From positions 248,001-312,000 of the forward strand of contig NZ_CP054141.1 of NCBI RefSeq assembly GCF_013284035.1: a DNA stretch of 64,000 bases. Direction: 5' to 3'. Position 1 is the first letter of the stretch. Each line of letters opens with the position of its first letter. This DNA is from Flavobacterium sp. M31R6 (GTDB lineage: Bacteria > Bacteroidota > Bacteroidia > Flavobacteriales > Flavobacteriaceae). Made by a program: the position numbers and the translations under genes. The notes below the pieces were generated by a model. The model saw only the letters and a program-made list of their open reading frames with translations. It had not been told where the DNA came from and ran no database searches. Positions 1-64,000 of this stretch are shown piece after piece.

Positions 1-50
1 AACAAAGAATAATTTTATATAAAGCCATATTCATTATAATTTCAGAAGCC

Positions 51-1079
51 ATGAAAAAAAAATTGGAAGCCGACTTAATCAGCATTGCTCATAGAATTTT
101 ACAACTTAAAAATAAATCTGACATCAATCAACTTTTTTTGGAAACACAAAAATTATATGAAAAATTAGCAGTTTTACGATTTGTGGAAGAGCATTTTTCG
201 GATGCTAAACCAACAATTGGTCAAGCTGAAGTTGTCGAAAAAATGAAAGAGTTTTTCGAAAACATAGCGGTTCCCGAATTTCAAAGACCTCCTTCAATTA
301 TCAAAGCCGATATAGAGGAAGCTCCTGTGGCTGAAATTATTGAGGACAAATCTATCAGCCCTATTAAAGTTGAAGAAGTAATAAAGGAAGAAGACAACAA
401 AGTTAAACTCGAAGAAATCATTGCTACAAGCGATGAAGTTCCTACATCCGATATTCCTGAACCTTTATTAGAAGAAACAAAAGTATCTGAAGACATTATT
501 GCCGAAAAAATAGAAGAAGAGACGCCAATTGAAAAGCCAATGTTCCTTTTAGAAGAAACAGAAATTGAACCAATAGCCACTACAATTGTTGAGCCAATAG
601 AAACTGTAAAACCAGAATCTCCTAAGAAAAAGGAAATAGTCCAAATATCTTTTGATGACTTGCTTGGCGGTAAATACACTGCCCCTGATTTTGTAAAAGT
701 TTCTCCTTCGGATAAAAAACAAGAAACGGATTCTATTCAACCAACTCCTGATTTTGATTTTCCAAAAGAACCTATTTCAAATGCTCCACAAACAACATTC
801 GAAAAAGCAGAACCTAAAACAATTACCCTGAATGACAAATTAGCAAAAGAAATTAACATTGGACTGAACGACCGAATTGCTTTTGTTAAACATTTATTTG
901 GCGGCAATAATGAAGATTACAACCGCGTAGTGAATCAACTCATCACATTTGATACTTTTATCGAAACCAAAGCTTTTATTGACGAAATGGTAAAACCAGA
1001 TTACAATAATTGGGAAGGAAAAGAAGATTACGAACATCGTTTTATGGAAATCATAGAGAAAAAATTCTTGTCGTTTTAA
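51..1079 (+). CDS. Conserved hypothetical protein with acidic central linker
   Basis: A 342-residue protein with no signal peptide or membrane segment, so probably cytoplasmic. Three parts are visible. An N-terminal region (about 1-85) looks helical. A long region rich in Glu, Pro, Ile and Val (about 90-250) is low in complexity and probably disordered. The C-terminal segment (about 258-342) is rich in aromatic and charged residues (LNDRIAFVKHLFGG near its start) and looks like the folded, conserved part. The layout suggests a tethering or adaptor protein, but that is inference and I recognise no functional family. It lies 63 bp upstream of rsmI on the same strand and may be co-transcribed with it. 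Confidence 0.8.
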   Translation: MKKKLEADLISIAHRILQLKNKSDINQLFLETQKLYEKLAVLRFVEEHFSDAKPTIGQAEVVEKMKEFFENIAVPEFQRPPSIIKADIEEAPVAEIIEDKSISPIKVEEVIKEEDNKVKLEEIIATSDEVPTSDIPEPLLEETKVSEDIIAEKIEEETPIEKPMFLLEETEIEPIATTIVEPIETVKPESPKKKEIVQISFDDLLGGKYTAPDFVKVSPSDKKQETDSIQPTPDFDFPKEPISNAPQTTFEKAEPKTITLNDKLAKEINIGLNDRIAFVKHLFGGNNEDYNRVVNQLITFDTFIETKAFIDEMVKPDYNNWEGKEDYEHRFMEIIEKKFLSF

Positions 1080-1142
1080 GGGTTTCAACTTTACTCATTT
1101 CCCATTTTATATTTTATTAAATCCTCTCTTTAAGCAAGAAAA

Positions 1143-1859
1143 ATGTCAAAATTATATATAGTCCCTACTCCTATTGGCAACCTCGAAGACATGACTTTTC
1201 GTGCCATTAGGATTCTTAAAGAAGTAGATTTAATCCTTGCCGAAGACACTAGAACAAGCGGCAAACTGCTCAAGCATTTTGAGATCGGCACACACATGCA
1301 CAGTCATCATATGCATAACGAACACAAAACAATCGAAAATGTAATTTCCAGATTAAAAGCTGGTGAAAACATAGCCTTAATTTCTGATGCGGGAACACCA
1401 GCGATTTCCGATCCCGGATTTTTGCTCACTCGCGCTTGTATCGAAAACGGAATTGCAGTAGAATGTTTGCCTGGAGCAACGGCTTTTGTACCAGCTCTTG
1501 TCAACAGTGGTTTACCCAATGATAAATTTGTTTTTGAAGGTTTTCTTCCCGAAAAAAAAGGAAGACAAACCCGATATATGGAACTTGCCGAGGAAACCCG
1601 CACGATGATTCTATATGTTTCTCCACATAAATTGGTTAAAACCTTAGCCGAATTTATTACCTATTTTGGCGAAGACCGTACCATTTGTGTTTGCAGAGAA
1701 TTATCAAAACTACACGAAGAAAATGTTCGGGGAACTGCTCGAGAAGTACTCACACATTTTGAAAAAACAGCTCCTCGTGGTGAGATTGTCGTAGTGGTTG
1801 CAGGAAAAACAATTGTAAAAGAAGCCAAGAAAAGTAAATTTCAAAAAGACGAAGAATAA
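1143..1859 (+). CDS. rsmI: 16S rRNA (cytidine1402-2'-O)-methyltransferase RsmI
   Basis: A SAM-dependent enzyme that 2'-O-methylates C1402 in the decoding centre of 16S rRNA. The N-terminus carries the family signature LYIVPTPIGNLEDMTFRA (residues 4-21). The glycine-rich LISDAGTPAISDPG follows near residues 79-92, and ECLPGATAFVPALVNSGLP continues the tetrapyrrole-methylase fold. Its 238 residues are slightly shorter than E. coli RsmI because the C-terminal extension is short. It sits head to tail with the HopJ-like gene, 4 bp away, so the two are probably translated from one message. Identification is secure from the signatures. Confidence 0.95.
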   Translation: MSKLYIVPTPIGNLEDMTFRAIRILKEVDLILAEDTRTSGKLLKHFEIGTHMHSHHMHNEHKTIENVISRLKAGENIALISDAGTPAISDPGFLLTRACIENGIAVECLPGATAFVPALVNSGLPNDKFVFEGFLPEKKGRQTRYMELAEETRTMILYVSPHKLVKTLAEFITYFGEDRTICVCRELSKLHEENVRGTAREVLTHFEKTAPRGEIVVVVAGKTIVKEAKKSKFQKDEE

Positions 1860-1863
1860 ATAT

Positions 1864-2208
1864 ATGAATATCAATACCTTTTTAGACAAACTAAAACAAA
1901 CTCCAACAGCGATAACATTCGCAGAAACGATTGCAACAATAGAAGAAAACTACACTTTTACGCCGACTGCTTTTAAAAACGGAGAACAACACAATGCAGC
2001 TGGAGAAAACTCGGGATCTTGCAAATTATTTGCTTTTGCGCTATTGCAAAAATTATCCGTTGCCGAAACTTTAGCGTGTTTTGGAGCTTATTATTTTGAG
2101 GAAGTATTGGGAGATGCAAATGGAACCAATCACCAAAACATTCGCAATTTCATAAAAACTGGTTGGGACGGAATTCAATTTGAAGGAGAAGCATTAGTTT
2201 TGAAATAG
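1864..2208 (+). CDS. HopJ-family small protein
   Basis: A 114-residue soluble protein matching the family named HopJ type III effector, with the typical FTPTAFKNGEQHNAAGENSGSC-like core (about 32-53, given here only in part) and the Cys-Phe-Gly-Ala-Tyr-Tyr stretch that follows. The family name comes from a Pseudomonas effector, but homologues are widespread in bacteria without type III secretion, and none is visible here. I infer a housekeeping role of unknown nature. It starts 4 bp after rsmI, so it is probably in one operon with it. Confidence 0.85.
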   Translation: MNINTFLDKLKQTPTAITFAETIATIEENYTFTPTAFKNGEQHNAAGENSGSCKLFAFALLQKLSVAETLACFGAYYFEEVLGDANGTNHQNIRNFIKTGWDGIQFEGEALVLK

Positions 2209-2245
2209 TTTTATTTAAAAAATTAGACACTAAAACCTCCAAAAA

Positions 2246-3934
2246 ATGCGTTGGACACTTAAGCCAAAACCTGCTGAAGAAAAAATAAAGCATCTAGCCC
2301 AAGCTTTGAATGTAGAAGAATTTGTCGCTGCTTTATTGATACAAAGAGGCATTGAAACTTTTGAACAAGCCAAGCTTTTTTTCCGACCAAGTTTAGACGA
2401 TTTACATGATCCTTACCTAATGAAGGATATGGACAAAGCTGTCGAGCGCATCGAAAAAGCCATCTCAAATCAAGAAAATATACTTATATTCGGCGATTAC
2501 GATGTCGATGGAACCACCGCAGTATCACTTGTTTCTTCTTACTTGAAGAGCTATTACCCTAATATTGCCACTTATATTCCAGACCGCTATAACGAAGGTT
2601 ATGGAGTCTCCTACGCAGGAATTGATTTTGCCGATGACAATGGTTTTTCGCTCATCATCGCTCTGGATTGCGGTATAAAATCCATAGATCATGTCGCTTA
2701 CGCAAAAGATCGAAACATTGATTTCATTATTTGTGATCACCACAGGCCAGGAACATTTCTACCCGAAGCCGTTGCTGTTTTAGATCCAAAACGTGAAGAC
2801 TGCAATTATCCTTACGATGAATTATGTGGTTGTGGGGTAGGTTTCAAACTTATTCAAGCTTTAGGTGCCAATAGAAATCAAACCATTGAAGATTTGGTTT
2901 TGTATCTTGATTTGGTCGCCACAGCAATTGCAGCCGATATTGTGCCCATGACTGGTGAAAACCGTGTACTTGCTTATTTCGGATTACAGGTAATTAATGC
3001 GGAGCCAAGACCCGGAATTAAAGCATTAATACATCAAATAAAAAAGAAAACACTAGACATTACTGATGTTGTATTTATAATTGCACCTCGAATCAATGCC
3101 GCGGGCCGTATCAAACACGGTAACCATGCCGTCGAATTATTGACTGAATTTGATTTTGAACAAGCACAACAATTTGCTTCCGAAATTGAACAATACAATA
3201 CAGATCGAAAAGATTTGGACAAACAAATCACCAAGGAAGCGCTCCAGCAAATTGCCCAAAACCAGGAAGAGAAGAACTTTACTTCGGTGGTTTTTCAAGA
3301 AGATTGGCACAAAGGAGTTATTGGAATTGTGGCTTCACGACTAATTGAAACCTATTATCGTCCCACATTGGTTTTTACAAAAAGTGGCGATAAATATGCA
3401 GCTTCAGCACGATCGGTAAAAGGATTTGATGTGTACAATGCACTCGAAGCCTGTTCGGAACATTTGGAACAATTTGGAGGACACATGTATGCTGCGGGAA
3501 TGACTTTAAAGGAAGAAAACTATCAAACCTTCAAAAATGCATTTGAAAAAACAGTGCAAGAAACCATCCATCCCGATCAATTGACTCCAGAGATATCTAT
3601 TGATGCCGAAATTAATTTTGAAGACATTTCACCAAAATTAATTCGGATCCTGAAACAATTTGAGCCCTTTGGTCCATTAAATATGACTCCTGTTTTTTTG
3701 ACCAAAAAAATAAAAGACACCGGCTATGCCAAAACACTAGGTTCTGAAGATGAGCATTTAAAGCTATTTGTAAAACAAAATAACTCCGAAGGTCTTAACG
3801 CTATTGGTTTTGGACTAGGAAATAAAAAAGAGTTAACCTCTAATCAAAAAGAATTTGATGCCGTATATTGCATCGATGAAAATGAGTGGAATGACAAAGT
3901 GAGCATTCAATTACGATTAAAAGATATTAAATAA
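2246..3934 (+). CDS. recJ: Single-stranded-DNA-specific exonuclease RecJ
   Basis: A 5'-3' single-strand exonuclease acting in RecF-pathway recombination, base excision and mismatch repair. The DHH phosphoesterase motifs are present: FGDYDVDGTTA near residue 81 (motif I), ALDCGIKS (motif II) and CDHHRPG (motif III, the DHH triad) near residue 163. The DHHA1 domain carries the glycine-rich FGGHMYAAGMTL near residues 412-423, followed by the C-terminal OB-like domain. At 562 residues it has the usual family length. It lies 37 bp after the HopJ-like gene and 12 bp before the MFS gene on the same strand. Confidence 0.95.
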   Translation: MRWTLKPKPAEEKIKHLAQALNVEEFVAALLIQRGIETFEQAKLFFRPSLDDLHDPYLMKDMDKAVERIEKAISNQENILIFGDYDVDGTTAVSLVSSYLKSYYPNIATYIPDRYNEGYGVSYAGIDFADDNGFSLIIALDCGIKSIDHVAYAKDRNIDFIICDHHRPGTFLPEAVAVLDPKREDCNYPYDELCGCGVGFKLIQALGANRNQTIEDLVLYLDLVATAIAADIVPMTGENRVLAYFGLQVINAEPRPGIKALIHQIKKKTLDITDVVFIIAPRINAAGRIKHGNHAVELLTEFDFEQAQQFASEIEQYNTDRKDLDKQITKEALQQIAQNQEEKNFTSVVFQEDWHKGVIGIVASRLIETYYRPTLVFTKSGDKYAASARSVKGFDVYNALEACSEHLEQFGGHMYAAGMTLKEENYQTFKNAFEKTVQETIHPDQLTPEISIDAEINFEDISPKLIRILKQFEPFGPLNMTPVFLTKKIKDTGYAKTLGSEDEHLKLFVKQNNSEGLNAIGFGLGNKKELTSNQKEFDAVYCIDENEWNDKVSIQLRLKDIK

Positions 3935-3946
3935 TTCAAGATTAAA

Positions 3947-5215
3947 ATGAAAAAAAACGATCCATACGCAGCCCTGAGATTCAAAGAATTCAACACCTTT
4001 TTGTTGATTCGTTTTGCCATGGTTTTTGCCTGGTCAATGCAGTTTATCATCATCGAATGGGAAGTATATAGAATTACAAAAAGTGCACTTTCGCTTGGTA
4101 TTATTGGTTTAATGGAAATCATTCCTGCCATCTCTGTGTCATTATTCGCAGGACATTTTGTCGATCAAAATGAAAAAAAGGGCCTTTTATCCAAATGTAT
4201 TCTAGGATTTTCAGTAATTAGTTTGGGATTGTTTTTAATCACTTGGCCAAAGGTAAATGTTGGTTTGCCTACAACTACTATTCTATATACTATCTATGGC
4301 CTAGTTTTCTTTGGGGGAATTGTCCGTTCGTTTTTAGGGCCAACTGTTTTCTCGCTTTTGGCATTAATTGTTCCTAAAAAAGCCTATTCAAACGCAGCTA
4401 CTTGGAGTAGTTCTGTTTGGCAAGTGGGTTCTGTTGTGGGACCAGCCGTGGCAGGTTTCGCTATTCATTTAATCGGAGTTCACTGGTCTATGTGTTTGGT
4501 TCTTGCGTGTTCTCTTTTTGCTTTAATAATACTAACTCAAATTGAAAAAAAGCCTATTTTGAATCCAAAAATTGGCGAACCTGTTATGGACAGTTTGAAA
4601 GAAGGAATCAAATTTGTTTATAACAACAAATCTATCTTAAGTGCTTTAACCCTTGACATGGCTGCGGTTTTGTTTGGAGGCGCGGTAGCGTTACTACCTA
4701 TTTTTGCTTTAGACATTTTAAAAGTAGGCCCTGAAGGATTTGGGTTTCTAAGAGCCGCACCAGCTGTTGGTGCCATTTTAACCATGTTTTTTACGGCCTA
4801 CGTTCCTGTGAATAAAAATGCCGGTATGAAATTATTGACCGCCATCTTCCTATTTGGTGTATGTATCATCATATTTGGTCTTTCTACAAGTTTCTGGATT
4901 TCGCTTTTAGCTCTATTTTTCAGTGGGGTTGTCGATGGAATTTCGATGGTTATCAGACAAACTATTTTACAGCTTAAAACTCCCGATCACATGCGCGGTC
5001 GTGTAGCCTCTGTAAATTCAATATTTGTAGGTTCTTCAAACGAGTTGGGTGCTTTTGAAAGTGGACTAACCGCAAAACTGATGGGAACCGTTACTGCTGT
5101 CGTATTTGGCGGAAGTATGACACTTCTTATTGTCGTTTTCACAGGATTGGTATCTCCTGAATTTAGAAAATTGGATTTGCAAAAAGATATGGATGATCAT
5201 GAAAAACATGAATAA
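3947..5215 (+). CDS. MFS transporter, EntS-like
   Basis: A 422-residue inner-membrane protein with about 12 hydrophobic helices, an MFS_3/EntS-type major facilitator. The first helix begins near residue 17 (FLLIRFAMVFAWSMQFIII). The loop after helix 2 reads FAGHFVDQNEKKG, a variant of the family's GxxxDRxxR signature. Proteins of this type export siderophores, drugs or other small molecules, and the substrate cannot be read from sequence. The gene begins 12 bp after recJ and is followed 45 bp later by the multihaem lipoprotein gene, so co-transcription is likely but a functional link is not evident. Confidence 0.88.
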   Translation: MKKNDPYAALRFKEFNTFLLIRFAMVFAWSMQFIIIEWEVYRITKSALSLGIIGLMEIIPAISVSLFAGHFVDQNEKKGLLSKCILGFSVISLGLFLITWPKVNVGLPTTTILYTIYGLVFFGGIVRSFLGPTVFSLLALIVPKKAYSNAATWSSSVWQVGSVVGPAVAGFAIHLIGVHWSMCLVLACSLFALIILTQIEKKPILNPKIGEPVMDSLKEGIKFVYNNKSILSALTLDMAAVLFGGAVALLPIFALDILKVGPEGFGFLRAAPAVGAILTMFFTAYVPVNKNAGMKLLTAIFLFGVCIIIFGLSTSFWISLLALFFSGVVDGISMVIRQTILQLKTPDHMRGRVASVNSIFVGSSNELGAFESGLTAKLMGTVTAVVFGGSMTLLIVVFTGLVSPEFRKLDLQKDMDDHEKHE

Positions 5216-5260
5216 TTATTTTCTTTCTAATTTATTCAAATAAAAAGTACATTTACTGCA

Positions 5261-6466
5261 ATGGCAAAAACAAAAATACTTTTTACGATTGCAGCCTTGG
5301 TAACTTTTTTGACTAGTTGCAACAACAAATCAGACGAATATATTGATCCTCGCGGAACCGATTATGCTGGATCCGAAAGCTGTATCCAATGTCATCAAAC
5401 GCAGTACGAATCAGCTTTTCACAGTTCGCATTCCAAAGCGACAGCACCTGCTATTCCGGAGAATGTTTTGGGTGATTTCAGCAAAGGGAATCCTGTTTTT
5501 GTTTATGACAAAAACACCAAATTAGTAGTAGAGGAACGCAACGACAGCCTTTATCAGGTTCTATACAAAAATGGCAAAGAAATGGAAGCCCATCGATTTG
5601 AAATTGTTTTTGGAACCAAGCATGCACAAACTTCTGTTTATTGGCACAATAATAATACTTACGAGCTACCTCTTTCTTATTACACATCAGTTCACAGTTG
5701 GGCAACAAGCCCTGGTTTTCCATCAGACAAGCCTTATTTTGATCGAAAAGTAGTTAAAGATTGTTATTCCTGCCACAGCTCTAACATCAGTAGTCGAACA
5801 GTCGATCAAAGCTCTAGAGAAAACAGCTTTCTTACCATGGACGCCGAAGATATCATCAATAAAAAAACAATCGTTTATGGAATTGACTGCGAGCGTTGTC
5901 ATGGGCCAGCGAAACAGCACGCCGAATTTCATCTTAAAAATCCAAATGTAAAAGTGGCCAATAGTATCGTTAGCTACCAATCTCTTAGCAGACAGCAAAA
6001 ATTAGACGCTTGTGCTCTTTGTCACTCTGGAAATGACGGTATCAAAGTAAAATCGCGTTTCGAATTTAAACCAGGAGATAATCTTTCGGAATATATGAGA
6101 AGTATGAGCGATCCTAGCGGCACCGCTGAATTTGATGTTCACGGAAATCAATATCGATTATTGGCACAAAGCAAATGTTTTATCAAAAGCGAAAAAATGG
6201 ATTGTATTACCTGTCATAATCCACATGAAAATGCATCTCAAAATCTAGCTTCCTATTCTAAAATTTGTATGTCTTGCCATCAAGAAATTAAACATAGTGC
6301 GGCTACTCTTAAAACCATGCCTGTCTCATTATTGGCTAATAATTGTGTAGAATGTCATATGACAAAAAAGTCATCGAATGCCATTCGTTTTCAGCTTTCG
6401 AATAATGCCGAAATGTCTAATTATATTTTAAGAACACATAAAATTGCAATCTATCCAAAAACGTAA
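5261..6466 (+). CDS. Seven-haem c-type cytochrome lipoprotein
   Basis: The N-terminus is a lipoprotein signal peptide (hydrophobic 5-18, lipobox LTSC with Cys20), so the protein should be anchored in a membrane and exposed to the periplasm or surface. Seven CXXCH haem c motifs are visible at about residues 41, 168, 210, 251, 315, 336 and 362. The first is separated from the others by an about 120-residue insert with a beta-rich look (VFVYDKNTKLVVEE onwards). The layout resembles cytochrome c554/c3-type multihaem electron-transfer proteins. Its redox partner is unknown, and no nitrite, sulfite or hydroxylamine reductase gene lies nearby. The gene follows the MFS gene closely and ends convergently with the GNAT gene. 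Confidence 0.9.
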   Translation: MAKTKILFTIAALVTFLTSCNNKSDEYIDPRGTDYAGSESCIQCHQTQYESAFHSSHSKATAPAIPENVLGDFSKGNPVFVYDKNTKLVVEERNDSLYQVLYKNGKEMEAHRFEIVFGTKHAQTSVYWHNNNTYELPLSYYTSVHSWATSPGFPSDKPYFDRKVVKDCYSCHSSNISSRTVDQSSRENSFLTMDAEDIINKKTIVYGIDCERCHGPAKQHAEFHLKNPNVKVANSIVSYQSLSRQQKLDACALCHSGNDGIKVKSRFEFKPGDNLSEYMRSMSDPSGTAEFDVHGNQYRLLAQSKCFIKSEKMDCITCHNPHENASQNLASYSKICMSCHQEIKHSAATLKTMPVSLLANNCVECHMTKKSSNAIRFQLSNNAEMSNYILRTHKIAIYPKT

Positions 6467-6483
6467 AGTAAATAATTTCGCTT

Positions 6484-7164
6484 TTATTTTTGGACAATAT
6501 TCCAAACACTAATTTTGGTTCTGGTTTGAAAACCTAATTTTTCATATAGCTTGATTGCTCCAACATTGGACTCTGCAACATGTAAAAATGGTGTTTTGTT
6601 TTTTGCAAAAATAGCATTTACAGCATGGGTAACTAATTGCTTTGCGTATCCTTTTCCAGTGTGTCCCGGATGAGTAATTACAGCGCTTACTTCGGTGTAT
6701 TCATCCATTTGCATTCGTTCGCCAGTTACAGCAACGAGTTGATTGTCTTTATAAATACCATAATAATTTCCTAATTCAGCAGTCTTCTTTTTAAAATACT
6801 CGGGATAAACAATTTTGACCAATCCCAATAAATCGTCTAAGTGTTCCTCCTCTAATTTTACAATCTGATCTTCAATGTTTCCCTCAATTTTATCATGAAT
6901 AATCATTTGTAAACAGATTAATTCATTGTTTAACTTTAGGCTGTCAGGCACATTTGGTTTCTGGCCAATAATAAAAAAATTACTGGCTAATTTAGAGTAT
7001 TCAGAAATAGATTGCTCCATGTTATCAAGAGCAATAAAACCTCCAAAAGGACAATAATCGGGATGATAAAATTTTATAGTTCCAAAATCAATTCCAAAAT
7101 TTTTATGCGTTTCGGACACTGAATACCAAACGGGATTGTCTAATTTATTATTACCAGTTACCAT
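6484..7164 (-). CDS. GNAT family N-acetyltransferase
   Basis: A 226-residue acyltransferase. The C-terminal half has the GNAT fold. Motif A for acetyl-CoA binding appears as ITHPGHTGKGYAKQLV (about residues 162-177), followed by the conserved HVAESNVGAIKLYEKLGFQ segment with Asn and Tyr. The N-terminal half (1-100) is a family-specific extension. This architecture resembles FR47-like GNAT proteins, whose substrate cannot be inferred here. It is transcribed towards the cytochrome gene, with 17 bp between the stop codons. Confidence 0.88.
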   Translation of the reverse strand: MVTGNNKLDNPVWYSVSETHKNFGIDFGTIKFYHPDYCPFGGFIALDNMEQSISEYSKLASNFFIIGQKPNVPDSLKLNNELICLQMIIHDKIEGNIEDQIVKLEEEHLDDLLGLVKIVYPEYFKKKTAELGNYYGIYKDNQLVAVTGERMQMDEYTEVSAVITHPGHTGKGYAKQLVTHAVNAIFAKNKTPFLHVAESNVGAIKLYEKLGFQTRTKISVWNIVQK

Positions 7165-7213
7165 CTTTATTTATTTATGAAATACCGAAAGTGAGTTGTA
7201 TTAATTGTAGAAT

Positions 7214-7969
7214 TTATTCAAACTTTTTAACCTCGAATGTTTCACCATCAAAAACTCCATAAGTAAAATACGTAATCCAATCACCCAGATTTACATATTC
7301 CGAATTTTCGCCAACAGTCTTAATCATTGGCAAATGACGGTGACCAAAAACAAAATAATTATAATGTTTGGTTTCCAATTTTCGTTTGGCATAAATAATA
7401 AGCCATTCGTTTTCCTCTCCCAAGAATTTAACGTCTTCGGCACCGGAAATCAATTTATTTTTAACAGAAAGATATTGAGCCAATTTAACTCCAAGATCGG
7501 GATGAAGCCATCTAAAAAGCCATTTAGAAAACGGATTGGTAAATACTTTTTTCATGCGTTTATAGCCTAGATCCCCGGGACCTTTTCCGTCACCATGACC
7601 AATCAAAAAGGTTTTATCCCCAAAAGTAAATTCTTTGTTATCGTGATAAACGGGAATGTTCAACTCGGTTTCAAAATAATCGGTCATCCATAAATCATGG
7701 TTTCCCACAAAGAAATAAATAGGAACTCCGCTGTCGCGAATTTCGGCCAACTTACCTAAAATACGAACAAAGCCTTTTGGAACAACCGTTTTGTATTCGA
7801 ACCAAAAATCAAATAAATCACCCAAAAGAAATATGGCTTCGGCATCGTCTTTTACCTCGTTTAGCCAAGCGACAAACTTTTGCTCTCTTGGAAAACTCAA
7901 CTCTGGAGTTGGTGCGCCAAAATGCTGATCGGAGGCGAAATAGATTTTTTTATTGTTGGATAATTGCAT
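7214..7969 (-). CDS. lpxH: UDP-2,3-diacylglucosamine diphosphatase LpxH
   Basis: A metallophosphoesterase of lipid A synthesis that releases lipid X and UMP at the inner membrane. The dinuclear metal motifs are in order: DQHFG (about 14-18), GDLFDFW (about 50-56), GNHD (about 93-96), GHGDG (about 127-131) and FGHRH (about 211-215). Residue count (251) fits the LpxH family. It is the second gene after queD, 14 bp downstream, in a minus-strand operon. Confidence 0.93.
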   Translation of the reverse strand: MQLSNNKKIYFASDQHFGAPTPELSFPREQKFVAWLNEVKDDAEAIFLLGDLFDFWFEYKTVVPKGFVRILGKLAEIRDSGVPIYFFVGNHDLWMTDYFETELNIPVYHDNKEFTFGDKTFLIGHGDGKGPGDLGYKRMKKVFTNPFSKWLFRWLHPDLGVKLAQYLSVKNKLISGAEDVKFLGEENEWLIIYAKRKLETKHYNYFVFGHRHLPMIKTVGENSEYVNLGDWITYFTYGVFDGETFEVKKFE

Positions 7970-7983
7970 GAACTACTTATAAA

Positions 7984-8436
7984 TTATTGATTGTCGCTTG
8001 CAAACCATTCGGCGAATGAAGATTCTGTTTCCTGCAATTTAAGAGAAAAAAGTTCAATGTCTTGAGGTAATCTGCGAATGATTCTTCGGGAAAAATCGAC
8101 AACCATATTCTCGCTAGTTGGCTGATAATCCACTAAAATCACATGATGTCCTCGGTTTTTTAGTTCGTTTGCCAATTCGATATGTGGAGTTGTTTCATTG
8201 AAAACAGTAGCGTGATCAAATTGATCGACAATCTCTTCTTTCACAATTTTTTTCAGATCCGAAAAATCAATGACCATACCAAACTTCACATTGTTTCGTT
8301 CCGTAATAGGTTTCCCAATTACGGTAACCGATAACTTATAACTATGACCGTGCACATTTTTACATTTCCCATCATATCCGTATAAAGCATGACCGGTTTC
8401 AAAATTAAATTGTTTGGTAATTCTAATATTGCTCAT
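7984..8436 (-). CDS. queD: 6-pyruvoyl tetrahydropterin synthase / QueD family
   Basis: A 150-residue enzyme of the PTPS/QueD fold. QueD converts dihydroneopterin triphosphate to 6-carboxytetrahydropterin for queuosine and 7-deazaguanine synthesis. Zinc ligands and catalytic residues are visible: His at FETGHALYG (about 16), the DGKCKNVHGHSY segment (Cys24, His28 and His30) and Glu at the LQETESS segment near the C-terminus. Other queuosine genes are not in the window, so a pterin role cannot be excluded. A TAnnTTTG box (8456-8463, minus strand) lies just upstream. Confidence 0.9.
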   Translation of the reverse strand: MSNIRITKQFNFETGHALYGYDGKCKNVHGHSYKLSVTVIGKPITERNNVKFGMVIDFSDLKKIVKEEIVDQFDHATVFNETTPHIELANELKNRGHHVILVDYQPTSENMVVDFSRRIIRRLPQDIELFSLKLQETESSFAEWFASDNQ

Positions 8437-8455
8437 TGAAGATCTATTTTGGTTG

Positions 8456-8463
8456 CAAATTTA
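8456..8463 (-). promoter_or_regulatory. Probable -7 box for queD-lpxH
   Basis: On the minus strand these bases read TAAATTTG, a perfect match to the Bacteroidota TAnnTTTG box, 19 bp upstream of the queD start codon. I do not see a TTG at the usual upstream distance, so only the -7 element is claimed. Confidence 0.55.
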
Positions 8464-8644
8464 AGGAATTCGCATGAGAAATAGCCCGTAAATGTCGGGC
8501 AAACATATTTGCCTAATTATTACGCAAAGATTCCCGAAGAACTCGCAGAGAATCGCAAAGATTTTTATGATTGTGCTTAACTTGAATAAATTATTTATGT
8601 TTTACCTAAATAGAATTATAAAAAAGGTGAATGTGTTATTAACG

Positions 8645-8700
8645 ATATAAGAAATATAAATTCATAGAAGAAAACTTAAATGAACTTATATTTCTTATAT
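8645..8700. repeat. 21-bp inverted repeat, near-perfect
   Basis: Arms at 8645-8665 and 8680-8700 match at 20 of 21 positions around a 14-base loop (ATATAAGAAATATAA-type arm). It lies in the 460-bp gap between the divergent queD and lipoprotein genes, directly before a dispersed repeat element. It lacks a T tract and does not look like an ordinary terminator. Confidence 0.7.
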
Positions 8701-8735
8701 GGTTAATTGAATTAAAAACATGTTTTTACCGTGAA

Positions 8736-8835
8736 GCCCTAGCCCTGATGGAAACGGCATCCTTTTTATGGGGTGATTTTTCTTCACCTCATAAAAAGAT
8801 ATAGTGTACAGCAGGAAATAGCTCCTAATAATTCG
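8736..8835 (+). repeat. Dispersed palindromic repeat, copy 1
   Basis: The element starts with the core GCCCTAGCCCTGATGGAAAC. A hairpin follows (arms TTTTTATGGGGTGA and TCACCTCATAAAAA, with one mismatch), and it ends with an AAGATATAGTG-TACAGCAGGAAATAGCTCCT tail. The same leading core and tail recur at 35501-35604, with diverged relatives at 21712-21790 and on the opposite strand at 56052-56175. The hairpin sequence itself differs between copies. Confidence 0.75.
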
Positions 8836-8896
8836 TGAAATATTTCGATTACAGTAAATATAATTGTTATTTTGTAGAATCAAATTTTAGTTCATT

Positions 8897-10579
8897 ATGT
8901 TCAAAAAACATTTTAAATATATTCCTTTTTTAGTTCTACTTTTTTTTATTAGTTGTGCCAAAAGAGGCGCCATTACTGGTGGTGCGAAAGACACCATTGC
9001 TCCAACATTAAAATATAGTTTCCCTGAAAATTATTCGGTTAAATTTCAAGGCAATAAAATCAAACTTGTTTTTGACGAAAATATCAAGCTTAAAAACCTG
9101 AACAAGCAATTGATTATTTCGCCTCCAATGAAGAATGAACCGTTGATCACTCCTACAACAGCCACAAAAGTACTGACTATCACTATAAATGATACGCTAC
9201 AACCAAACACAACGTATAGCCTAAATTTTGGACAAAGTATTGCCGATAATAACGAGGGAAATCCATACAATCAGTTTAAATATGTGTTTTCTACAGGAGA
9301 TTATATCGATTCTTTGGCACTTGGCGGAAGGGTAAAAGATGCTTATGATAAAGAAGTTGCTTCTTTTGTTTCGATTATGCTTTATGAAGCAAATGAAAAA
9401 TTTACCGATTCTACCATTTATAAAGAGAATCCTAGATATATTACCAATACTTTGGACAGTTTAAAAACATTCCGATTGGAGAATTTGAAAGCAGGAAAAT
9501 ACCATTTGGTTGCTATGAAAGACAATAATAGCAATAACAAATTCAATCCCAAATCAGACCGAATTGGGTTTAGTAAACAACTTGTAACAATTCCGAATGA
9601 TACTGTTTTTGAATTGGAATTATTCAAAGAAGTATTGCCTTTTAAAGCCATTAAGCCAAGCCAAATTTCTGGAAATAGATTAATTGTAGGTTATGAAGGA
9701 AATCCGAAAAGCAATGGTGAAATAGCCAAAATCACTTTGAAAAACAATGGTGAAATTATACCTTCAATAGTTACAAAAATAAATAAAAAAGACTCTTTGC
9801 AAGTCTGGTATAAGCCTTTGAAAGTGGATTCGCTTTCGCTAAATATTGTAAAAAACAAGTACCAAAAAGACTTTACTTTTAAGATCAAAAATCAAAAAAG
9901 TGACACTTTGAGTATTAAGGCTATTCAATCAGGTGTTTTGAATTTTAGAGATCGATTTACTTTGGAATCCAGCACTCCATTGGTGAATTTTGACAAATCA
10001 AAAATGAAACTTGTTGACAAAGATTCGACTGCCGTTGCATTTACTACAGCATACGATGAATACACCCAACAATTATTTATCGATTTTAAAATAGAAGAAG
10101 CCCAGAAATACCATTTAAAATTTATGCCTGGTGCCGTTACGGATTTTTTTGAAAAAACAAATGACACTCTATCATTTAAAACGAGTACCCGAAATCTTGC
10201 AGACTATGGAAATATCATAATGAAACTAAAAAATGTAAAACGTTTTCCAGTTATTATTGAATTAACAAATGAAAAAGGTGATATTGTCAAGGCAAGCGAA
10301 TATACGGATGGCAAAACGGAAATTGAATTTAATTTACTAGAACCAAGCGTATACACGGTTAGAGCGATTTATGATGACAATAAAAACAAGGAATGGGATA
10401 CCGGAAACTATCTTGAAAAACGACAAGCTGAAGAAGTAATCTATTCTTCCAAAGAAATAAATCTTCATGCTAATTTTGATTGGGAAGAGACTTTTGACTT
10501 AAGCCTTCCATATGTTCCAGAACCCAAGAAGAAAATCCCAAAGGACAAAGAAAAAGGCAAAAAAAGTAGCTCATTTTAA
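8897..10579 (+). CDS. Ig-like domain lipoprotein
   Basis: A 560-residue secreted lipoprotein. It has a signal peptide with lipobox FISC (Cys20), then the AKRGAITGGAKDTIAPTL segment typical of flavobacterial lipoproteins with a bacterial Ig-like (Ig_5/SbsA-like) domain at about 30-130 (PPxxxxPLITP region). More beta-rich repeats follow, and the C-terminal tail is lysine-rich (PKKKIPKDKEKGKK). It is probably exposed on the outer membrane. Its function is unknown, and homologues are conserved in Flavobacteriia. It converges on the amidase gene with a 9-bp overlap of the 3' ends and no obvious terminator. Confidence 0.85.
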   Translation: MFKKHFKYIPFLVLLFFISCAKRGAITGGAKDTIAPTLKYSFPENYSVKFQGNKIKLVFDENIKLKNLNKQLIISPPMKNEPLITPTTATKVLTITINDTLQPNTTYSLNFGQSIADNNEGNPYNQFKYVFSTGDYIDSLALGGRVKDAYDKEVASFVSIMLYEANEKFTDSTIYKENPRYITNTLDSLKTFRLENLKAGKYHLVAMKDNNSNNKFNPKSDRIGFSKQLVTIPNDTVFELELFKEVLPFKAIKPSQISGNRLIVGYEGNPKSNGEIAKITLKNNGEIIPSIVTKINKKDSLQVWYKPLKVDSLSLNIVKNKYQKDFTFKIKNQKSDTLSIKAIQSGVLNFRDRFTLESSTPLVNFDKSKMKLVDKDSTAVAFTTAYDEYTQQLFIDFKIEEAQKYHLKFMPGAVTDFFEKTNDTLSFKTSTRNLADYGNIIMKLKNVKRFPVIIELTNEKGDIVKASEYTDGKTEIEFNLLEPSVYTVRAIYDDNKNKEWDTGNYLEKRQAEEVIYSSKEINLHANFDWEETFDLSLPYVPEPKKKIPKDKEKGKKSSSF

Positions 10580-11335
10580 CACAAAAGAATCTTGATCACT
10601 TAAAAAATTAAACTTTTTTCTGGCTAAGAGCAGTTCGGCTTTATTTAATTCGATAATAAAAACCCCTTTTGTCTCTATGGGTTCCATAATGTAATCTCCC
10701 AAGAAATTGACAACTTGGGAATGTCCATTATATTGAAAATTGTTATCGTCTTCCCCAATTCTATTAACCCCAATGGTATAACTCATGTTTTCTATGGCAC
10801 GTGCTTTTAGCAAAGCATCCCAAGCGTTTATCCTTATCTTTGGCCAATTAGCAACATAAATCAACACATCATATTCTTCCACATTTCTGGAAAAAACAGG
10901 GAAACGTAAATCATAACAAATCAGCGGGCAAATTTTCCACCCTTTATATTCAATAATTAATTTATTGCTGCCAGCTGTATAAACCTTGTCTTCTCCAGCC
11001 AGACTAAACAAATGCCTTTTGTCATAAAATTGAATTTCGCCCGAAGGAAAAACAAAAACCAATCGGTTGTAGAAATTTTCTTTTTCGACAATAACTAAAC
11101 TTCCTGTAATTGCTACGTTTTTGGCTTTAGCCAAATGTTTTAACCAAGTAATTGTTTCGCCATGCGTAGTTTCGGCAACATCATTGGGCTTCATGGTAAA
11201 TCCAGAAGTAAACATTTCAGGGAGAATGATTAAATCAACACTTTCAGAAATGGCATTGATTTTTTCTCCGAGTTTTTTTCTGTTTTTTTCCGGGTTTTCC
11301 CAGAATAAGGATGATTGGATAAGTGCAATTTTCAT
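10571..11335 (-). CDS. Nitrilase-family amidohydrolase (omega-amidase-like)
   Basis: A 254-residue carbon-nitrogen hydrolase. The catalytic triad of the superfamily is visible: Glu in LPEMFTSGF (about 42), Lys in FYDKRHLF (about 107) and Cys in CPLICYDLRFP (about 140). The closest group by layout is YafV/omega-amidase, which deaminates alpha-ketoglutaramate and related repair substrates. That assignment is inference. It is convergent with the preceding lipoprotein gene. Confidence 0.9.
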   Translation of the reverse strand: MKIALIQSSLFWENPEKNRKKLGEKINAISESVDLIILPEMFTSGFTMKPNDVAETTHGETITWLKHLAKAKNVAITGSLVIVEKENFYNRLVFVFPSGEIQFYDKRHLFSLAGEDKVYTAGSNKLIIEYKGWKICPLICYDLRFPVFSRNVEEYDVLIYVANWPKIRINAWDALLKARAIENMSYTIGVNRIGEDDNNFQYNGHSQVVNFLGDYIMEPIETKGVFIIELNKAELLLARKKFNFLSDQDSFVLK

Positions 11336-11405
11336 TTTGAATAATTTGCTGTTTCACAAAGATACGCAAAGATAAAAAGAGATTCATAAAGGTTTTATTA
11401 AACAA

Positions 11406-11434
11406 AAAAACGTCCCGATAATCGGGACGTTTTT
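11406..11434. terminator. Bidirectional intrinsic terminator after sdhB
   Basis: The hairpin ACGTCCCGAT/ATCGGGACGT (11410-11430) is flanked by an A tract on the left and a T tract on the right. It is placed 22 bp beyond the sdhB stop codon on the minus strand. Confidence 0.9.
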
Positions 11435-11455
11435 GATATAAACTATTTTAAAATC

Positions 11456-12217
11456 TTATTTCAAACTTGCAGAAAGATATTCTCTGTTCATACGAGCAAT
11501 GTTTTCAAGGGAAATTCCTTTTGGACATTCGATTTCGCAAGCTCCAGTATTGGTACAATTACCAAAACCTTCTTCGTCCATTTGACGCACCATGTTCAAC
11601 ACACGGTTTGTAGCTTCTACTTTTCCTTGTGGTAACAATGCATATTGTGAAACTTTTGCTCCAACAAATAACATAGCAGAACCATTTTTACAAGTTGCCA
11701 CACAAGCACCACAACCAATACATGCTGCTGCTTCAAATGCCTTATCAGCATCGTCTTTAGGAACTGGAATGGTATTGGCATCGATAGTGTTTCCTGAAGT
11801 ATTCACCGAAACAAATCCTCCTGCTTGCTGAATTCTATCAAAAGCTGTTCTGTCCACAACTAAATCTTTAATTACTGGGAAAGCAACACTTCTCCATGGC
11901 TCAACTACAATTGTATCCCCGTCATTAAACATTCTCATATGCAATTGACAAGTTGTAATTCCAGTATCTGGTCCGTGTGCACGTCCATTGATATATAAAG
12001 AACACATTCCGCAAATTCCTTCACGACAGTCGTGGTCAAATGCAATTGGTTCTTTTCTTTCGTTTACTAATTGTTCGTTCAATTGGTCTAACATTTCCAA
12101 AAACGAACTGGCTGTAGAAACATTATTTAGTTTGTATGATTCCATTTTCCCCTTTTCTTTGGAGTTTTTTTGACGCCAAATCTGAAGAGTTATATTGATA
12201 TTTTTTGCTGCGCTCAT
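11456..12217 (-). CDS. sdhB: Succinate dehydrogenase / fumarate reductase iron-sulfur subunit
   Basis: The electron-transfer subunit of complex II. Cysteine sets for all three clusters are visible: [2Fe-2S] CREGICGMC plus a later Cys (about residues 64-87), then [11 protein letters not shown] (about 166-176) and [14 protein letters not shown] (about 220-233) for the [4Fe-4S] and [3Fe-4S] clusters. It is 253 residues long, as usual for Bacteroidota, and lies 7 bp after sdhA. It is the last gene of sdhCAB. Confidence 0.96.
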
Positions 12218-12224
12218 AATTCTA

Positions 12225-14234
12225 TTATTTGTAATTTCTAGCTGCGATTTTGATAAACTCGTATTTCAATTCTTCTTTGTGAAGTTCCGATTTTGTAACA
12301 TCGTATCCTTTGTTTTCCCAAGCTCCTACAAAAGAGAAGTTTTCGTCATCACGAAGCGTTTCCCCTTCAGAATCCTGATATTCTTCACGGAAGTGGCCTC
12401 CACAAGATTCTTTACGTTGCAAAGCATCCATAGCCATCAATTGTCCTAATTCGATGAAATCGGCAACACGAAGTGCTTTTTCTAATTCAGGATTCAATTC
12501 ATCTGCACTGCCTGGAACATAAACATCTTTGAAGAACTCTTCTTTTAAAGCTGCGATTTCTGATATAGCCTCTGTTAAACCTTTCTCATTACGCCCCATT
12601 CCAACTTTATTCCACATAATCAAACCTAAACGTTTGTGGAAATGATCCACCGTTTTAGTTCCATTATTAGACAAGAATTTGTTGATTTGCTCTTTCACAC
12701 TATTTTCAGCAGCTACGAATTCTGGCAAATCTGTAGAGATTTTTCCAGTACGAATATCATCTGCCAAATAATTAGAAACAGTGTAAGGCAATACAAAATA
12801 TCCATCAGCTAAACCTTGCATCAAAGCTGAAGCTCCCAAACGGTTCGCGCCATGGTCAGAGAAGTTAGCCTCTCCTGCAACGAAACAACCTGGAATAGTA
12901 GATTGTAAGTTATAATCAACCCAAACTCCACCCATTGTGTAGTGAACAGCAGGATAGATTTTCATTGGAGTTTCATATGGATTCTCATCCGTGATTTTTT
13001 GGTACATTGTAAACAAGTTACCATATTTTTCCTCCAACCATTTTTTTCCTAATGTAAGTATTTCTTCTTGAGAAGGATTGTGATTTCCTTTTGCGTAAGC
13101 TGTTTGTTTTCCTTTAGATTGAATCTCTGTAGCGAAATCCAAATAAACACCTTCATTGGTATCGTTAGCCTCAATTCCGCGACCTTCGTCACAAACTTCT
13201 TTTCCTGCTCTTGAAGCAACATCACGAGGAACTAAATTTCCAAATGCTGGATATTTTCTTTCTAAGTAGTAATCTCTATCTTCTTCAGCAATTTGGACTG
13301 GTTTTAATTTACCTGCACGAATCGCTTCAGCATCTTCTTTTTTCTTTGGAACCCAAATACGTCCAGAGTTTCTTAATGACTCAGACATCAACGTCAATTT
13401 AGATTGATTGGTTCCGTGAACTGGAATACAAGTTGGGTGAATTTGTACGTAACAAGGATTTGCGAACAAAGCGCCTTGTTTGTGAATTTTCCAGCCAGCA
13501 GTTACATTTGATCCCATTGCATTTGTAGAAAGGAAATAAACGTTTCCGTATCCTCCTGTTGCAATAATTACGGCGTGAGCAGAATGTCTTTCTAAATCTC
13601 CGGTAATCAAGTTACGGGCAATGATTCCACGAGCTTTTCCATCAACCTTTACCAATTCCAACATTTCGTGACGGTTGTACATCTCAACTTTCCCTAAACC
13701 GATTTGTCTTGATAAAGAAGAATAAGCTCCTAATAATAATTGTTGTCCTGTTTGTCCAGCAGCGTAAAAAGTACGTTGTACCTGTGTACCACCAAAAGAA
13801 CGGTTGTCCAACATTCCTCCGTAATCACGGGCAAAAGGAACACCCTGAGCCACACATTGGTCAATGATGTTTCCAGAAACTTCAGCTAAACGGTGAACGT
13901 TTGCCTCACGAGCTCTGTAATCTCCCCCTTTAATTGTATCATAGAACAAACGAAAAGTACTGTCTCCGTCATTTTGATAATTTTTTGCAGCATTGATTCC
14001 TCCTTGTGCAGCGATTGAGTGCGCACGACGTGGAGAATCTTGGTAACAAAATGCTTTTACATTATAACCCATTTCGGCAAAAGACGCAGCCGCCGAAGCA
14101 CCAGCTAATCCAGTTCCTACAACAATAATATCTATTTTTGGTCGGTTGTTTGGTGCAACTAACTTTAAGTGGTCTTTATAATCAGTCCATTTTTGTGAAA
14201 TGTGACCTTCTGGTATTTTAGAATCTAGTTTCAT
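12225..14234 (-). CDS. sdhA: Succinate dehydrogenase / fumarate reductase flavoprotein subunit
   Basis: The catalytic subunit of complex II, oxidising succinate to fumarate. The N-terminus has the FAD-binding [19 protein letters not shown] (about 37-55) and the flavinylation region [15 protein letters not shown], whose His should hold covalent FAD. Substrate-site HPTCIPVHG and [10 protein letters not shown] follow. The 669 residues match the type-B enzyme of Bacteroidota, which is longer than the E. coli SdhA. It lies between sdhC and sdhB on the minus strand. Confidence 0.96.
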
Positions 14235-14335
14235 AAGTTGATCTTTATTTTTTTTAATCGGTCTTATGTAATTCGCATAAATAATCTGATTTTAACAAAC
14301 CAAATCGTTTGTGCTCATTTCATTATAGATTGATA

Positions 14336-15001
14336 TTAATTATTAAAATGATGAAATAGCGCAATGAAAATAAATCCAAAAGGAACTATAATTGCAAATG
14401 CATAACAAATTTTATGCAATGACTTTCCTATTTTATTGTCGAATCCCACTGATTGCAAAGAGGATGTGAAACCATGCCAAAGGTGTAAAGCCAATAATAC
14501 AAATGCTACACAATACAATCCTGTACGAACTGGACTTTCAAATTTAGCCACCAATTCAGGATAATATCTAGTTTCATCAATTACATTTGATTCCACATAT
14601 TTGTAAATCATTTCATGAACCCAGAAATCATAAAAATGCAATCCTAAGAATGCCAATACGACCAAACCTGAAATAATCATATTTCTGGATGCCCAAGATG
14701 CATTTGCAGCACCATCGTATTTTACATAGGCAACAGGCCTAGCATTTCTATTTTTCAACTCCAATACAAACCCCATAACGAAGTGAAAAACCACACCTAC
14801 AACCAGAACAGGTTGCATTACAAATTGGATTAACGGATTGTAACCCATAAAATGTGACATCGCATTAAATGAATCGGCACTAAAAACCGATACGAAATTA
14901 ATAAAGAAATGCAGCGATAGAAACATAATCAAGAAAAGTCCTGAAAGCGCCATAGCCACTTTTTTAGCTATAGACGACTTCAATATTGCAGATTTTGCCA
15001 T
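14336..15001 (-). CDS. sdhC: Succinate dehydrogenase cytochrome b subunit
   Basis: The single membrane anchor of a type-B succinate:quinone reductase, 221 residues with five hydrophobic helices (starting at about 14, 60, 105, 158 and 195). Histidines in or near the helices (LHFFINF, VVFHFVMGF, LGLHFYDF, ALHLWHG) are candidates for the two haem b ligands. There is no separate sdhD, as expected for this type. It is the first gene of sdhCAB, with a good promoter upstream at 15038-15068. Confidence 0.95.
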   Translation of the reverse strand: MAKSAILKSSIAKKVAMALSGLFLIMFLSLHFFINFVSVFSADSFNAMSHFMGYNPLIQFVMQPVLVVGVVFHFVMGFVLELKNRNARPVAYVKYDGAANASWASRNMIISGLVVLAFLGLHFYDFWVHEMIYKYVESNVIDETRYYPELVAKFESPVRTGLYCVAFVLLALHLWHGFTSSLQSVGFDNKIGKSLHKICYAFAIIVPFGFIFIALFHHFNN

Positions 15002-15037
15002 AATAATATAAATGTTTTATTTTTTTAAAAAGTCGAA

Positions 15038-15068
15038 CAAATTTAGGCTTTTTAATAAAGAATTACAA
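15038..15068 (-). promoter_or_regulatory. Promoter of sdhCAB
   Basis: On the minus strand TTG (15068-15066), 20 bases, then TAAATTTG (15045-15038) fits the Bacteroidota consensus. It lies 37 bp before the sdhC start codon. Confidence 0.75.
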
Positions 15069-15337
15069 CATTTTACACAATTTTGCTGCTCTATTTATAA
15101 TCATTTTAAAGTGTTTAACCCTCAATTTTTCAAGTATAAAAAAATAAAAACTTAACACTTTACAAATCCGAATGTTACTTAAACAAAGCTTAATAAAACA
15201 CAAACGACTCTTATATCGATTACTCAATAAAAACTTTCTGAAGCCAAGAAAAATTATCAATAAATTCAAAAAACATGTCTTTATGCTTCAAATAAATAAA
15301 AACAATAAAAACATTGCTTTTTATCATACCAATGTAA
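15069..15337. other. AT-rich divergent intergenic region
   Basis: This is the middle of the 383-bp gap between the divergent sdhC and HMG-CoA synthase genes. A 68-codon reading frame here is Lys/Asn/Ile-rich, has no recognisable motif and looks like chance. Apart from the flanking promoters I see no conserved structure. Confidence 0.5.
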
Positions 15338-15367
15338 TTGTTATTCAAATGTGGAGTTTTAATTTTG
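15338..15367 (+). promoter_or_regulatory. Promoter of HMG-CoA synthase gene
   Basis: TTG at 15338-15340, a 19-base spacer and TAATTTTG at 15360-15367 match the Bacteroidota promoter. The start codon is at 15385, so the leader is only about 12 bases. Confidence 0.8.
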
Positions 15368-15384
15368 CAAAAAAATAATCAACA

Positions 15385-16746
15385 ATGAAAATCGGAATTG
15401 ATGCAATAGCTTTTAATGTTGCCAAATTACACTTACCTATAAAAACATTAGCAATCGCTAGAAACATAGAACCCGAAAAACTAGAAAAAGGATTGGGTTT
15501 ATTAAAAATGACTTTACCGGATACTCATCAAGATACAGTTGTCTTTGGTGCTAATGCTTTGACAAAACTAATCCAAGACAACAACATCAAATTAGACGAT
15601 ATTGCCCGGATATATGTTGGAACCGAGAGCGCCATTGATAGCTCAAAACCCATAAGTTCGTTCTTGATTTCTTTAATGGAACAAAAATTTGGAGAGAACT
15701 CTTTATCCGAATGTGATGTTGTGGATTTCACTTTTGCCTGTATTGGCGGTGTGGATGCACTACAAAACTGCCTTGATTTTGTTCAACTCAATCCAGACAA
15801 AAAAGCAATTGTTGTCACTACCGATTTTGCTAAATACGACTTGAATTCAACTGGAGAATATACTCAAGGAGCTGGTGCAGTTGCCATGCTGATCACTTCA
15901 AATCCAAGAATTATAACTTTTGAAAATCATTGGGGAGTAAGTACAAAAGGAGTTTTTGATTTCTTCAAACCTTACAGAACGGTTTCGAAAAAGGAAATCA
16001 CAGGAAATACAAATAACGAATCTTGGTTTGATAATTTAGAAAGCGAAATTGAAATCCACAAAGACCAACCCGTTTTTGATGGTCAATATTCGAACCAATG
16101 TTATATGGATCGAACAAGAGAAGCTTATTTTTCCTTCAAAAAAACAAAAAACACAACTGAAACTGTATATAATAATTGGACAAGCATTGTAATGCATTTG
16201 CCTTATGCATTTCAAGGTCGAAGAATGTTATCAGAGATTTATGCTTTGGACGCTTCTACTCCAATTCTTTCTGGAGAAGAAACTGCATCCGAATATCAGA
16301 ATAAATTAAAAGAAATCAGCAAATCTGAAGATTACAAAACATTTGTTTCTGAAAAATTACAGCCTGCAGAATTGGCTTCTTCTCTAATCGGAAATTTATA
16401 TACTGGTTCCATTTTTATGGGATTGCTTTCTACTCTGGCACATTTCTATGACAACAAAAAAGAAATTACGTCTGAAAAATTCGGTTTTCTAGCTTACGGA
16501 AGTGGTTCCAAATCTAAGGTTTTTGAAGGCACCATTCAACCCGAATGGAAATCAGCCATAAGCAATGTTGCTCTTTTGGAAACGCTTGAAAATAGTTTTG
16601 AAATTGATTTTGAAACTTATGAAAAATTACACAAAAAGGAACAAAAACAAAGCATCCAAGAACCTAAAAACGAATGGATTTTGGATCGAATAGAAACCGA
16701 AATACCCAATTTAATCGGGGCCCGTTATTATAAATGGGTTGACTAA
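15385..16746 (+). CDS. Hydroxymethylglutaryl-CoA synthase
   Basis: Condenses acetyl-CoA with acetoacetyl-CoA to HMG-CoA, the entry to the mevalonate pathway that flavobacteria use for isoprenoids (quinones, carotenoids). Catalytic residues are visible: Glu in YVGTESAIDSSKP (about 78), Cys in DFTFACIGGVDAL (about 118) and His in IVMHLPYAFQGRRM (about 272). The 453 residues fit the bacterial enzymes. It is transcribed alone from the strong promoter just upstream. Confidence 0.93.
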   Translation: MKIGIDAIAFNVAKLHLPIKTLAIARNIEPEKLEKGLGLLKMTLPDTHQDTVVFGANALTKLIQDNNIKLDDIARIYVGTESAIDSSKPISSFLISLMEQKFGENSLSECDVVDFTFACIGGVDALQNCLDFVQLNPDKKAIVVTTDFAKYDLNSTGEYTQGAGAVAMLITSNPRIITFENHWGVSTKGVFDFFKPYRTVSKKEITGNTNNESWFDNLESEIEIHKDQPVFDGQYSNQCYMDRTREAYFSFKKTKNTTETVYNNWTSIVMHLPYAFQGRRMLSEIYALDASTPILSGEETASEYQNKLKEISKSEDYKTFVSEKLQPAELASSLIGNLYTGSIFMGLLSTLAHFYDNKKEITSEKFGFLAYGSGSKSKVFEGTIQPEWKSAISNVALLETLENSFEIDFETYEKLHKKEQKQSIQEPKNEWILDRIETEIPNLIGARYYKWVD

Positions 16747-16768
16747 TGTTAAGTGATTTTAGATTGTA

Positions 16769-16860
16769 GATTAACGAATTTTGACTTTAGATTTTGTAAT
16801 AGCAAATAAAGACCTTTATGTTTTCCGGGTTAGCATATCCGAAATCAAAAATCGTTAATC
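16769..16860. repeat. Inverted repeat between convergent genes
   Basis: GATTAACGA (16769-16777) pairs with TCGTTAATC (16852-16860), and the pairing extends imperfectly through the neighbouring AATCAAAAA-like bases. A related AAATC/CGTTAATC word set recurs upstream of the AddA-like gene (about 35435-35478). It may act as a weak convergent terminator. Confidence 0.5.
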
Positions 16861-16883
16861 AAAAATCAGCAATTTTTTATCAT

Positions 16884-18365
16884 TTAACTAAACTTAGCTA
16901 TATATTCTTGAACCGTTGCATCCGTCTTTTCATTTCTAACTTTTTGTTCCAAATGAATTGGAGGCGAAGCTCTCTCTAAACAATTTTGTACCGAGCAAGT
17001 TTCACAAGTCACCCCAACTAATTGTCTTTGCACCGAATCACCCTCAATGAATTTAAACTTTTTCTTAATGGAAGGCGTTATCAAAATTCCAACCGAAATA
17101 CTTCGCAAACAGTTTTTCTTAAAAGGATCCGGAGTCGCCGATGAAAAAACAAGATACTCATTATTACTATTTTCATAGCGTGAAATCTGCGCGTCAAAAA
17201 AATGTTCTTTCTTTTGTTTCAAAGACTCCACAATTGTTTTTATAGAAACCCATCTTCTGCAATAATGCTCATTCATTTCGTTGGCATGAGGCTCTTGCTG
17301 ATTGGTAATATGTAATTCCTTTTTTATTTGATAAGTATCTGAGCCAATTTCATGGGACAAACGAAGAAAAAATAAGTTCTTTATCTGAAAATCCTTTGGC
17401 AAAATATTGGTCAAACGCTGATAGAATGATTCAGGAGAAACATTGAATTTACTCATCAATTGAACCATTTCTTGAGGTTTTGGATTGCTGTTGGATAAAA
17501 ATACATTCAATTCATCTATCAAATGTTGTCTTGGCAACAACAATGCTCCAGCAAAATAAGAGGCGTAAAAATTATTGAGAACCTGGTCAAAGTTGTCAAA
17601 TTTTATCCAACTGAAGGTGTATAATCTTTCGGTAATTTCAAGATAATTATACGCTATTTCCTTAGCCAAAATAAAAGCTCTCTGAGAAGAATCAATTCCC
17701 TTTGAAAGCAACAATGTCTTACTTTTTGGAACAAAAATGGAACGCAAATCCCCCAACTCATCCTGCTCTGAGAAAACAATTTCTTCTATGGTATAGCCAT
17801 ATTCCTCAATCAATATAGCCGACAACTCCTCTATAGAAATATTGGCATCAATATTAATGTGAAATGCTTTGCAGAACGACAGTACTTTTTCCTCAAGATC
17901 CTCGAAGTAATTATTGTGTGCTTCTTGATAAGAACGCAATGAGGCCAAGAAAAAACTTTCTCTTGTTAAGTTATAATGCTGCGCTATTTCAATAATGGTA
18001 CTGATAAAGGCATTGACTTTGGCAGGAGCATTGGCAATAATATCAATTAAATCCGCTTCCTGAATCCCGAAAAGATCCAACGGAATCTCCTTCAAAATTC
18101 CCGATTTTAATATTTCCCCAATCGGCGCAAGATTATTATCGAGTTTTAATGACACCATATGGTCGTAGGTTACGTCCAATTTCTCCGCCAAAAGAATAAT
18201 TTTTTCCGTTTTGGGATATTTTTTTCCTTTTTCAATCTCATTCAAATACGATTTTGACAGCTCCGTTATTTTGGCCAAGCCAAATAATGACAAATCTTTA
18301 TTTGTTCGAGCCTGCTTGAGTTTAAGCCCAAAAATCAACTTGATATATTCCTTTTCTACGTTCAT
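16884..18365 (-). CDS. XRE-family regulator, RamB/ScfR type
   Basis: A 493-residue transcription factor. An N-terminal Cro/XRE helix-turn-helix (about 9-62, with SLFGLAKITELSKSYLNEIE) is followed by an ImmA/IrrE-like domain. At the place of the zinc HExxH this domain reads LAKEIAYNY, so it is probably a non-catalytic sensor. The C-terminal domain is of the DUF2083 type, with a cysteine group in CETCSVQNC. This is the layout of RamB, PrpC-like and short-chain fatty acyl-CoA regulators. RamB controls aceA and aceB in Actinobacteria, and this gene is divergent from aceB-aceA. I therefore infer that it controls the glyoxylate shunt through the palindrome at 18422-18435. Confidence 0.88.
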   Translation of the reverse strand: MNVEKEYIKLIFGLKLKQARTNKDLSLFGLAKITELSKSYLNEIEKGKKYPKTEKIILLAEKLDVTYDHMVSLKLDNNLAPIGEILKSGILKEIPLDLFGIQEADLIDIIANAPAKVNAFISTIIEIAQHYNLTRESFFLASLRSYQEAHNNYFEDLEEKVLSFCKAFHINIDANISIEELSAILIEEYGYTIEEIVFSEQDELGDLRSIFVPKSKTLLLSKGIDSSQRAFILAKEIAYNYLEITERLYTFSWIKFDNFDQVLNNFYASYFAGALLLPRQHLIDELNVFLSNSNPKPQEMVQLMSKFNVSPESFYQRLTNILPKDFQIKNLFFLRLSHEIGSDTYQIKKELHITNQQEPHANEMNEHYCRRWVSIKTIVESLKQKKEHFFDAQISRYENSNNEYLVFSSATPDPFKKNCLRSISVGILITPSIKKKFKFIEGDSVQRQLVGVTCETCSVQNCLERASPPIHLEQKVRNEKTDATVQEYIAKFS

Positions 18366-18421
18366 AAAATCAAAGATAAACTAAAAAAAGAAAAACCTCA
18401 AAAAAAATATTTTTCATTTTT

Positions 18422-18435
18422 AGCGAACGTTCGCT
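18422..18435. promoter_or_regulatory. Perfect 14-bp palindromic operator AGCGAACGTTCGCT
   Basis: A perfect dyad lies between the divergent regulator gene and aceB, overlapping the likely -33 element of aceB. Its GC content stands out in an AT-rich gap. It is a strong candidate binding site for the adjacent XRE regulator. The position suggests it blocks polymerase, though this family also has activators. Confidence 0.75.
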
Positions 18436-18464
18436 TGTTTTGTAAAAAACTTTTTGTAGTATTG
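18435..18464 (+). promoter_or_regulatory. Probable aceB promoter
   Basis: TTG at 18435-18437, 19 bases, then TAGTATTG at 18457-18464, one mismatch from TAnnTTTG. Transcription would start about 20 bases before the ATG at 18486. Confidence 0.55.
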
Positions 18465-18485
18465 CAGTATCAAAATGAACTAGTT

Positions 18486-20087
18486 ATGAAAAACCAGACA
18501 GAAACCATCGAAAAAAAATTCCAAATAACAAATGGAATCACACAGCAGTATCCTGAAATATTGACGGATAGCGCCATTGAATTCTTAACTGAATTGCATC
18601 AAAAATTTAATAACAAAAGACTTTCGTTATTAGAAGACCGTAAAAGACAACAGGTCTTATTTGATGCAGGAGCTTTACCTTGTTTCCAACCGGAAACAAG
18701 AATGATTAGAGAAAGCAATTGGGTAGCCGCAACTACTCCAAGAGATTTACTAGACAGAAGAGTAGAAATCACAGGTCCTGTGGATCGTAAAATGGTCATC
18801 AACGCACTAAATTCTGGAGCCAAAACATTTATGGCCGATTTTGAAGATAGCACTTCCCCTACTTGGAGCAATTTAATGGAAGGGCAACAAAACCTGATCG
18901 ACGCCGTAAACAAAACCATAACACTTGAAGATCAGATAAAAAATAAAAAATACGCTCTAAAAGAAAAAACAGCTGTTCTAATTGTAAGACCTCGTGGATT
19001 GCATTTGAATGAAAAGAACATACTTATCGACGGACAAGAAACTTCGGGCTCTCTAGTTGATTTTGGCTTATATGCTTTCCATAATCACGAACAATTATCC
19101 AAAAACGGAACTGCACCTTATTTCTATTTACCAAAATTGGAACATTATCTCGAAGCAAGATGGTGGAATGAGGTTTTCGAATTTGCACAAGAATATCTTG
19201 GAGAACAAAACGGAACTTTCAAAGCAACCGTTTTGATAGAGACAATAACAGCAAGTTTTCAGCTGGACGAAATCATCTTCGAATTAAGAGACCATATCGT
19301 GGGATTGAATTGTGGACGATGGGATTACATTTTTTCATTCATCAAAAAATTAAGAAAGAACAAAACCTTTCTTGTTCCAAATCGTGATCAGGTAACCATG
19401 ACTTCGCCTTTTATGAGCGCTTATTCACAATTGGTTATTCAAAGATGTCACAAACGAAACATACACGCAATTGGCGGAATGGCGGCACAAATTCCAATCA
19501 AGAATGATGAAGAAGCCAATAATATTGCTTTTGACAAAGTAGTAACCGACAAGCGAAGAGAAGTTCAAAACGGGCATGACGGAACTTGGGTGGCCCATCC
19601 CGATTTGGTTCCCTTAGCTATGTCAGTATTTGATAAATATATGACTACTCAAAACCAGATTCATGTAAAAAGAGAAGATGTAAATGTAGTAGCAGAAGAT
19701 TTACTGGCAGTCCCAAAAGGAACCATTACCGAAGAAGGTGTTCGCAAAAACATCAGTATTTCGGTTCTATATATTGCCTCATGGCTCAACGGACAAGGCG
19801 CTGCCGCTTTACATCATTTGATGGAAGACGCCGCTACTGCCGAAATCTCAAGATCTCAATTGTGGCAATGGCTTCAAAACGAAGTGATTTTGGACAACAA
19901 CAAAACACTTACCGAAGATTATTATCACCGTCTGGCAATGGAAGAATTTGAAAAAATCAAAAAGATTGTCGGTGATGAAAACCACGAAAAACAAAACTAT
20001 CATTTGGCAGAACAACTGCTCGATACTTTAGTAGTCAATGAAAATTTTATAGAATTTCTAACCTTAATCGGATATAAACATCTGTAA
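18486..20087 (+). CDS. aceB: Malate synthase A
   Basis: Condenses glyoxylate with acetyl-CoA to malate, the second step of the glyoxylate shunt. Family markers are present: RDLLDRRVEITGP and the DFEDSTSPTW segment near residues 119-128, LNCGRWDYIFS for the metal/glyoxylate site near 277-287, and NGHDGTWVAHPDLV near 363-376. I chose ATG at 18486 (533 residues). The frame stays open upstream to 18435, but that extension runs through the operator and promoter. aceA follows 85 bp downstream. Confidence 0.95.
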   Translation: MKNQTETIEKKFQITNGITQQYPEILTDSAIEFLTELHQKFNNKRLSLLEDRKRQQVLFDAGALPCFQPETRMIRESNWVAATTPRDLLDRRVEITGPVDRKMVINALNSGAKTFMADFEDSTSPTWSNLMEGQQNLIDAVNKTITLEDQIKNKKYALKEKTAVLIVRPRGLHLNEKNILIDGQETSGSLVDFGLYAFHNHEQLSKNGTAPYFYLPKLEHYLEARWWNEVFEFAQEYLGEQNGTFKATVLIETITASFQLDEIIFELRDHIVGLNCGRWDYIFSFIKKLRKNKTFLVPNRDQVTMTSPFMSAYSQLVIQRCHKRNIHAIGGMAAQIPIKNDEEANNIAFDKVVTDKRREVQNGHDGTWVAHPDLVPLAMSVFDKYMTTQNQIHVKREDVNVVAEDLLAVPKGTITEEGVRKNISISVLYIASWLNGQGAAALHHLMEDAATAEISRSQLWQWLQNEVILDNNKTLTEDYYHRLAMEEFEKIKKIVGDENHEKQNYHLAEQLLDTLVVNENFIEFLTLIGYKHL

Positions 20088-20172
20088 TAATTTCAATGTC
20101 AAAAATCAATGTCAATGTCAAAATAAAAAAATCAACCAACAAATAACCAACAAACGCTATTAAACGAACACC

Positions 20173-21453
20173 ATGAAAACAACCGAGACAAGAATTCAAG
20201 AATTAGTTACCGACTGGATTACAAACCCAAGATGGAAAGGAATCGAACGACCGTACACTGCCGAAGAAGTTGTAAATCTTCAAGGATCTTATCAAATTGA
20301 GCACAGCATTGCCAGAATGGGAGCTACCAAATTATGGAACAAACTCAATTCACAAGATTTTGTGGCAGGATTGGGCGCACTTACAGGAAACCAAGCCATT
20401 CAAGAAGTGGAAGCTGGACTGGAAGCCATTTACCTAAGTGGCTGGCAAGTGGCAGCCGACGCCAATGTGGCGGGCGAAATGTACCCTGACCAATCCTTAT
20501 ATCCTGCGAACAGCGTTCCTTTGGTTGTGAAAAGAATCAACAACGCACTTTTGCGCGCCGATCAAATACAAGTGGTTAACGGAACAACTGACAAAAAGGA
20601 CTATTTGGTTCCAATAGTTGCCGATGCCGAAGCTGGTTTTGGAGGTAATCTAAATGCGTTCGAATTAATGAAATCGATGATCGAATCAGGAGCTTCTGGA
20701 GTTCACTTTGAAGACCAATTGAGCTCTGCCAAAAAATGCGGACATCTTGGAGGAAAGGTTTTGGTACCTACTCAAGAAGCCATCAATAAATTAATTGCTG
20801 CAAGATTGGCCGCCGATGTAATGGGAACGCCAACACTTATCGTGGCAAGAACTGATGCCGATGCTGCCAATTTATTGACCAGCGATATCGATCCGAGAGA
20901 TGCCAAATTCATCACAGGAGAAAAAACAGCCGAAGGATTCTTCTATGTAAACTGTGGTGTGGAGCAAGGAATTGACCGCGGATTGAGTTATGCACCTTAT
21001 GCCGATTTGATTTGGATGGAAACCAGCAATCCGGATTTGGCCTACGCTAAACAATTTGCAGAAGCCATCCACAAAAAATTCCCTGGAAAAATGCTGGCTT
21101 ACAACTGTTCGCCTTCATTCAACTGGGCGGCCAAATTATCTGTTGCCGAAATGGAAACTTTCAGGGAAGACTTGGCTGCAATGGGCTACAAATTCCAGTT
21201 CATCACTTTGGCCGGATTCCATGCCTTGAACACCAGCATGTTTGAATTATCCAAAGCTTACAAAGAAAGAGGAATGGCCGGTTATTCTGAATTGCAGGAA
21301 AGAGAATTCGCATTGCAACAACACGGTTTTAAAGCCGTAAAACACCAAAATTTTGTTGGTACATCTTATTTTGATGCCGTACAAAATACCGTTACCACAG
21401 GAAAATCTTCTACAACAGCTATGAAAGATTCTACCGAAGTAGCGCAGTTTTAA
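20173..21453 (+). CDS. aceA: Isocitrate lyase
   Basis: Splits isocitrate into succinate and glyoxylate, the first step of the glyoxylate shunt. The signature [15 protein letters not shown] (about residues 193-207) contains the catalytic Cys. [19 protein letters not shown] and the metal-binding DADAGFGG-like [11 protein letters not shown] are also present. The 426 residues match the bacterial short form. It is co-directional with aceB, and a strong terminator follows at 21471-21508, so aceBA is probably one operon. The spacer before it contains short repeats of TCAATG. Confidence 0.96.
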
Positions 21454-21470
21454 CTTTAACTACTTTTTCT

Positions 21471-21508
21471 AAAAAGCACGGAGAAACCCTAATTTCTTCG
21501 TGCTTTTT
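21471..21508 (+). terminator. Terminator of aceBA
   Basis: AAAAAGCACGGAGAAA pairs, with one mismatch, with TTTCTTCGTGCTTTTT around a short loop, ending in a T tract. Confidence 0.88.
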
Positions 21509-21580
21509 CGTTTATAACCTTTATTTGGGCGCACAGTCAAAACAAGAACTTTAGTGCAAATAATTAGTGTTTTTATTTTC

Positions 21581-21637
21581 ACGCAGATTTACGCAGATTT
21601 ACGCAGATTTACGCAGATTTACGCAGATTTACGCAGA
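21581..21637. repeat. 10-bp tandem repeat ACGCAGATTT
   Basis: Five exact copies plus a 7-base partial copy, with no variation. The following bases (AAAATCTGCTGAATCTGC) contain near-inverse copies of the same word, so the array can fold back on its flank. It is intergenic, downstream of the aceBA terminator. Confidence 0.95.
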
Positions 21638-21711
21638 AAAAAAGTGAAAATCTGCTGAATCTGCATGCTGTTTTTTTTAAAATTTCCCCCTTAACTTAAT
21701 GATATTGTCCT

Positions 21712-21790
21712 TTAGCCCCGATAGCAGTGGAAATCCTTATAAGCCGGGGTTCGGCTTATAAGATTGCAACGAATAGCGGGACCAATGCCT
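21712..21790 (+). repeat. Dispersed palindromic repeat, copy 2
   Basis: Starts TTAGCCCCGATAGCAGTGGA and ends AACGAATAGCGGGA. The central hairpin has perfect 10-bp arms CTTATAAGCC (21736-21745) and GGCTTATAAG (21753-21762). The end cores resemble those of the copies at 8736, 35501 and 56052. Confidence 0.7.
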
Positions 21791-22030
21791 GTTAAAAATG
21801 CCTAATCTTTCTGCTTCAAAAAACAATAATAAACTCCCGTCTATTCAAAGCCATTATTAAAATCTTAAAAAAAACTATACATATACTAATTACATTCTTA
21901 AAGTTACTATTTTTGATGATTCAATACCCAAAATCATTTTAAAATGAAGTTGCCACAATTTAAAATCATAAAATCAATAGAAAAGTGGCAATACCATATT
22001 CCAATAAAAAATTAATAAATACAAATACGT
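21791..22030. other. AT-rich leader region before pepP
   Basis: The remainder of the 577-bp gap between aceA and pepP. A TATTTTTG box at 21908-21915 could be a pepP -7 element, but I see no TTG at the right distance. No reading frame or strong structure is visible. Confidence 0.4.
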
Positions 22031-23323
22031 ATGAAATACCACCAAATTGACCGCGCCCTTTTTATAAAAAACAGAGCAAAATTCATGGCTCAAATGAAGC
22101 CTAATAGTGTAGCAGTATTTAATTCTAATGATATTTATCCCGTTTCTGCAGACAGTACATTGCCATTTGCACAACACCGCGATATCTTTTATTTATCTGG
22201 AGTAGATCAAGAGGAAAGTATCTTATTACTTTTTCCAGATGCTCCTTACGAAAATCAAAGAGAAATACTATTCTTAAAAGAAACCAGTGCTCATATTGCT
22301 GTTTGGGAAGGTGAAAAACTGACCAAAGACCGCGCTTTTGAAGTTTCTGGGATTAAAACCGTTTATTGGTTACAAGATTTCGAGAAAATCCTGAACGAAA
22401 TGATGACTTATTCAGACATCATGTACATCAACACCAACGAACATTACCGTGCTTCTATTGAAACCGAAACCCGTGAAGCTCGTTTCATAAAATGGTGGAA
22501 AGACAAATATCCAGCACATCAAGTTGCCAAAAGCAACCCAATATTGCAACGCATTCGTTCTGTCAAAGAAACAGAAGAAATTGATTTAATCCAGAACGCT
22601 TGTAACATCACCGAAAAAGGTTTCCGAAGGTTACTGTCATTCGTAAAACCAAATGTTACCGAATACGAAATCGAAGCTGAATTGGTCCACGAATTCATTC
22701 GCAACCGTTCCAAAGGTTTTGCTTACACACCAATTATTGCTTCTGGAAATAATGCCAATGTTTTGCATTACATCGAGAACAATCAGCAATGTAAAGCGGG
22801 TGATCTAGTATTACTAGACGTTGCCGCTGAATACGCAAATTATTCTAGTGATATGACACGTATGATTCCAGTTTCGGGAAGATTCACAGACAGACAAAAA
22901 GAGGTTTACAATGCTGTTTTGAGAGTTAAAAACGAAGCAACCAAAATGCTTACTCCAGGAACTCTTTGGAAACAATACCATGTAGAAGTGGGCAAAATCA
23001 TGACTTCCGAATTACTTGGCTTAGGACTAATCGACAAAGCCGATGTTCAAAACGAAAACCCGGAATGGCCAGCTTACAAAAAATATTTCATGCACGGAAC
23101 ATCACACCACATGGGATTGGATACACACGATTACGGATTATTGCACGAGCCAATGAAAGCCAATATGGTTTTTACAGTTGAGCCTGGAATTTACATCCCA
23201 GCTGAAGGTTTTGGAATTCGTTTGGAAGATAATGTTGTTGTTCAGGAAAAAGGAGAGCCTTTCAACTTAATGAGAAACATCCCGATTGAAGTGGATGAAA
23301 TCGAAAATTTAATGAATTCTTAG
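22031..23323 (+). CDS. pepP: Xaa-Pro aminopeptidase (M24B)
   Basis: A metallo-aminopeptidase that removes N-terminal residues preceding proline. An N-terminal AMP_N domain (about 1-135) is followed by the pita-bread M24 domain. Metal ligands are in order: Asp in LLDVAAEY and Asp in SSDMTRM (about 261-279), His in HGTSHHMGLDTHDYG (about 357-371), Glu in TVEPGIYIP and Glu in IRLEDNVVV. The 430 residues match E. coli PepP. It is followed 5 bp later by a secreted alpha/beta hydrolase related to proline iminopeptidases, so the two genes may share a message and a role in handling proline peptides. Confidence 0.94.
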   Translation: MKYHQIDRALFIKNRAKFMAQMKPNSVAVFNSNDIYPVSADSTLPFAQHRDIFYLSGVDQEESILLLFPDAPYENQREILFLKETSAHIAVWEGEKLTKDRAFEVSGIKTVYWLQDFEKILNEMMTYSDIMYINTNEHYRASIETETREARFIKWWKDKYPAHQVAKSNPILQRIRSVKETEEIDLIQNACNITEKGFRRLLSFVKPNVTEYEIEAELVHEFIRNRSKGFAYTPIIASGNNANVLHYIENNQQCKAGDLVLLDVAAEYANYSSDMTRMIPVSGRFTDRQKEVYNAVLRVKNEATKMLTPGTLWKQYHVEVGKIMTSELLGLGLIDKADVQNENPEWPAYKKYFMHGTSHHMGLDTHDYGLLHEPMKANMVFTVEPGIYIPAEGFGIRLEDNVVVQEKGEPFNLMRNIPIEVDEIENLMNS

Positions 23324-23328
23324 TTCAG

Positions 23329-24231
23329 ATGGCAAAAAAAATATTCCTATTTGTCTTTCTATCTTTTTTTGGGCACACATTTGCCCAAACCGAGGGTTTT
23401 GCAAAAAACGAAGATTCCAGTCAAACCTATTATAAAATATTTGGCAAGGGTACACCAATTTTAATAATAAATGGTGGCCCCGGAATGAATAGCAATGGGT
23501 TTGAACCTATGGCAAAAACATTGGCCGAGAAGTATCAAACCATTGTTTATGACCAAAGAGGTACTGGAAAATCAACCTTAAAAGAATTAAACGACAAAAC
23601 GGTTTCGATGAAATTAATGGCCGATGATATTGAGTCATTAAGAAAACATTTGAAAATCCAAAAGTGGACAATTCTTGGTCATTCTTTTGGCGGAATGTTG
23701 GCCTCTTATTATGCCACAATTTACCCAAACAGTATTGATAAATTAATTTTGTCATCTTCTGGCGGAGTAGATTTGAGTTTGTTAAAAGGTGAAAACCTAA
23801 TTGAGGCTGGCTTGAGCAAAACCGAAAAAGATTCTTTGAACTATTGGAATGATAAAATCGAAAAAGGCGACACGACTTACACTGCAAGAATTGGCAGAGG
23901 AAGAGCCATGGCGCCTGCTTATGTTTACGATAGAAAATTTGTCCCTATCATTGCCGAAAGATTGACACAAGGCAATTCGACCATAAATTCATTATTATGG
24001 GGTGATATGCAAAAAACAAATTTTGACTGTAAAAACAAGTTCTCAAATTTCAAGAATCCTGTTTTAATCATTCAAGGAAAGCAAGATATCATTAGCAAGG
24101 AAATTGGGGAAATCAGTTTAAAAGCATTTCCAAATTCAAAAATGGTGCTGCTTGAAAATTGCAAACACTATGGTTGGCTTGACGCAAAAGAAAAGTATTT
24201 CAGCACAATTGAATCTTTTTTAAAAAGTTAA
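23329..24231 (+). CDS. Secreted alpha/beta hydrolase, proline iminopeptidase-like
   Basis: A 300-residue hydrolase with a cleavable signal peptide (hydrophobic 4-18, cut after HTFAQ), so periplasmic or secreted. The oxyanion HGGP-type motif appears as NGGPGMNSNGFEP. DQRGTGKST follows, and the nucleophile elbow is GHSFGGMLA (Ser near residue 117). The later Asp (QGKQDI) and His (NCKHYGW) complete the triad. The GGPG and DQRGxGxS motifs are typical of the S33 family. Substrate is inferred only. Confidence 0.87.
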   Translation: MAKKIFLFVFLSFFGHTFAQTEGFAKNEDSSQTYYKIFGKGTPILIINGGPGMNSNGFEPMAKTLAEKYQTIVYDQRGTGKSTLKELNDKTVSMKLMADDIESLRKHLKIQKWTILGHSFGGMLASYYATIYPNSIDKLILSSSGGVDLSLLKGENLIEAGLSKTEKDSLNYWNDKIEKGDTTYTARIGRGRAMAPAYVYDRKFVPIIAERLTQGNSTINSLLWGDMQKTNFDCKNKFSNFKNPVLIIQGKQDIISKEIGEISLKAFPNSKMVLLENCKHYGWLDAKEKYFSTIESFLKS

Positions 24232-24252
24232 ATGATTGATTTTATAGATTAT

Positions 24253-24285
24253 AAAAACGGCTTTCAGGAATGGAAGCCGTTTTTT
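24253..24285 (+). terminator. Terminator after the S33-like hydrolase gene
   Basis: AAAACGGCTT pairs with AAGCCGTTTT, followed by a T tract. Confidence 0.88.
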
Positions 24286-24401
24286 GTTTTCAATAAAATA
24301 CTGAAACAATAAAATATGACAAAACAAAATAGGGCATCATTTTTTGAACCAACAAAACACGTAATAGTAGTGCAAAACACTATAATGCTAACCAAAACAG
24401 T

Positions 24402-24580
24402 CCCTAATACGCCTTATTTATACACCCAATACACCCAATTATCATCCCTACACCCCCTAATTAATACCCCACAAGCTCCCCATTTGCACCCCCTCTACAC
24501 CCCATTAATAGCCCTATAATTACCCAAAAGACACCCTAAACATGCTAATTTATAACCCTAATAGACCACACTAGCACCCC
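24402..24580. repeat. C-tract array phased at 11 bp
   Basis: Runs of three to five C recur on the plus strand. Their last bases fall at 24404, 24427, 24436, 24448, 24457, 24470, 24481, 24493, 24503, 24514, 24525, 24536, 24558 and 24580. This averages 11.0 bp per step over 16 steps, with three steps carrying only CC or CT. The sequence between tracts is A/T-rich, loosely TAATA before ACCC, and G is nearly absent. A 67-codon frame over part of it is probably accidental, since 11 is not a multiple of 3. It sits in a 575-bp gap between two plus-strand genes. Confidence 0.85.
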
Positions 24581-24806
24581 TTATAGCTATACAATCCATT
24601 ATAGTTTCTATCCATTTCTTTTTTCAATCCCAAGATTTTCTTTATGCTTTCACCTTTCGGCAACCTTATTTAGTTTAGGACAACAAGAAATTAAAGCTAA
24701 CAGCTAGGCTGAGTTTTCTTCCGCAATTCAACAAAATTTTAGTCTTTCAATTGTAACATTACAAACCCTCATTCGACTCATTTAAAAAACTAAAATTCAA
24801 GAAATC
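24581..24806. other. Spacer before the AIM24-family gene
   Basis: The rest of the gap after the phased C tracts. It keeps a low G content at first, then reverts to normal composition. I see no clear promoter box or gene. Confidence 0.4.
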
Positions 24807-25613
24807 ATGCAAGCACACGAAATAGATTATCAGATTTTTGGAGAAGAAATGCAGTATGTGGAAATAGAATTAGATCCACAGGAAATCGTAATTGCCGAAG
24901 CGGGCAGTTTTATGATGATGGAAAATAACATCCAGATGGAAACCATATTTGGAGACGGTTCTGAGCAACAATCAGGTTCTGGTTTATTTGGCAAACTTTT
25001 GAATGCCGGAAAAAGAGTTCTCACAGGCGAAAGCTTATTCATGACAGCATTCCTGAATCAAGGAAATACCAAAAGCAAAGTTTCGTTTGCCTCGCCATAT
25101 CCCGGAAAAATTCTTCCAATTGATTTAACGCAATTTCAAGGTAAATTTATCTGTCAAAAAAGTTCTTTCCTATGTGCTGCCAAAGGCGTTTCGGTTGGAA
25201 TCGAGTTCTCCCAAAAACTAGGTCGTGGTTTATTTGGAGGCGAAGGTTTCATTATGCAAAAAATAGAAGGCGACGGAATGGCTTTTGTTCATTCTGGAGG
25301 AACAATGGCCAAAAAAGAATTGGCTCCCGGTGAAGTACTAAAAGTGGACACCGGCTGTATCATTGGTTTTACAAAAGATGTCGATTATGACATTCAATTT
25401 ATAGGCGGAATCAAGAACTCTATTTTTGGAGGAGAAGGTTTGTTTTATGCCACTTTGAAAGGTCCTGGAACTGTTTACATACAATCATTGCCTTTCAGCA
25501 GATTGGCGGACAGAATCATCGCATCGGCACCAAGATCAGGTGGTAACAGCCGTGATGAAGGAAGTTTACTAGGTGGACTGGGTAATCTTTTGGACGGGGA
25601 TAATCGATTTTAA
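24807..25613 (+). CDS. TIGR00266 / AIM24 family protein
   Basis: A 268-residue soluble beta-rich protein of the AIM24 family (TIGR00266). Typical features are the repeated glycine-rich turns GKLLNAGKRVLTGES, GRGLFGGEGFIMQKIEG and NSIFGGEGLFYATLKGPG, with the latter two at about residues 145 and 212. The fold is a tryptophan-RNA-binding-attenuator-like beta barrel. Bacterial members have no settled function, and the mitochondrial relative affects inner-membrane organisation. It stands alone between two terminators. Confidence 0.88.
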   Translation: MQAHEIDYQIFGEEMQYVEIELDPQEIVIAEAGSFMMMENNIQMETIFGDGSEQQSGSGLFGKLLNAGKRVLTGESLFMTAFLNQGNTKSKVSFASPYPGKILPIDLTQFQGKFICQKSSFLCAAKGVSVGIEFSQKLGRGLFGGEGFIMQKIEGDGMAFVHSGGTMAKKELAPGEVLKVDTGCIIGFTKDVDYDIQFIGGIKNSIFGGEGLFYATLKGPGTVYIQSLPFSRLADRIIASAPRSGGNSRDEGSLLGGLGNLLDGDNRF

Positions 25614-25636
25614 ATTTTTTATAAATTGTAATTGCT

Positions 25637-25665
25637 AACGGCTTTCAGAGATGGGAGCCGTTTTT
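25637..25665 (+). terminator. Terminator after the AIM24-family gene
   Basis: AACGGCT (25637-25643) pairs with AGCCGTT (25656-25662), followed by T5. The stem core resembles the terminator at 24253-24285. Confidence 0.85.
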
Positions 25666-25754
25666 ATTTTATAAATTGCTTTCTCCAAATGTAGCATTTC
25701 GGAATTTAAAAAATTAATTTTGCATTTGTAAACTATCAACAAATACTTATCCCA

Positions 25755-26537
25755 TTGGAAACACTTCTCTACAAAAACACACAAATTTCATACTCAGATA
25801 CCGGAAAAGGAACCGCAGTAGTTTTGTTGCATGGTTTTTTGGAAAACAAAACTATGTGGGATGCATTTGTTCCTGAATTAAGTAAAAAGAATCGAATCAT
25901 AACCATCGATTTATTGGGTCACGGCGAAACCGAAAGTTTGGGATATATCCAAACCATGGAAGAAAATGCCGATGTGGTTCATGAGGTTTTATCCAAACTG
26001 CGAATTCGAAAAGCGATTCTTGTGGGACATTCTATGGGAGGATATGTTGCTTTGGCTTTCGCCGAATTGTATCCCGAAAAAATGAAAGGATTGGTATTAC
26101 TTAACTCTACTTCGAAAGAAGACAGTTCCGAAAGAAAGAAAAACAGAGACCGAGCCATCAAAGCCGTTAAGAAAGATTACGAGACCTTCATCAGACTTTC
26201 TATCGCCAATTTGTTCAGTGAAGAGAACCGAGAAATCCTTATCAAAGAGATAGAAGAAGTAAAAATTCAAGCCTTAAAAACGCCATTACAAGGAATTGTT
26301 GCCTCACTTGAGGGAATGAAAGCTAGAAAAGACAGAGAATTTCTTTTACACACTACAACTTATCCAAAATTATTGATTTTAGGAAAAAAAGATCCTGTTC
26401 TCAATTACGAAGAAAACTTGGAACAAATAAAAAATACCGATGTCGAATTGGTCACTTTTCCGGATGGTCACATGAGTTCTATTGAAAATCAAGCGGAGTT
26501 ACTTACTGTTTTAGCGTCTTTTATCAAAAAGATTTAA
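25755..26537 (+). CDS. Alpha/beta hydrolase (TTG start)
   Basis: A 260-residue cytoplasmic alpha/beta hydrolase. It shows HGFLENKTMW (oxyanion), DLLGHGET, the nucleophile elbow GHSMGGYVAL (Ser near 93), Asp in LGKKDPV and His in PDGHMSSIE. The start is TTG at 25755: the next ATG is 34 codons in and would remove the first beta strands. A TAATTTTG box at 25715-25722 supports transcription starting just upstream. The layout is close to MenH/BioH-like esterases. The substrate is unknown. Confidence 0.88.
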   Translation: METLLYKNTQISYSDTGKGTAVVLLHGFLENKTMWDAFVPELSKKNRIITIDLLGHGETESLGYIQTMEENADVVHEVLSKLRIRKAILVGHSMGGYVALAFAELYPEKMKGLVLLNSTSKEDSSERKKNRDRAIKAVKKDYETFIRLSIANLFSEENREILIKEIEEVKIQALKTPLQGIVASLEGMKARKDREFLLHTTTYPKLLILGKKDPVLNYEENLEQIKNTDVELVTFPDGHMSSIENQAELLTVLASFIKKI

Positions 26538-26549
26538 TCAAAGCTATAT

Positions 26550-26566
26550 ACACAATCCCATTGTGT
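26550..26566. terminator. Small hairpin between convergent genes
   Basis: ACACAAT and ATTGTGT form a perfect 7-bp stem with a 3-base loop between the alpha/beta hydrolase and AddB-like stop codons. No strong T tract is present, so it is only a possible terminator. Confidence 0.4.
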
Positions 26567-26595
26567 TCTTTGCGCAACCTTAGCGACCTTTGCGG

Positions 26596-29358
26596 TTAAA
26601 CCTTCTCTTCAAAAGAAATTGTCACATCCAATATCTCATTCAACAACAAAACAATTTGTTCCAAATAATTAGATTGGATTTCATTATTTATAATGGCAAC
26701 ACTCTCTTTTTCTTCTTTGAAATTAAAAGACAAAAAACCTGATTTTAAGTTTTTAAAAGAAATAATTCCAGCCTCGATCGGTTTTCCATTAGCATTGTTC
26801 TCATACATATAAGCATACGCCAAAACCTGAATAATTTTATCATTTTTGATATCTTCAGTTAATCCTTTCCAAGATTTAAGCGTGACACTGGCTTTCTCGA
26901 CTTTACCCGTTTTATAATCAATAATTCTAATTGTTCCGTTGCGTTCTTCAATCCTATCCACATTTCCCTTAATTAAAACAGGAAAAGGCAGACTTGAATC
27001 TTCAACTATTCTTTCAAAAGTCTTTTCAAGCTCCAGAATCTTTATCGCATCACCGTTTTTAATACTCTCCAATTCTACTTTAAGGAAGTTAAAAACATTA
27101 CGCTTTGCTACTTCAAAAGCCAATAGATTTCGCCCCTTTTTTATTTCTCCTTCTTTGTAAACTACTTTAAATTGGATCAAGACTTCAGAGTCAATTTTCT
27201 TAATACAATTTTGAATGTCTGTTTCTGAAATAAACTTACCAATAAACGGTTCATACAAAACCTTTAAAGTCTCGTGAATAATAGTCCCCAAAGTATTCAA
27301 GGCAATATTTTCCTCTACCTCTTCAACTTCACTAATTCTCAAAATCTTTTGAAAATAAAACTGAATCGGATTCCGTATATAACTAGTCAATGCTGATGGT
27401 GAAAATCCTTTTTCGGCTATTTCTTTCAGGCGCAACATCACCTTCTCCGATTTTGGAATTACCATTGGCCGATATGCCGTGTCAGGTAAAACTGCATTGT
27501 AAATTTCGTGTGTTAAAGTGTGGTTACGTTGTTTCTCTACTTCCAATTGGGTAATGAAACGGCTCTTTTCACCTGCGTCCAGACCTTCGCTTTCGGTATT
27601 ATACAGCAAATAAATATTTTTTGCACGTTGCAGCAAATGATAAAAGTGATAGGTATAGATAGCATCTTTCTCTTTAAAAGTTGGCAATCCCAATTCACGC
27701 TTTACATCATAAGGAATAAAAGAATTTTGCGATTTACCGGCCGGAAATTTACCTTCATTCATAGAAGTGATAATTACAGTTTCAAAATCCAACACTCTAC
27801 TTTCCAAGACACCCATGATTTGCAAACCATTTAAAGGCTCCCCTTCAAAAGAAACTTCAGCCAAATCAATTACTTGCTTATAAATGGCGTACAAGGTATC
27901 AATGGTGTCAATTTCTTTGTGTTGTGAATAGTAATTAATCAGTTTATTAATTACTTTAAAAATGGCATAGACAAAAGTTTTCGCTATTTTTTCCTCTTCA
28001 TTTTCATTGCTCAAATTAGTCTTAACTTGTAGCAATAAACTAGAGATTATTTCTAAAACAGCAATAGAACCTTTCTCCCACTTTTGAAATACAAGCAAGA
28101 ATAAATCACTAGCATTATCATTTAATTCCAATAATTTATGATGGCTGATAAACGTGTAGTTATTTTTATTAATAATCCCAACCAAAGCACTTGTATTGGC
28201 ATAAGGTTCAATTAACGGATGGGTTAATATATCCAACACATCTTTATAATAAAAAACATAGCTATTATTACTTCGCGACAATGCATTGGTGTGCATTTTA
28301 AATAATTTGGCAATCAATATTTGTGCCGGATTATTTTTACTGGAATAGCCCATGGTAATATTCAAAGCTCCAACAGAACTAGGCAAGGAATACAATAGTG
28401 GAATCAACAAATTCTCTTCTCCCAAAACAATAGCCACTTTATCTAAGGTGGCAGTTGGATTTTCAATGTTGATTTTTTCTATAATACTTCCTGCAATCTT
28501 GGCTTGACCGATGGTTTTCGGAGTTCCAATGACTTGAATATTTTTGGTAGCCGAAAAATCATCCACAATCCATTCAAAAGGATTTCTCTTATAGTGCTTC
28601 CAACTTTCTTTAAAACGACGCACAAATAAACCGGCATCATGATAGGGATCATTTAGAAACGTTTGATCAGCATCCCAATATATTTTGGCCTGCTCTGAAG
28701 CAATAAGATGTTGAATTATTTTTTCCTCAGAAGCGTTCAAAGCATTAAAACCTGCAAAAACAAAATGTTTTCCTTGAATTGATTTTGAAAAACCATCTAA
28801 GTTCTTAACTGCTTCACGATAAATTAACCCTTGATATCCGATTCCATTTTTAAGCAAATGCTCATAAAGAGATTGGTAATATTTTGGTAACAACTTCCAA
28901 AAATCAATATAATTTTCGAGTAACTGCGTTTTGTTCTCAACTTCAATTCCCCATTTCTTGATATCCTCAATGTCTTTTAAGTACGATAAGACATAATTTG
29001 GATCTAACAAATAACGATCAATTTCATTAAAATCCTGAAGTAATGTTTTTGCCCAATTGGCAAAAAGTTCAAATGATTGCTGATTGTTTCTTTCTGTGAT
29101 AGATAAATAGATCTCATAAAATTCAAATAGCAATTCTATGGGATCAATAGTTCTTATCCCTGCGATATTTTGGACAAAATCTTCAATACTGATGATTTCT
29201 GGCGAAAACATATTTTCCGCTGTTTGCTTTTTTAATGCTTCAACAAGAAATATTTTGGCGCGTTTGTTGGGTAAAACCACTATAGTATCGGCAATTATAT
29301 TATGATACTCCAATATTATTACAGCAGCAATTTTATCTAAAAAAGAATTATTTGTCAT
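26596..29358 (-). CDS. PD-(D/E)XK nuclease, AddB-like subunit
   Basis: A 920-residue protein with the layout of the AddB/RexB half of a RecBCD-type end-resection complex. It has an SF1-like N-terminal region, then a C-terminal RecB-family nuclease with Asp in NVDRIEERNG and the DYKTGK catalytic motif near residue 830. The usual AddB Walker A is missing: the N-terminus reads VVLPNKRAKIFLVEAL instead of GxGKT. I also see no cysteine group for the AddB iron-sulfur cluster. The start was set at 29358 because the upstream TTG extension lies inside the ompA terminator. The AddA-like partner is at 32257-35430. Confidence 0.88.
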   Translation of the reverse strand: MTNNSFLDKIAAVIILEYHNIIADTIVVLPNKRAKIFLVEALKKQTAENMFSPEIISIEDFVQNIAGIRTIDPIELLFEFYEIYLSITERNNQQSFELFANWAKTLLQDFNEIDRYLLDPNYVLSYLKDIEDIKKWGIEVENKTQLLENYIDFWKLLPKYYQSLYEHLLKNGIGYQGLIYREAVKNLDGFSKSIQGKHFVFAGFNALNASEEKIIQHLIASEQAKIYWDADQTFLNDPYHDAGLFVRRFKESWKHYKRNPFEWIVDDFSATKNIQVIGTPKTIGQAKIAGSIIEKINIENPTATLDKVAIVLGEENLLIPLLYSLPSSVGALNITMGYSSKNNPAQILIAKLFKMHTNALSRSNNSYVFYYKDVLDILTHPLIEPYANTSALVGIINKNNYTFISHHKLLELNDNASDLFLLVFQKWEKGSIAVLEIISSLLLQVKTNLSNENEEEKIAKTFVYAIFKVINKLINYYSQHKEIDTIDTLYAIYKQVIDLAEVSFEGEPLNGLQIMGVLESRVLDFETVIITSMNEGKFPAGKSQNSFIPYDVKRELGLPTFKEKDAIYTYHFYHLLQRAKNIYLLYNTESEGLDAGEKSRFITQLEVEKQRNHTLTHEIYNAVLPDTAYRPMVIPKSEKVMLRLKEIAEKGFSPSALTSYIRNPIQFYFQKILRISEVEEVEENIALNTLGTIIHETLKVLYEPFIGKFISETDIQNCIKKIDSEVLIQFKVVYKEGEIKKGRNLLAFEVAKRNVFNFLKVELESIKNGDAIKILELEKTFERIVEDSSLPFPVLIKGNVDRIEERNGTIRIIDYKTGKVEKASVTLKSWKGLTEDIKNDKIIQVLAYAYMYENNANGKPIEAGIISFKNLKSGFLSFNFKEEKESVAIINNEIQSNYLEQIVLLLNEILDVTISFEEKV

Positions 29359-29371
29359 TTTATAAATATAA

Positions 29372-29405
29372 AAAAAGCCATTCAATTAAGAATGGCTTTT
29401 TAAAA
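29372..29405 (-). terminator. Terminator of the ompA-like gene
   Basis: AAAAAGCCATTC pairs with GAATGGCTTTTT around AATTAA, 17 bp beyond the OmpA stop codon on the minus strand. It overlaps the leader of the AddB-like gene. Confidence 0.88.
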
Positions 29406-29421
29406 TTATTTAGAGAATTGA

Positions 29422-30876
29422 TTACAATTTACCTTCGTATATTGTACCTATGTGTCTAATTTCAGTTCTTCTGTTTAATGCTCTACCTTCTTTAGTTTTG
29501 TTAGTAGCAACTGGTTTAGATGAACCATAACCAGCAGAAGTTAAGTTAGCAGGATTAACACCTTTTTCAATTAATTTATCCATAACAACTTTAGCTCTAG
29601 CTTCAGAAAGTTTTTGGTTTAATTTAGCGCTACCTGTGTTATCTGTGTGACCTTCGATAGCAAATTTAGCGTTAGGGTAGTTTTTAAGGATTTCTTTAAT
29701 CGCTTCTAATCTACCATCTGTAGCTCCTTTATCAGCAGTCTCAAGTATAGCTTTACCAGTTACGAAGTAAACTGCTCTAGCTTGTACTTTAAGTTCTTGT
29801 AACACTTGCTCAGTTACTTCTGGACAACCTTTGTTACTTGCAGGACCAGGTACTGTAGGACAAGCATCATCTTTATCTAATACTCCATCTTTATCAGCAT
29901 CTAATTCAGGACATCCTCCATTTGAAGCTGGACCAGCTACTGTAGGACATTTGTCTGAAGCATCAGTAACACCGTCACCATCTGTATCAGGACAACCTTG
30001 GAATTGTTTCAATCCAGCTACTGAAGGACAAGCATCATCAGGATCTGCTACACCGTCACCGTCTGTATCAGGACATCCTTGGAATTCAGCTGGACCAGCA
30101 ACTGTAGGACATTTGTCTTTAGAATCTTCGATACCATCAGCATCTGTATCAGGACAACCATTGAATTGTTTTAGACCTGCCACTTCTGGACAAGCATCAT
30201 CTTTGTCATAGATTCCATCTCCATCAGTATCTTTAGCTCCAAACTTAAAAGTTAAACCTGCAGAATATTGAGTGTAAGAAGGTGCATCTGGAGTGTTTGT
30301 TCCAGCATATTGTCTATCTCCAAAAGATTTTTTATAAACACCTAGCAAAGAAAGACCTACGTTTTCAGTAAACCAAAAGTTTAATCCAACTCCAGGATTT
30401 ACTGTTCCGTAGCTTTCGTCTCCTAAGAAAGTATAACCTCCACCAACACTTAATGTAGGCTCAACTACCTTAGATTTTAGTAATTCCATAAAACTGTACG
30501 TAACTGTAGCATCAATACCATAGTACATCAAATCCCCTGGATTCACAGCTGCAAAATCATTTTTATCTGGTGTACGACCAGGAACAGCTACAACAAATTT
30601 ATCAATTTGATTGATAGATCCTGTAAGTCCTACAATAAAACCACTTCCTACGTATCTTGAAACGTTGATATAAGAAACTGAAGGAAGAATATTCCAGTTA
30701 TCACTTACCATAAAAGGCTGATCAAAATGACTCATAAAGTCTCCACCAGCACTAGATCTGTAGTCAATCGCGTTTACTCCAAAACCGATAGCCCATTTAT
30801 TGTTACTGTCTTGTGCTTGAGAACTTAATCCCATCACCATCGTTACAGCAACTAAAAGTTTGTTAAGATGTTTCAT
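29422..30876 (-). CDS. OmpA-family outer membrane protein with thrombospondin type 3 repeats
   Basis: A 484-residue outer membrane protein. It has a signal peptide (cut after SSQAQ, about residue 21), an N-terminal 8-strand beta-barrel (about 25-210), calcium-binding TSP3 repeats of the DTDGDGVxDxxDxCP type (about 216-355, six or so units), and a C-terminal OmpA domain (about 370-484) with [19 protein letters not shown] and NRRTEI for peptidoglycan binding. It links the outer membrane to the cell wall and is usually abundant in flavobacteria. The gene has its own strong promoter and terminator. Confidence 0.95.
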
Positions 30877-30912
30877 ACTTGTTATTTTTAATTACAATTA
30901 GTTAATTTCAAA

Positions 30913-30942
30913 CAAAAGTAGGACGATTTTCTGTAACAACAA
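30913..30942 (-). promoter_or_regulatory. Promoter of the ompA-like gene
   Basis: On the minus strand TTG (30942-30940), 19 bases, then TACTTTTG (30920-30913), a full match to the Bacteroidota consensus. Confidence 0.82.
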
Positions 30943-30987
30943 AATAAAATGTTAAATAAAACACTTCGTAAACACAAAATTTAACAA

Positions 30988-32181
30988 TTATATTACAGCA
31001 AGTCTCTTACCCACAACCACAAAAGCATCAATTGCTTTATCCAAATGTTCTTTTGTATGAGCTGCTGATAATTGCACTCTTATCCTAGCTTTATCTTTAG
31101 GCACCACTGGAAAAAAGAAACCTATTACATACACACCTTCTTTTAAAAGTTCATTAGCCATATTTTGTGCTAATTTTGCATCATAAAGCATCACTGGAAC
31201 TATAGCTGAATCCCCTTCTACTATGTCAAAACCTGCTTTTTTCATTCCTGCTTTAAAGTAGTTGGTATTCCATTCCAATTTATCTCTAAGCGCAGTATTT
31301 CTTTCTAATAACTCAAAAACCTTGATCGATGCCCCCACAATAGCCGGAGCCAATGAATTTGAAAACAAATAAGGTCTGGAACGTTGACGGAGTAATTCAA
31401 TTATTTCTTTCTTTGCTGTCGTATAACCCCCCATCGCTCCTCCTAGAGCTTTCCCCAATGTACCTGTAATAATATCTATACGCCCCATTACACCTTTGGC
31501 TTCAAGCGTTCCTTTTCCCGTTGCTCCAATAAATCCTGCAGCATGACATTCATCCACCATAACCAAGGCGTCATACTTATCGGCTAGGTCACAAATCTTA
31601 TCTAATGGCGCCACAACTCCATCCATTGAAAAAACGCCATCAGTTACAATTATTTTAAAACGAGCTCCCGTTTCATTGGCTTTAATCAATTGCTGTTCCA
31701 AATCTTCCATATTGCTGTTCTCATAACGATAACGAGCCGCTTTACATAAACGCACTCCGTCAATTATAGAAGCATGATTTAAGCTATCCGATATAATGGC
31801 GTCATTTTCTCCAAATAAAGGCTCAAAAACACCTCCATTTGCATCAAAAGCCGCAGCATATAATATCGTGTCTTCCGTTCCATAAAAATCGGCTATCTTT
31901 TTTTCCAAAGTTTTGTGAATGTCTTGTGTCCCACAAATAAAACGCACAGATGACATTCCGAAACCATGAGTATCCATTGCATCTTTCGCAGCCTGAACAA
32001 CTTCTGGATGAGAAGACAATCCTAAATAATTATTCGCACAAAAATTTAAAACTTTTTCACCAGTAGAAATAGTGATTTCCGCTCCTTGTGGAGAAGTTAT
32101 TATTCTTTCCTTTTTGAAAATTCCGTTTTCTTCAATAGTTTGAAGTTCTGATTGTAAGTGTTGTTGAATTTTACCGTACAT
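30988..32181 (-). CDS. kbl: Glycine C-acetyltransferase (2-amino-3-ketobutyrate CoA ligase)
   Basis: A PLP enzyme that joins glycine and acetyl-CoA to 2-amino-3-ketobutyrate, or runs in reverse in threonine breakdown. Conserved elements are [10 protein letters not shown] (about 51-60), [17 protein letters not shown] with the PLP-contacting Asp and His (about 207-223), and the PLP lysine in [15 protein letters not shown] (about 242). The 397 residues match E. coli Kbl. No threonine dehydrogenase lies beside it. The related AONS and serine palmitoyltransferase families share this fold, but the motifs fit Kbl best. Confidence 0.92.
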
Positions 32182-32256
32182 TTTATTAGTTTTTAAATCT
32201 TAACAATTAAATGCAAATAGGCTATAAACTTTGCTATTTGACAATTCTTTATTTTT

Positions 32257-35200
32257 TTACAAATGTACTACATCGATTTCGACTCCTATGTACACAAGTG
32301 CTTTTTTTAGTACTTTGAATCCCATCTTTTCGATAGCCATTTGATAGTTTTCCAATTGATATTTGTATTTTGGATTAGGAAAACCTGTTTTATAGTCCAA
32401 CAAAAAAACTTCTTTCGCCCTATTTATTACTATTCGGTCTGGCTTGACTGTACCACCCTCTTTTTGAATAATCGTTTTTTCGTTCAAGACCTCATTCCCT
32501 TCCGCAAAATGATCCAATAAATCTCGATGGTTAACTATTTCAATAATAGCATTATGAACAATGTCTTTTTGAAATATCGTAATTAATCCGTTTTCAATTG
32601 CTTTATTAATTGCCAATTCCACATCGCTTTTGGTAGCTACAAAAGAAAGAATTTCGTGTATCACATTACCAAACTCAATAGCTTCTTGTTGATGCGTTCC
32701 CCACATCAATGCTTCCCTTTGGGCAATTTTTATATTTTTAGGATTCAACACATCTGAAACAACAGGGATATTTTTGGAAGTATCAATATGTTTCGTTTTT
32801 TCAGATAATTTAGTTTGATCTCCAAATTTATATTCGAGTTGGTTTTCATCATAAAGCCCTTGTTGAATCAAATATTTTATAAAAAATGAAGCCATATTGC
32901 TCGGATATTCACCGTCTTTTCTGGGTTTTACATTTTGAGAAATAACATACAGTTGTTCCTCTGCTCTGGTTAAAGCCACATACAATACGTTAATATTATC
33001 CAACAATTCTTCTTGTTTCTTTAAATTATAAACTGCCGAAGCTTCTTCTCCAAATTCTTCAATAGCACTACTGTTATCCACCAACACTTTCGGCATGTCA
33101 AAATCTTGCTCTTCCGAATTAAGCCATAACTTATCTTTCGGTTTTCTATTATAATCTTCTTCAGCAAAAGGCATAATAACTATTGGAAATTCTAATCCCT
33201 TTGATTTATGAATAGTCATAATCCGAACTGCATTCGTCCCTTCCGGAGAAGGAATGCTGAATTTCTCCGAGTTTTTATTCCAATAATTCAGAAAATCTGA
33301 AATTCCGGCTTGATTACGAACATCTCTTTCTAAAACAATGTCTAGAAAATACTGAACATAAGCCGTTGCCGATGATTGAATTTTTGAATTTTCATCTCTC
33401 TTTAGAAACTTCGAAATAATTATTTCAACAGCTTCATACAATGATTTTTTTCTAATGTTTTGAAATGATAGTTCTATATTACAGTTTTCAAGCCATTTCT
33501 CGAAAGTCACTTCCTCTTTCAACTCCATTCCTTTGGCTATAAAATCGTGAACAGGCAATTCATTTTGTTTGTTTTGTGCCAAATATTGCAAAAAGTTAGC
33601 CTTTGATTCCAAATCCGAACTATTCTTCAAATATTTTAAAATGTGAATAATCAATCGGACTTCGGTCGCATTTTGAATCATCAATGTTTCGGAAGACAAA
33701 AGCGGAACACTTTGTTCCGTCAAATAATTGGCAACTGCAATTCCTTGGCTTCTTTTTCGAGTCAGAATCACAATGTCTTTATATTCAAAACCTTCTTTTA
33801 CAACTTTTTGAATAGTATTTAGCGTAGCCAAAACATACAAAGCCGTTTTGTCCAATGTCTCTTCATCCTCTTCTGCCGATTCAATTTCTGGTAAAAAAGA
33901 AATATTCACATAACCGCCTACTTTATTATTTATCTTTTGACGGCTATGATTTTCGTATAAATCTTTATAATCGACATTGCTAAACTCATTGGACAATAAT
34001 TGAAAAAAGTCATTATTGAATTCAATCACTTGAGAATAACTTCTGTAATTCTTGTCTAAATGCTCTAGTTTTTTTTCCGGGTTGCTAAAAGGGTTTTGGT
34101 CTTTACTTAACTCTATAAACTGTTCTGCTTTACCGCCACGCCAGCGGTAAATAGATTGTTTTGGATCGCCCACAATCATCAAAGTTCCTTTTTGACCCGA
34201 ATCATCTTGTCCTGCAAGCGCATTATCAATAAGCGGAATCAGGTTTTGCCATTGCATTTCGGAAGTATCTTGAAATTCGTCAATAAAAAAATGACTATAC
34301 TTTTCACCTAATCGTTCATATATAAAAGGAGCGGGCTGATTTTGGATTTCGCGATGAATAATTGCGTTGAACTCGGTTATCGAAAGTACGTTTTGTTCGT
34401 TTTGAATTTTTGTCAATTCATTACTAACGGTATTCAATAACGATAAAGGCGTGATGTTTTTCAAAAAGGCTTTATAGAAATTTCGCTTTTCGAAGTTTTT
34501 ATAAATTTCTGAAAGACTTTGCAACAAATCGGGAATGATGTTTTCGATTAACGCTCTATCTTTTGCTGTTTTATTGATGGCAATATCATCAAACTCCCAA
34601 AACATTTTATTTTTTGAGTTGAATTTTCCATCAGTAATACTTTGAAGATGATTAGGAAAAGTTCCTCTGGAAAATGATTTTAAATCAATTGCATTTTTAT
34701 CAATTAGCAATAATAATTCACTAGCAAGATTTGCATTTTCTTTTTCTAAAGCTGCACAGACTTGAATTAATTTTTCTTTTACGGCTATAAAATCACCGAT
34801 TGATTTGTCGTGAAAATGAGTAATTTCATTTCGGTTATTTTCATTCAGTACTAATTTTCCTGTTTCCAAAATTTCACGCGAAATATCCCAAGATTTGTCA
34901 TCATCGGTTTTTTCCATCGTGAAATCGATGAGTAATTTAGTCAAAGTTTCATCTTCACCGGCTTGTGCAATAATGGCGTCAACCGCTTCGATTAATAGAT
35001 TTTCGGTATCTAAGGTAACCTCGAAAGTCATTGGTAATCCCAAATCGTGTGCAAAAGCACGAATTACTTTGTGTGTGAATTTGTCAATCGTGGATATATC
35101 AAAAGCAGCATAATTATGAATAATGTGCTTAATGATTTGTTGAGATTTGATTTTTATTTGAATAATGGAAAGTCCTGTGTCAACGGATAGGTCCTGCATT

Positions 35201-35430
35201 AAATCCGAAGCTTTGGAATTAGGTTCCTCTTTGGCAAATTCGGATAAACTGCCAACAATTCGGCTTTTCATTTCGTGCACCGCTTTGTTGGTAAACGTTA
35301 TTGCCAGAATGTTTCGGTAAGCATCATTCTTATTTGCTGTTAGAATTATTTTAAGGTATTCTTTTACAAGAGCATAAGTTTTACCAGAACCTGCGGAAGC
35401 GTCATATATAGCGAAAGAAGGTCTTTCCAT
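32257..35430 (-). CDS. UvrD-family helicase-nuclease, AddA-like subunit
   Basis: A 1057-residue SF1A helicase of the AddA/RecB type. Motifs are in order: Walker A ASAGSGKTYAL (about 9-19), motif II FFIDEFQDTSE, motif III VGDPKQSIYRWRGG, and motif VI NVLYVALTRAEEQLYV. The C-terminal nuclease domain keeps PDRIVIN and LLDYKTGFPNPKY (PD-(D/E)XK). It should work with the AddB-like protein in double-strand-break resection. I start it at the ATG at 35430 (MERPSFAIYDASAGSGKT). The 43-codon upstream extension is translated from a dispersed repeat element and is unlikely to be real. Confidence 0.92.
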   Translation of the reverse strand: MERPSFAIYDASAGSGKTYALVKEYLKIILTANKNDAYRNILAITFTNKAVHEMKSRIVGSLSEFAKEEPNSKASDLMQDLSVDTGLSIIQIKIKSQQIIKHIIHNYAAFDISTIDKFTHKVIRAFAHDLGLPMTFEVTLDTENLLIEAVDAIIAQAGEDETLTKLLIDFTMEKTDDDKSWDISREILETGKLVLNENNRNEITHFHDKSIGDFIAVKEKLIQVCAALEKENANLASELLLLIDKNAIDLKSFSRGTFPNHLQSITDGKFNSKNKMFWEFDDIAINKTAKDRALIENIIPDLLQSLSEIYKNFEKRNFYKAFLKNITPLSLLNTVSNELTKIQNEQNVLSITEFNAIIHREIQNQPAPFIYERLGEKYSHFFIDEFQDTSEMQWQNLIPLIDNALAGQDDSGQKGTLMIVGDPKQSIYRWRGGKAEQFIELSKDQNPFSNPEKKLEHLDKNYRSYSQVIEFNNDFFQLLSNEFSNVDYKDLYENHSRQKINNKVGGYVNISFLPEIESAEEDEETLDKTALYVLATLNTIQKVVKEGFEYKDIVILTRKRSQGIAVANYLTEQSVPLLSSETLMIQNATEVRLIIHILKYLKNSSDLESKANFLQYLAQNKQNELPVHDFIAKGMELKEEVTFEKWLENCNIELSFQNIRKKSLYEAVEIIISKFLKRDENSKIQSSATAYVQYFLDIVLERDVRNQAGISDFLNYWNKNSEKFSIPSPEGTNAVRIMTIHKSKGLEFPIVIMPFAEEDYNRKPKDKLWLNSEEQDFDMPKVLVDNSSAIEEFGEEASAVYNLKKQEELLDNINVLYVALTRAEEQLYVISQNVKPRKDGEYPSNMASFFIKYLIQQGLYDENQLEYKFGDQTKLSEKTKHIDTSKNIPVVSDVLNPKNIKIAQREALMWGTHQQEAIEFGNVIHEILSFVATKSDVELAINKAIENGLITIFQKDIVHNAIIEIVNHRDLLDHFAEGNEVLNEKTIIQKEGGTVKPDRIVINRAKEVFLLDYKTGFPNPKYKYQLENYQMAIEKMGFKVLKKALVYIGVEIDVVHL

Positions 35431-35500
35431 TTCGATTTTTGATTTCTGATTAACGATTATTGATTTCTGATTTTCACTAATGCTTCTTAAAATGCCTAAT

Positions 35501-35604
35501 GCCCTAGCCCTGATAGTCGAATTGCTCTCGCAATTACCTATTTCTTGCTCCTTTAGCAAGAAAAAGATACAAGCGGATAGCAGGAAAGAGCTCCTGATTA
35601 CTCG
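35501..35604 (+). repeat. Dispersed palindromic repeat, copy 3
   Basis: Starts GCCCTAGCCCTGATAG, identical for its first 14 bases to copy 1, and ends AGCGGATAGCAGGAAAGAGCTCCT. Two hairpins lie inside: AATTGC/GCAATT (35520-35535), and TTTCTTGCT (35541-35549) with AGCAAGAAA (35555-35563). It lies between the divergent AddA-like and sodA genes. Confidence 0.75.
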
Positions 35605-35730
35605 GATTTAAAAAATAAGAATTGTATTATCATTTTATTTGATGAAATTATAACGAAATAGAATTTTCAATTCCAAAGTTAAATGTTTAATTTTGAATAA
35701 AATATTTATAAATCATTAAACAACTATATT

Positions 35731-36339
35731 ATGGCTTTTGAATTACCACAATTACCTTATGCGTATGACGCATTAGAACCTCATATTGATGCTCGTACAA
35801 TGGAAATTCACCATTCAAAGCATCACAATGCTTATACGACAAATTTGAATGCAGCTATCGCTGGAACTGATTTGGAAGGAAAAACAATTGAGAACATCTT
35901 AATTAACCTAGATAAAACGAATGCTGCGGTTCGCAATAATGGTGGTGGATTTTACAATCACAACTTGTTCTGGACTGTTATGTCTCCAAATGGAGGTGGA
36001 TTACCAACTGGTGAATTGCTAGAAGCTATTGAAAGTTCTTTTGGGACTTTTGAAGAATTTAAAGCAAAATTTGCTAAAGCCGGAGCTACACAATTTGGTT
36101 CTGGATGGGCTTGGTTATGTGTACAAAAAGGTGGGAAACTTGACATTTGCGGAACTCCAAATCAAGACAATCCATTGATGCCGGAAGTAGGTTGTGGTGG
36201 AACTCCAATTTTAGGAATGGATGTTTGGGAACATGCTTATTACTTACATTACCAAAACAGAAGACCAGATTATATTGAAGCTTTCTTCAATGTGATTAAC
36301 TGGACAGAAGTATCTAGACGTTTTGCTTTAGAAAAATAA
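35731..36339 (+). CDS. sodA: Superoxide dismutase (Mn/Fe)
   Basis: Dismutates superoxide to peroxide and oxygen in the cytoplasm. Metal ligands are visible: His in [11 protein letters not shown] (about 27), His in NHNLFWTVM (about 76), and Asp and His in [16 protein letters not shown] (about 164 and 168), the family signature. The 202 residues are typical. A TAATTTTG box (35688-35695) lies 35 bp before the ATG, and a strong terminator follows at 36364-36404. Confidence 0.96.
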
Positions 36340-36363
36340 GAATAAAGATAAAATTCATATATG

Positions 36364-36404
36364 ATAGACGAATAGACTGAAAAGTTTATTCGTCTATTTT
36401 TTTT
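36364..36404 (+). terminator. Terminator of sodA
   Basis: ATAGACGAATA (36364-36374) pairs perfectly with TATTCGTCTAT (36387-36397), followed by T8. Confidence 0.9.
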
Positions 36405-36469
36405 GATCTATACGTTTATCATTTTTCTATTTCGCAACTACTATTTTGTTTTTGGGACTTTATTCCAAT

Positions 36470-36554
36470 AAAAAAGGCGAAATTTTACTTTCGCCCTTTT
36501 TGCCCCAAATCTACCATAAACTTAACCTACTAAAAATTATGGTACTCAAATATA
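36470..36554 (-). ncRNA. Candidate small RNA, tandem unit 1
   Basis: Read on the minus strand: a TATATTTG box (36554-36547), then a stem TACCATAA/TTATGGTA (36544-36537 with 36519-36512), a linker containing GATTTGGGGCAAAA, and a terminator stem GGGCGAAA/TTTCGCC ending in a T6 tract at 36470. The predicted transcript is about 70-75 nt. This unit has C-G where units 2-4 have T-A in the terminator stem, a compensatory change that keeps the pairing. Unit period is 187 bp to the next copy. Confidence 0.6.
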
Positions 36555-36658
36555 CTTTGAACTTAACTAGTATAAAATTATTTTCGATGAAAACCCTAAA
36601 TATTCGATAAATTACTAATTAATTGATTTTCAGTATTTTAAATTGATTTTATTCCAAT

Positions 36659-36742
36659 AAAAAAGGTGAAATTTTACTTTCACCCTTTTTGCCCCAAATC
36701 TACCATAAACTTAACCTACTAAAATTATGGTACTCAAATGTA
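36659..36742 (-). ncRNA. Candidate small RNA, tandem unit 2
   Basis: Minus-strand -7 box TACATTTG (36742-36735), the same 5' stem and linker as unit 1, and terminator stem GGGTGAAA/TTTCACC with T6. The loop of the 5' hairpin is one base shorter than in unit 1. The next unit begins about 224 bp further on. Confidence 0.6.
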
Positions 36743-36881
36743 CGTCGATAATCACTTTATTGAAAATATTTTCGATGAATGCCACAAATAAACGATTATT
36801 AGCTAATTTGTTGATTTTCAGAATATTTAACTTGTTATTTTACTCTTAATTTATCCAAATAAAACTTGATTTTATTCCAAT

Positions 36882-36966
36882 AAAAAAGGTGAAATGTTAC
36901 TTTCACCCTTTTTGCCCCAAATCTACCATAAACTTAACCTACTAAAAATTATGGTAGTCAAATATA
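36882..36966 (-). ncRNA. Candidate small RNA, tandem unit 3
   Basis: Minus-strand -7 box TATATTTG (36966-36959), the same 5' stem and G-rich linker, and terminator stem GGGTGAAA/TTTCACC with T6. The terminator loop has one substitution (GTAACA) shared with unit 4. Confidence 0.6.
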
Positions 36967-37111
36967 CTTTGACATTTGTTACTTTTAAAATATATTCGAT
37001 AAATTCCCTAAATACTCGTTAATTGGATAATTTATTGATTTTCAATATATTTAACTTATTATTTTGGTTTCAATTTATCCGTAAAAAAAGAAACCTTGAC
37101 TTTATTCCAAT

Positions 37112-37195
37112 AAAAAAGGTGAAATGTTACTTTCACCCTTTTTGCCCCAAATCTACCATAAACTTAACCTACTAAAATTATGGTAGGCGAATATA
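37112..37195 (-). ncRNA. Candidate small RNA, tandem unit 4
   Basis: Minus-strand box TATATTCG (37195-37188), one mismatch from consensus, followed by the same 5' stem, linker and terminator. It lies 69 bp beyond the purF stop codon, so purF transcripts could also read into it and end at its terminator. Confidence 0.55.
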
Positions 37196-37264
37196 CTTTG
37201 AGATTTACAACTTTGAAAATAAAGTCGACAAAACACACACAAACCCGTTTATCGGTAAAGTAAA

Positions 37265-39163
37265 TTAATATGCTCTTGCGTCTTTTCCTTCATAAAAATT
37301 CATGAAAGCCCTGTTAACCACACGATTACCTCCTGGAGTAGGATAATCACCAGTAAAATACCAATCCCCTAAATTTTTTGGACAAGCTACATGTAAATCC
37401 TCTACCGTTTGGAAAATAATTTTTACTTCTGCATTAATTTCTGGTGAACTTAGCATTTCGGCTATTTTATCTGAAACCTCTTGAGCAGTAAACGGTTCAT
37501 ATATCGCTGTAACGTAATTTACAACGTCATTATCGTGGTAATTTTCCTGAGCTTTACACTTAGCATAAACATCATCAACGATATGGTATAAATTTCTTTC
37601 TTTCAACAACTCCAATGCAGCTCTAAAAGCAACAAGTCCTTCCAGTTTTGCCATATCAATTCCATAACAATCCGGGAATCTTATTTGTGGTGCAGAGGAT
37701 ACAATAACAATTCTTTTTGGATTCAAACGATCCATCATTTTGATAATACTCATTTTAAGAGTTGTACCTCTTACAATACTGTCATCAATTATTACAAGAT
37801 TGTCGGTTGGCTTTATTACACCATAAGTAACATCATAAACGTGAGCCACTAAATCATCTCTACTACTGTCTTCGGTAATAAAGGTTCTCAATTTAGCGTC
37901 TTTTATAGCCACTTTTTCTGTTCTGATTTTTACAGAAAGTAATTTCTCCAATGAATCAACTGTTAACGTGTCTTTGTTTTCGAGAATGTAATTTTTCTTT
38001 CTTTGATTCAAAAAGTCTTGAGCCGCCTCCACCAATCCGTAGAAGGAAGTTTCGGCAGTATTTGGAATATATGAAAACACAGTATTATCAGTATCATTAT
38101 CAATAGATTCTAATACTGCTGGAAGAATTAATTTTCCTAGATTCTTTCTTTCTTGATAGATTTCGGCATCACTACCTCTTGAAAAATAAATACGCTCAAA
38201 AGAACATGCTTTTTTAACAGTTGGCGTAAGTATCTCCTTCATAGAAATATTTCCGTTTTTCTTAATGATTAACGCACTTCCTGGGTCAATTTCTTGAACA
38301 CTTTCGAATGGTACATTAAAAACAGTTTGAATAACAGGTCGTTCCGATGCAACAACAACAATCTCATCATCTTGGTAATAATAAGCTGGGCGAATTCCTG
38401 CAGGATCTCTAAAGACAAATGCATCTCCATGACCCAATAAACCAGCCATAGCATATCCACCATCAAGATTTTTTGCTGAACGTGAAAGTATTTTTGCAAT
38501 ATCTAAACGATCTGCAATAACTGGTGAAGCTTCTCTTTTAGAATAACCCTCAGCTTTGCAATCTTGGTACAATTGCATCACTTCCTTATCTAAAAAGTGA
38601 CCAATTTTTTCCATTACCGTAACCGTATCAGCCATTTCTTTTGGATGTTGCCCCAATTCAACAAGGTTCTCAAAAAGTTCTTTAACGTTGGTCATGTTAA
38701 AATTACCTGCTAAAATTAAGTTTCTGTGCATCCAATTGCTCTGACGCAAAAATGGGTGAACACTTTCGATACTGTTTTTACCAAAAGTCCCATAACGTAC
38801 GTGTCCTAAAAATAATTCCCCTATATAAGGAATATTCGCTTTTAATTGGGACATATCATCCGCGTATTCTGGATGGGCAACCATTTCTTCGTTTATTCTT
38901 TCATTTATTTGCTTGAAAACATCTTGAATCGGTTGTGCATGATTGGAACGCACACGACTGATGTATCTCTCACCAGGCTCCACATCCATTTTAATACTTG
39001 CAAAACCAGCACCGTCTTGACCTCGATTGTGCTGTTTCTCCATCATTAAGTACATTTTTTGGATACCATAGAAAGCAGTTCCGTACTTTTCTTTATAGAA
39101 TTCAAGGGGTTTTAAAAGTCTAACTAAAGCTATTCCACATTCGTGTTTTAAAGCGTCGCTCAT
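37265..39163 (-). CDS. purF: Amidophosphoribosyltransferase, long form
   Basis: Transfers ammonia from glutamine to PRPP, the first committed step of purine synthesis. The glutaminase nucleophile is Cys9 in KHECGIALVRLL, which is not preceded by a bare Met, so the mature N-terminus would need removal of eight residues or differs from classic PurF. The PRPP loop VIIDDSIVRGTTLK (about 455-468) is intact. At 632 residues it is over 100 longer than E. coli PurF, with extra segments before and after the phosphoribosyltransferase domain. Bacteroidota may carry a shorter PurF as well. It lies next to a PfkB kinase and purN. Confidence 0.88.
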   Translation of the reverse strand: MSDALKHECGIALVRLLKPLEFYKEKYGTAFYGIQKMYLMMEKQHNRGQDGAGFASIKMDVEPGERYISRVRSNHAQPIQDVFKQINERINEEMVAHPEYADDMSQLKANIPYIGELFLGHVRYGTFGKNSIESVHPFLRQSNWMHRNLILAGNFNMTNVKELFENLVELGQHPKEMADTVTVMEKIGHFLDKEVMQLYQDCKAEGYSKREASPVIADRLDIAKILSRSAKNLDGGYAMAGLLGHGDAFVFRDPAGIRPAYYYQDDEIVVVASERPVIQTVFNVPFESVQEIDPGSALIIKKNGNISMKEILTPTVKKACSFERIYFSRGSDAEIYQERKNLGKLILPAVLESIDNDTDNTVFSYIPNTAETSFYGLVEAAQDFLNQRKKNYILENKDTLTVDSLEKLLSVKIRTEKVAIKDAKLRTFITEDSSRDDLVAHVYDVTYGVIKPTDNLVIIDDSIVRGTTLKMSIIKMMDRLNPKRIVIVSSAPQIRFPDCYGIDMAKLEGLVAFRAALELLKERNLYHIVDDVYAKCKAQENYHDNDVVNYVTAIYEPFTAQEVSDKIAEMLSSPEINAEVKIIFQTVEDLHVACPKNLGDWYFTGDYPTPGGNRVVNRAFMNFYEGKDARAY

Positions 39164-39303
39164 TGTTTTATTGTTTGTAGTTATTGGTATTTAATGATGT
39201 CTCTATTACTATCCTTCTTATAAATACGATGCAAATTCGTACTCTTTCTTATAAATATTGACTGTACTAATTAAAAAAAGCCTCATATAGAGGCTTAAGA
39301 ACA

Positions 39304-40227
39304 TTATAATTCTATTTCAAACTGGGTCAGAGACTTGAACTGTTTCAACCTTGAGACCACTTCATCTTTATCCAAATCAAGCATTCGTTCCGTTCCGAAT
39401 TTCTCTACACTGAAAGAAGCTAAATTAGAACCGTGAATTATTGCATTCTTCATATTATCAAAAGAAACATTTTCACTTTGTGTAATATATCCTGAAAAAC
39501 CTCCTGCAAAAGTATCTCCTGCTCCTGTTGGATCAAAAACTTCTTCTAATGGCAATGCCGGAGCAAAGAAAATTTCTTCACCATGAAACAATAACGCTCC
39601 ATGTTCTCCTTTTTTGATTACCACATATTTTGGTCCCATTTCGTGAATTTTTGCAGCTGCCTTTACCAAAGAATACTCTCCTGAAAGCTGACGGGCTTCT
39701 TCATCATTTATAGTGATAACATCTACTCTTTTGATGATTGCCAATAATTCCGGTAAAGCACAATCCATCCAAAAGTTCATGGTATCCAAAACCACTAATT
39801 TTGGTTTTGTTTCCATTTGGTCCAAAACACTGCTTTGAACTAGTGGATGCAAGTTACCCAACATCACAATTTCGGCATTTTTATAGTCTTGAGGAACTTT
39901 TGGTTGAAAATCTGCCAAAACATTAAGTTCTGTAACCAAAGTATCTCTTGAATTTAAATCGTTGTGGTACAATCCGCTCCAGAAAAAGGTTTTACCTCCC
40001 TTAACAACTTCAATACCTGAAATATCAATATTTCTATCGGTTAACAAATCAAGATATTCTTGTGGAAAATCGTCACCAACTACAGAAACTATAGCTGATT
40101 GAACATTGAAAAAAGAAGCTGATAACCCTATATATGTTGCTGCTCCCCCTAAAATTTTATCTGTTTTTCCAAAAGGAGTTTCAATTGCGTCGAAAGCTAC
40201 TGTTCCGACAATCAATAATTTATTCAT
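39304..40227 (-). CDS. PfkB-family sugar/nucleoside kinase
   Basis: A 307-residue ribokinase-fold kinase. It has the N-terminal GGAATYIGLSASFF motif and the C-terminal signature DPTGAGDTFAGGFSGY (about 250-265), whose Asp is the catalytic base. The substrate is not evident: ribokinase, adenosine kinase or another sugar kinase is possible. Its position beside purF suggests a nucleoside or ribose substrate, but that is inference. It has a good promoter just upstream. Confidence 0.88.
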   Translation of the reverse strand: MNKLLIVGTVAFDAIETPFGKTDKILGGAATYIGLSASFFNVQSAIVSVVGDDFPQEYLDLLTDRNIDISGIEVVKGGKTFFWSGLYHNDLNSRDTLVTELNVLADFQPKVPQDYKNAEIVMLGNLHPLVQSSVLDQMETKPKLVVLDTMNFWMDCALPELLAIIKRVDVITINDEEARQLSGEYSLVKAAAKIHEMGPKYVVIKKGEHGALLFHGEEIFFAPALPLEEVFDPTGAGDTFAGGFSGYITQSENVSFDNMKNAIIHGSNLASFSVEKFGTERMLDLDKDEVVSRLKQFKSLTQFEIEL

Positions 40228-40250
40228 TAGGTATGTTTCGAATTAGGGTG

Positions 40251-40281
40251 CAAAGATAGTCCATAAGTTGCAATATTGCAA
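40251..40281 (-). promoter_or_regulatory. Promoter of the PfkB-family gene
   Basis: On the minus strand TTG (40281-40279), 20 bases, then TATCTTTG (40258-40251), a full consensus match 23 bp before the start codon. Confidence 0.78.
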
Positions 40282-40302
40282 AGGGTCAGACTATCAAAGT
40301 TT

Positions 40303-40782
40303 TCATAAAAGTTTACCCTCTTCTTTTTCATAAAAAGCATCAATAGATAGTTGCTTTTGCATGGAAGCCATAACGGCCAATTCGTCGCATCTTTCGTTTT
40401 GAGGGTGATTATTGTGTCCTTTAATCCATTTGAAATCTACCTGATGTTTCCTGTAAGCAACTAAGAAGCGCTTCCATAAGTCAGGATTTTTTTTACCTGC
40501 GAATCCTTTCTTCTCCCAACCAAAAACCCATTTTTTTTGTACCGAATCCACAACATATTTTGAATCTGAGATGACCAAAACAGTAGTATTCTCTTTTTTC
40601 AATTTTTCTAAACCAACAATTACACCCAACAATTCCATCCTATTATTGGTTGTATATCGAAAGCCCTCATAAAATTCTTTTTTATAAGGTTTTCCAACCC
40701 ATTCCATTACCACACCATAACCACCATTACCGGGATTGCCTTTGGCAGCACCATCCGTATATATATGTACGTCGTATTCCAA
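40303..40782 (-). CDS. rnhA: Ribonuclease HI
   Basis: Cuts RNA in RNA-DNA hybrids. All four catalytic acids are visible: Asp in IYTDGAAKGNPG (10), Glu in NNRMELLGVI (about 50), Asp in VISDSKYV (about 72) and Asp in ERCDELA (about 134). The 159 residues match E. coli RNase HI. It lies 9 bp downstream of purN and is probably co-transcribed with it. Confidence 0.95.
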   Translation of the reverse strand: MEYDVHIYTDGAAKGNPGNGGYGVVMEWVGKPYKKEFYEGFRYTTNNRMELLGVIVGLEKLKKENTTVLVISDSKYVVDSVQKKWVFGWEKKGFAGKKNPDLWKRFLVAYRKHQVDFKWIKGHNNHPQNERCDELAVMASMQKQLSIDAFYEKEEGKLL

Positions 40783-40791
40783 AGTATGATA

Positions 40792-41361
40792 TTAAAGGTT
40801 AGAAGTTAGTAGTTTTTCAATAATAACCGGAAAATATTCTTGTTCCAATGCGTGGATTTTGACCGCTACCGATTCTGGGGTATCGGTTTCAGAAAGAGCA
40901 ACACTTTGTTGAAATATAATATTACCTTCATCATAGTTTTCATTTACATAATGAATGGTAATCCCTGTTTCTTTTTCATTATTTTCCACTACCGCTTTAT
41001 GAATGTAAATACCATACATTCCTTTACCTCCAAATTTTGGCAACAGTGCAGGATGTATATTTACTATGCGATTTGGATAGGCTTCAATCAAATTTTCGGG
41101 AAATTTTAATAAAAAGCCAGCCAAGACTATCAAATCAGGTTGAAAATCATTAACTTTTTGTAGTGTTTTTCCTGAATTTAATTCTTCTTTTGAAAAAATA
41201 ACAGTTGGAACAGCTAATTTTTTTGCTTTATCAAGAACTGTTGCATTCGAATTATTTGAAAAAACCGCTACCACAGTTCCGGTAGATCTATTGCCAAAAT
41301 ATTTTATAATATTTTCAGCGTTAGTCCCCGATCCAGAAGCAAATATCAGTATTCTTTTCAT
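40792..41361 (-). CDS. purN: Phosphoribosylglycinamide formyltransferase
   Basis: Third step of purine synthesis, transferring a formyl group from 10-formyltetrahydrofolate to GAR. FASGSGTNAENII (7-19) binds the phosphate of GAR. The catalytic Asn and His are in VNIHPALLPKF (about 98-108), and the catalytic Asp is in HYVNENYDEGNII. The 189 residues are typical. It is transcribed in the same direction as rnhA, the PfkB gene and purF. Confidence 0.95.
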   Translation of the reverse strand: MKRILIFASGSGTNAENIIKYFGNRSTGTVVAVFSNNSNATVLDKAKKLAVPTVIFSKEELNSGKTLQKVNDFQPDLIVLAGFLLKFPENLIEAYPNRIVNIHPALLPKFGGKGMYGIYIHKAVVENNEKETGITIHYVNENYDEGNIIFQQSVALSETDTPESVAVKIHALEQEYFPVIIEKLLTSNL

Positions 41362-41478
41362 AATTCGTTATTTAAAATTTATGCAAAAAAAGGAATAAAA
41401 AACGAAAATAAATAGATTTAAGAAATCTTTGTTGAAATAAATTTTATAAATTAGTACACACATTTATTCACTAAATAG

Positions 41479-41508
41479 TTGTTTTAAAATAAAGTTGTTT
41501 TATTTTTG
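41479..41508 (+). promoter_or_regulatory. Promoter of acpP
   Basis: TTG at 41479-41481, a 19-base spacer and TATTTTTG at 41501-41508. The start codon is 31 bp downstream. Confidence 0.8.
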
Positions 41509-41539
41509 CCAACAAATTAAATTCTAAAATTAAAAGATT

Positions 41540-41776
41540 ATGTCAGACATTGCATCAAGAGTAAAAGCGATTATCGTAGACAAATTAGGTGTTGACGAAA
41601 ACGAAGTTGTAACAGAAGCAAGCTTCACTAATGATTTGGGAGCTGACTCATTAGACACTGTTGAGCTTATTATGGAATTCGAAAAAGAATTTGATATCCA
41701 AATTCCAGACGATCAAGCAGAAAACATCGCTACTGTAGGTCAAGCTATCTCTTACATCGAGGAAGCTAAAAAATAA
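41540..41776 (+). CDS. acpP: Acyl carrier protein
   Basis: Carries growing acyl chains on a phosphopantetheine arm in fatty acid synthesis. It is a 78-residue acidic helical protein with the attachment motif [13 protein letters not shown], in which Ser is near residue 38. It starts the acpP-fabF-rnc cluster, the conserved order in many bacteria, and has its own strong promoter. Confidence 0.97.
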
Positions 41777-41783
41777 TAATGAC

Positions 41784-41825
41784 ACACCCGATTTCTAAAA
41801 TTTTAAAGTTTTAAGAATCGGGTGT
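41784..41825 (+). terminator. Hairpin after acpP
   Basis: ACACCCGATT pairs with AATCGGGTGT around a 22-base A/T-rich loop that can itself pair (AAAATTTTAAAGTTTT). The tail TATTATTTG is a weak T tract, so partial termination is more likely than complete termination. Confidence 0.65.
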
Positions 41826-41889
41826 TATTATTTGATTAAATAAATTTTTCGATTGAACTTCAATCAAATTATATTTACATTATAATACC

Positions 41890-41933
41890 CATGTCTCTTT
41901 TAGTTACTTCTTATAGTATAGAAAGCATGGGCT
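41890..41933 (+). promoter_or_regulatory. Second hairpin in the acpP-fabF gap
   Basis: CCCATG pairs with CATGGG around a long loop and is followed by CTTTATTTG. Together with the hairpin at 41784 it gives two structures between acpP and fabF, which may uncouple ACP levels from FabF and RNase III. The function is inferred from position only. Confidence 0.4.
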
Positions 41934-41967
41934 TTATTTGTTAAAAGATAACAAAAATAAAAACGTT

Positions 41968-43227
41968 ATGGTTTTAAGAAGAGTTGTTGTAACAGGCCTT
42001 GGTGCTCTTACTCCCATTGGTAATAATATTGAGGAATTTTGGAATGGTCTAATCAATGGTGTTAGCGGAGCTGCTCCAATAACCTATTTCGATGCTTCAA
42101 AGTTTAGAACTAAGTTTGCTTGTGAAGTTAAAAACTTCAATGTTGAAGACTTCATAGACAGAAAAGAGGCAAGAAAAATGGACCGTTACGCACAATACGC
42201 TATGGTTGCATCGGAAGAAGCTTTAAAAGATGCCGGTTTCGATTTTGACAAAATAAACAAAGACAGAGTAGGTGTTATTTGGGGTTCAGGAATTGGAGGA
42301 TTAGAAACTTTTCAAATAGAAGTTCTTAATTTTGCAGCCGGAGATGGTACTCCAAAATTTAATCCTTTCTTCATACCAAAAATGATTGCAGATATTGCAG
42401 GCGGTCTAATTTCAATGAAATATGGATTTAGAGGACCAAATTTCACAACAGTTTCGGCTTGTGCATCCTCAACAAACGCAATCATTGACGCTTTCAATTA
42501 CATTAGATTGGGTCATGCCGATGCAATAGTAACCGGTGGTTCAGAAGCTGCTGTAACAATTGCAGGAATGGGCGGTTTTAATGCTATGCATGCCTTATCT
42601 ACCAGAAATGACGATCCAAAAACAGCTTCTAGACCTATGGACAAAGACAGAGATGGATTTGTGTTAGGTGAAGGTGCCGGAGCACTAATCTTAGAAGAAT
42701 ACGAACATGCTGTGGCTCGTGGCGCCAAAATATACTGTGAAATTGGTGGAGGCGGAATGTCTGCAGATGCTTATCACATTACTGCACCACATCCTGAAGG
42801 ATTGGGAGCTAAAAATGTAATGTTAAACTGTTTAAGAGATGCTGGTTTAGAGCCAACTGATGTAGATGGTGTAAATATGCATGGAACCTCAACTCCTCTT
42901 GGTGATATCGGGGAATCAAAAGCAATTCTACACGTTTTTGGTGAACATGCTTACACAATGAATTTGAATTCAACAAAATCAATGACTGGTCACTTACTTG
43001 GTGCTACTGGAGCAATTGAAGCTATATCTTGTATTCTTTCATTAAAACATGGTATTATTCCTCCAACAATCAATCATTTTACAGATGATGAAAACATTGA
43101 CCCAAAATTAAACTTTACTTTTAACGTTGCTCAAAAAAGAGAAATGAACGTTGTCATGAGTAATACATTTGGTTTTGGCGGCCACAATGCTTGCGTTTTG
43201 GTAAAAAAATTAGATTACAAATCATAA
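41968..43227 (+). CDS. fabF: Beta-ketoacyl-ACP synthase II
   Basis: Elongates acyl-ACP by condensation with malonyl-ACP. The Cys-His-His triad is visible: VSACASSTNA (Cys near 165), NMHGTSTPLGD (His near 304) and TGHLLGATGAIEA (His near 341). The start is ATG at 41968 (419 residues, MVLRRVVVTGLGALTPIGN). A TTG 30 bp upstream extends the frame, but the usual N-terminus begins at this ATG. The rnc start codon follows the fabF stop directly. Confidence 0.96.
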   Translation: MVLRRVVVTGLGALTPIGNNIEEFWNGLINGVSGAAPITYFDASKFRTKFACEVKNFNVEDFIDRKEARKMDRYAQYAMVASEEALKDAGFDFDKINKDRVGVIWGSGIGGLETFQIEVLNFAAGDGTPKFNPFFIPKMIADIAGGLISMKYGFRGPNFTTVSACASSTNAIIDAFNYIRLGHADAIVTGGSEAAVTIAGMGGFNAMHALSTRNDDPKTASRPMDKDRDGFVLGEGAGALILEEYEHAVARGAKIYCEIGGGGMSADAYHITAPHPEGLGAKNVMLNCLRDAGLEPTDVDGVNMHGTSTPLGDIGESKAILHVFGEHAYTMNLNSTKSMTGHLLGATGAIEAISCILSLKHGIIPPTINHFTDDENIDPKLNFTFNVAQKREMNVVMSNTFGFGGHNACVLVKKLDYKS

Positions 43228-43968
43228 ATGCGTATACTTAAAAAAATATTCTCAAAATCCCGTTCTCTAGAAGACGGGATTTTTTTTGATGCTATTCAAC
43301 CTATTCTCGGTTTCGATCCTGTAACGCTAGAATGTTACAAAAAGGCATTTACCCATCGCTCATCCAATCGTATCGATTTAAAAGGAAATCCTGTTAATTA
43401 CGAAAGACTTGAATTTCTAGGAGACGCAATGCTAAGTGCCGTAATTGCAGCCTACTTATTTAATGAAGCTCCGCTTGGAGACGAAGGTTATCTAACCAAA
43501 ATGCGTTCTAAAATAGTCAGCAGAGAACATTTAAATGAGTTAGGTAAAGATTTAAATTTAATCCAATTTGTCGAAAGCAAAGTTCCTGTTCATCATTTTG
43601 GCGAAAACATACATGGCAATATCTTCGAATCTTTGATTGGGGCCATTTACTTAGATAGAGGATATGAATATTGCGAAAAATTCATCCAAAAGAGAGTAAT
43701 TGTCCCTTATGTTGACATTGCTCGACTTGAAGGAAAAGTAATTAGCTACAAAAGCCTTGTTATCGAATGGTGCCAAAAAGAGAAAAAACAGTTTCACTAT
43801 GACATATTTGAAGACAATGCTATTGATGGCCAACGCCTATTTGGTGTAAAACTTAGTATTGATGACAAAGTAATTGCAAAAGCCAGAGCTACTTCAAAAA
43901 AGAAAGCAGAAGAAAAGGCATCTCAACGTGCCTACTTTGCATTTCAAGAGAAAATTGACAGAAAATAA
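43228..43968 (+). CDS. rnc: Ribonuclease III
   Basis: Double-strand RNA endonuclease for rRNA and mRNA processing. The signature ERLEFLGDAML (about 61-71) and FESLIGAIYLDRG with the catalytic Glu (about 132-144) are present. A C-terminal dsRNA-binding domain spans about 170-243. The 246 residues are slightly longer than E. coli RNase III. The ATG directly abuts the fabF stop codon, so the two are translationally coupled. Confidence 0.95.
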   Translation: MRILKKIFSKSRSLEDGIFFDAIQPILGFDPVTLECYKKAFTHRSSNRIDLKGNPVNYERLEFLGDAMLSAVIAAYLFNEAPLGDEGYLTKMRSKIVSREHLNELGKDLNLIQFVESKVPVHHFGENIHGNIFESLIGAIYLDRGYEYCEKFIQKRVIVPYVDIARLEGKVISYKSLVIEWCQKEKKQFHYDIFEDNAIDGQRLFGVKLSIDDKVIAKARATSKKKAEEKASQRAYFAFQEKIDRK

Positions 43969-44082
43969 CTATTCTATTATCAATACTACATCGTTTTCGT
44001 TAATAAAATATCAAAATCATAGCCGCCTAGCAACCTTTTGCGACAATAGAAATACTATATTTACATCTTATTTTTTAATGAA

Positions 44083-44571
44083 ATGGCAATTCATAAACTG
44101 GATTTTGGCGAATTTGACGAAATAGATTATAGTCTTATTGCTATTCACACTTCATTAGAAGATTACCGATTGGCTTATTTTATCAATCAAAAACTTCATG
44201 TTAATCTGAATAAATCTATAAAAGAAATTCAAATTACAGTTAAGGAAGGGGAAGCTCATTTTTCTAGATTTCATTATTATGAAAAGAAAAAAGAGATTTC
44301 CTGGGATTTGATACAGAATAAAAACGAAGTCATTCAACAACAAAACGAGGAAAATCAGAGTTTGTTTTCGAATGTAAATTTAGAAGTTGTCACAAAAGTG
44401 TATATGCTTCCTGAATTTAAAAAAGTAGATTACTTTTTGAAAATAGAAAACAGCGATGAGAATTTAAATCTTTTGAAAATACAGAATGAACTGAATACAA
44501 TAGACAATATAGCAACGGTCTATATTGTTGACATAAATAAAATAAAATCTAAAAACAATTTAATTTTTTAA
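44083..44571 (+). CDS. IPExxxVDY family protein
   Basis: A 162-residue cytoplasmic protein of a family known only in Bacteroidota and named for a motif near its end. Here the motif is LPEFKKVDYFLKI (about 107-119). Its function is unknown. The gene ends 5 bp before pyk, and this pairing with pyruvate kinase is common in flavobacteria, so a role tied to pyk expression or to glycolysis is possible but unproven. Confidence 0.88.
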   Translation: MAIHKLDFGEFDEIDYSLIAIHTSLEDYRLAYFINQKLHVNLNKSIKEIQITVKEGEAHFSRFHYYEKKKEISWDLIQNKNEVIQQQNEENQSLFSNVNLEVVTKVYMLPEFKKVDYFLKIENSDENLNLLKIQNELNTIDNIATVYIVDINKIKSKNNLIF

Positions 44572-44576
44572 TACCA

Positions 44577-46007
44577 ATGCATACTAACAAAAAGACCAAA
44601 ATTGTAGCCACACTTGGGCCTGCATGTAGCACACGAGAAATCATAAAAGACATGATTGAAGCAGGTGTAAATGTATTTAGAGTAAATTTTTCCCATGCTG
44701 ATTACGAAGACGTAAAAAATAAGATAAGCATTATCCGCGGTATAAACGAAGAATTTGGATATACTACCGGAATTCTAGGAGATTTACAAGGACCTAAACT
44801 ACGTGTTGGAGTAATGGAAGATGGAGTTGTTGTAAATGATGGTGATTTAATCACTTTTACAACTGCAGAAGATATAATCGGTACTTCAAAGAAAGTATTC
44901 ATGAAATACCAAAATTTTCCTAATGACGTAAATCCTGGTGAAAGAATATTATTGGACGATGGTAAATTAATCTTTGAAATTGTTTCAACTGATAAAAAAT
45001 CAGAGGTTGTTGCTCGTGTTATTCAAGGAGGCGAATTGAAATCAAAGAAAGGGGTAAATTTACCTAACACTAAAATTTCATTACCTGCAATGACCGAAAA
45101 AGACATCGCTGATGCCATTTTTGCAATAGAAATGAAATTAGACTGGATTGCTCTTTCATTTGTTAAAACACCGAGAGATTTACAAGACCTACAAGAATTG
45201 ATCGCTAAACATTCTGAATATAAAATTCCAATTATAGCCAAAATCGAAATGCCAGAAGCATTAGAAAATATGGATAGAATTGTAGCTTATTGTGATGCTT
45301 TGATGGTTGCCAGAGGTGACTTGGGTGTTGAGTTACCAGCTCATGAAGTACCATTGGTACAAAAAGAATTGATTCGTAGAGCTAAAACAGCTAGAATTCC
45401 AGTTATTGTTGCCACTCAAATGATGGAGACTATGATTACTAGTTTGACTCCAACTCGTGCTGAAGTAAATGACGTAGCCAACTCTGTAATGGATGGTGCA
45501 GATGCAGTAATGCTTTCTGGAGAAACTGCCACTGGAAACTATCCGGTCCAGGTAATCCAAAAAATGACTCAAATACTTGAAGCAGTTGAAGATTCACCGC
45601 TTATCCAAGTTCCTCAAAACTCCCCTCAAGTAAGAACAAACCGTTTTATCACTAAAACTATTTGTCAACATGCAGCCATTATGGCCAATGCAATCAAAGC
45701 AAAAGCAATTTGTACCTTAACCAACAGCGGTTATACAGCGTTTCAAATTTCAGCATGGAGACCTTCTGCACACATTTTGGTTTTCACTTCTAATAAAAGA
45801 ATTTTAACTCAGCTTAATTTATTATGGGGAGTAAAATCATTCTATTACGAAAAATCAGTTAGTACAGATGATACTGTTACGGATGTAAATAACATCGTAA
45901 AAGAAAAAGGGTTTGTAAAAAAAGGTGATTTCTTAATCAACTTAGCTGCAATGCCAATTTCCGATAAAGGAATGGTTAATACCTTAAGAGTTTCTGAAAT
46001 AGAATAA
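44577..46007 (+). CDS. pyk: Pyruvate kinase
   Basis: Converts PEP and ADP to pyruvate and ATP. Markers include TKIVATLGPACS (6-17), FRVNFSHADY (about 35-44), the signature IPIIAKIEMPEAL with the catalytic Lys (about 219-231), MVARGDLGVELP and ATQMMETMI. The 476 residues with a complete C-terminal allosteric domain match the bacterial enzyme. A strong terminator follows. Confidence 0.97.
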   Translation: MHTNKKTKIVATLGPACSTREIIKDMIEAGVNVFRVNFSHADYEDVKNKISIIRGINEEFGYTTGILGDLQGPKLRVGVMEDGVVVNDGDLITFTTAEDIIGTSKKVFMKYQNFPNDVNPGERILLDDGKLIFEIVSTDKKSEVVARVIQGGELKSKKGVNLPNTKISLPAMTEKDIADAIFAIEMKLDWIALSFVKTPRDLQDLQELIAKHSEYKIPIIAKIEMPEALENMDRIVAYCDALMVARGDLGVELPAHEVPLVQKELIRRAKTARIPVIVATQMMETMITSLTPTRAEVNDVANSVMDGADAVMLSGETATGNYPVQVIQKMTQILEAVEDSPLIQVPQNSPQVRTNRFITKTICQHAAIMANAIKAKAICTLTNSGYTAFQISAWRPSAHILVFTSNKRILTQLNLLWGVKSFYYEKSVSTDDTVTDVNNIVKEKGFVKKGDFLINLAAMPISDKGMVNTLRVSEIE

Positions 46008-46028
46008 CTTTTAGCGCATTAAAATATA

Positions 46029-46067
46029 AAACCGTCTTAAATCTTTTAAAGATTCAAGACGGTTTTT
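46029..46067 (+). terminator. Terminator of pyk
   Basis: AAACCGTCTT pairs with AAGACGGTTT, with further pairing AATCTTT/AGATT inside, then T6. Confidence 0.9.
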
Positions 46068-46113
46068 TGGTTTAAATTTTTAATTATTTTTACAGGAAAC
46101 AAATCCAACTTTA

Positions 46114-47760
46114 ATGAATCGCTTTTCACTGTTTCTTATTATTTCACTTCTATCATTTCCCTTATTTGCTCAAAATAATTCAAATAATCTATTGCTTGAA
46201 ATAGACAAGACTATTGAAAACAATTCCTATTATACACAAAAGAAAGAACACGGAATTACGCAGCTTAAAGTACAATTAAAACGCACCAATGATCCTGAGC
46301 AAAAATATAAGATTACACAAAAACTATATAATGACTACCAATCGTATCAATCAGATTCTGCATTGGTATATGCCAGAAAGAATTTTCAAATAGCGGAAAA
46401 TCTGAATAAGCTTGAAAAATTAAATCAGGCTAAATTTAACCTCGTTGCCATAATGGGAACATTAGGCATGTACAAAGAAGGAATTGATGTTCTGAATGCC
46501 ATTACCATTGCAGCTACTCCCAACTTAAAAGGTTCTTTTTATGGTGTTAGTAGAGTAATTTATGGTCAAATGGCCGACAATGCTTCTTCCCAACAAGAAA
46601 AAGAAAAATACCTTTTGTTTTCAAAAAAATACCGAGATTCCTGTGTGAATTTTTACCCCCATAATTCCACTCCATTCATTATTGCTAAGGCCGATTGGTA
46701 TTTAGATAATAAAAACCCCGAAGAAACTCTTGACTTATTACTTCCTTTTTTTTCTAAAATTAAACAAAGTGATCCTAATAGAGCTATAATATCCTATATC
46801 ATTTCACAAGCATACAAGCTGAAAAAAGATAGAAATCAAGAAAAAAAATGGCTAAGTATCTCGGCGCTATCTGATTTACAGTTGGCAAAAAAAGAATACA
46901 TTTCGCTTCGATCATTGGCCTTTCTACTTTATGAAGATGGTGATATTGAGCGAGCTTATACCTACATAAAACGTTCTCTAGACGATGCAGTTATCTGCAA
47001 TGCACGCTTGAGAACCTATGAAATATCGAAGATGTTACCCATTATCAGCGAATCGTATCAGCAACAAAACGAAACCAACAGGTATCAATTGATGGTGTTT
47101 TTAATTAGTGCAGGTTTTCTAGTACTCGTATTACTTGCCCTTCTGTTTTTACTCTTTAGACAAATGAAAAAATTATCAAAAGCAAAAAGCGATTTAAGCT
47201 CCGCCAATGATAAACTTTCCGAATTGAATGTTGAATTAAACACTTTTAATGAAAAACTAAATCTGTCCAACAACACTTTGACGGAAGCCAATTTTTTAAA
47301 GGAAATATATATCGGTCGATATATGGACCAATGTTCAGATTATTTGGGAAAACTTGATGAATACCAACGAAAATTAAATGTATTGGCAACTACTGGAAAA
47401 ATCAATGATTTGGTAAGTGCGGTAAAATCAAAAGAATATATCGAAAATGAATTAAAAGAGTTTTATGCAAATTTTGACAAAACCTTTTTGCAACTCTTCC
47501 CTAATTTTATTGATGATTTTAATGCTTTATTAATCCCCACAGATGCCATTCAGCCAAAAGAAGGCGAACAGCTTAATACCGAATTAAGGATTTTTGCACT
47601 TATTCGTTTGGGAATAAAAGATAGTGCCAAAATTGCTGTATTCCTCAGATATTCCATTTCCACTATTTACAATTACCGTTCGCAACTCAAAAACAAATCG
47701 GCTGGACCTAGAGATGAATTTGAAGAAAAAGTGATGCAAATTGGAACAAGCAATAAATAA
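46114..47760 (+). CDS. Membrane-anchored DUF6377 regulator (SusR-like topology)
   Basis: A 548-residue protein with four parts. A signal peptide (1-19, ending in FAQ) is followed by a periplasmic helical-repeat region (about 40-310, TPR-like). A single membrane helix (about 325-347) leads to a cytoplasmic coiled coil (about 350-395, SDLSSANDKLSELNVELN). The C-terminal helix-turn-helix region (about 490-540) includes LIRLGIKDSAKIAVFLRYSI, which resembles LuxR-type DNA-binding helices. A periplasmic sensor joined to a cytoplasmic DNA-binding domain is the topology described for SusR. It lies directly upstream of a SusB-like GH97 gene, so a role in starch-sugar control is a reasonable inference. 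Confidence 0.82.
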   Translation: MNRFSLFLIISLLSFPLFAQNNSNNLLLEIDKTIENNSYYTQKKEHGITQLKVQLKRTNDPEQKYKITQKLYNDYQSYQSDSALVYARKNFQIAENLNKLEKLNQAKFNLVAIMGTLGMYKEGIDVLNAITIAATPNLKGSFYGVSRVIYGQMADNASSQQEKEKYLLFSKKYRDSCVNFYPHNSTPFIIAKADWYLDNKNPEETLDLLLPFFSKIKQSDPNRAIISYIISQAYKLKKDRNQEKKWLSISALSDLQLAKKEYISLRSLAFLLYEDGDIERAYTYIKRSLDDAVICNARLRTYEISKMLPIISESYQQQNETNRYQLMVFLISAGFLVLVLLALLFLLFRQMKKLSKAKSDLSSANDKLSELNVELNTFNEKLNLSNNTLTEANFLKEIYIGRYMDQCSDYLGKLDEYQRKLNVLATTGKINDLVSAVKSKEYIENELKEFYANFDKTFLQLFPNFIDDFNALLIPTDAIQPKEGEQLNTELRIFALIRLGIKDSAKIAVFLRYSISTIYNYRSQLKNKSAGPRDEFEEKVMQIGTSNK

Positions 47761-48034
47761 AATTTGTCATTTTAGTAATTTATCGCGATTATATCTATTC
47801 CTCTTTTAAATTTGGATTCACTTTTCTGCCACTTTTTTTTTAATTAAAAAATAATCAACTCATTGATTATAAGTGTTTTAAATTGTATTTTTGAAATTAC
47901 AATCTACTTTTTTAAAACGATTGAATTTTTCAAACTCTAAAGCGTATACTTTTACTTTCACGAAAACGATATATCTTTTTTAACAATTAATAAATCGATT
48001 TCGCCGAAAGCCATTCAAAAAAATCAATCTCTAA

Positions 48035-50167
<2,133 letters not shown>

Positions 50168-50209
50168 GAAATCGCCATAGACAGATTAAGATTGGCTTTC
50201 TGAACTCAG

Positions 50210-50253
50210 ATTCCACAGATTTTCACAAAGTATTTTGTGAAAATCTGTGGAAT
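50210..50253. terminator. Perfect 20-bp hairpin between convergent genes
   Basis: Arms 50210-50229 and 50234-50253 are perfectly complementary (ATTCCACAGATTTTCACAAA) with a 4-base loop. No clean T tract follows. It sits between the GH97 and DUF5689 stop codons and is longer than a standard terminator. The words CAGATTTT and AATCTG recall the tandem repeat at 21581. Confidence 0.8.
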
Positions 50254-50263
50254 TTGTGTTTAA

Positions 50264-51613
50264 TTACTTATCCCCATAAATCTGAACATCGTCCACTTGA
50301 AAAGCACCATCCAAAGCAAGGTTTTTACCCGAACCCGTGTACTTGAACGCAATGTTTATTTTCCCAGTATAACTTGATAAATCCACTCCGCCAGAACCCA
50401 CAAACTGATACCAAGGTGTCGCTTGTTTAGGCAATGTAACTTTGAGCGGAATCCACGTGGCTTTGTCAATATTCAAGCCGTCAAAGTTTTTGGAGACATA
50501 CACTTCTAGCGAATTTAAAGGTGAATCCACATCCAGGTGATGCTGCGCCGATCTAAAAGTAAGCACTTCATTGGTATGTACATCCATATCAATTTTTGGA
50601 GAAATCAACCAAGCTATATTGGACGCTACTTTTGTTCCTGTTGTATTAAACTCCGCATATCCATTTCCTGCATACATTGTCCCAAGCCAAAACTTTGTTC
50701 CTTTTTGTACCATGTTTGTCCAGCCCGGAAGATTGAGTTTGGTATTGGTTTCGACACTTTGAAAGTTTTCGGAAAAGAACGGGACTGCAGCAGCACCTGT
50801 AAGGTTCACATCTTTTTCGGATCGTGCCAACAATTGATAATCTGAACCAAACTTGGTCAAAACTCCTTTTACTTTTCCCCTTCCGTCGGGAACAATTTTA
50901 TCAGCAAAATCAGCAAAACTACTAGTTCGAAACAACACCCGATTCCCTAATTTATCCATCAAACTCCAATTGGTTCCACCACCAATATCATTGGATTCTT
51001 CATAATAATGTCTCCCAATCGCATCATTTGTAAATTGTACCTCCGACAATTCAACCAACGTATTGATGTTTGAATCCTGCAGCAAATCGGTTATTGAAAT
51101 AGGCCGAACTAAAAGTTCCTCACTCACCATTGTGCAAGAAGCGTTCAGTACTTTTTTATAATCATTTGGAGAAATTCGTCCAACGCCACCTTCATTATAC
51201 GTATTCACATAAATACTTCCTATACGCATTCCTCCGAAGTAAATATCCGTGTATTGATTTTTTATTTTGATATAAACTTTATTCCCTAATCGAAAATCAA
51301 TGTATGTATTCGAAGCATCAACAGGAACGCTAAAACCCATCGCTGGAGTTGTGGCGGTTGCCAATGTTTGAAACGATATCGTTTTGAAAAAATTCCCAGC
51401 CTCATCACTGGAAACCACATATGCTTCAATAACATCATCGTAGGTGTATTGAGTCACTATGGAACTTGTCGCAGCTCGCACTTCTTCAACAGTGCGGTTT
51501 ACTTTCAAATCGGGTTGAGTGCAGGTTAGTTTTGGCACATCAAATTCTTCCCTTGCACAGCTAGCAAAAGTTATTGCAATTCCTAAAAAAACAGTGTAGA
51601 ATTTTAAACTCAT
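50264..51613 (-). CDS. DUF5689 domain lipoprotein
   Basis: A 449-residue lipoprotein with lipobox FASC (Cys19). The DUF5689 domain covers about 40-270 (with YTDIYFGGMRIGSIYVN). The C-terminal part (about 280-449) looks like a carbohydrate-binding or choice-of-anchor beta-sandwich domain (FFSENFQSVETNTKLNLPGW; LALDGAFQVDDVQIYG). It starts 18 bp after the TonB-dependent receptor gene and is probably the partner surface lipoprotein. The ligand is unknown. Confidence 0.88.
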   Translation of the reverse strand: MSLKFYTVFLGIAITFASCAREEFDVPKLTCTQPDLKVNRTVEEVRAATSSIVTQYTYDDVIEAYVVSSDEAGNFFKTISFQTLATATTPAMGFSVPVDASNTYIDFRLGNKVYIKIKNQYTDIYFGGMRIGSIYVNTYNEGGVGRISPNDYKKVLNASCTMVSEELLVRPISITDLLQDSNINTLVELSEVQFTNDAIGRHYYEESNDIGGGTNWSLMDKLGNRVLFRTSSFADFADKIVPDGRGKVKGVLTKFGSDYQLLARSEKDVNLTGAAAVPFFSENFQSVETNTKLNLPGWTNMVQKGTKFWLGTMYAGNGYAEFNTTGTKVASNIAWLISPKIDMDVHTNEVLTFRSAQHHLDVDSPLNSLEVYVSKNFDGLNIDKATWIPLKVTLPKQATPWYQFVGSGGVDLSSYTGKINIAFKYTGSGKNLALDGAFQVDDVQIYGDK

Positions 51614-51631
51614 CTTCTTCTATTTTAAAAT

Positions 51632-54469
51632 TTATAAATTGATGTACAGGTTTACAAAATACGTCCGCCCGTAACCATAAAAATATTTGTTGCCAAAATT
51701 GGGAGTCCCACTGGAAACATCTTGGTTGAGTTGTCTGAAATTGGCATTTCTAGCTTGCTCATATCCTCCTGTTTTGTATTTCAAATCCAAAACATTATTT
51801 AACGTTGCAAAAAGTCCGATATTCTTTCCTTTAACTTTCCATGATTTCCCTCCTGAAATGTTCAACAAAGTAATGGGCTCAAACTCTTCTTGACTCAATA
51901 ACTCCCTCGCTCTTTCCTCTGAAGCTTCAGGAAAATTGAAACCGCTTGCAGGATTTTTATAAAATGTAGCCGTTCTTGAGATAGGCGAAATATCTATAAA
52001 ACTATTTGCTAAATAATTGATATTGGCCCCAATCCACCAATATTTGGGATCTCTATATTCGATTCCTAAAGCAAAAGCCTGTTGTGGCATTCCCGCCTGA
52101 TTATAGTTTTTCATTGATGAAGTTCCAAAATCAAATACGGGATTGGGATTTTCAGCAGTGGCTTGAGCGTCATTGGTTATGGTGACATTCGGATTGCTGT
52201 CAAACGTAAACTGACCGTAAGCTGCCGAAAAATTAGTCATTAGCGTTGGGGTTAATTGGTATTGAAAACTAAATTCGGCACCGAAATTCTTTATATCCAA
52301 ATGTGTTAAAGTCTGGCTTACAAAAGCATCTGTATTTGCATATCCTGCTCCATCATCAAATATTCCTTCAGCATAAAAGAAAGAAGTTTGTGTAACGTTC
52401 TTTATTTTGGCATAAAAAAGAGTGAGACGGGTTTGCCATCTTGGAGTTCTGTAAAAATAACTCGCATCGAAACTATTTATGTTTTCATTTTGGATACCCG
52501 CAACTACCGAATTGTTTAATCTCGCATTGGGAAATGTATTTCTGATGGCTGGAGCATTAGAAAGATAAGCACCATTAAAACTAAACTGCTGCCTACCCGA
52601 AATTTTGAAAAGAATTCCGCCTTTAAAACCAAAATTTTCAAATTGAACTTTCTCACTTTTCCCAAAAGAATTCGTCGGATAAATTCCGTTTTGATACAAA
52701 CCTTCACGTTGATAATTCGTACTTATGAAATTTTGTGCCAAATAAAAATCGACTTTATCATATGTAAATTTAAAATTGGTAAAAACGTTGAACGTATTCG
52801 CAACATAATTAAAATTGTAACCATACGTATCACCTTCAACAACCTGCCTGTCGGGATGATTCAAATCCGATTGCGCTTGATTTCCATTATAAAAAACATC
52901 GATATCATCAAAATACAAACCTCCTAATAAGTCCGTTAATTGTTGGTAATTATGGGATTTTAAATGACTGTAAAAACCTCCTGCCGTCAAGAAAAGATTG
53001 TCACTTATTTGTGTATTGAAGTTAGAATTGGCCGTTATCGTTTGGTCGTCCGTTCGATCTTCGTACAAAACACAATTGCTTTTGGCGGGAATATAGCCTG
53101 TTATTTTCCCATTGGAATCCAAAACTGGAGTTTGATTCGCATTGTACAAAGCATTCCAATCGATTTGGCTATTTGCTAGAAACTGTTCCCTGCTTTTCCC
53201 AGCATTCTCATAATCGGGAGTAAATTCTCCAGAAAACTCTCCGTTATCCGGCGCATACATCGAACTGTAATAGCTCGGCATTTTTCTGTAATATGTTGGA
53301 TCCGGGCTGTTGCCGTTTTGATAGTCGATGTTGCTATTGGTAATTTTTCCAAATTGATAGGTCAAACTCGAATTCAGCGTCGAATATTCATTGATGGTAT
53401 AAAAATGATTCAGCATCAAAATAGGCTCCTCAATAGTTTTAATTCTGGCATTACGCTTTTTGCCGTCCTGCCAACCCCAATACGAATTGTACTTTTCGCT
53501 CGTTAATTCAGTTACTTCAGCGGTATTTGGTGAATTTTTGGCTCTCGAATTGGGTGTATAAAATCCGGAGAAATTCAAAGAATGGTGGTCATTTATTTTC
53601 TTTTCCACACTGATAAAACCCGCTAAAGCATTATAATTTGTTCCTTCAAAATATCCTTCCTCAGCCCAACGCGTTCCTGCCGAAACCACAAATGCCCAGC
53701 CTTTATTGTTCATTCCAGAAGCGTAGGTTCCCATCATTCGCCAATCGTAATTGGTATTGGTTCCCGAAAAAGATAAAATCATTCCAGGTTTATAAATCGA
53801 AGCACGGGTATTAATTTCCTGAGTGCCCAAAATCCCGCCAAAAGCATAATCTGAAGGAAAAGAACCTACCGTGAATTCCTGATTCCGAACCACATTATTC
53901 AATCCGCCCCAATTGCCCCATTGCGGCCTCCCGTCAAATAATTTGTTCATCGTAACACCATTGATCATCGTCGTTGCATATTGACTGTCTAACCCACGAA
54001 TCCTAAATCGAGCCTGACCCCAATTGAAAGCCGCCGCTTGTTGAAAAGCATCTCTGGAAGATTGTAGAAGTCCCGAAGTGCTCTCGGAACCACTATTATC
54101 ATCGCTTAAATCACTTTCGAGAAGCGCGATTGTTCCCGCCTGTTGCTCCGAAGTTTGATTATCCTCTAATGGAACAGCGCCCAAATCCAACATTTGGTCT
54201 TGTGTAATTACAACAGGAAGTATTACGTCCTTAAATCCTTGACTATGCAAAAGCAACAATTGATTTCCAGGAACCACAGCATAAAAACTAAAAACACCAT
54301 CACTTGACGTGAGTTGCATCAACTGTGTGTTTGAAATCGTAACCACTACATTTTCTAATGGCTTTTGAGTTTTAGCATCAATGATTTTTCCCTTAATTCC
54401 TGTTGGTTTTTGGGCACAAACAAAAGACATTTTCAATAATAAAAGTATTCCTAACAAAAATTTACCCAT
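51632..54469 (-). CDS. TonB-dependent receptor with carboxypeptidase-like regulatory domain
   Basis: A 945-residue outer membrane importer. It has a signal peptide (cut after CAQ, about 20), then an N-terminal CarboxypepD_reg-like domain (about 22-105, GIKGKIIDAKTQKPLENVVV). A plug domain follows (about 130-230, with RFRIRGLDSQYATTMINGV), then a long beta barrel ending in an aromatic YINL terminus. It differs from SusC types by its length and DUF5689 partner. The substrate cannot be read from sequence. Confidence 0.92.
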   Translation of the reverse strand: MGKFLLGILLLLKMSFVCAQKPTGIKGKIIDAKTQKPLENVVVTISNTQLMQLTSSDGVFSFYAVVPGNQLLLLHSQGFKDVILPVVITQDQMLDLGAVPLEDNQTSEQQAGTIALLESDLSDDNSGSESTSGLLQSSRDAFQQAAAFNWGQARFRIRGLDSQYATTMINGVTMNKLFDGRPQWGNWGGLNNVVRNQEFTVGSFPSDYAFGGILGTQEINTRASIYKPGMILSFSGTNTNYDWRMMGTYASGMNNKGWAFVVSAGTRWAEEGYFEGTNYNALAGFISVEKKINDHHSLNFSGFYTPNSRAKNSPNTAEVTELTSEKYNSYWGWQDGKKRNARIKTIEEPILMLNHFYTINEYSTLNSSLTYQFGKITNSNIDYQNGNSPDPTYYRKMPSYYSSMYAPDNGEFSGEFTPDYENAGKSREQFLANSQIDWNALYNANQTPVLDSNGKITGYIPAKSNCVLYEDRTDDQTITANSNFNTQISDNLFLTAGGFYSHLKSHNYQQLTDLLGGLYFDDIDVFYNGNQAQSDLNHPDRQVVEGDTYGYNFNYVANTFNVFTNFKFTYDKVDFYLAQNFISTNYQREGLYQNGIYPTNSFGKSEKVQFENFGFKGGILFKISGRQQFSFNGAYLSNAPAIRNTFPNARLNNSVVAGIQNENINSFDASYFYRTPRWQTRLTLFYAKIKNVTQTSFFYAEGIFDDGAGYANTDAFVSQTLTHLDIKNFGAEFSFQYQLTPTLMTNFSAAYGQFTFDSNPNVTITNDAQATAENPNPVFDFGTSSMKNYNQAGMPQQAFALGIEYRDPKYWWIGANINYLANSFIDISPISRTATFYKNPASGFNFPEASEERARELLSQEEFEPITLLNISGGKSWKVKGKNIGLFATLNNVLDLKYKTGGYEQARNANFRQLNQDVSSGTPNFGNKYFYGYGRTYFVNLYINL

Positions 54470-54703
54470 ACTTGTTTTGTAAACATATGGAACACATTGT
54501 ATGCAAAATACAACGCCTCCAAAAATTAGATTTGTTTAAAAAAAGGATAAAATAGTTTTGGAAAAAAGAATTGTAAAGACCTAAATTAGGTGTGGCATCT
54601 TAATTTTCAATCGAATAAAAAAAGTATTCAATTAAATTTCAAGCGATAAACTTAAGAAAAAAACTATTAAGTAGTATAACAAATAGAAAAAAATTCTTAG
54701 TAT

Positions 54704-55915
54704 TTAATCAATAGCTTTAATTCGGCTAACCATAAAAGCGATAAAAAAACCAAAAATCCCAATAAAGGCGAATGAAAATCGCAAACTAAAAAGTTCGGCA
54801 ATGTACCCTATAACAGGTGGACCCATCAAAAATCCAAGAAAACTCACACTTGAAACAGTGGTCAAAGCTTCGCCAGTTGGTATTGTTGGATGTTTACCTG
54901 CAATGCTATACAAAGTAGGCACAACTGTAGAAACTCCCAATCCAATAATCATAAAAGCAATCATTGAGGGTATTATATAAGGAAAAGCAACTGCGGTAAA
55001 GAAACCGGATGAAATCATAATTCCACTAATTTTGATTACCGTTTTTCGCCCAAATCTATTGATTAATTTATCTCCGAAAAAACGACCACTCGCCATCATA
55101 ATCATAAATGAAGTGTAACCTAAAATTATTAAAGCGCCAGGCGCTTTGACTATGTCTTTAAAAAAAACACCACTCCAATCAAACATAATTCCTTCACTGG
55201 CCATACAACAAAATCCAATAACTCCAAGCAAAACTAACGTAGCATCTGGTTTACTGAATCCTTTTTTCTTCTCTGTTTTAATGGTTTCTTTGGCCTTAAT
55301 CAAAAATTTAAAATTTGATGCAATCAACAAAAATGCAATAAAAGCAACAATTAGGAAATGGGTATATGTACTGAGTTGCAATGCCAACATTCCCAATCCT
55401 ACCAATGCACCAGTAAATCCTGCCAAACTCCACATCCCGTGGAATGAAGACATAATTGTTCTTCTAAAAAGTCCTTCTGTATAAACCCCTTGAGTGTTTA
55501 CAGAAATATTAGTCAGGTTACCAAAGATTCCGAAAGCATATAATCCAAGCGCCAATTGCCACGCATTTTGCGCCAGTCCAATATTCGTTAAACTCACCGC
55601 ATACATCACAATTGCAAAAGGCAAAATCCGATGACTTCCATAACGAGTAACCAATTTACCTGAAAAATACATCATCGTTAATTGTCCAACAGGCAAAGCA
55701 AAAAGAATGCTTCCTAATTGACCATCGCTTAAGTTCAAGGCTGCTTTTATGGTTGGAATACGACTTGCCCAAGTAGCAAAACACAATCCCATAGCAAAAT
55801 AGAACATTGATACTGCCCATCGAATTCTAACCAAATAAGACGCTTTCGCATCTCGATAGTTTTTCTTGTATTTGCCCTTGGCCTTAAACCGACCTAAAAA
55901 ATTTAAATCTATCAA
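54704..55915 (-). CDS. MFS transporter (TTG start)
   Basis: A 403-residue major facilitator with about 12 membrane helices. The first helix begins near residue 31 (IRWAVSMFYFAMGLCFATW). The ASRIPTIKAALNLSDGQLG motif after it is typical of the sugar- or YbjJ-like MFS group. The start is TTG at 55915, since the first in-frame ATG lies inside the first helix. A promoter at 55947-55980 supports this. The substrate is unknown. Downstream on the minus strand lies only an AT-rich gap before the TonB gene. Confidence 0.85.
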   Translation of the reverse strand: MIDLNFLGRFKAKGKYKKNYRDAKASYLVRIRWAVSMFYFAMGLCFATWASRIPTIKAALNLSDGQLGSILFALPVGQLTMMYFSGKLVTRYGSHRILPFAIVMYAVSLTNIGLAQNAWQLALGLYAFGIFGNLTNISVNTQGVYTEGLFRRTIMSSFHGMWSLAGFTGALVGLGMLALQLSTYTHFLIVAFIAFLLIASNFKFLIKAKETIKTEKKKGFSKPDATLVLLGVIGFCCMASEGIMFDWSGVFFKDIVKAPGALIILGYTSFMIMMASGRFFGDKLINRFGRKTVIKISGIMISSGFFTAVAFPYIIPSMIAFMIIGLGVSTVVPTLYSIAGKHPTIPTGEALTTVSSVSFLGFLMGPPVIGYIAELFSLRFSFAFIGIFGFFIAFMVSRIKAID

Positions 55916-55946
55916 AATAGTTGTTTTTTTTGGGAATCCTTTGTGT

Positions 55947-55980
55947 CAAAAGTACGAAAAGAAACAATCCAAAGACACAA
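55947..55980 (-). promoter_or_regulatory. Probable promoter of the MFS gene
   Basis: On the minus strand TTG (55980-55978), 23 bases, then TACTTTTG (55954-55947). The spacer is at the upper end of the usual range. Confidence 0.55.
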
Positions 55981-56051
55981 ACCCTTCCTCAACAATAAAT
56001 TACAACGTTATTGTTAGAAAAACAAACCAATTTTATCCAAAATAAAAATAG

Positions 56052-56175
56052 TCTGGGGGTGCCACCATTAGAAAAATGGGCCAACTTAGCATATCGCTTA
56101 GTCGGCCCATTTCCCTAATGCTGTCGGGCTATCCGCGCTACTTCGGTAGCTAGCTTTTATCCCTCACCCAAGCTA
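56052..56175 (-). repeat. Dispersed palindromic repeat, copy 4
   Basis: On the minus strand it contains GCGGATAGCCCGACAGCATT, the usual flavobacterial form of the repeat tail. Hairpins are AAATGGGCC (56084-56092) with GGCCCATTT (56104-56112), and GCTAC (56137-56141) with GTAGC (56146-56150) around a TTCG loop. It lies between the MFS and oxidoreductase genes, both on the minus strand. Confidence 0.72.
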
Positions 56176-56211
56176 TAAAACGAGATATTGAGTGCTAAAA
56201 AACATCATTCA

Positions 56212-57252
56212 TTACAACATAATGACTTTTCCTTGAGCATTACTTTCAATAGCAGCTTCAATAATTTGCATTACCTGCAATCCTTCTTTAGCTGTAACCG
56301 GTTCTTTGGTATCACTAATAATTGACTGATAAACACCTTCAAAAAAATCATAATAATTTCCCTGTAATGTTTCGACTTTCTCCTTAATAATTCTTCCGTC
56401 TATCTCTGTATGCAACAATCCTTCGTTACCCGGAGCTTCAGTACCCCACGTGGTAAGATTTGGTTTCTTCCCTAGTTTTAAATCATCTTCCTGAACATCA
56501 CCACGTGGTTTCAGAAAAGAACCTTTTTTCCCGTGAATAACATACGCAGGATTAGCTTCTCGAACAAAAAAGCCAGCTTTTAATCGCACTCTAAAATCTG
56601 CATAATATAGCAAAATATCAATCCAATCATCTACCAAAGAATGTTCTCGTGTTACTCGAATATCGGCAAAAACACTTTGGGGAAACCCAAATAAAAACAA
56701 TGCTTGGTCAATTAAATGTGGCCCTAAATCCTTCAGAATTCCAGCACCAGAATTAACAGTTTCCTTATGTCCTTTTGGACTCAAAAGTGGATTATAACGA
56801 TCAAAATGAAATTCGGCTTCCACCAATTCGCCCAATACTTTATCGGCAACCACTTTTTGTACGGTTTTAAAATCACTGTCCCATCTTCGATTTTGGAAAA
56901 CCGAAAGCTTCAATCCTTTTTCTTTGGCCAAATTCACTAATTCCTGAGCTTCGGCAACTGTAGTAGTAAAGGCTTTTTCCACCACCGCATTTTTCCCGGC
57001 AAGCAAAACTTGCTTGGCATATTCAAAATGAGTTCCAACCGGCGTATTTACAATAACCAAATCAATATCATCCTGAAGCACTTCTTCTAGAGTTGGATAA
57101 CTTTTTACATTTGGATAATCCAATTGAATTAATTGTTTACTTCTTTCCCAAGAACCAACCAATTCAAATCCTGGATGAAAATCCAAAAAAGGAGCATGGA
57201 AAACTTTTCCAGACATTCCATAAGACAGTAGTGCGGTTTTTATTTTTTGCAT
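56212..57252 (-). CDS. Gfo/Idh/MocA family oxidoreductase
   Basis: A 346-residue NAD(P)-dependent oxidoreductase. The N-terminal Rossmann fold starts LLSYGMSGKVFHAPFLD. The conserved catalytic Lys is in NAVVEKAFTTTVAEAQ (about 93-97), with the usual EKP written here as EKA. The C-terminal domain has KDLGPHLIDQAL with the catalytic His. The group acts on sugars, inositols and related polyols, and the substrate is unknown. Confidence 0.9.
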   Translation of the reverse strand: MQKIKTALLSYGMSGKVFHAPFLDFHPGFELVGSWERSKQLIQLDYPNVKSYPTLEEVLQDDIDLVIVNTPVGTHFEYAKQVLLAGKNAVVEKAFTTTVAEAQELVNLAKEKGLKLSVFQNRRWDSDFKTVQKVVADKVLGELVEAEFHFDRYNPLLSPKGHKETVNSGAGILKDLGPHLIDQALFLFGFPQSVFADIRVTREHSLVDDWIDILLYYADFRVRLKAGFFVREANPAYVIHGKKGSFLKPRGDVQEDDLKLGKKPNLTTWGTEAPGNEGLLHTEIDGRIIKEKVETLQGNYYDFFEGVYQSIISDTKEPVTAKEGLQVMQIIEAAIESNAQGKVIML

Positions 57253-57277
57253 ATCTTTTTATGGTAGTTTACAATCC

Positions 57278-57332
57278 TGCAAGGTTTCCAAAAACCTTGT
57301 AGGTATGATTTTAAATTTAATACCTACAAGGT
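57278..57332. repeat. Two overlapping hairpins
   Basis: ACCTTGTAGGTA (57294-57305) and TACCTACAAGGT (57321-57332) are perfect 12-bp arms with a 15-base loop. An alternative fold pairs CAAGGTTT (57279-57286) with AAACCTTG (57292-57299) and uses part of the same left arm. The two structures exclude each other. It lies in the gap between the old-yellow-enzyme and oxidoreductase genes. Confidence 0.8.
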
Positions 57333-57370
57333 CAAAAAAAGATCTTGCAGCAAAACGTTTAAACAAGAAC

Positions 57371-58441
57371 TTATCTCATTTTAGCTCTGTCATATTGTTT
57401 CGGCCATTGAACATCAACACCCAATTCCTGAGCAAAAGTCAATCCTAAATTCGGATTTCTAAGCGACTCTCTCGCAAATAAAACGAGATCCGCTTTACCG
57501 CTCGCTACAATCGCTTCCGCTTGTTGAGAAGTAGTAATCAAACCAACCGCTCCGGTCAAAATCCCCGTTTCCTTTTTAATTTTTTCGGCAAAATGAACTT
57601 GATAATTAGGCCCTAAAGGAATTTGTTGATGAGACACCAAGCCACCTGAAGAAACATCAATTATATCGACTCCTTTCTCCTTCAAAATTTTAGAAAGTCG
57701 CACTGATTCTTCAGCGTTCCAACCTCCATCAGCCCAATCTGTAGCTGAGATTCTCACCATTAAAGGAAGTTCTTTGGACCATTCAGACTGAACCGCCTGG
57801 AGCACTTCCAGAAGTAATCGAATACGATTTTCGAAAGCCCCCCCATACTCATCCGTTCTCGAATTGGACAAAGGCGACAAAAATTGGTGCAACAAATAAC
57901 CGTGTGCTGCGTGAATTTCAAGGACTTGATATCCTGCTTTCTCGGCTCTTCTGGTGGCCAATTTAAAATCGGCAATTACTTTTTGGATTCCCGCTTTATC
58001 CAATGCAGTAGGAGTTTGCTCATTATCGTGATAACCAATTGCACTTGGTGCAAAAGTTTCCCATCCACCTTGATTTTGGGTCAATTTTTTATTACCGTAC
58101 CAAGGTGACGAAACACTGGCTTTCCTGCCGGCGTGAGCCAATTGTATTCCTGGAACTGAATCCTGACTAATGATAAACTTAGTGATAGACTGTAATTTTT
58201 TGATATGATCATCGCTCCAAATACCTAAATCACTAGGAGAAATTCTCCCTTCAGGAGAAATGGCTGTGGCTTCCTGAATGATTAAACCTGAGCCACCCGT
58301 AGCCCGACTGCCAAGGTGTACCAAATGCCAATCATTGGCAAAGCCATCCTCCGCCGAATATTGGCACATTGGTGAAACTGTAATTCTGTTTTTGAGTGTG
58401 ATACTTTTTATTTGTAATGGAGAAAATAATTGTGAAGACAT
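57371..58441 (-). CDS. NADH:flavin oxidoreductase, YqjM-like old yellow enzyme
   Basis: A 356-residue FMN-dependent ene-reductase. The N-terminus LFSPLQIKSITLKNRITVSPMCQYS carries the Cys (about 26) typical of the YqjM/NamA class. The active-site histidine pair and Tyr are in EIHAAHGYLLHQFLSPLSN (His about 177 and 180). The C-terminus has LFARESLRNPN. The native substrate is unknown, and such enzymes reduce activated alkenes in oxidative or xenobiotic stress. Confidence 0.93.
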   Translation of the reverse strand: MSSQLFSPLQIKSITLKNRITVSPMCQYSAEDGFANDWHLVHLGSRATGGSGLIIQEATAISPEGRISPSDLGIWSDDHIKKLQSITKFIISQDSVPGIQLAHAGRKASVSSPWYGNKKLTQNQGGWETFAPSAIGYHDNEQTPTALDKAGIQKVIADFKLATRRAEKAGYQVLEIHAAHGYLLHQFLSPLSNSRTDEYGGAFENRIRLLLEVLQAVQSEWSKELPLMVRISATDWADGGWNAEESVRLSKILKEKGVDIIDVSSGGLVSHQQIPLGPNYQVHFAEKIKKETGILTGAVGLITTSQQAEAIVASGKADLVLFARESLRNPNLGLTFAQELGVDVQWPKQYDRAKMR

Positions 58442-58641
58442 AAATACAAGTATATTAATGTTTTAAGCCAAACAGCATTAAAACAAGATTTTTATGTAGT
58501 AAAGTTATTGCACTAACTTTAAAATAAAAATGAAAAATGCATTAATTAACAAACATTTAAAACGATCCAAAAAAATATAGCGCAAATAATAAAATAGAAA
58601 ATAGTACTTTTGTCCGTCATTAAAGAACCGAAAATTAAAAA

Positions 58642-59985
58642 ATGGAAATAGTTATCAAGCTTTCTCAATTTTTATTGAGCTTATCATTACTTATTATACT
58701 TCACGAATTAGGGCATTTCATTCCTGCAAAATTATTCAAAACCAGAGTCGAGAAATTTTATTTATTTTTTGACTTAAAATATTCCCTTCTAAAAAAGAAA
58801 ATTGGCGAAACCGAATACGGAATTGGCTGGTTGCCTCTTGGCGGTTATGTAAAAATATCCGGTATGATCGACGAAAGCATGGACAAGGAACAAATGGCTT
58901 TGCCTGCACAACCCTGGGAATTTAGATCCAAACCAGCTTGGCAACGTTTGATAATAATGTTGGGTGGTGTAACGGTAAACTTTATACTTGCTTTCATTAT
59001 CTATATTGGTATGGCTTATGCTTATGGAGATTCCTATATTTCAAATGCCGATATGAAAGACGGTCTTTTGATCGAAAATCAAGCGATGATAAATGCGGGA
59101 TTCAAATCGGGTGATAAAATCGTTGCTGTTGATGGAGAAAAAATTGTACGTTTTGACAAGGAAATCAGTTCTAAAATTATCTTGGCTAAAGATGTGGTTA
59201 TTGAAAGAAACGGCATCGAACAAACAATAAAAATGCCAAATGATTTTATAGATCAATTATCTAAATTCGAGAAAGCTCCTTTGGTAGCAATACGAGTTCC
59301 ATTTGCAATCACAGAAGTTCCAACAGAATCTTTAAACAAAGAGCTTAAAGCAAAAGATATTATTGTGTCTTTAAATGGTCAAAAAACAAAATATCTTGAT
59401 GAAGTACAATCTGTTTTAGAAAAAAACAAAAACAAAACCATTCCTGCTGTCGTTTTACGTAATCAAAAAGAAGTAGCTATTAACGTAGTTGTTTCGAATG
59501 TTGGAAAAATGGGAGTTTCAATAGGCGCTTTAGGACTTGAAACACTTGAGAAACTGGGTTATTACAAAATTACGCATCAAAAATACAGTTTCCTTGAATC
59601 AATCCCTTTTGGAATTGAAAAAGGAAAAGACCAATTGGTTGGATACGGAAAACAATTAAAAATGATTTTCAATCCAGAAACCAAAGCGTACAAACAAGTA
59701 GGAGGATTTCATGCCATTTATAATATTTTTCCAAGTTCTTGGAGCTGGGAAGTTTTCTGGAGCATCACGGCTATATTATCGATAATGCTTGGAGTTATGA
59801 ACTTATTGCCTATTCCGGCACTTGACGGAGGACATGTGATGTTTTTATTGTTTGAAATCGTAAGCGGTAAAAAACCAAGCGACAAATTCCTTGAAAATGC
59901 CCAAATGGTTGGTTTTGTACTACTTATCAGTCTATTGCTTTTTGCGAATGGAAATGATATTTATAAAGCGATTGTAGGTAAATAA
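58642..59985 (+). CDS. rseP: RIP metalloprotease RseP (site-2 protease)
   Basis: A membrane-embedded zinc protease that cuts anti-sigma factors and other membrane substrates. The zinc motif HELGH is at residues 21-25 in the first helix (LIILHELGHFIPAK). A PDZ domain follows at about 140-300 (possibly two, with a diverged middle). The third zinc ligand is in NLLPIPALDGGHVMF (Asp near 395). The 447 residues match bacterial RseP. A TACTTTTG box (58605-58612) lies 29 bp before the ATG. Confidence 0.94.
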   Translation: MEIVIKLSQFLLSLSLLIILHELGHFIPAKLFKTRVEKFYLFFDLKYSLLKKKIGETEYGIGWLPLGGYVKISGMIDESMDKEQMALPAQPWEFRSKPAWQRLIIMLGGVTVNFILAFIIYIGMAYAYGDSYISNADMKDGLLIENQAMINAGFKSGDKIVAVDGEKIVRFDKEISSKIILAKDVVIERNGIEQTIKMPNDFIDQLSKFEKAPLVAIRVPFAITEVPTESLNKELKAKDIIVSLNGQKTKYLDEVQSVLEKNKNKTIPAVVLRNQKEVAINVVVSNVGKMGVSIGALGLETLEKLGYYKITHQKYSFLESIPFGIEKGKDQLVGYGKQLKMIFNPETKAYKQVGGFHAIYNIFPSSWSWEVFWSITAILSIMLGVMNLLPIPALDGGHVMFLLFEIVSGKKPSDKFLENAQMVGFVLLISLLLFANGNDIYKAIVGK

Positions 59986-60013
59986 AAAAGAATGTTATTT
60001 TTGCTTTTTTTGT

Positions 60014-60043
60014 TTGCTACATTTAAATTTAATCCTATATTTG
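60014..60043 (+). promoter_or_regulatory. Promoter of the tRNA-Asn pair
   Basis: TTG at 60014-60016, a 19-base spacer and TATATTTG at 60036-60043, a full consensus match 24 bp before the first tRNA. Confidence 0.82.
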
Positions 60044-60067
60044 CACTCGCTAAAAAGAGCAACAACT

Positions 60068-60141
60068 TCCTCCTTAGCTCAGTTGGTTAGAGCATCTGAC
60101 TGTTAATCAGAGGGTCCTTGGTTCGAGCCCAAGAGGGGGAG
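60068..60141 (+). tRNA. tRNA-Asn (GTT), first copy
   Basis: A 74-base cloverleaf with acceptor TCCTCCT/AGGGGGA, D arm GCTC-GAGC, anticodon loop CTGTTAA, and T arm CTTGG-TTCGAGC-CCAAG. The discriminator is G, and CCA is not fully encoded. Confidence 0.97.
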
Positions 60142-60179
60142 CAACTTTTTTTAGCAAACATATTTACCTTTAAGGTGAT

Positions 60180-60253
60180 TCCTTCTTAGCTCAGTTGGTT
60201 AGAGCATCTGACTGTTAATCAGAGGGTCCTTGGTTCGAGCCCAAGAGAGGGAG
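60180..60253 (+). tRNA. tRNA-Asn (GTT), second copy
   Basis: Identical to the first copy from the D arm through the T arm. The acceptor stem has T-A in place of C-G at the fifth pair (TCCTTCT/AGAGGGA). It is separated from the first copy by 38 bp with no promoter of its own, so the pair is probably one transcript. Confidence 0.97.
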
Positions 60254-60260
60254 CTTATTA

Positions 60261-60293
60261 AAAAGACTATCAGCGATGATGGTCTTTTTTTTT
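60261..60293 (+). terminator. Terminator of the tRNA-Asn pair
   Basis: AAAAGACTATC pairs, with a wobble, with GATGGTCTTTT around a short loop, then T9. It is closely related to the terminator at 61991. Confidence 0.85.
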
Positions 60294-60584
60294 GCTCAAA
60301 ACTCAACTCTTTTTTATCCAAAAAAAAATGATTCAAGATCTAAGTTGATTCAAGCCTAATTCCACAAATTAAGCTTATCTTCCATGAAGATACTTATATC
60401 TTCAATTATCAAAATGACCTGATAATTATGATATTATCTCCCATTTCATTTGAAGTTTGTTTAATAAATCACTAAATTGGTACTTCTCTAGCTTGTGCAA
60501 TTATAGAAAAACGTTTTCCCAATATTTCCATAAACTAAAGCACTTCAAAACGTAAACTTATTTCAATCATTAATTTTCTCCGTT
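60294..60584. other. Gap before the GH13 gene
   Basis: AT-rich. Two small adjacent inverted repeats are visible: TGAAGATA/TATCTTCA (60385-60404) and AATTATC/GATAATT (60404-60427). They could be sites for a regulator of the amylase gene. No promoter box with both elements and no reading frame was found. Confidence 0.4.
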
Positions 60585-61943
60585 ATGAAAAAACTCTCTA
60601 TTTCATTTGTGCTTATTGCATTGATTTTTTCTTTGATATGCTGTCAAAACAACAAGTTATCAAATAACGACGACAACAGTCAAATCGACGGTCATCCCGC
60701 TTGGATCATGCAAGGCAATATTTATGAGGTCAACGTTCGCCAATACACGCCTGAAGGGACTTTCAATTCATTTGCAAAACATCTTGACCGGCTAAAAGCG
60801 ATGGGAGTCCAAACGATTTGGTTCATGCCAATTAATCCTATCAGTAAATTGGACAGAAAAGGGTCTTTAGGAAGTTATTATGCCGTTTCCGACTATACCG
60901 CGGTTAATCCTGAATTTGGCACAATGGATGACTTTAAGAAACTTGTAGAGGCTATTCATGAGAAAGGAATGAAAGTATTAATTGATTGGGTACCCAATCA
61001 CACCGGAGCAGACCATCGATGGATTACGCAACACCCGGATTTCTTCCTAAAAGACAGCTCCGGCAAACCGGCAGTAGCATTTGATTGGGCAGACACAAGA
61101 CAATTAAATTATAAAAATCCTGTATTGCAGGACAGTATGATTCGCGCAATGAAATACTGGATTGAAGACACGAATATAGACGGATTTCGATGTGACGTTG
61201 CCTGGAACGTTCCGGCTTCTTTTTGGCGTAAGTCCATTCCGGAACTGAAAAAAATGAAGAATATCTTTATGCTCGCCGAAGGAGACAGCACTTACCTACC
61301 AAAAAGCGGTTTTGATGCCGTTTACCCTTGGCACATGTTCAAAATGATGGAAAAAGTAGCCAAAGGCGAAAAATCAGCCCTTGCTTTGGACAGCATCAAC
61401 AAGGAAAATGAAACCTTATACCCAAAAAATACGATTCAAATGTATTTCACCAGCAATCACGATGAAAATAGCTGGAATCATGCCGATTTTGGAACTTTTC
61501 CAGGAATTATTCATGAGCCGTTTGCGGTATTTACTCAAACCATGAAAAACAGCATTCCATTAATTTACAGTGGACAGGAAGAACCCGTTTTAAGGGCATT
61601 AAAGTTTTTCGACAAAGATCCTATAAAGTTTAAAAATTTTCAAAGAGAAAAATTCTACACGACATTGCTGAATCTAAGAAAGAACAACGAAGCACTTTCC
61701 GCTAATGCCTCCTTCAAAAAAGTACACTTGGGAGACGACAAAGCGATTTACGCCTATGTAAGAGAAAAAGGAAACAAAAAAGTTTTAGTAATTCTTAATT
61801 TTTCCGCAAACGAACAAGCTGTATCCATAAAAGACAATTCTTTGACAGGAAAAGCACATAATGTCTTCAAAGAAAATGAAGAAACTTTAAGCTCCAAAGA
61901 ATGGAAAATGAAACCTTGGGGTTATGAAGTTTATGAATATTGA
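60585..61943 (+). CDS. GH13 alpha-amylase family lipoprotein
   Basis: A 452-residue secreted lipoprotein with lipobox LICC (Cys near 21). The GH13 conserved regions are in order: DWVPNHTG (region I, about 135), DGFRCDVAWNVP (region II, catalytic Asp), MLAEGDS (region III, catalytic Glu) and FTSNHDENSW (region IV, Asp). A C-terminal beta domain ends the protein. It probably cuts alpha-1,4-glucans at the cell surface or in the periplasm. It may feed the GH97 enzyme 10 kb upstream, but no SusC/SusD genes lie nearby. A terminator follows. Confidence 0.92.
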   Translation: MKKLSISFVLIALIFSLICCQNNKLSNNDDNSQIDGHPAWIMQGNIYEVNVRQYTPEGTFNSFAKHLDRLKAMGVQTIWFMPINPISKLDRKGSLGSYYAVSDYTAVNPEFGTMDDFKKLVEAIHEKGMKVLIDWVPNHTGADHRWITQHPDFFLKDSSGKPAVAFDWADTRQLNYKNPVLQDSMIRAMKYWIEDTNIDGFRCDVAWNVPASFWRKSIPELKKMKNIFMLAEGDSTYLPKSGFDAVYPWHMFKMMEKVAKGEKSALALDSINKENETLYPKNTIQMYFTSNHDENSWNHADFGTFPGIIHEPFAVFTQTMKNSIPLIYSGQEEPVLRALKFFDKDPIKFKNFQREKFYTTLLNLRKNNEALSANASFKKVHLGDDKAIYAYVREKGNKKVLVILNFSANEQAVSIKDNSLTGKAHNVFKENEETLSSKEWKMKPWGYEVYEY

Positions 61944-61990
61944 TTTGTAAAACAAATAAACAGCAGATTCAGTTAAGAAATACAACTTTC

Positions 61991-62022
61991 AAAAAAGACC
62001 ATCACAATGATGGTCTTTTTTT
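61991..62022 (+). terminator. Terminator of the GH13 gene
   Basis: AAAAAAGACCATCA pairs perfectly with TGATGGTCTTTTTT around a 3-base loop. Confidence 0.92.
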
Positions 62023-62358
62023 GCTTTAATCTTTCTTTCTTTAATTCAAAGTATTAAAATCTTTATCACCACTCCCTATTAAAAAACGAAACTCATTTTA
62101 AAATCAAACTACAAAATACCCACTATTTAAATTGCTACAGTCTTAAAAACTCAATTTAGCGAATGCGAAATCAAAAAAAAATTGAATCAAAAAAATTAGA
62201 ATTGATAAAAAAAGTTTGGCTAAAAAAGAAAGTCATATAAATTATCAAATAATCACATCATTAACTATTTCAGTGATAATAATTTAATAAATTAGTTCAA
62301 AATTCAGCCTTAACAGCTCATATTAAACTGAAATATTAATTATTTAATACTGAGAAAT
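62023..62358. other. AT-rich gap before the ATP-grasp gene
   Basis: About 335 bp of very AT-rich DNA with A runs. I see no gene and no clear structure or full promoter. Confidence 0.45.
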
Positions 62359-63795
62359 ATGATGAAATTGGTACCACAGCTAAACCCAAAAGGGTGGGAC
62401 GAGATGTTCTCAAATGAAGGCGTTAGAGATTCCTATGCTCAAGTTCTTCACACATTACAAAATCTAAATCCGGAAAGTCTAAACGATAAACAAATTCAGG
62501 CTTCGGATTTGTTCATGAATCAAGGTATAACATTTACAGTTTATAGCGACAATAATCAAGGAATAGAAAGAATTTTCCCGTTTGACATCATTCCCAGAAT
62601 CATCACAAAAGCTGAATGGAGCGAAGTGGAAACTGGAATCAAACAACGATTAAAAGCCCTTAATTTATTTTTGGAAGATGTTTATAATGGACAACACATT
62701 GTAAAAGATGGCATAATCCCCGCTTCATTAATAGCATCTTGCCCTCATTATATACAAGAAGTTCACGGGATAAAAGTGCCGCATAATATTCATGTGCATA
62801 TCGCAGGAATTGATTTAATTCGGGGGGCAAAGGGAGAATTTTATGTACTTGAAGACAACCTGCGATGTCCCAGCGGCGTGAGTTATATGTTGGAAAACCG
62901 CGAAATCACCAAACGAATTTTCCCAGATATGCTTACCTCCAATAAAGTAAGCATGGTAGGAAACTATCCGATGATATTTCATAACATATTGGTTTCGCTG
63001 TCCCCACGAAATGTATCCAATCCTAACGTGGTTTTACTTACACCTGGTGTCTATAATTCGGCTTATTATGAACATACTTTTTTAGCCCGTCAAATGGGAA
63101 TTCCACTTGTGGAAGGAAGAGACTTGGTGGTTAATAATAATAAAGTATACATGAAAACCACTTCGGGATTACAGCAAGTAGATGTTATTTACCGCCGTTT
63201 GGACGATGAGTATCTCGATCCATTGGTTTTTAAACCCGAAAGTACACTGGGCGTACCAGGACTGATTAGTGCTTACCGTCACGGAAATGTAGCCTTGGTG
63301 AATGCTGTCGGTAATGGTGTTGCCGATGACAAAGCCGTCTATGCTTACGTCCCAGATATGATAAAATATTACCTTAACGAAGAACCTATACTTAAAAATG
63401 TTCCAACATACCAAATGGAAAACAGAGAGGAAAGAGAGTTGGTATTTGCCGATATGGAAAATATGGTAATCAAAGAAACCAATGGAAGCGGCGGATATGG
63501 AATGATAATGGGAAACAAAGCTACGCAAGAAGAACTAGAAAATGGTAAAACAGCCATTTTGGCCAATCCCAGAAATTTTATCGCACAACCGATCATTCAA
63601 CTCAGTACCGTTCCCTGTTTAATAGATGGCCAATTGAAATTACGCCATGTAGATCTAAGACCGTATGCTTTATGTGGACCCAATGGAGTAGAAATTGTGC
63701 CTGGAGGATTAACTCGAGTCGCATTGACAGAAGGTTCATTGGTCGTCAACTCTTCGCAAGGAGGAGGAAGCAAAGACACTTGGATCATAAAGTAA
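62359..63795 (+). CDS. Circularly permuted type 2 ATP-grasp protein
   Basis: A 478-residue protein of the circularly permuted ATP-grasp family. Markers are FTVYSDNNQGIERIFPFDIIPR (given in part), YVLEDNLRCPSGVSYMLENR (about 160-179), GNGVADDKAVYAYVPDMI and NGSGGYGMIMG (ATP loop). Members usually sit with alpha-E domain and transglutaminase genes and are thought to ligate amino acids or peptides. The substrate is unknown. Two ATG codons in a row begin the gene (62359 and 62362). A possible co-transcribed gene starts 29 bp after the stop. Confidence 0.9.
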   Translation: MMKLVPQLNPKGWDEMFSNEGVRDSYAQVLHTLQNLNPESLNDKQIQASDLFMNQGITFTVYSDNNQGIERIFPFDIIPRIITKAEWSEVETGIKQRLKALNLFLEDVYNGQHIVKDGIIPASLIASCPHYIQEVHGIKVPHNIHVHIAGIDLIRGAKGEFYVLEDNLRCPSGVSYMLENREITKRIFPDMLTSNKVSMVGNYPMIFHNILVSLSPRNVSNPNVVLLTPGVYNSAYYEHTFLARQMGIPLVEGRDLVVNNNKVYMKTTSGLQQVDVIYRRLDDEYLDPLVFKPESTLGVPGLISAYRHGNVALVNAVGNGVADDKAVYAYVPDMIKYYLNEEPILKNVPTYQMENREERELVFADMENMVIKETNGSGGYGMIMGNKATQEELENGKTAILANPRNFIAQPIIQLSTVPCLIDGQLKLRHVDLRPYALCGPNGVEIVPGGLTRVALTEGSLVVNSSQGGGSKDTWIIK

Positions 63796-63824
63796 TTTCA
63801 TTTTAATTTTTAAAATGAATCAAA

Positions 63825-64000
63825 ATGAAAACAACTGCCTTAAACACAGAAAAAAACGAAAGCAAAAAGTTTGCCTTTTTACCCGAAATGGTTTTAGAAC
63901 ATTTAAACGACGCGAAACCAACTGAAACAACAGTAGAAAATTCAAATGAGCCTGAAGTTAAAAAAATAACAATAACAGCAGATCCAGATATACCAAATTT
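63825..64000 (+). CDS. Partial gene of unknown function, cut by the window end
   Basis: An open frame starts with ATG at 63825 and runs to the last base with no stop (58 codons seen). The residues are charged and Thr/Asn/Glu-rich, with no recognisable motif (MKTTALNTEKNESKK at the start). From context an alpha-E or transglutaminase-like protein would be expected downstream of the ATP-grasp gene, but this N-terminus does not identify either. Confidence 0.55.
   Translation, partial: MKTTALNTEKNESKKFAFLPEMVLEHLNDAKPTETTVENSNEPEVKKITITADPDIPN

Follow-up and report, generated by a model that had tools for sequence, protein, structure and literature searches.

Sets of near-identical sibling small RNAs (sRNAs) are familiar from Qrr of Vibrio and the csRNAs of streptococci, which stand under a two-component regulator and combine promoters of their own, common upstream elements, and overlapping targets. 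In Bacteroidota, to our knowledge, few sRNAs with known targets have been described. The one functional precedent found in the genus Flavobacterium is Rfp18 of F. psychrophilum, for which the available part of the source describes pairing via a third stem-loop with metalloprotease mRNAs, and a deletion that lowered two protease mRNAs, that is, activation (PMC9723704); with Rfp11 at 182564 and Rfp36 at 840245 in the same text, the Rfp numbering seems to follow the chromosome. Among Bacteroides RNAs, the accessible portions of the reports describe FopS, a family of 14 in B. thetaiotaomicron that is directed at SusC-like transporters, and GibS, about 145 nt long with a largely unpaired 5' part, which applies two seeds to one target (PMC11697453, PMC7366714).

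The locus considered here belongs to a window, that is, the whole 64-kb stretch of DNA that was analyzed, comprising bases 248001-312000 of a 4.46-Mb one-contig genome. Between 36459 and 37201 of this window, the gap between sodA and purF contains four minus-strand units of about 74 nt. The gene that we take to be purF, the name given to it in the sequence-only reading, is 98% identical to purF of Flavobacterium aquariorum. The units and their neighbors are as follows.

35731..36339, plus strand: sodA-type superoxide dismutase, the convergent neighbor, outside the RNA; marks the conserved site (synteny)
36469..36544, minus strand: predicted sRNA unit 1, with hairpin 1, linker GAUUUGGGGC, and terminator, the GGCG/CGCC variant (model R2 match G000:C1:284469-284544; fold)
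36658..36732, minus strand: predicted sRNA unit 2 (model R2 match G000:C1:284658-284732; fold)
36881..36956, minus strand: predicted sRNA unit 3 (model R2 match G000:C1:284881-284956; fold)
37111..37185, minus strand: predicted sRNA unit 4, the first after purF (model R2 match G000:C1:285111-285185; fold)
37265..39163, minus strand: purF, the same-strand upstream neighbor; marks the conserved site (synteny)

The sequence-only reading had proposed four tandem units in this gap, and inspection of the sequence, a repeat search, and an alignment all confirm them. Direct-repeat copies lie at 36456, 36644, 36868, and 37098, with spacings of 188, 224, and 230, and the four units align over 99 columns at 96% mean column identity. 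Each runs in the order promoter box, hairpin, linker, and terminator, and the elements that had been read in them are indeed present: boxes of the TAnnTTTG type (TATATTTG in units 1 and 3, TACATTTG in unit 2, TATATTCG in unit 4), the hairpin TACCATAA/TTATGGTA, a linker with GATTTGGGGC, and a terminator hairpin with a run of six T after it (minus strand). The stem change on both sides is likewise borne out, with GGCG/CGCC in unit 1 versus GGTG/CACC in units 2-4. Every unit folds into two hairpins with an unpaired linker between them, at z values of -4.3 to -5.0 (200 dinucleotide shuffles each), and for all four units, none of the 200 shuffles was as low in fold energy as the real sequence. A coding reading of the core (AUG GUA GAU UUG GGG) is ruled out, because the lengths of the terminator loop and of the A run vary between units and break the frame. 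Four sibling RNA genes, each with a predicted promoter and terminator of its own, are the best and a supported reading of the array, homologs across Flavobacteriaceae keeping both hairpins; as is general for sRNAs, these predicted signals come without a conserved coding frame.

Rfam covariance models, run over the whole window, gave four matches at the gathering threshold, none of them in the array, and Rfam 15 yielded three weak matches within 36400-37300 at E up to 1, of 21.5-23.5 bits against gathering scores of 40-77. The same window contains two copies of the Flavo-1 RNA (RF01705), at 8737-8822 and 21710-21787 on the plus strand; the array shows no match to Flavo-1, a short Bacteroidetes RNA family.

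Units of the same kind occur downstream of purF, on the purF strand, at all 80 of the loci fetched from named relatives, these being the best 80 of a purF scan, with one to five copies at each; on this comparison, the array is confirmed to be more than a product of chance. Counted by an exact 14-mer across the 80 loci, there is one copy at 8, two at 27, three at 27, four at 17, and five at 1. The carriers include F. johnsoniae strain CI04 (L081). The sodA gene is within the fetched stretch at 76 of the 80, and in 75 of these 76, all the 14-mer matches fall between purF and sodA, the exception (L020) having one further match outside that interval. Where relatives have a single copy, the retained unit occupies the position of unit 4, the first after purF. 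Among 13 stretches from ten genomes of other genera, the units lie between purF and sodA in 8 and with one of the two genes in 3, the remaining 2 being second loci without either. It is from this recurrence that the gap between purF and sodA is taken to be, probably, the ancestral site of the RNA in Flavobacteriaceae. Extra copies of the RNA at a second locus, with neither purF nor sodA nearby, were observed at L287 (G195) and L294 (G064).

With a covariance model built from the four window units, 218 matches turned up in 81 sources, the window itself contributing 4. Model R1 contained a third helix between the linker and the tail that was judged spurious; R2, which omits it, was built from 20 sequences that we picked from 71 distinct ones and covers the transcript part only. 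With R2, the RNA was detected in 32 of 41 Flavobacterium genomes, in 203 of 249 Flavobacteriaceae genomes (193 of 235 genera), and, in a search of the order, in 40 of 296 genomes, all 40 within Flavobacteriaceae; searches over more than 40 genomes used stricter filters, so absences of the RNA may be overcounted. The array thus passed the check that had been proposed for it, namely, a covariance-model search against Flavobacteriaceae: both hairpins are kept in the homologs, one pair of hairpin 1 being broken in many units of other genera, where the UUCAUGG variant breaks one such pair.

The loop of hairpin 1 and the linker barely vary, and the terminator stem covaries. The stretch AGUAGGUUAAGUU(U/C)AUGGUAGAUUUGGGGCAAAAA is unchanged, with few exceptions, in 150 aligned units and in the units of other genera that were read. 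In the terminator stem, 4 of the 13 pairs have changed on both sides and 99.2% of the cells pair, with compensatory changes in 13 cells against 4.5 in shuffles (20 picked sequences of the 71 distinct ones). Over the whole structure, 98% of the cells pair, compared to 40-61% when the structure is slid, and further pair types show no excess (10 versus 10.2 shuffled). Hairpin 1 is too nearly invariant for covariation to count for or against it.

Upstream of each unit, a box of the -7 type and one or two copies of a short word can be recognized.

36547..36554, minus strand: predicted -7 promoter box of unit 1, TATATTTG (sequence, alignment; family-wide position 12 nt upstream of ACC)
36585..36611, minus strand: putative activator site of unit 1, TTTATCG and TTCATCG, 20 bp apart (sequence; repeat conserved in relatives)
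36735..36742, minus strand: predicted -7 promoter box of unit 2, TACATTTG (sequence, alignment, family-wide position)
36770..36779, minus strand: putative activator word of unit 2, TTCATCGAAA, without a partner 20 bp upstream (sequence)
36959..36966, minus strand: predicted -7 promoter box of unit 3, TATATTTG (sequence, alignment, family-wide position)
36990..37003, minus strand: putative activator word of unit 3, TTTATCGAATATAT, without a partner 20 bp upstream (sequence)
37188..37195, minus strand: predicted -7 promoter box of unit 4, TATATTCG (sequence, alignment, family-wide position)
37220..37234, minus strand: putative activator word of unit 4, GTTTTGTCGACTTTA, without a partner 20 bp upstream (sequence)

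A loosened box pattern, TAnnTT(T)G, has its start 12 nt ahead of ACC in 188 of the 205 distinct upstream sequences from Flavobacterium, and at the same position in 43 of 56 from loci L116-L145 without L118, a set that comes from other genera throughout, L116 excepted. In F. psychrophilum, the available part of the source places the -7 box at -12 to -5 (PMC9723704), which would put +1 at or next to the A of ACCATAA; for unit 1, this position gives about 36542-36543, in agreement with the 5' end near 36542 that had been predicted. Farther upstream, the word TT[TC][AG]TC[TCG] is found in 164 of the 205 Flavobacterium sequences with its start 49 nt ahead of ACC, and in 132 with its start 69 nt ahead; pairs exactly 20 bp apart occur in 119, versus at most 1 in shuffles. 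The near word is there in all four of the host's own units, the far word in unit 1 alone. The sequence-only reading had put a TCGAAAATA-like word near -33, which turned out to be too close: in relatives, the word (T[TC][AG]TC) stands about 48 nt before ACC, often with a second copy 20 bp further upstream, and in all four of the host's own units, it starts at 47, the second copy, at 67, being confined to unit 1. The spacing of these direct repeats by two helical turns suggests a dimeric activator, such as a response regulator.

What the RNA might act upon emerged without a prior target hypothesis. When unit 1 and its upstream part served as a blastn query against the host genome, the matches were the four units and a single off-array one, the only such match at E <= 0.001 (E 2.9e-4), which is antisense and ends 8 nt before an ATG. 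The gene that follows encodes a 166-aa protein with a CAP domain (PF00188) and an N-terminus that, read by eye, is lipoprotein-like; a second CAP gene, 15 kb away and 72% identical, also has a complementary site. Both sites are about 35 nt long, with RNAduplex energies of -47.2 and -47.5 kcal/mol against -20.6+-3.7 and -22.9+-3.8 kcal/mol for shuffled controls, and when 61 leaders of mechanical ORFs (>= 120 aa, from the window and the CAP region) were scored, the two CAP leaders reached -42.6 and -40.6, the next best being -21.5. By themselves, the two leaders fold weakly (-7.0 and -7.8 kcal/mol over 108 nt). The pattern GCCCCN{0,4}TCTAC has 15 matches in the host genome (control 5), namely, 4 in the array, 2 in the CAP leaders, and 9 that look like chance. 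The possibility that the off-array match is a degraded copy of the RNA was ruled out, because the antisense site recurs before the ATG of homologous genes, including those of other genera.

CAP homologs were sought in 41 Flavobacterium genomes, and of the 43 places found, the 30 with a locus were read. In 20 of these 30 leaders, a site beats all 200 shuffles and ends 0-13 nt before the most upstream in-frame ATG; its usual form is GCCCCACAAUCUACUUUAAACUUAAACUACU, in which a base at a constant place is bulged or mismatched. The other ten leaders, all from RNA-bearing genomes in which second CAP genes were read in part, have no such site. The site in other genera is shorter and bipartite, typically CCAAATCT separated by a short gap from ACCTACTT or a similar block ahead of the ATG, and its blocks are complementary to the linker and the loop of the RNA; both blocks stay complementary as their spacing shifts from about 11 to about 4-6 nt. 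There, CCAAATC is found within 45 nt of the ATG in 20 of 28 CAP leaders (shuffled mean 0.1, maximum 2), and both blocks are present in 15 of the 28. Plain local alignment did better than shuffles in just 5 of 29 leaders, a set that also holds L249, from another Flavobacterium, which is absent from the 28 used for the duplexes and motifs. None of eight CAP leaders from RNA-less genomes has CCAAATC or GCCCC, the two motifs looked for, within 60 nt; these leaders come from three of the six genomes with CAP only (G043, G087, and G278, with G135, G159, and G221 left out). The median duplex z is -6.4 for Flavobacterium CAP leaders (n=30), -2.9 for those of other genera (n=28), of which 14 do not reach z < -3, and +0.3 for those of RNA-less genomes (n=8).

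The RNA and the CAP lipoprotein also occur together. In the 41 Flavobacterium genomes, 29 have both, 3 the RNA only, none CAP only, and 9 neither, and in the 249 Flavobacteriaceae genomes, the corresponding numbers are 168, 35, 6, and 40 (Fisher values of 6e-7 and 3e-19, respectively, which ignore shared descent). The nine Flavobacterium genomes with neither are G016, G018, G020, G022, G024, G026, G027, G033, and G035. A leader profile, R3, which matched 213 of the 249 genomes, mostly re-finds the RNA on the other strand and is not usable as a count of targets. Regulation of CAP cannot be the whole function of the RNA, judging from the site-less leaders (10 of 30) and from the RNA-bearing family genomes without a detectable CAP homolog (35 of 203). 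A second tandem copy or remnant of the target site was noticed further upstream in the same leader at L102 (G013), L100 (G034), and L360 (G101). Another element, TCGATTTTAACATTT, lies about 75-87 nt before the CAP start codon in 22 of 28 upstream regions from other genera (L250-L277) and is probably a promoter or an operator.

Two further targets appear probable, namely, a membrane protein of about 40 aa in other genera and, in the host, an operon for an adhesin with SprB repeats. In 14 genomes of other genera, the pattern CCAAATCTN{1,9}ACCTN{0,8}ATG has 28 matches, two of them overlapping (control 12): 7 in CAP leaders, 3 in leaders of the ~40-aa protein, and 18 others. This conserved protein (MKNxKRxxLLxALxFFASKVL; L299, L301, L323, L356-L371) has a leader complementary to the sRNA, of the type CCAAATCTATTTAACCTACTAATC-ATG, and, in the two loci with an ORF listing, is encoded close to what we take to be serS and a gene for a TPR protein. 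A search of 40 genomes at E <= 0.05 detected it in 17, two matches having internal stops, and in none of the 11 Flavobacterium genomes among the 40; the duplex z of its leaders has a median of -2.1 (n=16) and is below -3 in 4, a value not reached in the other 12. In the host genome, the minus-strand gene starting at 2684296 encodes a secreted protein; the genes that follow encode a protein of 2972 aa, which combines SprB repeats with VWA and with a type IX secretion-signal domain, and a PorP/SprF protein. Upstream of this operon (G000:C1:2684296-2684803, minus; L278/L279) are four hairpins, 93-114 bp apart, whose loops display CCCAAATC, the complement of the linker, followed in three cases by AACCTAC. 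A related arrangement exists in G030, which its CAP gene (83%) marks as a close relative; six hairpins of the CCCAAATC type, four with ACCTAC in reach, lie beside that gene. The pattern CCCAAATCN{5,35}ACCTAC has 44 matches in 10 Flavobacterium genomes (control 7); outside the arrays, clustered sites are confined to the host (3, in the adhesin leader) and G030 (4). The hairpin cluster upstream of the adhesin operon may be a multi-site target or a sponge.

We consider it quite probable that the array consists of redundant genes for one trans-acting base-pairing sRNA that represses the translation of surface proteins. As with sRNAs in general, its complementarity to mRNAs encoded elsewhere is conserved and tied to the presence of the RNA, with exceptions. 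Transcription of the units, an activator, and repression as the direction of the effect are what we infer from sequence, in the following form. Each copy would be transcribed from a TAnnTTTG box of the sigma-A type, beginning at the A of ACCAUAA or next to it, and end at its own terminator; a DNA-binding activator, at best guess a response regulator, would read the upstream direct repeat, the two words 20 bp apart in most Flavobacterium units. Two parts of the RNA that are unpaired and nearly invariant, namely, the hairpin 1 loop (AGUAGGUUAAG) and the linker (AGAUUUGGGGC), would then pair with the 5' leader of the mRNAs for CAP-domain lipoproteins. The Flavobacterium duplex would also take in the 3' arm of hairpin 1, which would have to open, with about 35 nt paired and a constantly placed bulge or mismatch; pairing in other genera would involve mainly the loop and the linker. 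Because it ends 0-13 nt before the AUG, the duplex is expected to mask the start site and so to prevent initiation, in a phylum without Shine-Dalgarno pairing. Our confidence is slightly reduced by the ten site-less leaders from RNA-bearing genomes and by the three units of the host that lack the second word.

The same RNA with the same targets could instead activate, by protecting the leader or by preventing an inhibitory structure, and the decrease of two protease mRNAs upon deletion of Rfp18 in F. psychrophilum, in the available part of that report (PMC9723704), lends this some plausibility. Nevertheless, activation seems unlikely to us: the pairing ends within the expected ribosome footprint, the weakly folded CAP leaders of the host present little structure to open, and the expected covering of the start codon region argues for repression, the outcome that the accessible texts report for FopS and, where pairing is at the start codon, for two mRNAs bound by GibS (PMC11697453, PMC7366714).

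It is considerably harder to explain the shared sequence as the DNA operator of one regulator, lying in opposite orientations in the CAP leaders and in the array, with the RNA incidental. The letters are identical in the leaders and in the array, and orientation need not matter to a DNA-binding protein, but the conserved stretch of the array is inside a predicted transcript with a covarying terminator, and the shift in block spacing with complementarity kept fits pairing by a folded RNA better. Moreover, the repeat upstream of the units is a different sequence, and its 20/21-bp pair occurs in 1 of 28 CAP upstream regions of other genera; we regard an operator as very improbable. Least credible of all, to the point of being nearly dismissible, is the notion that mobile or palindromic repeats (REP/MITE-like), and not regulatory RNA genes, make up the array. 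Tandem, near-identical units in variable copy number would be expected of such repeats; their location between purF and sodA, however, is fixed in Flavobacterium and in 8 of the 13 stretches from other genera, no match was found in the phage and plasmid collections searched, and every unit has a promoter box and a terminator.

Returning to repression by a base-pairing sRNA, one can conceive of a circuit common to the family, in which a regulator of the two-component type would control a redundant tandem set of ultraconserved sRNAs that, by bipartite pairing of loop and linker at start codons, would switch surface proteins, namely, CAP, the ~40-aa protein, and, in some species, an SprB-type adhesin operon with hairpin sites capable of acting as a sponge. 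We offer this wider scheme tentatively and are more doubtful than confident of it. An RNA found at the same locus in much of Flavobacteriaceae, with a conserved complementary site at start codons, would provide a first handle on the uncharacterized CAP lipoprotein family, as well as a tool for studying how sRNAs act on ribosomes that, according to the available part of the source, ignore Shine-Dalgarno sequences (PMC9976891).

No report of this RNA was found in the open-licence literature; subscription journals and supplements, where it might figure as an unnamed transcript, lie outside that scope. What appears to be new here is an RNA complementary to the leaders of CAP-domain lipoproteins, the complementarity ending near the AUG. 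Compared by description only, and with the source on Rfp18 available in part, the units appear to differ from that RNA, which pairs via a third stem-loop, in that they have two hairpins and are complementary via loop 1, the 3' arm, and the linker; but a read-through transcript of two units would carry four hairpins. FopS and GibS, like the array, are multicopy, belong to the same phylum, and bind near the mRNA start codon, as far as the accessible texts describe them (PMC11697453, PMC7366714); they are reported there from Bacteroidaceae and are set apart from the array by descriptions only. Given the start-codon complementarity in 20 Flavobacterium leaders, the array RNA would be like them in its manner of working, a likeness that does not bear on descent. 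With Qrr and the csRNAs, it shares several near-identical sRNAs, predicted promoters for each, common upstream elements, and, as predicted, overlapping targets; unlike in those systems, the copies are in tandem at one locus and the activator is putative. The complementarity to the CAP leaders is longer than is usual for sRNAs of the Qrr and csRNA type. The array, then, likely represents a new family of a known kind, that of sibling base-pairing sRNAs, distinguished by wide conservation and unusually long target sites.
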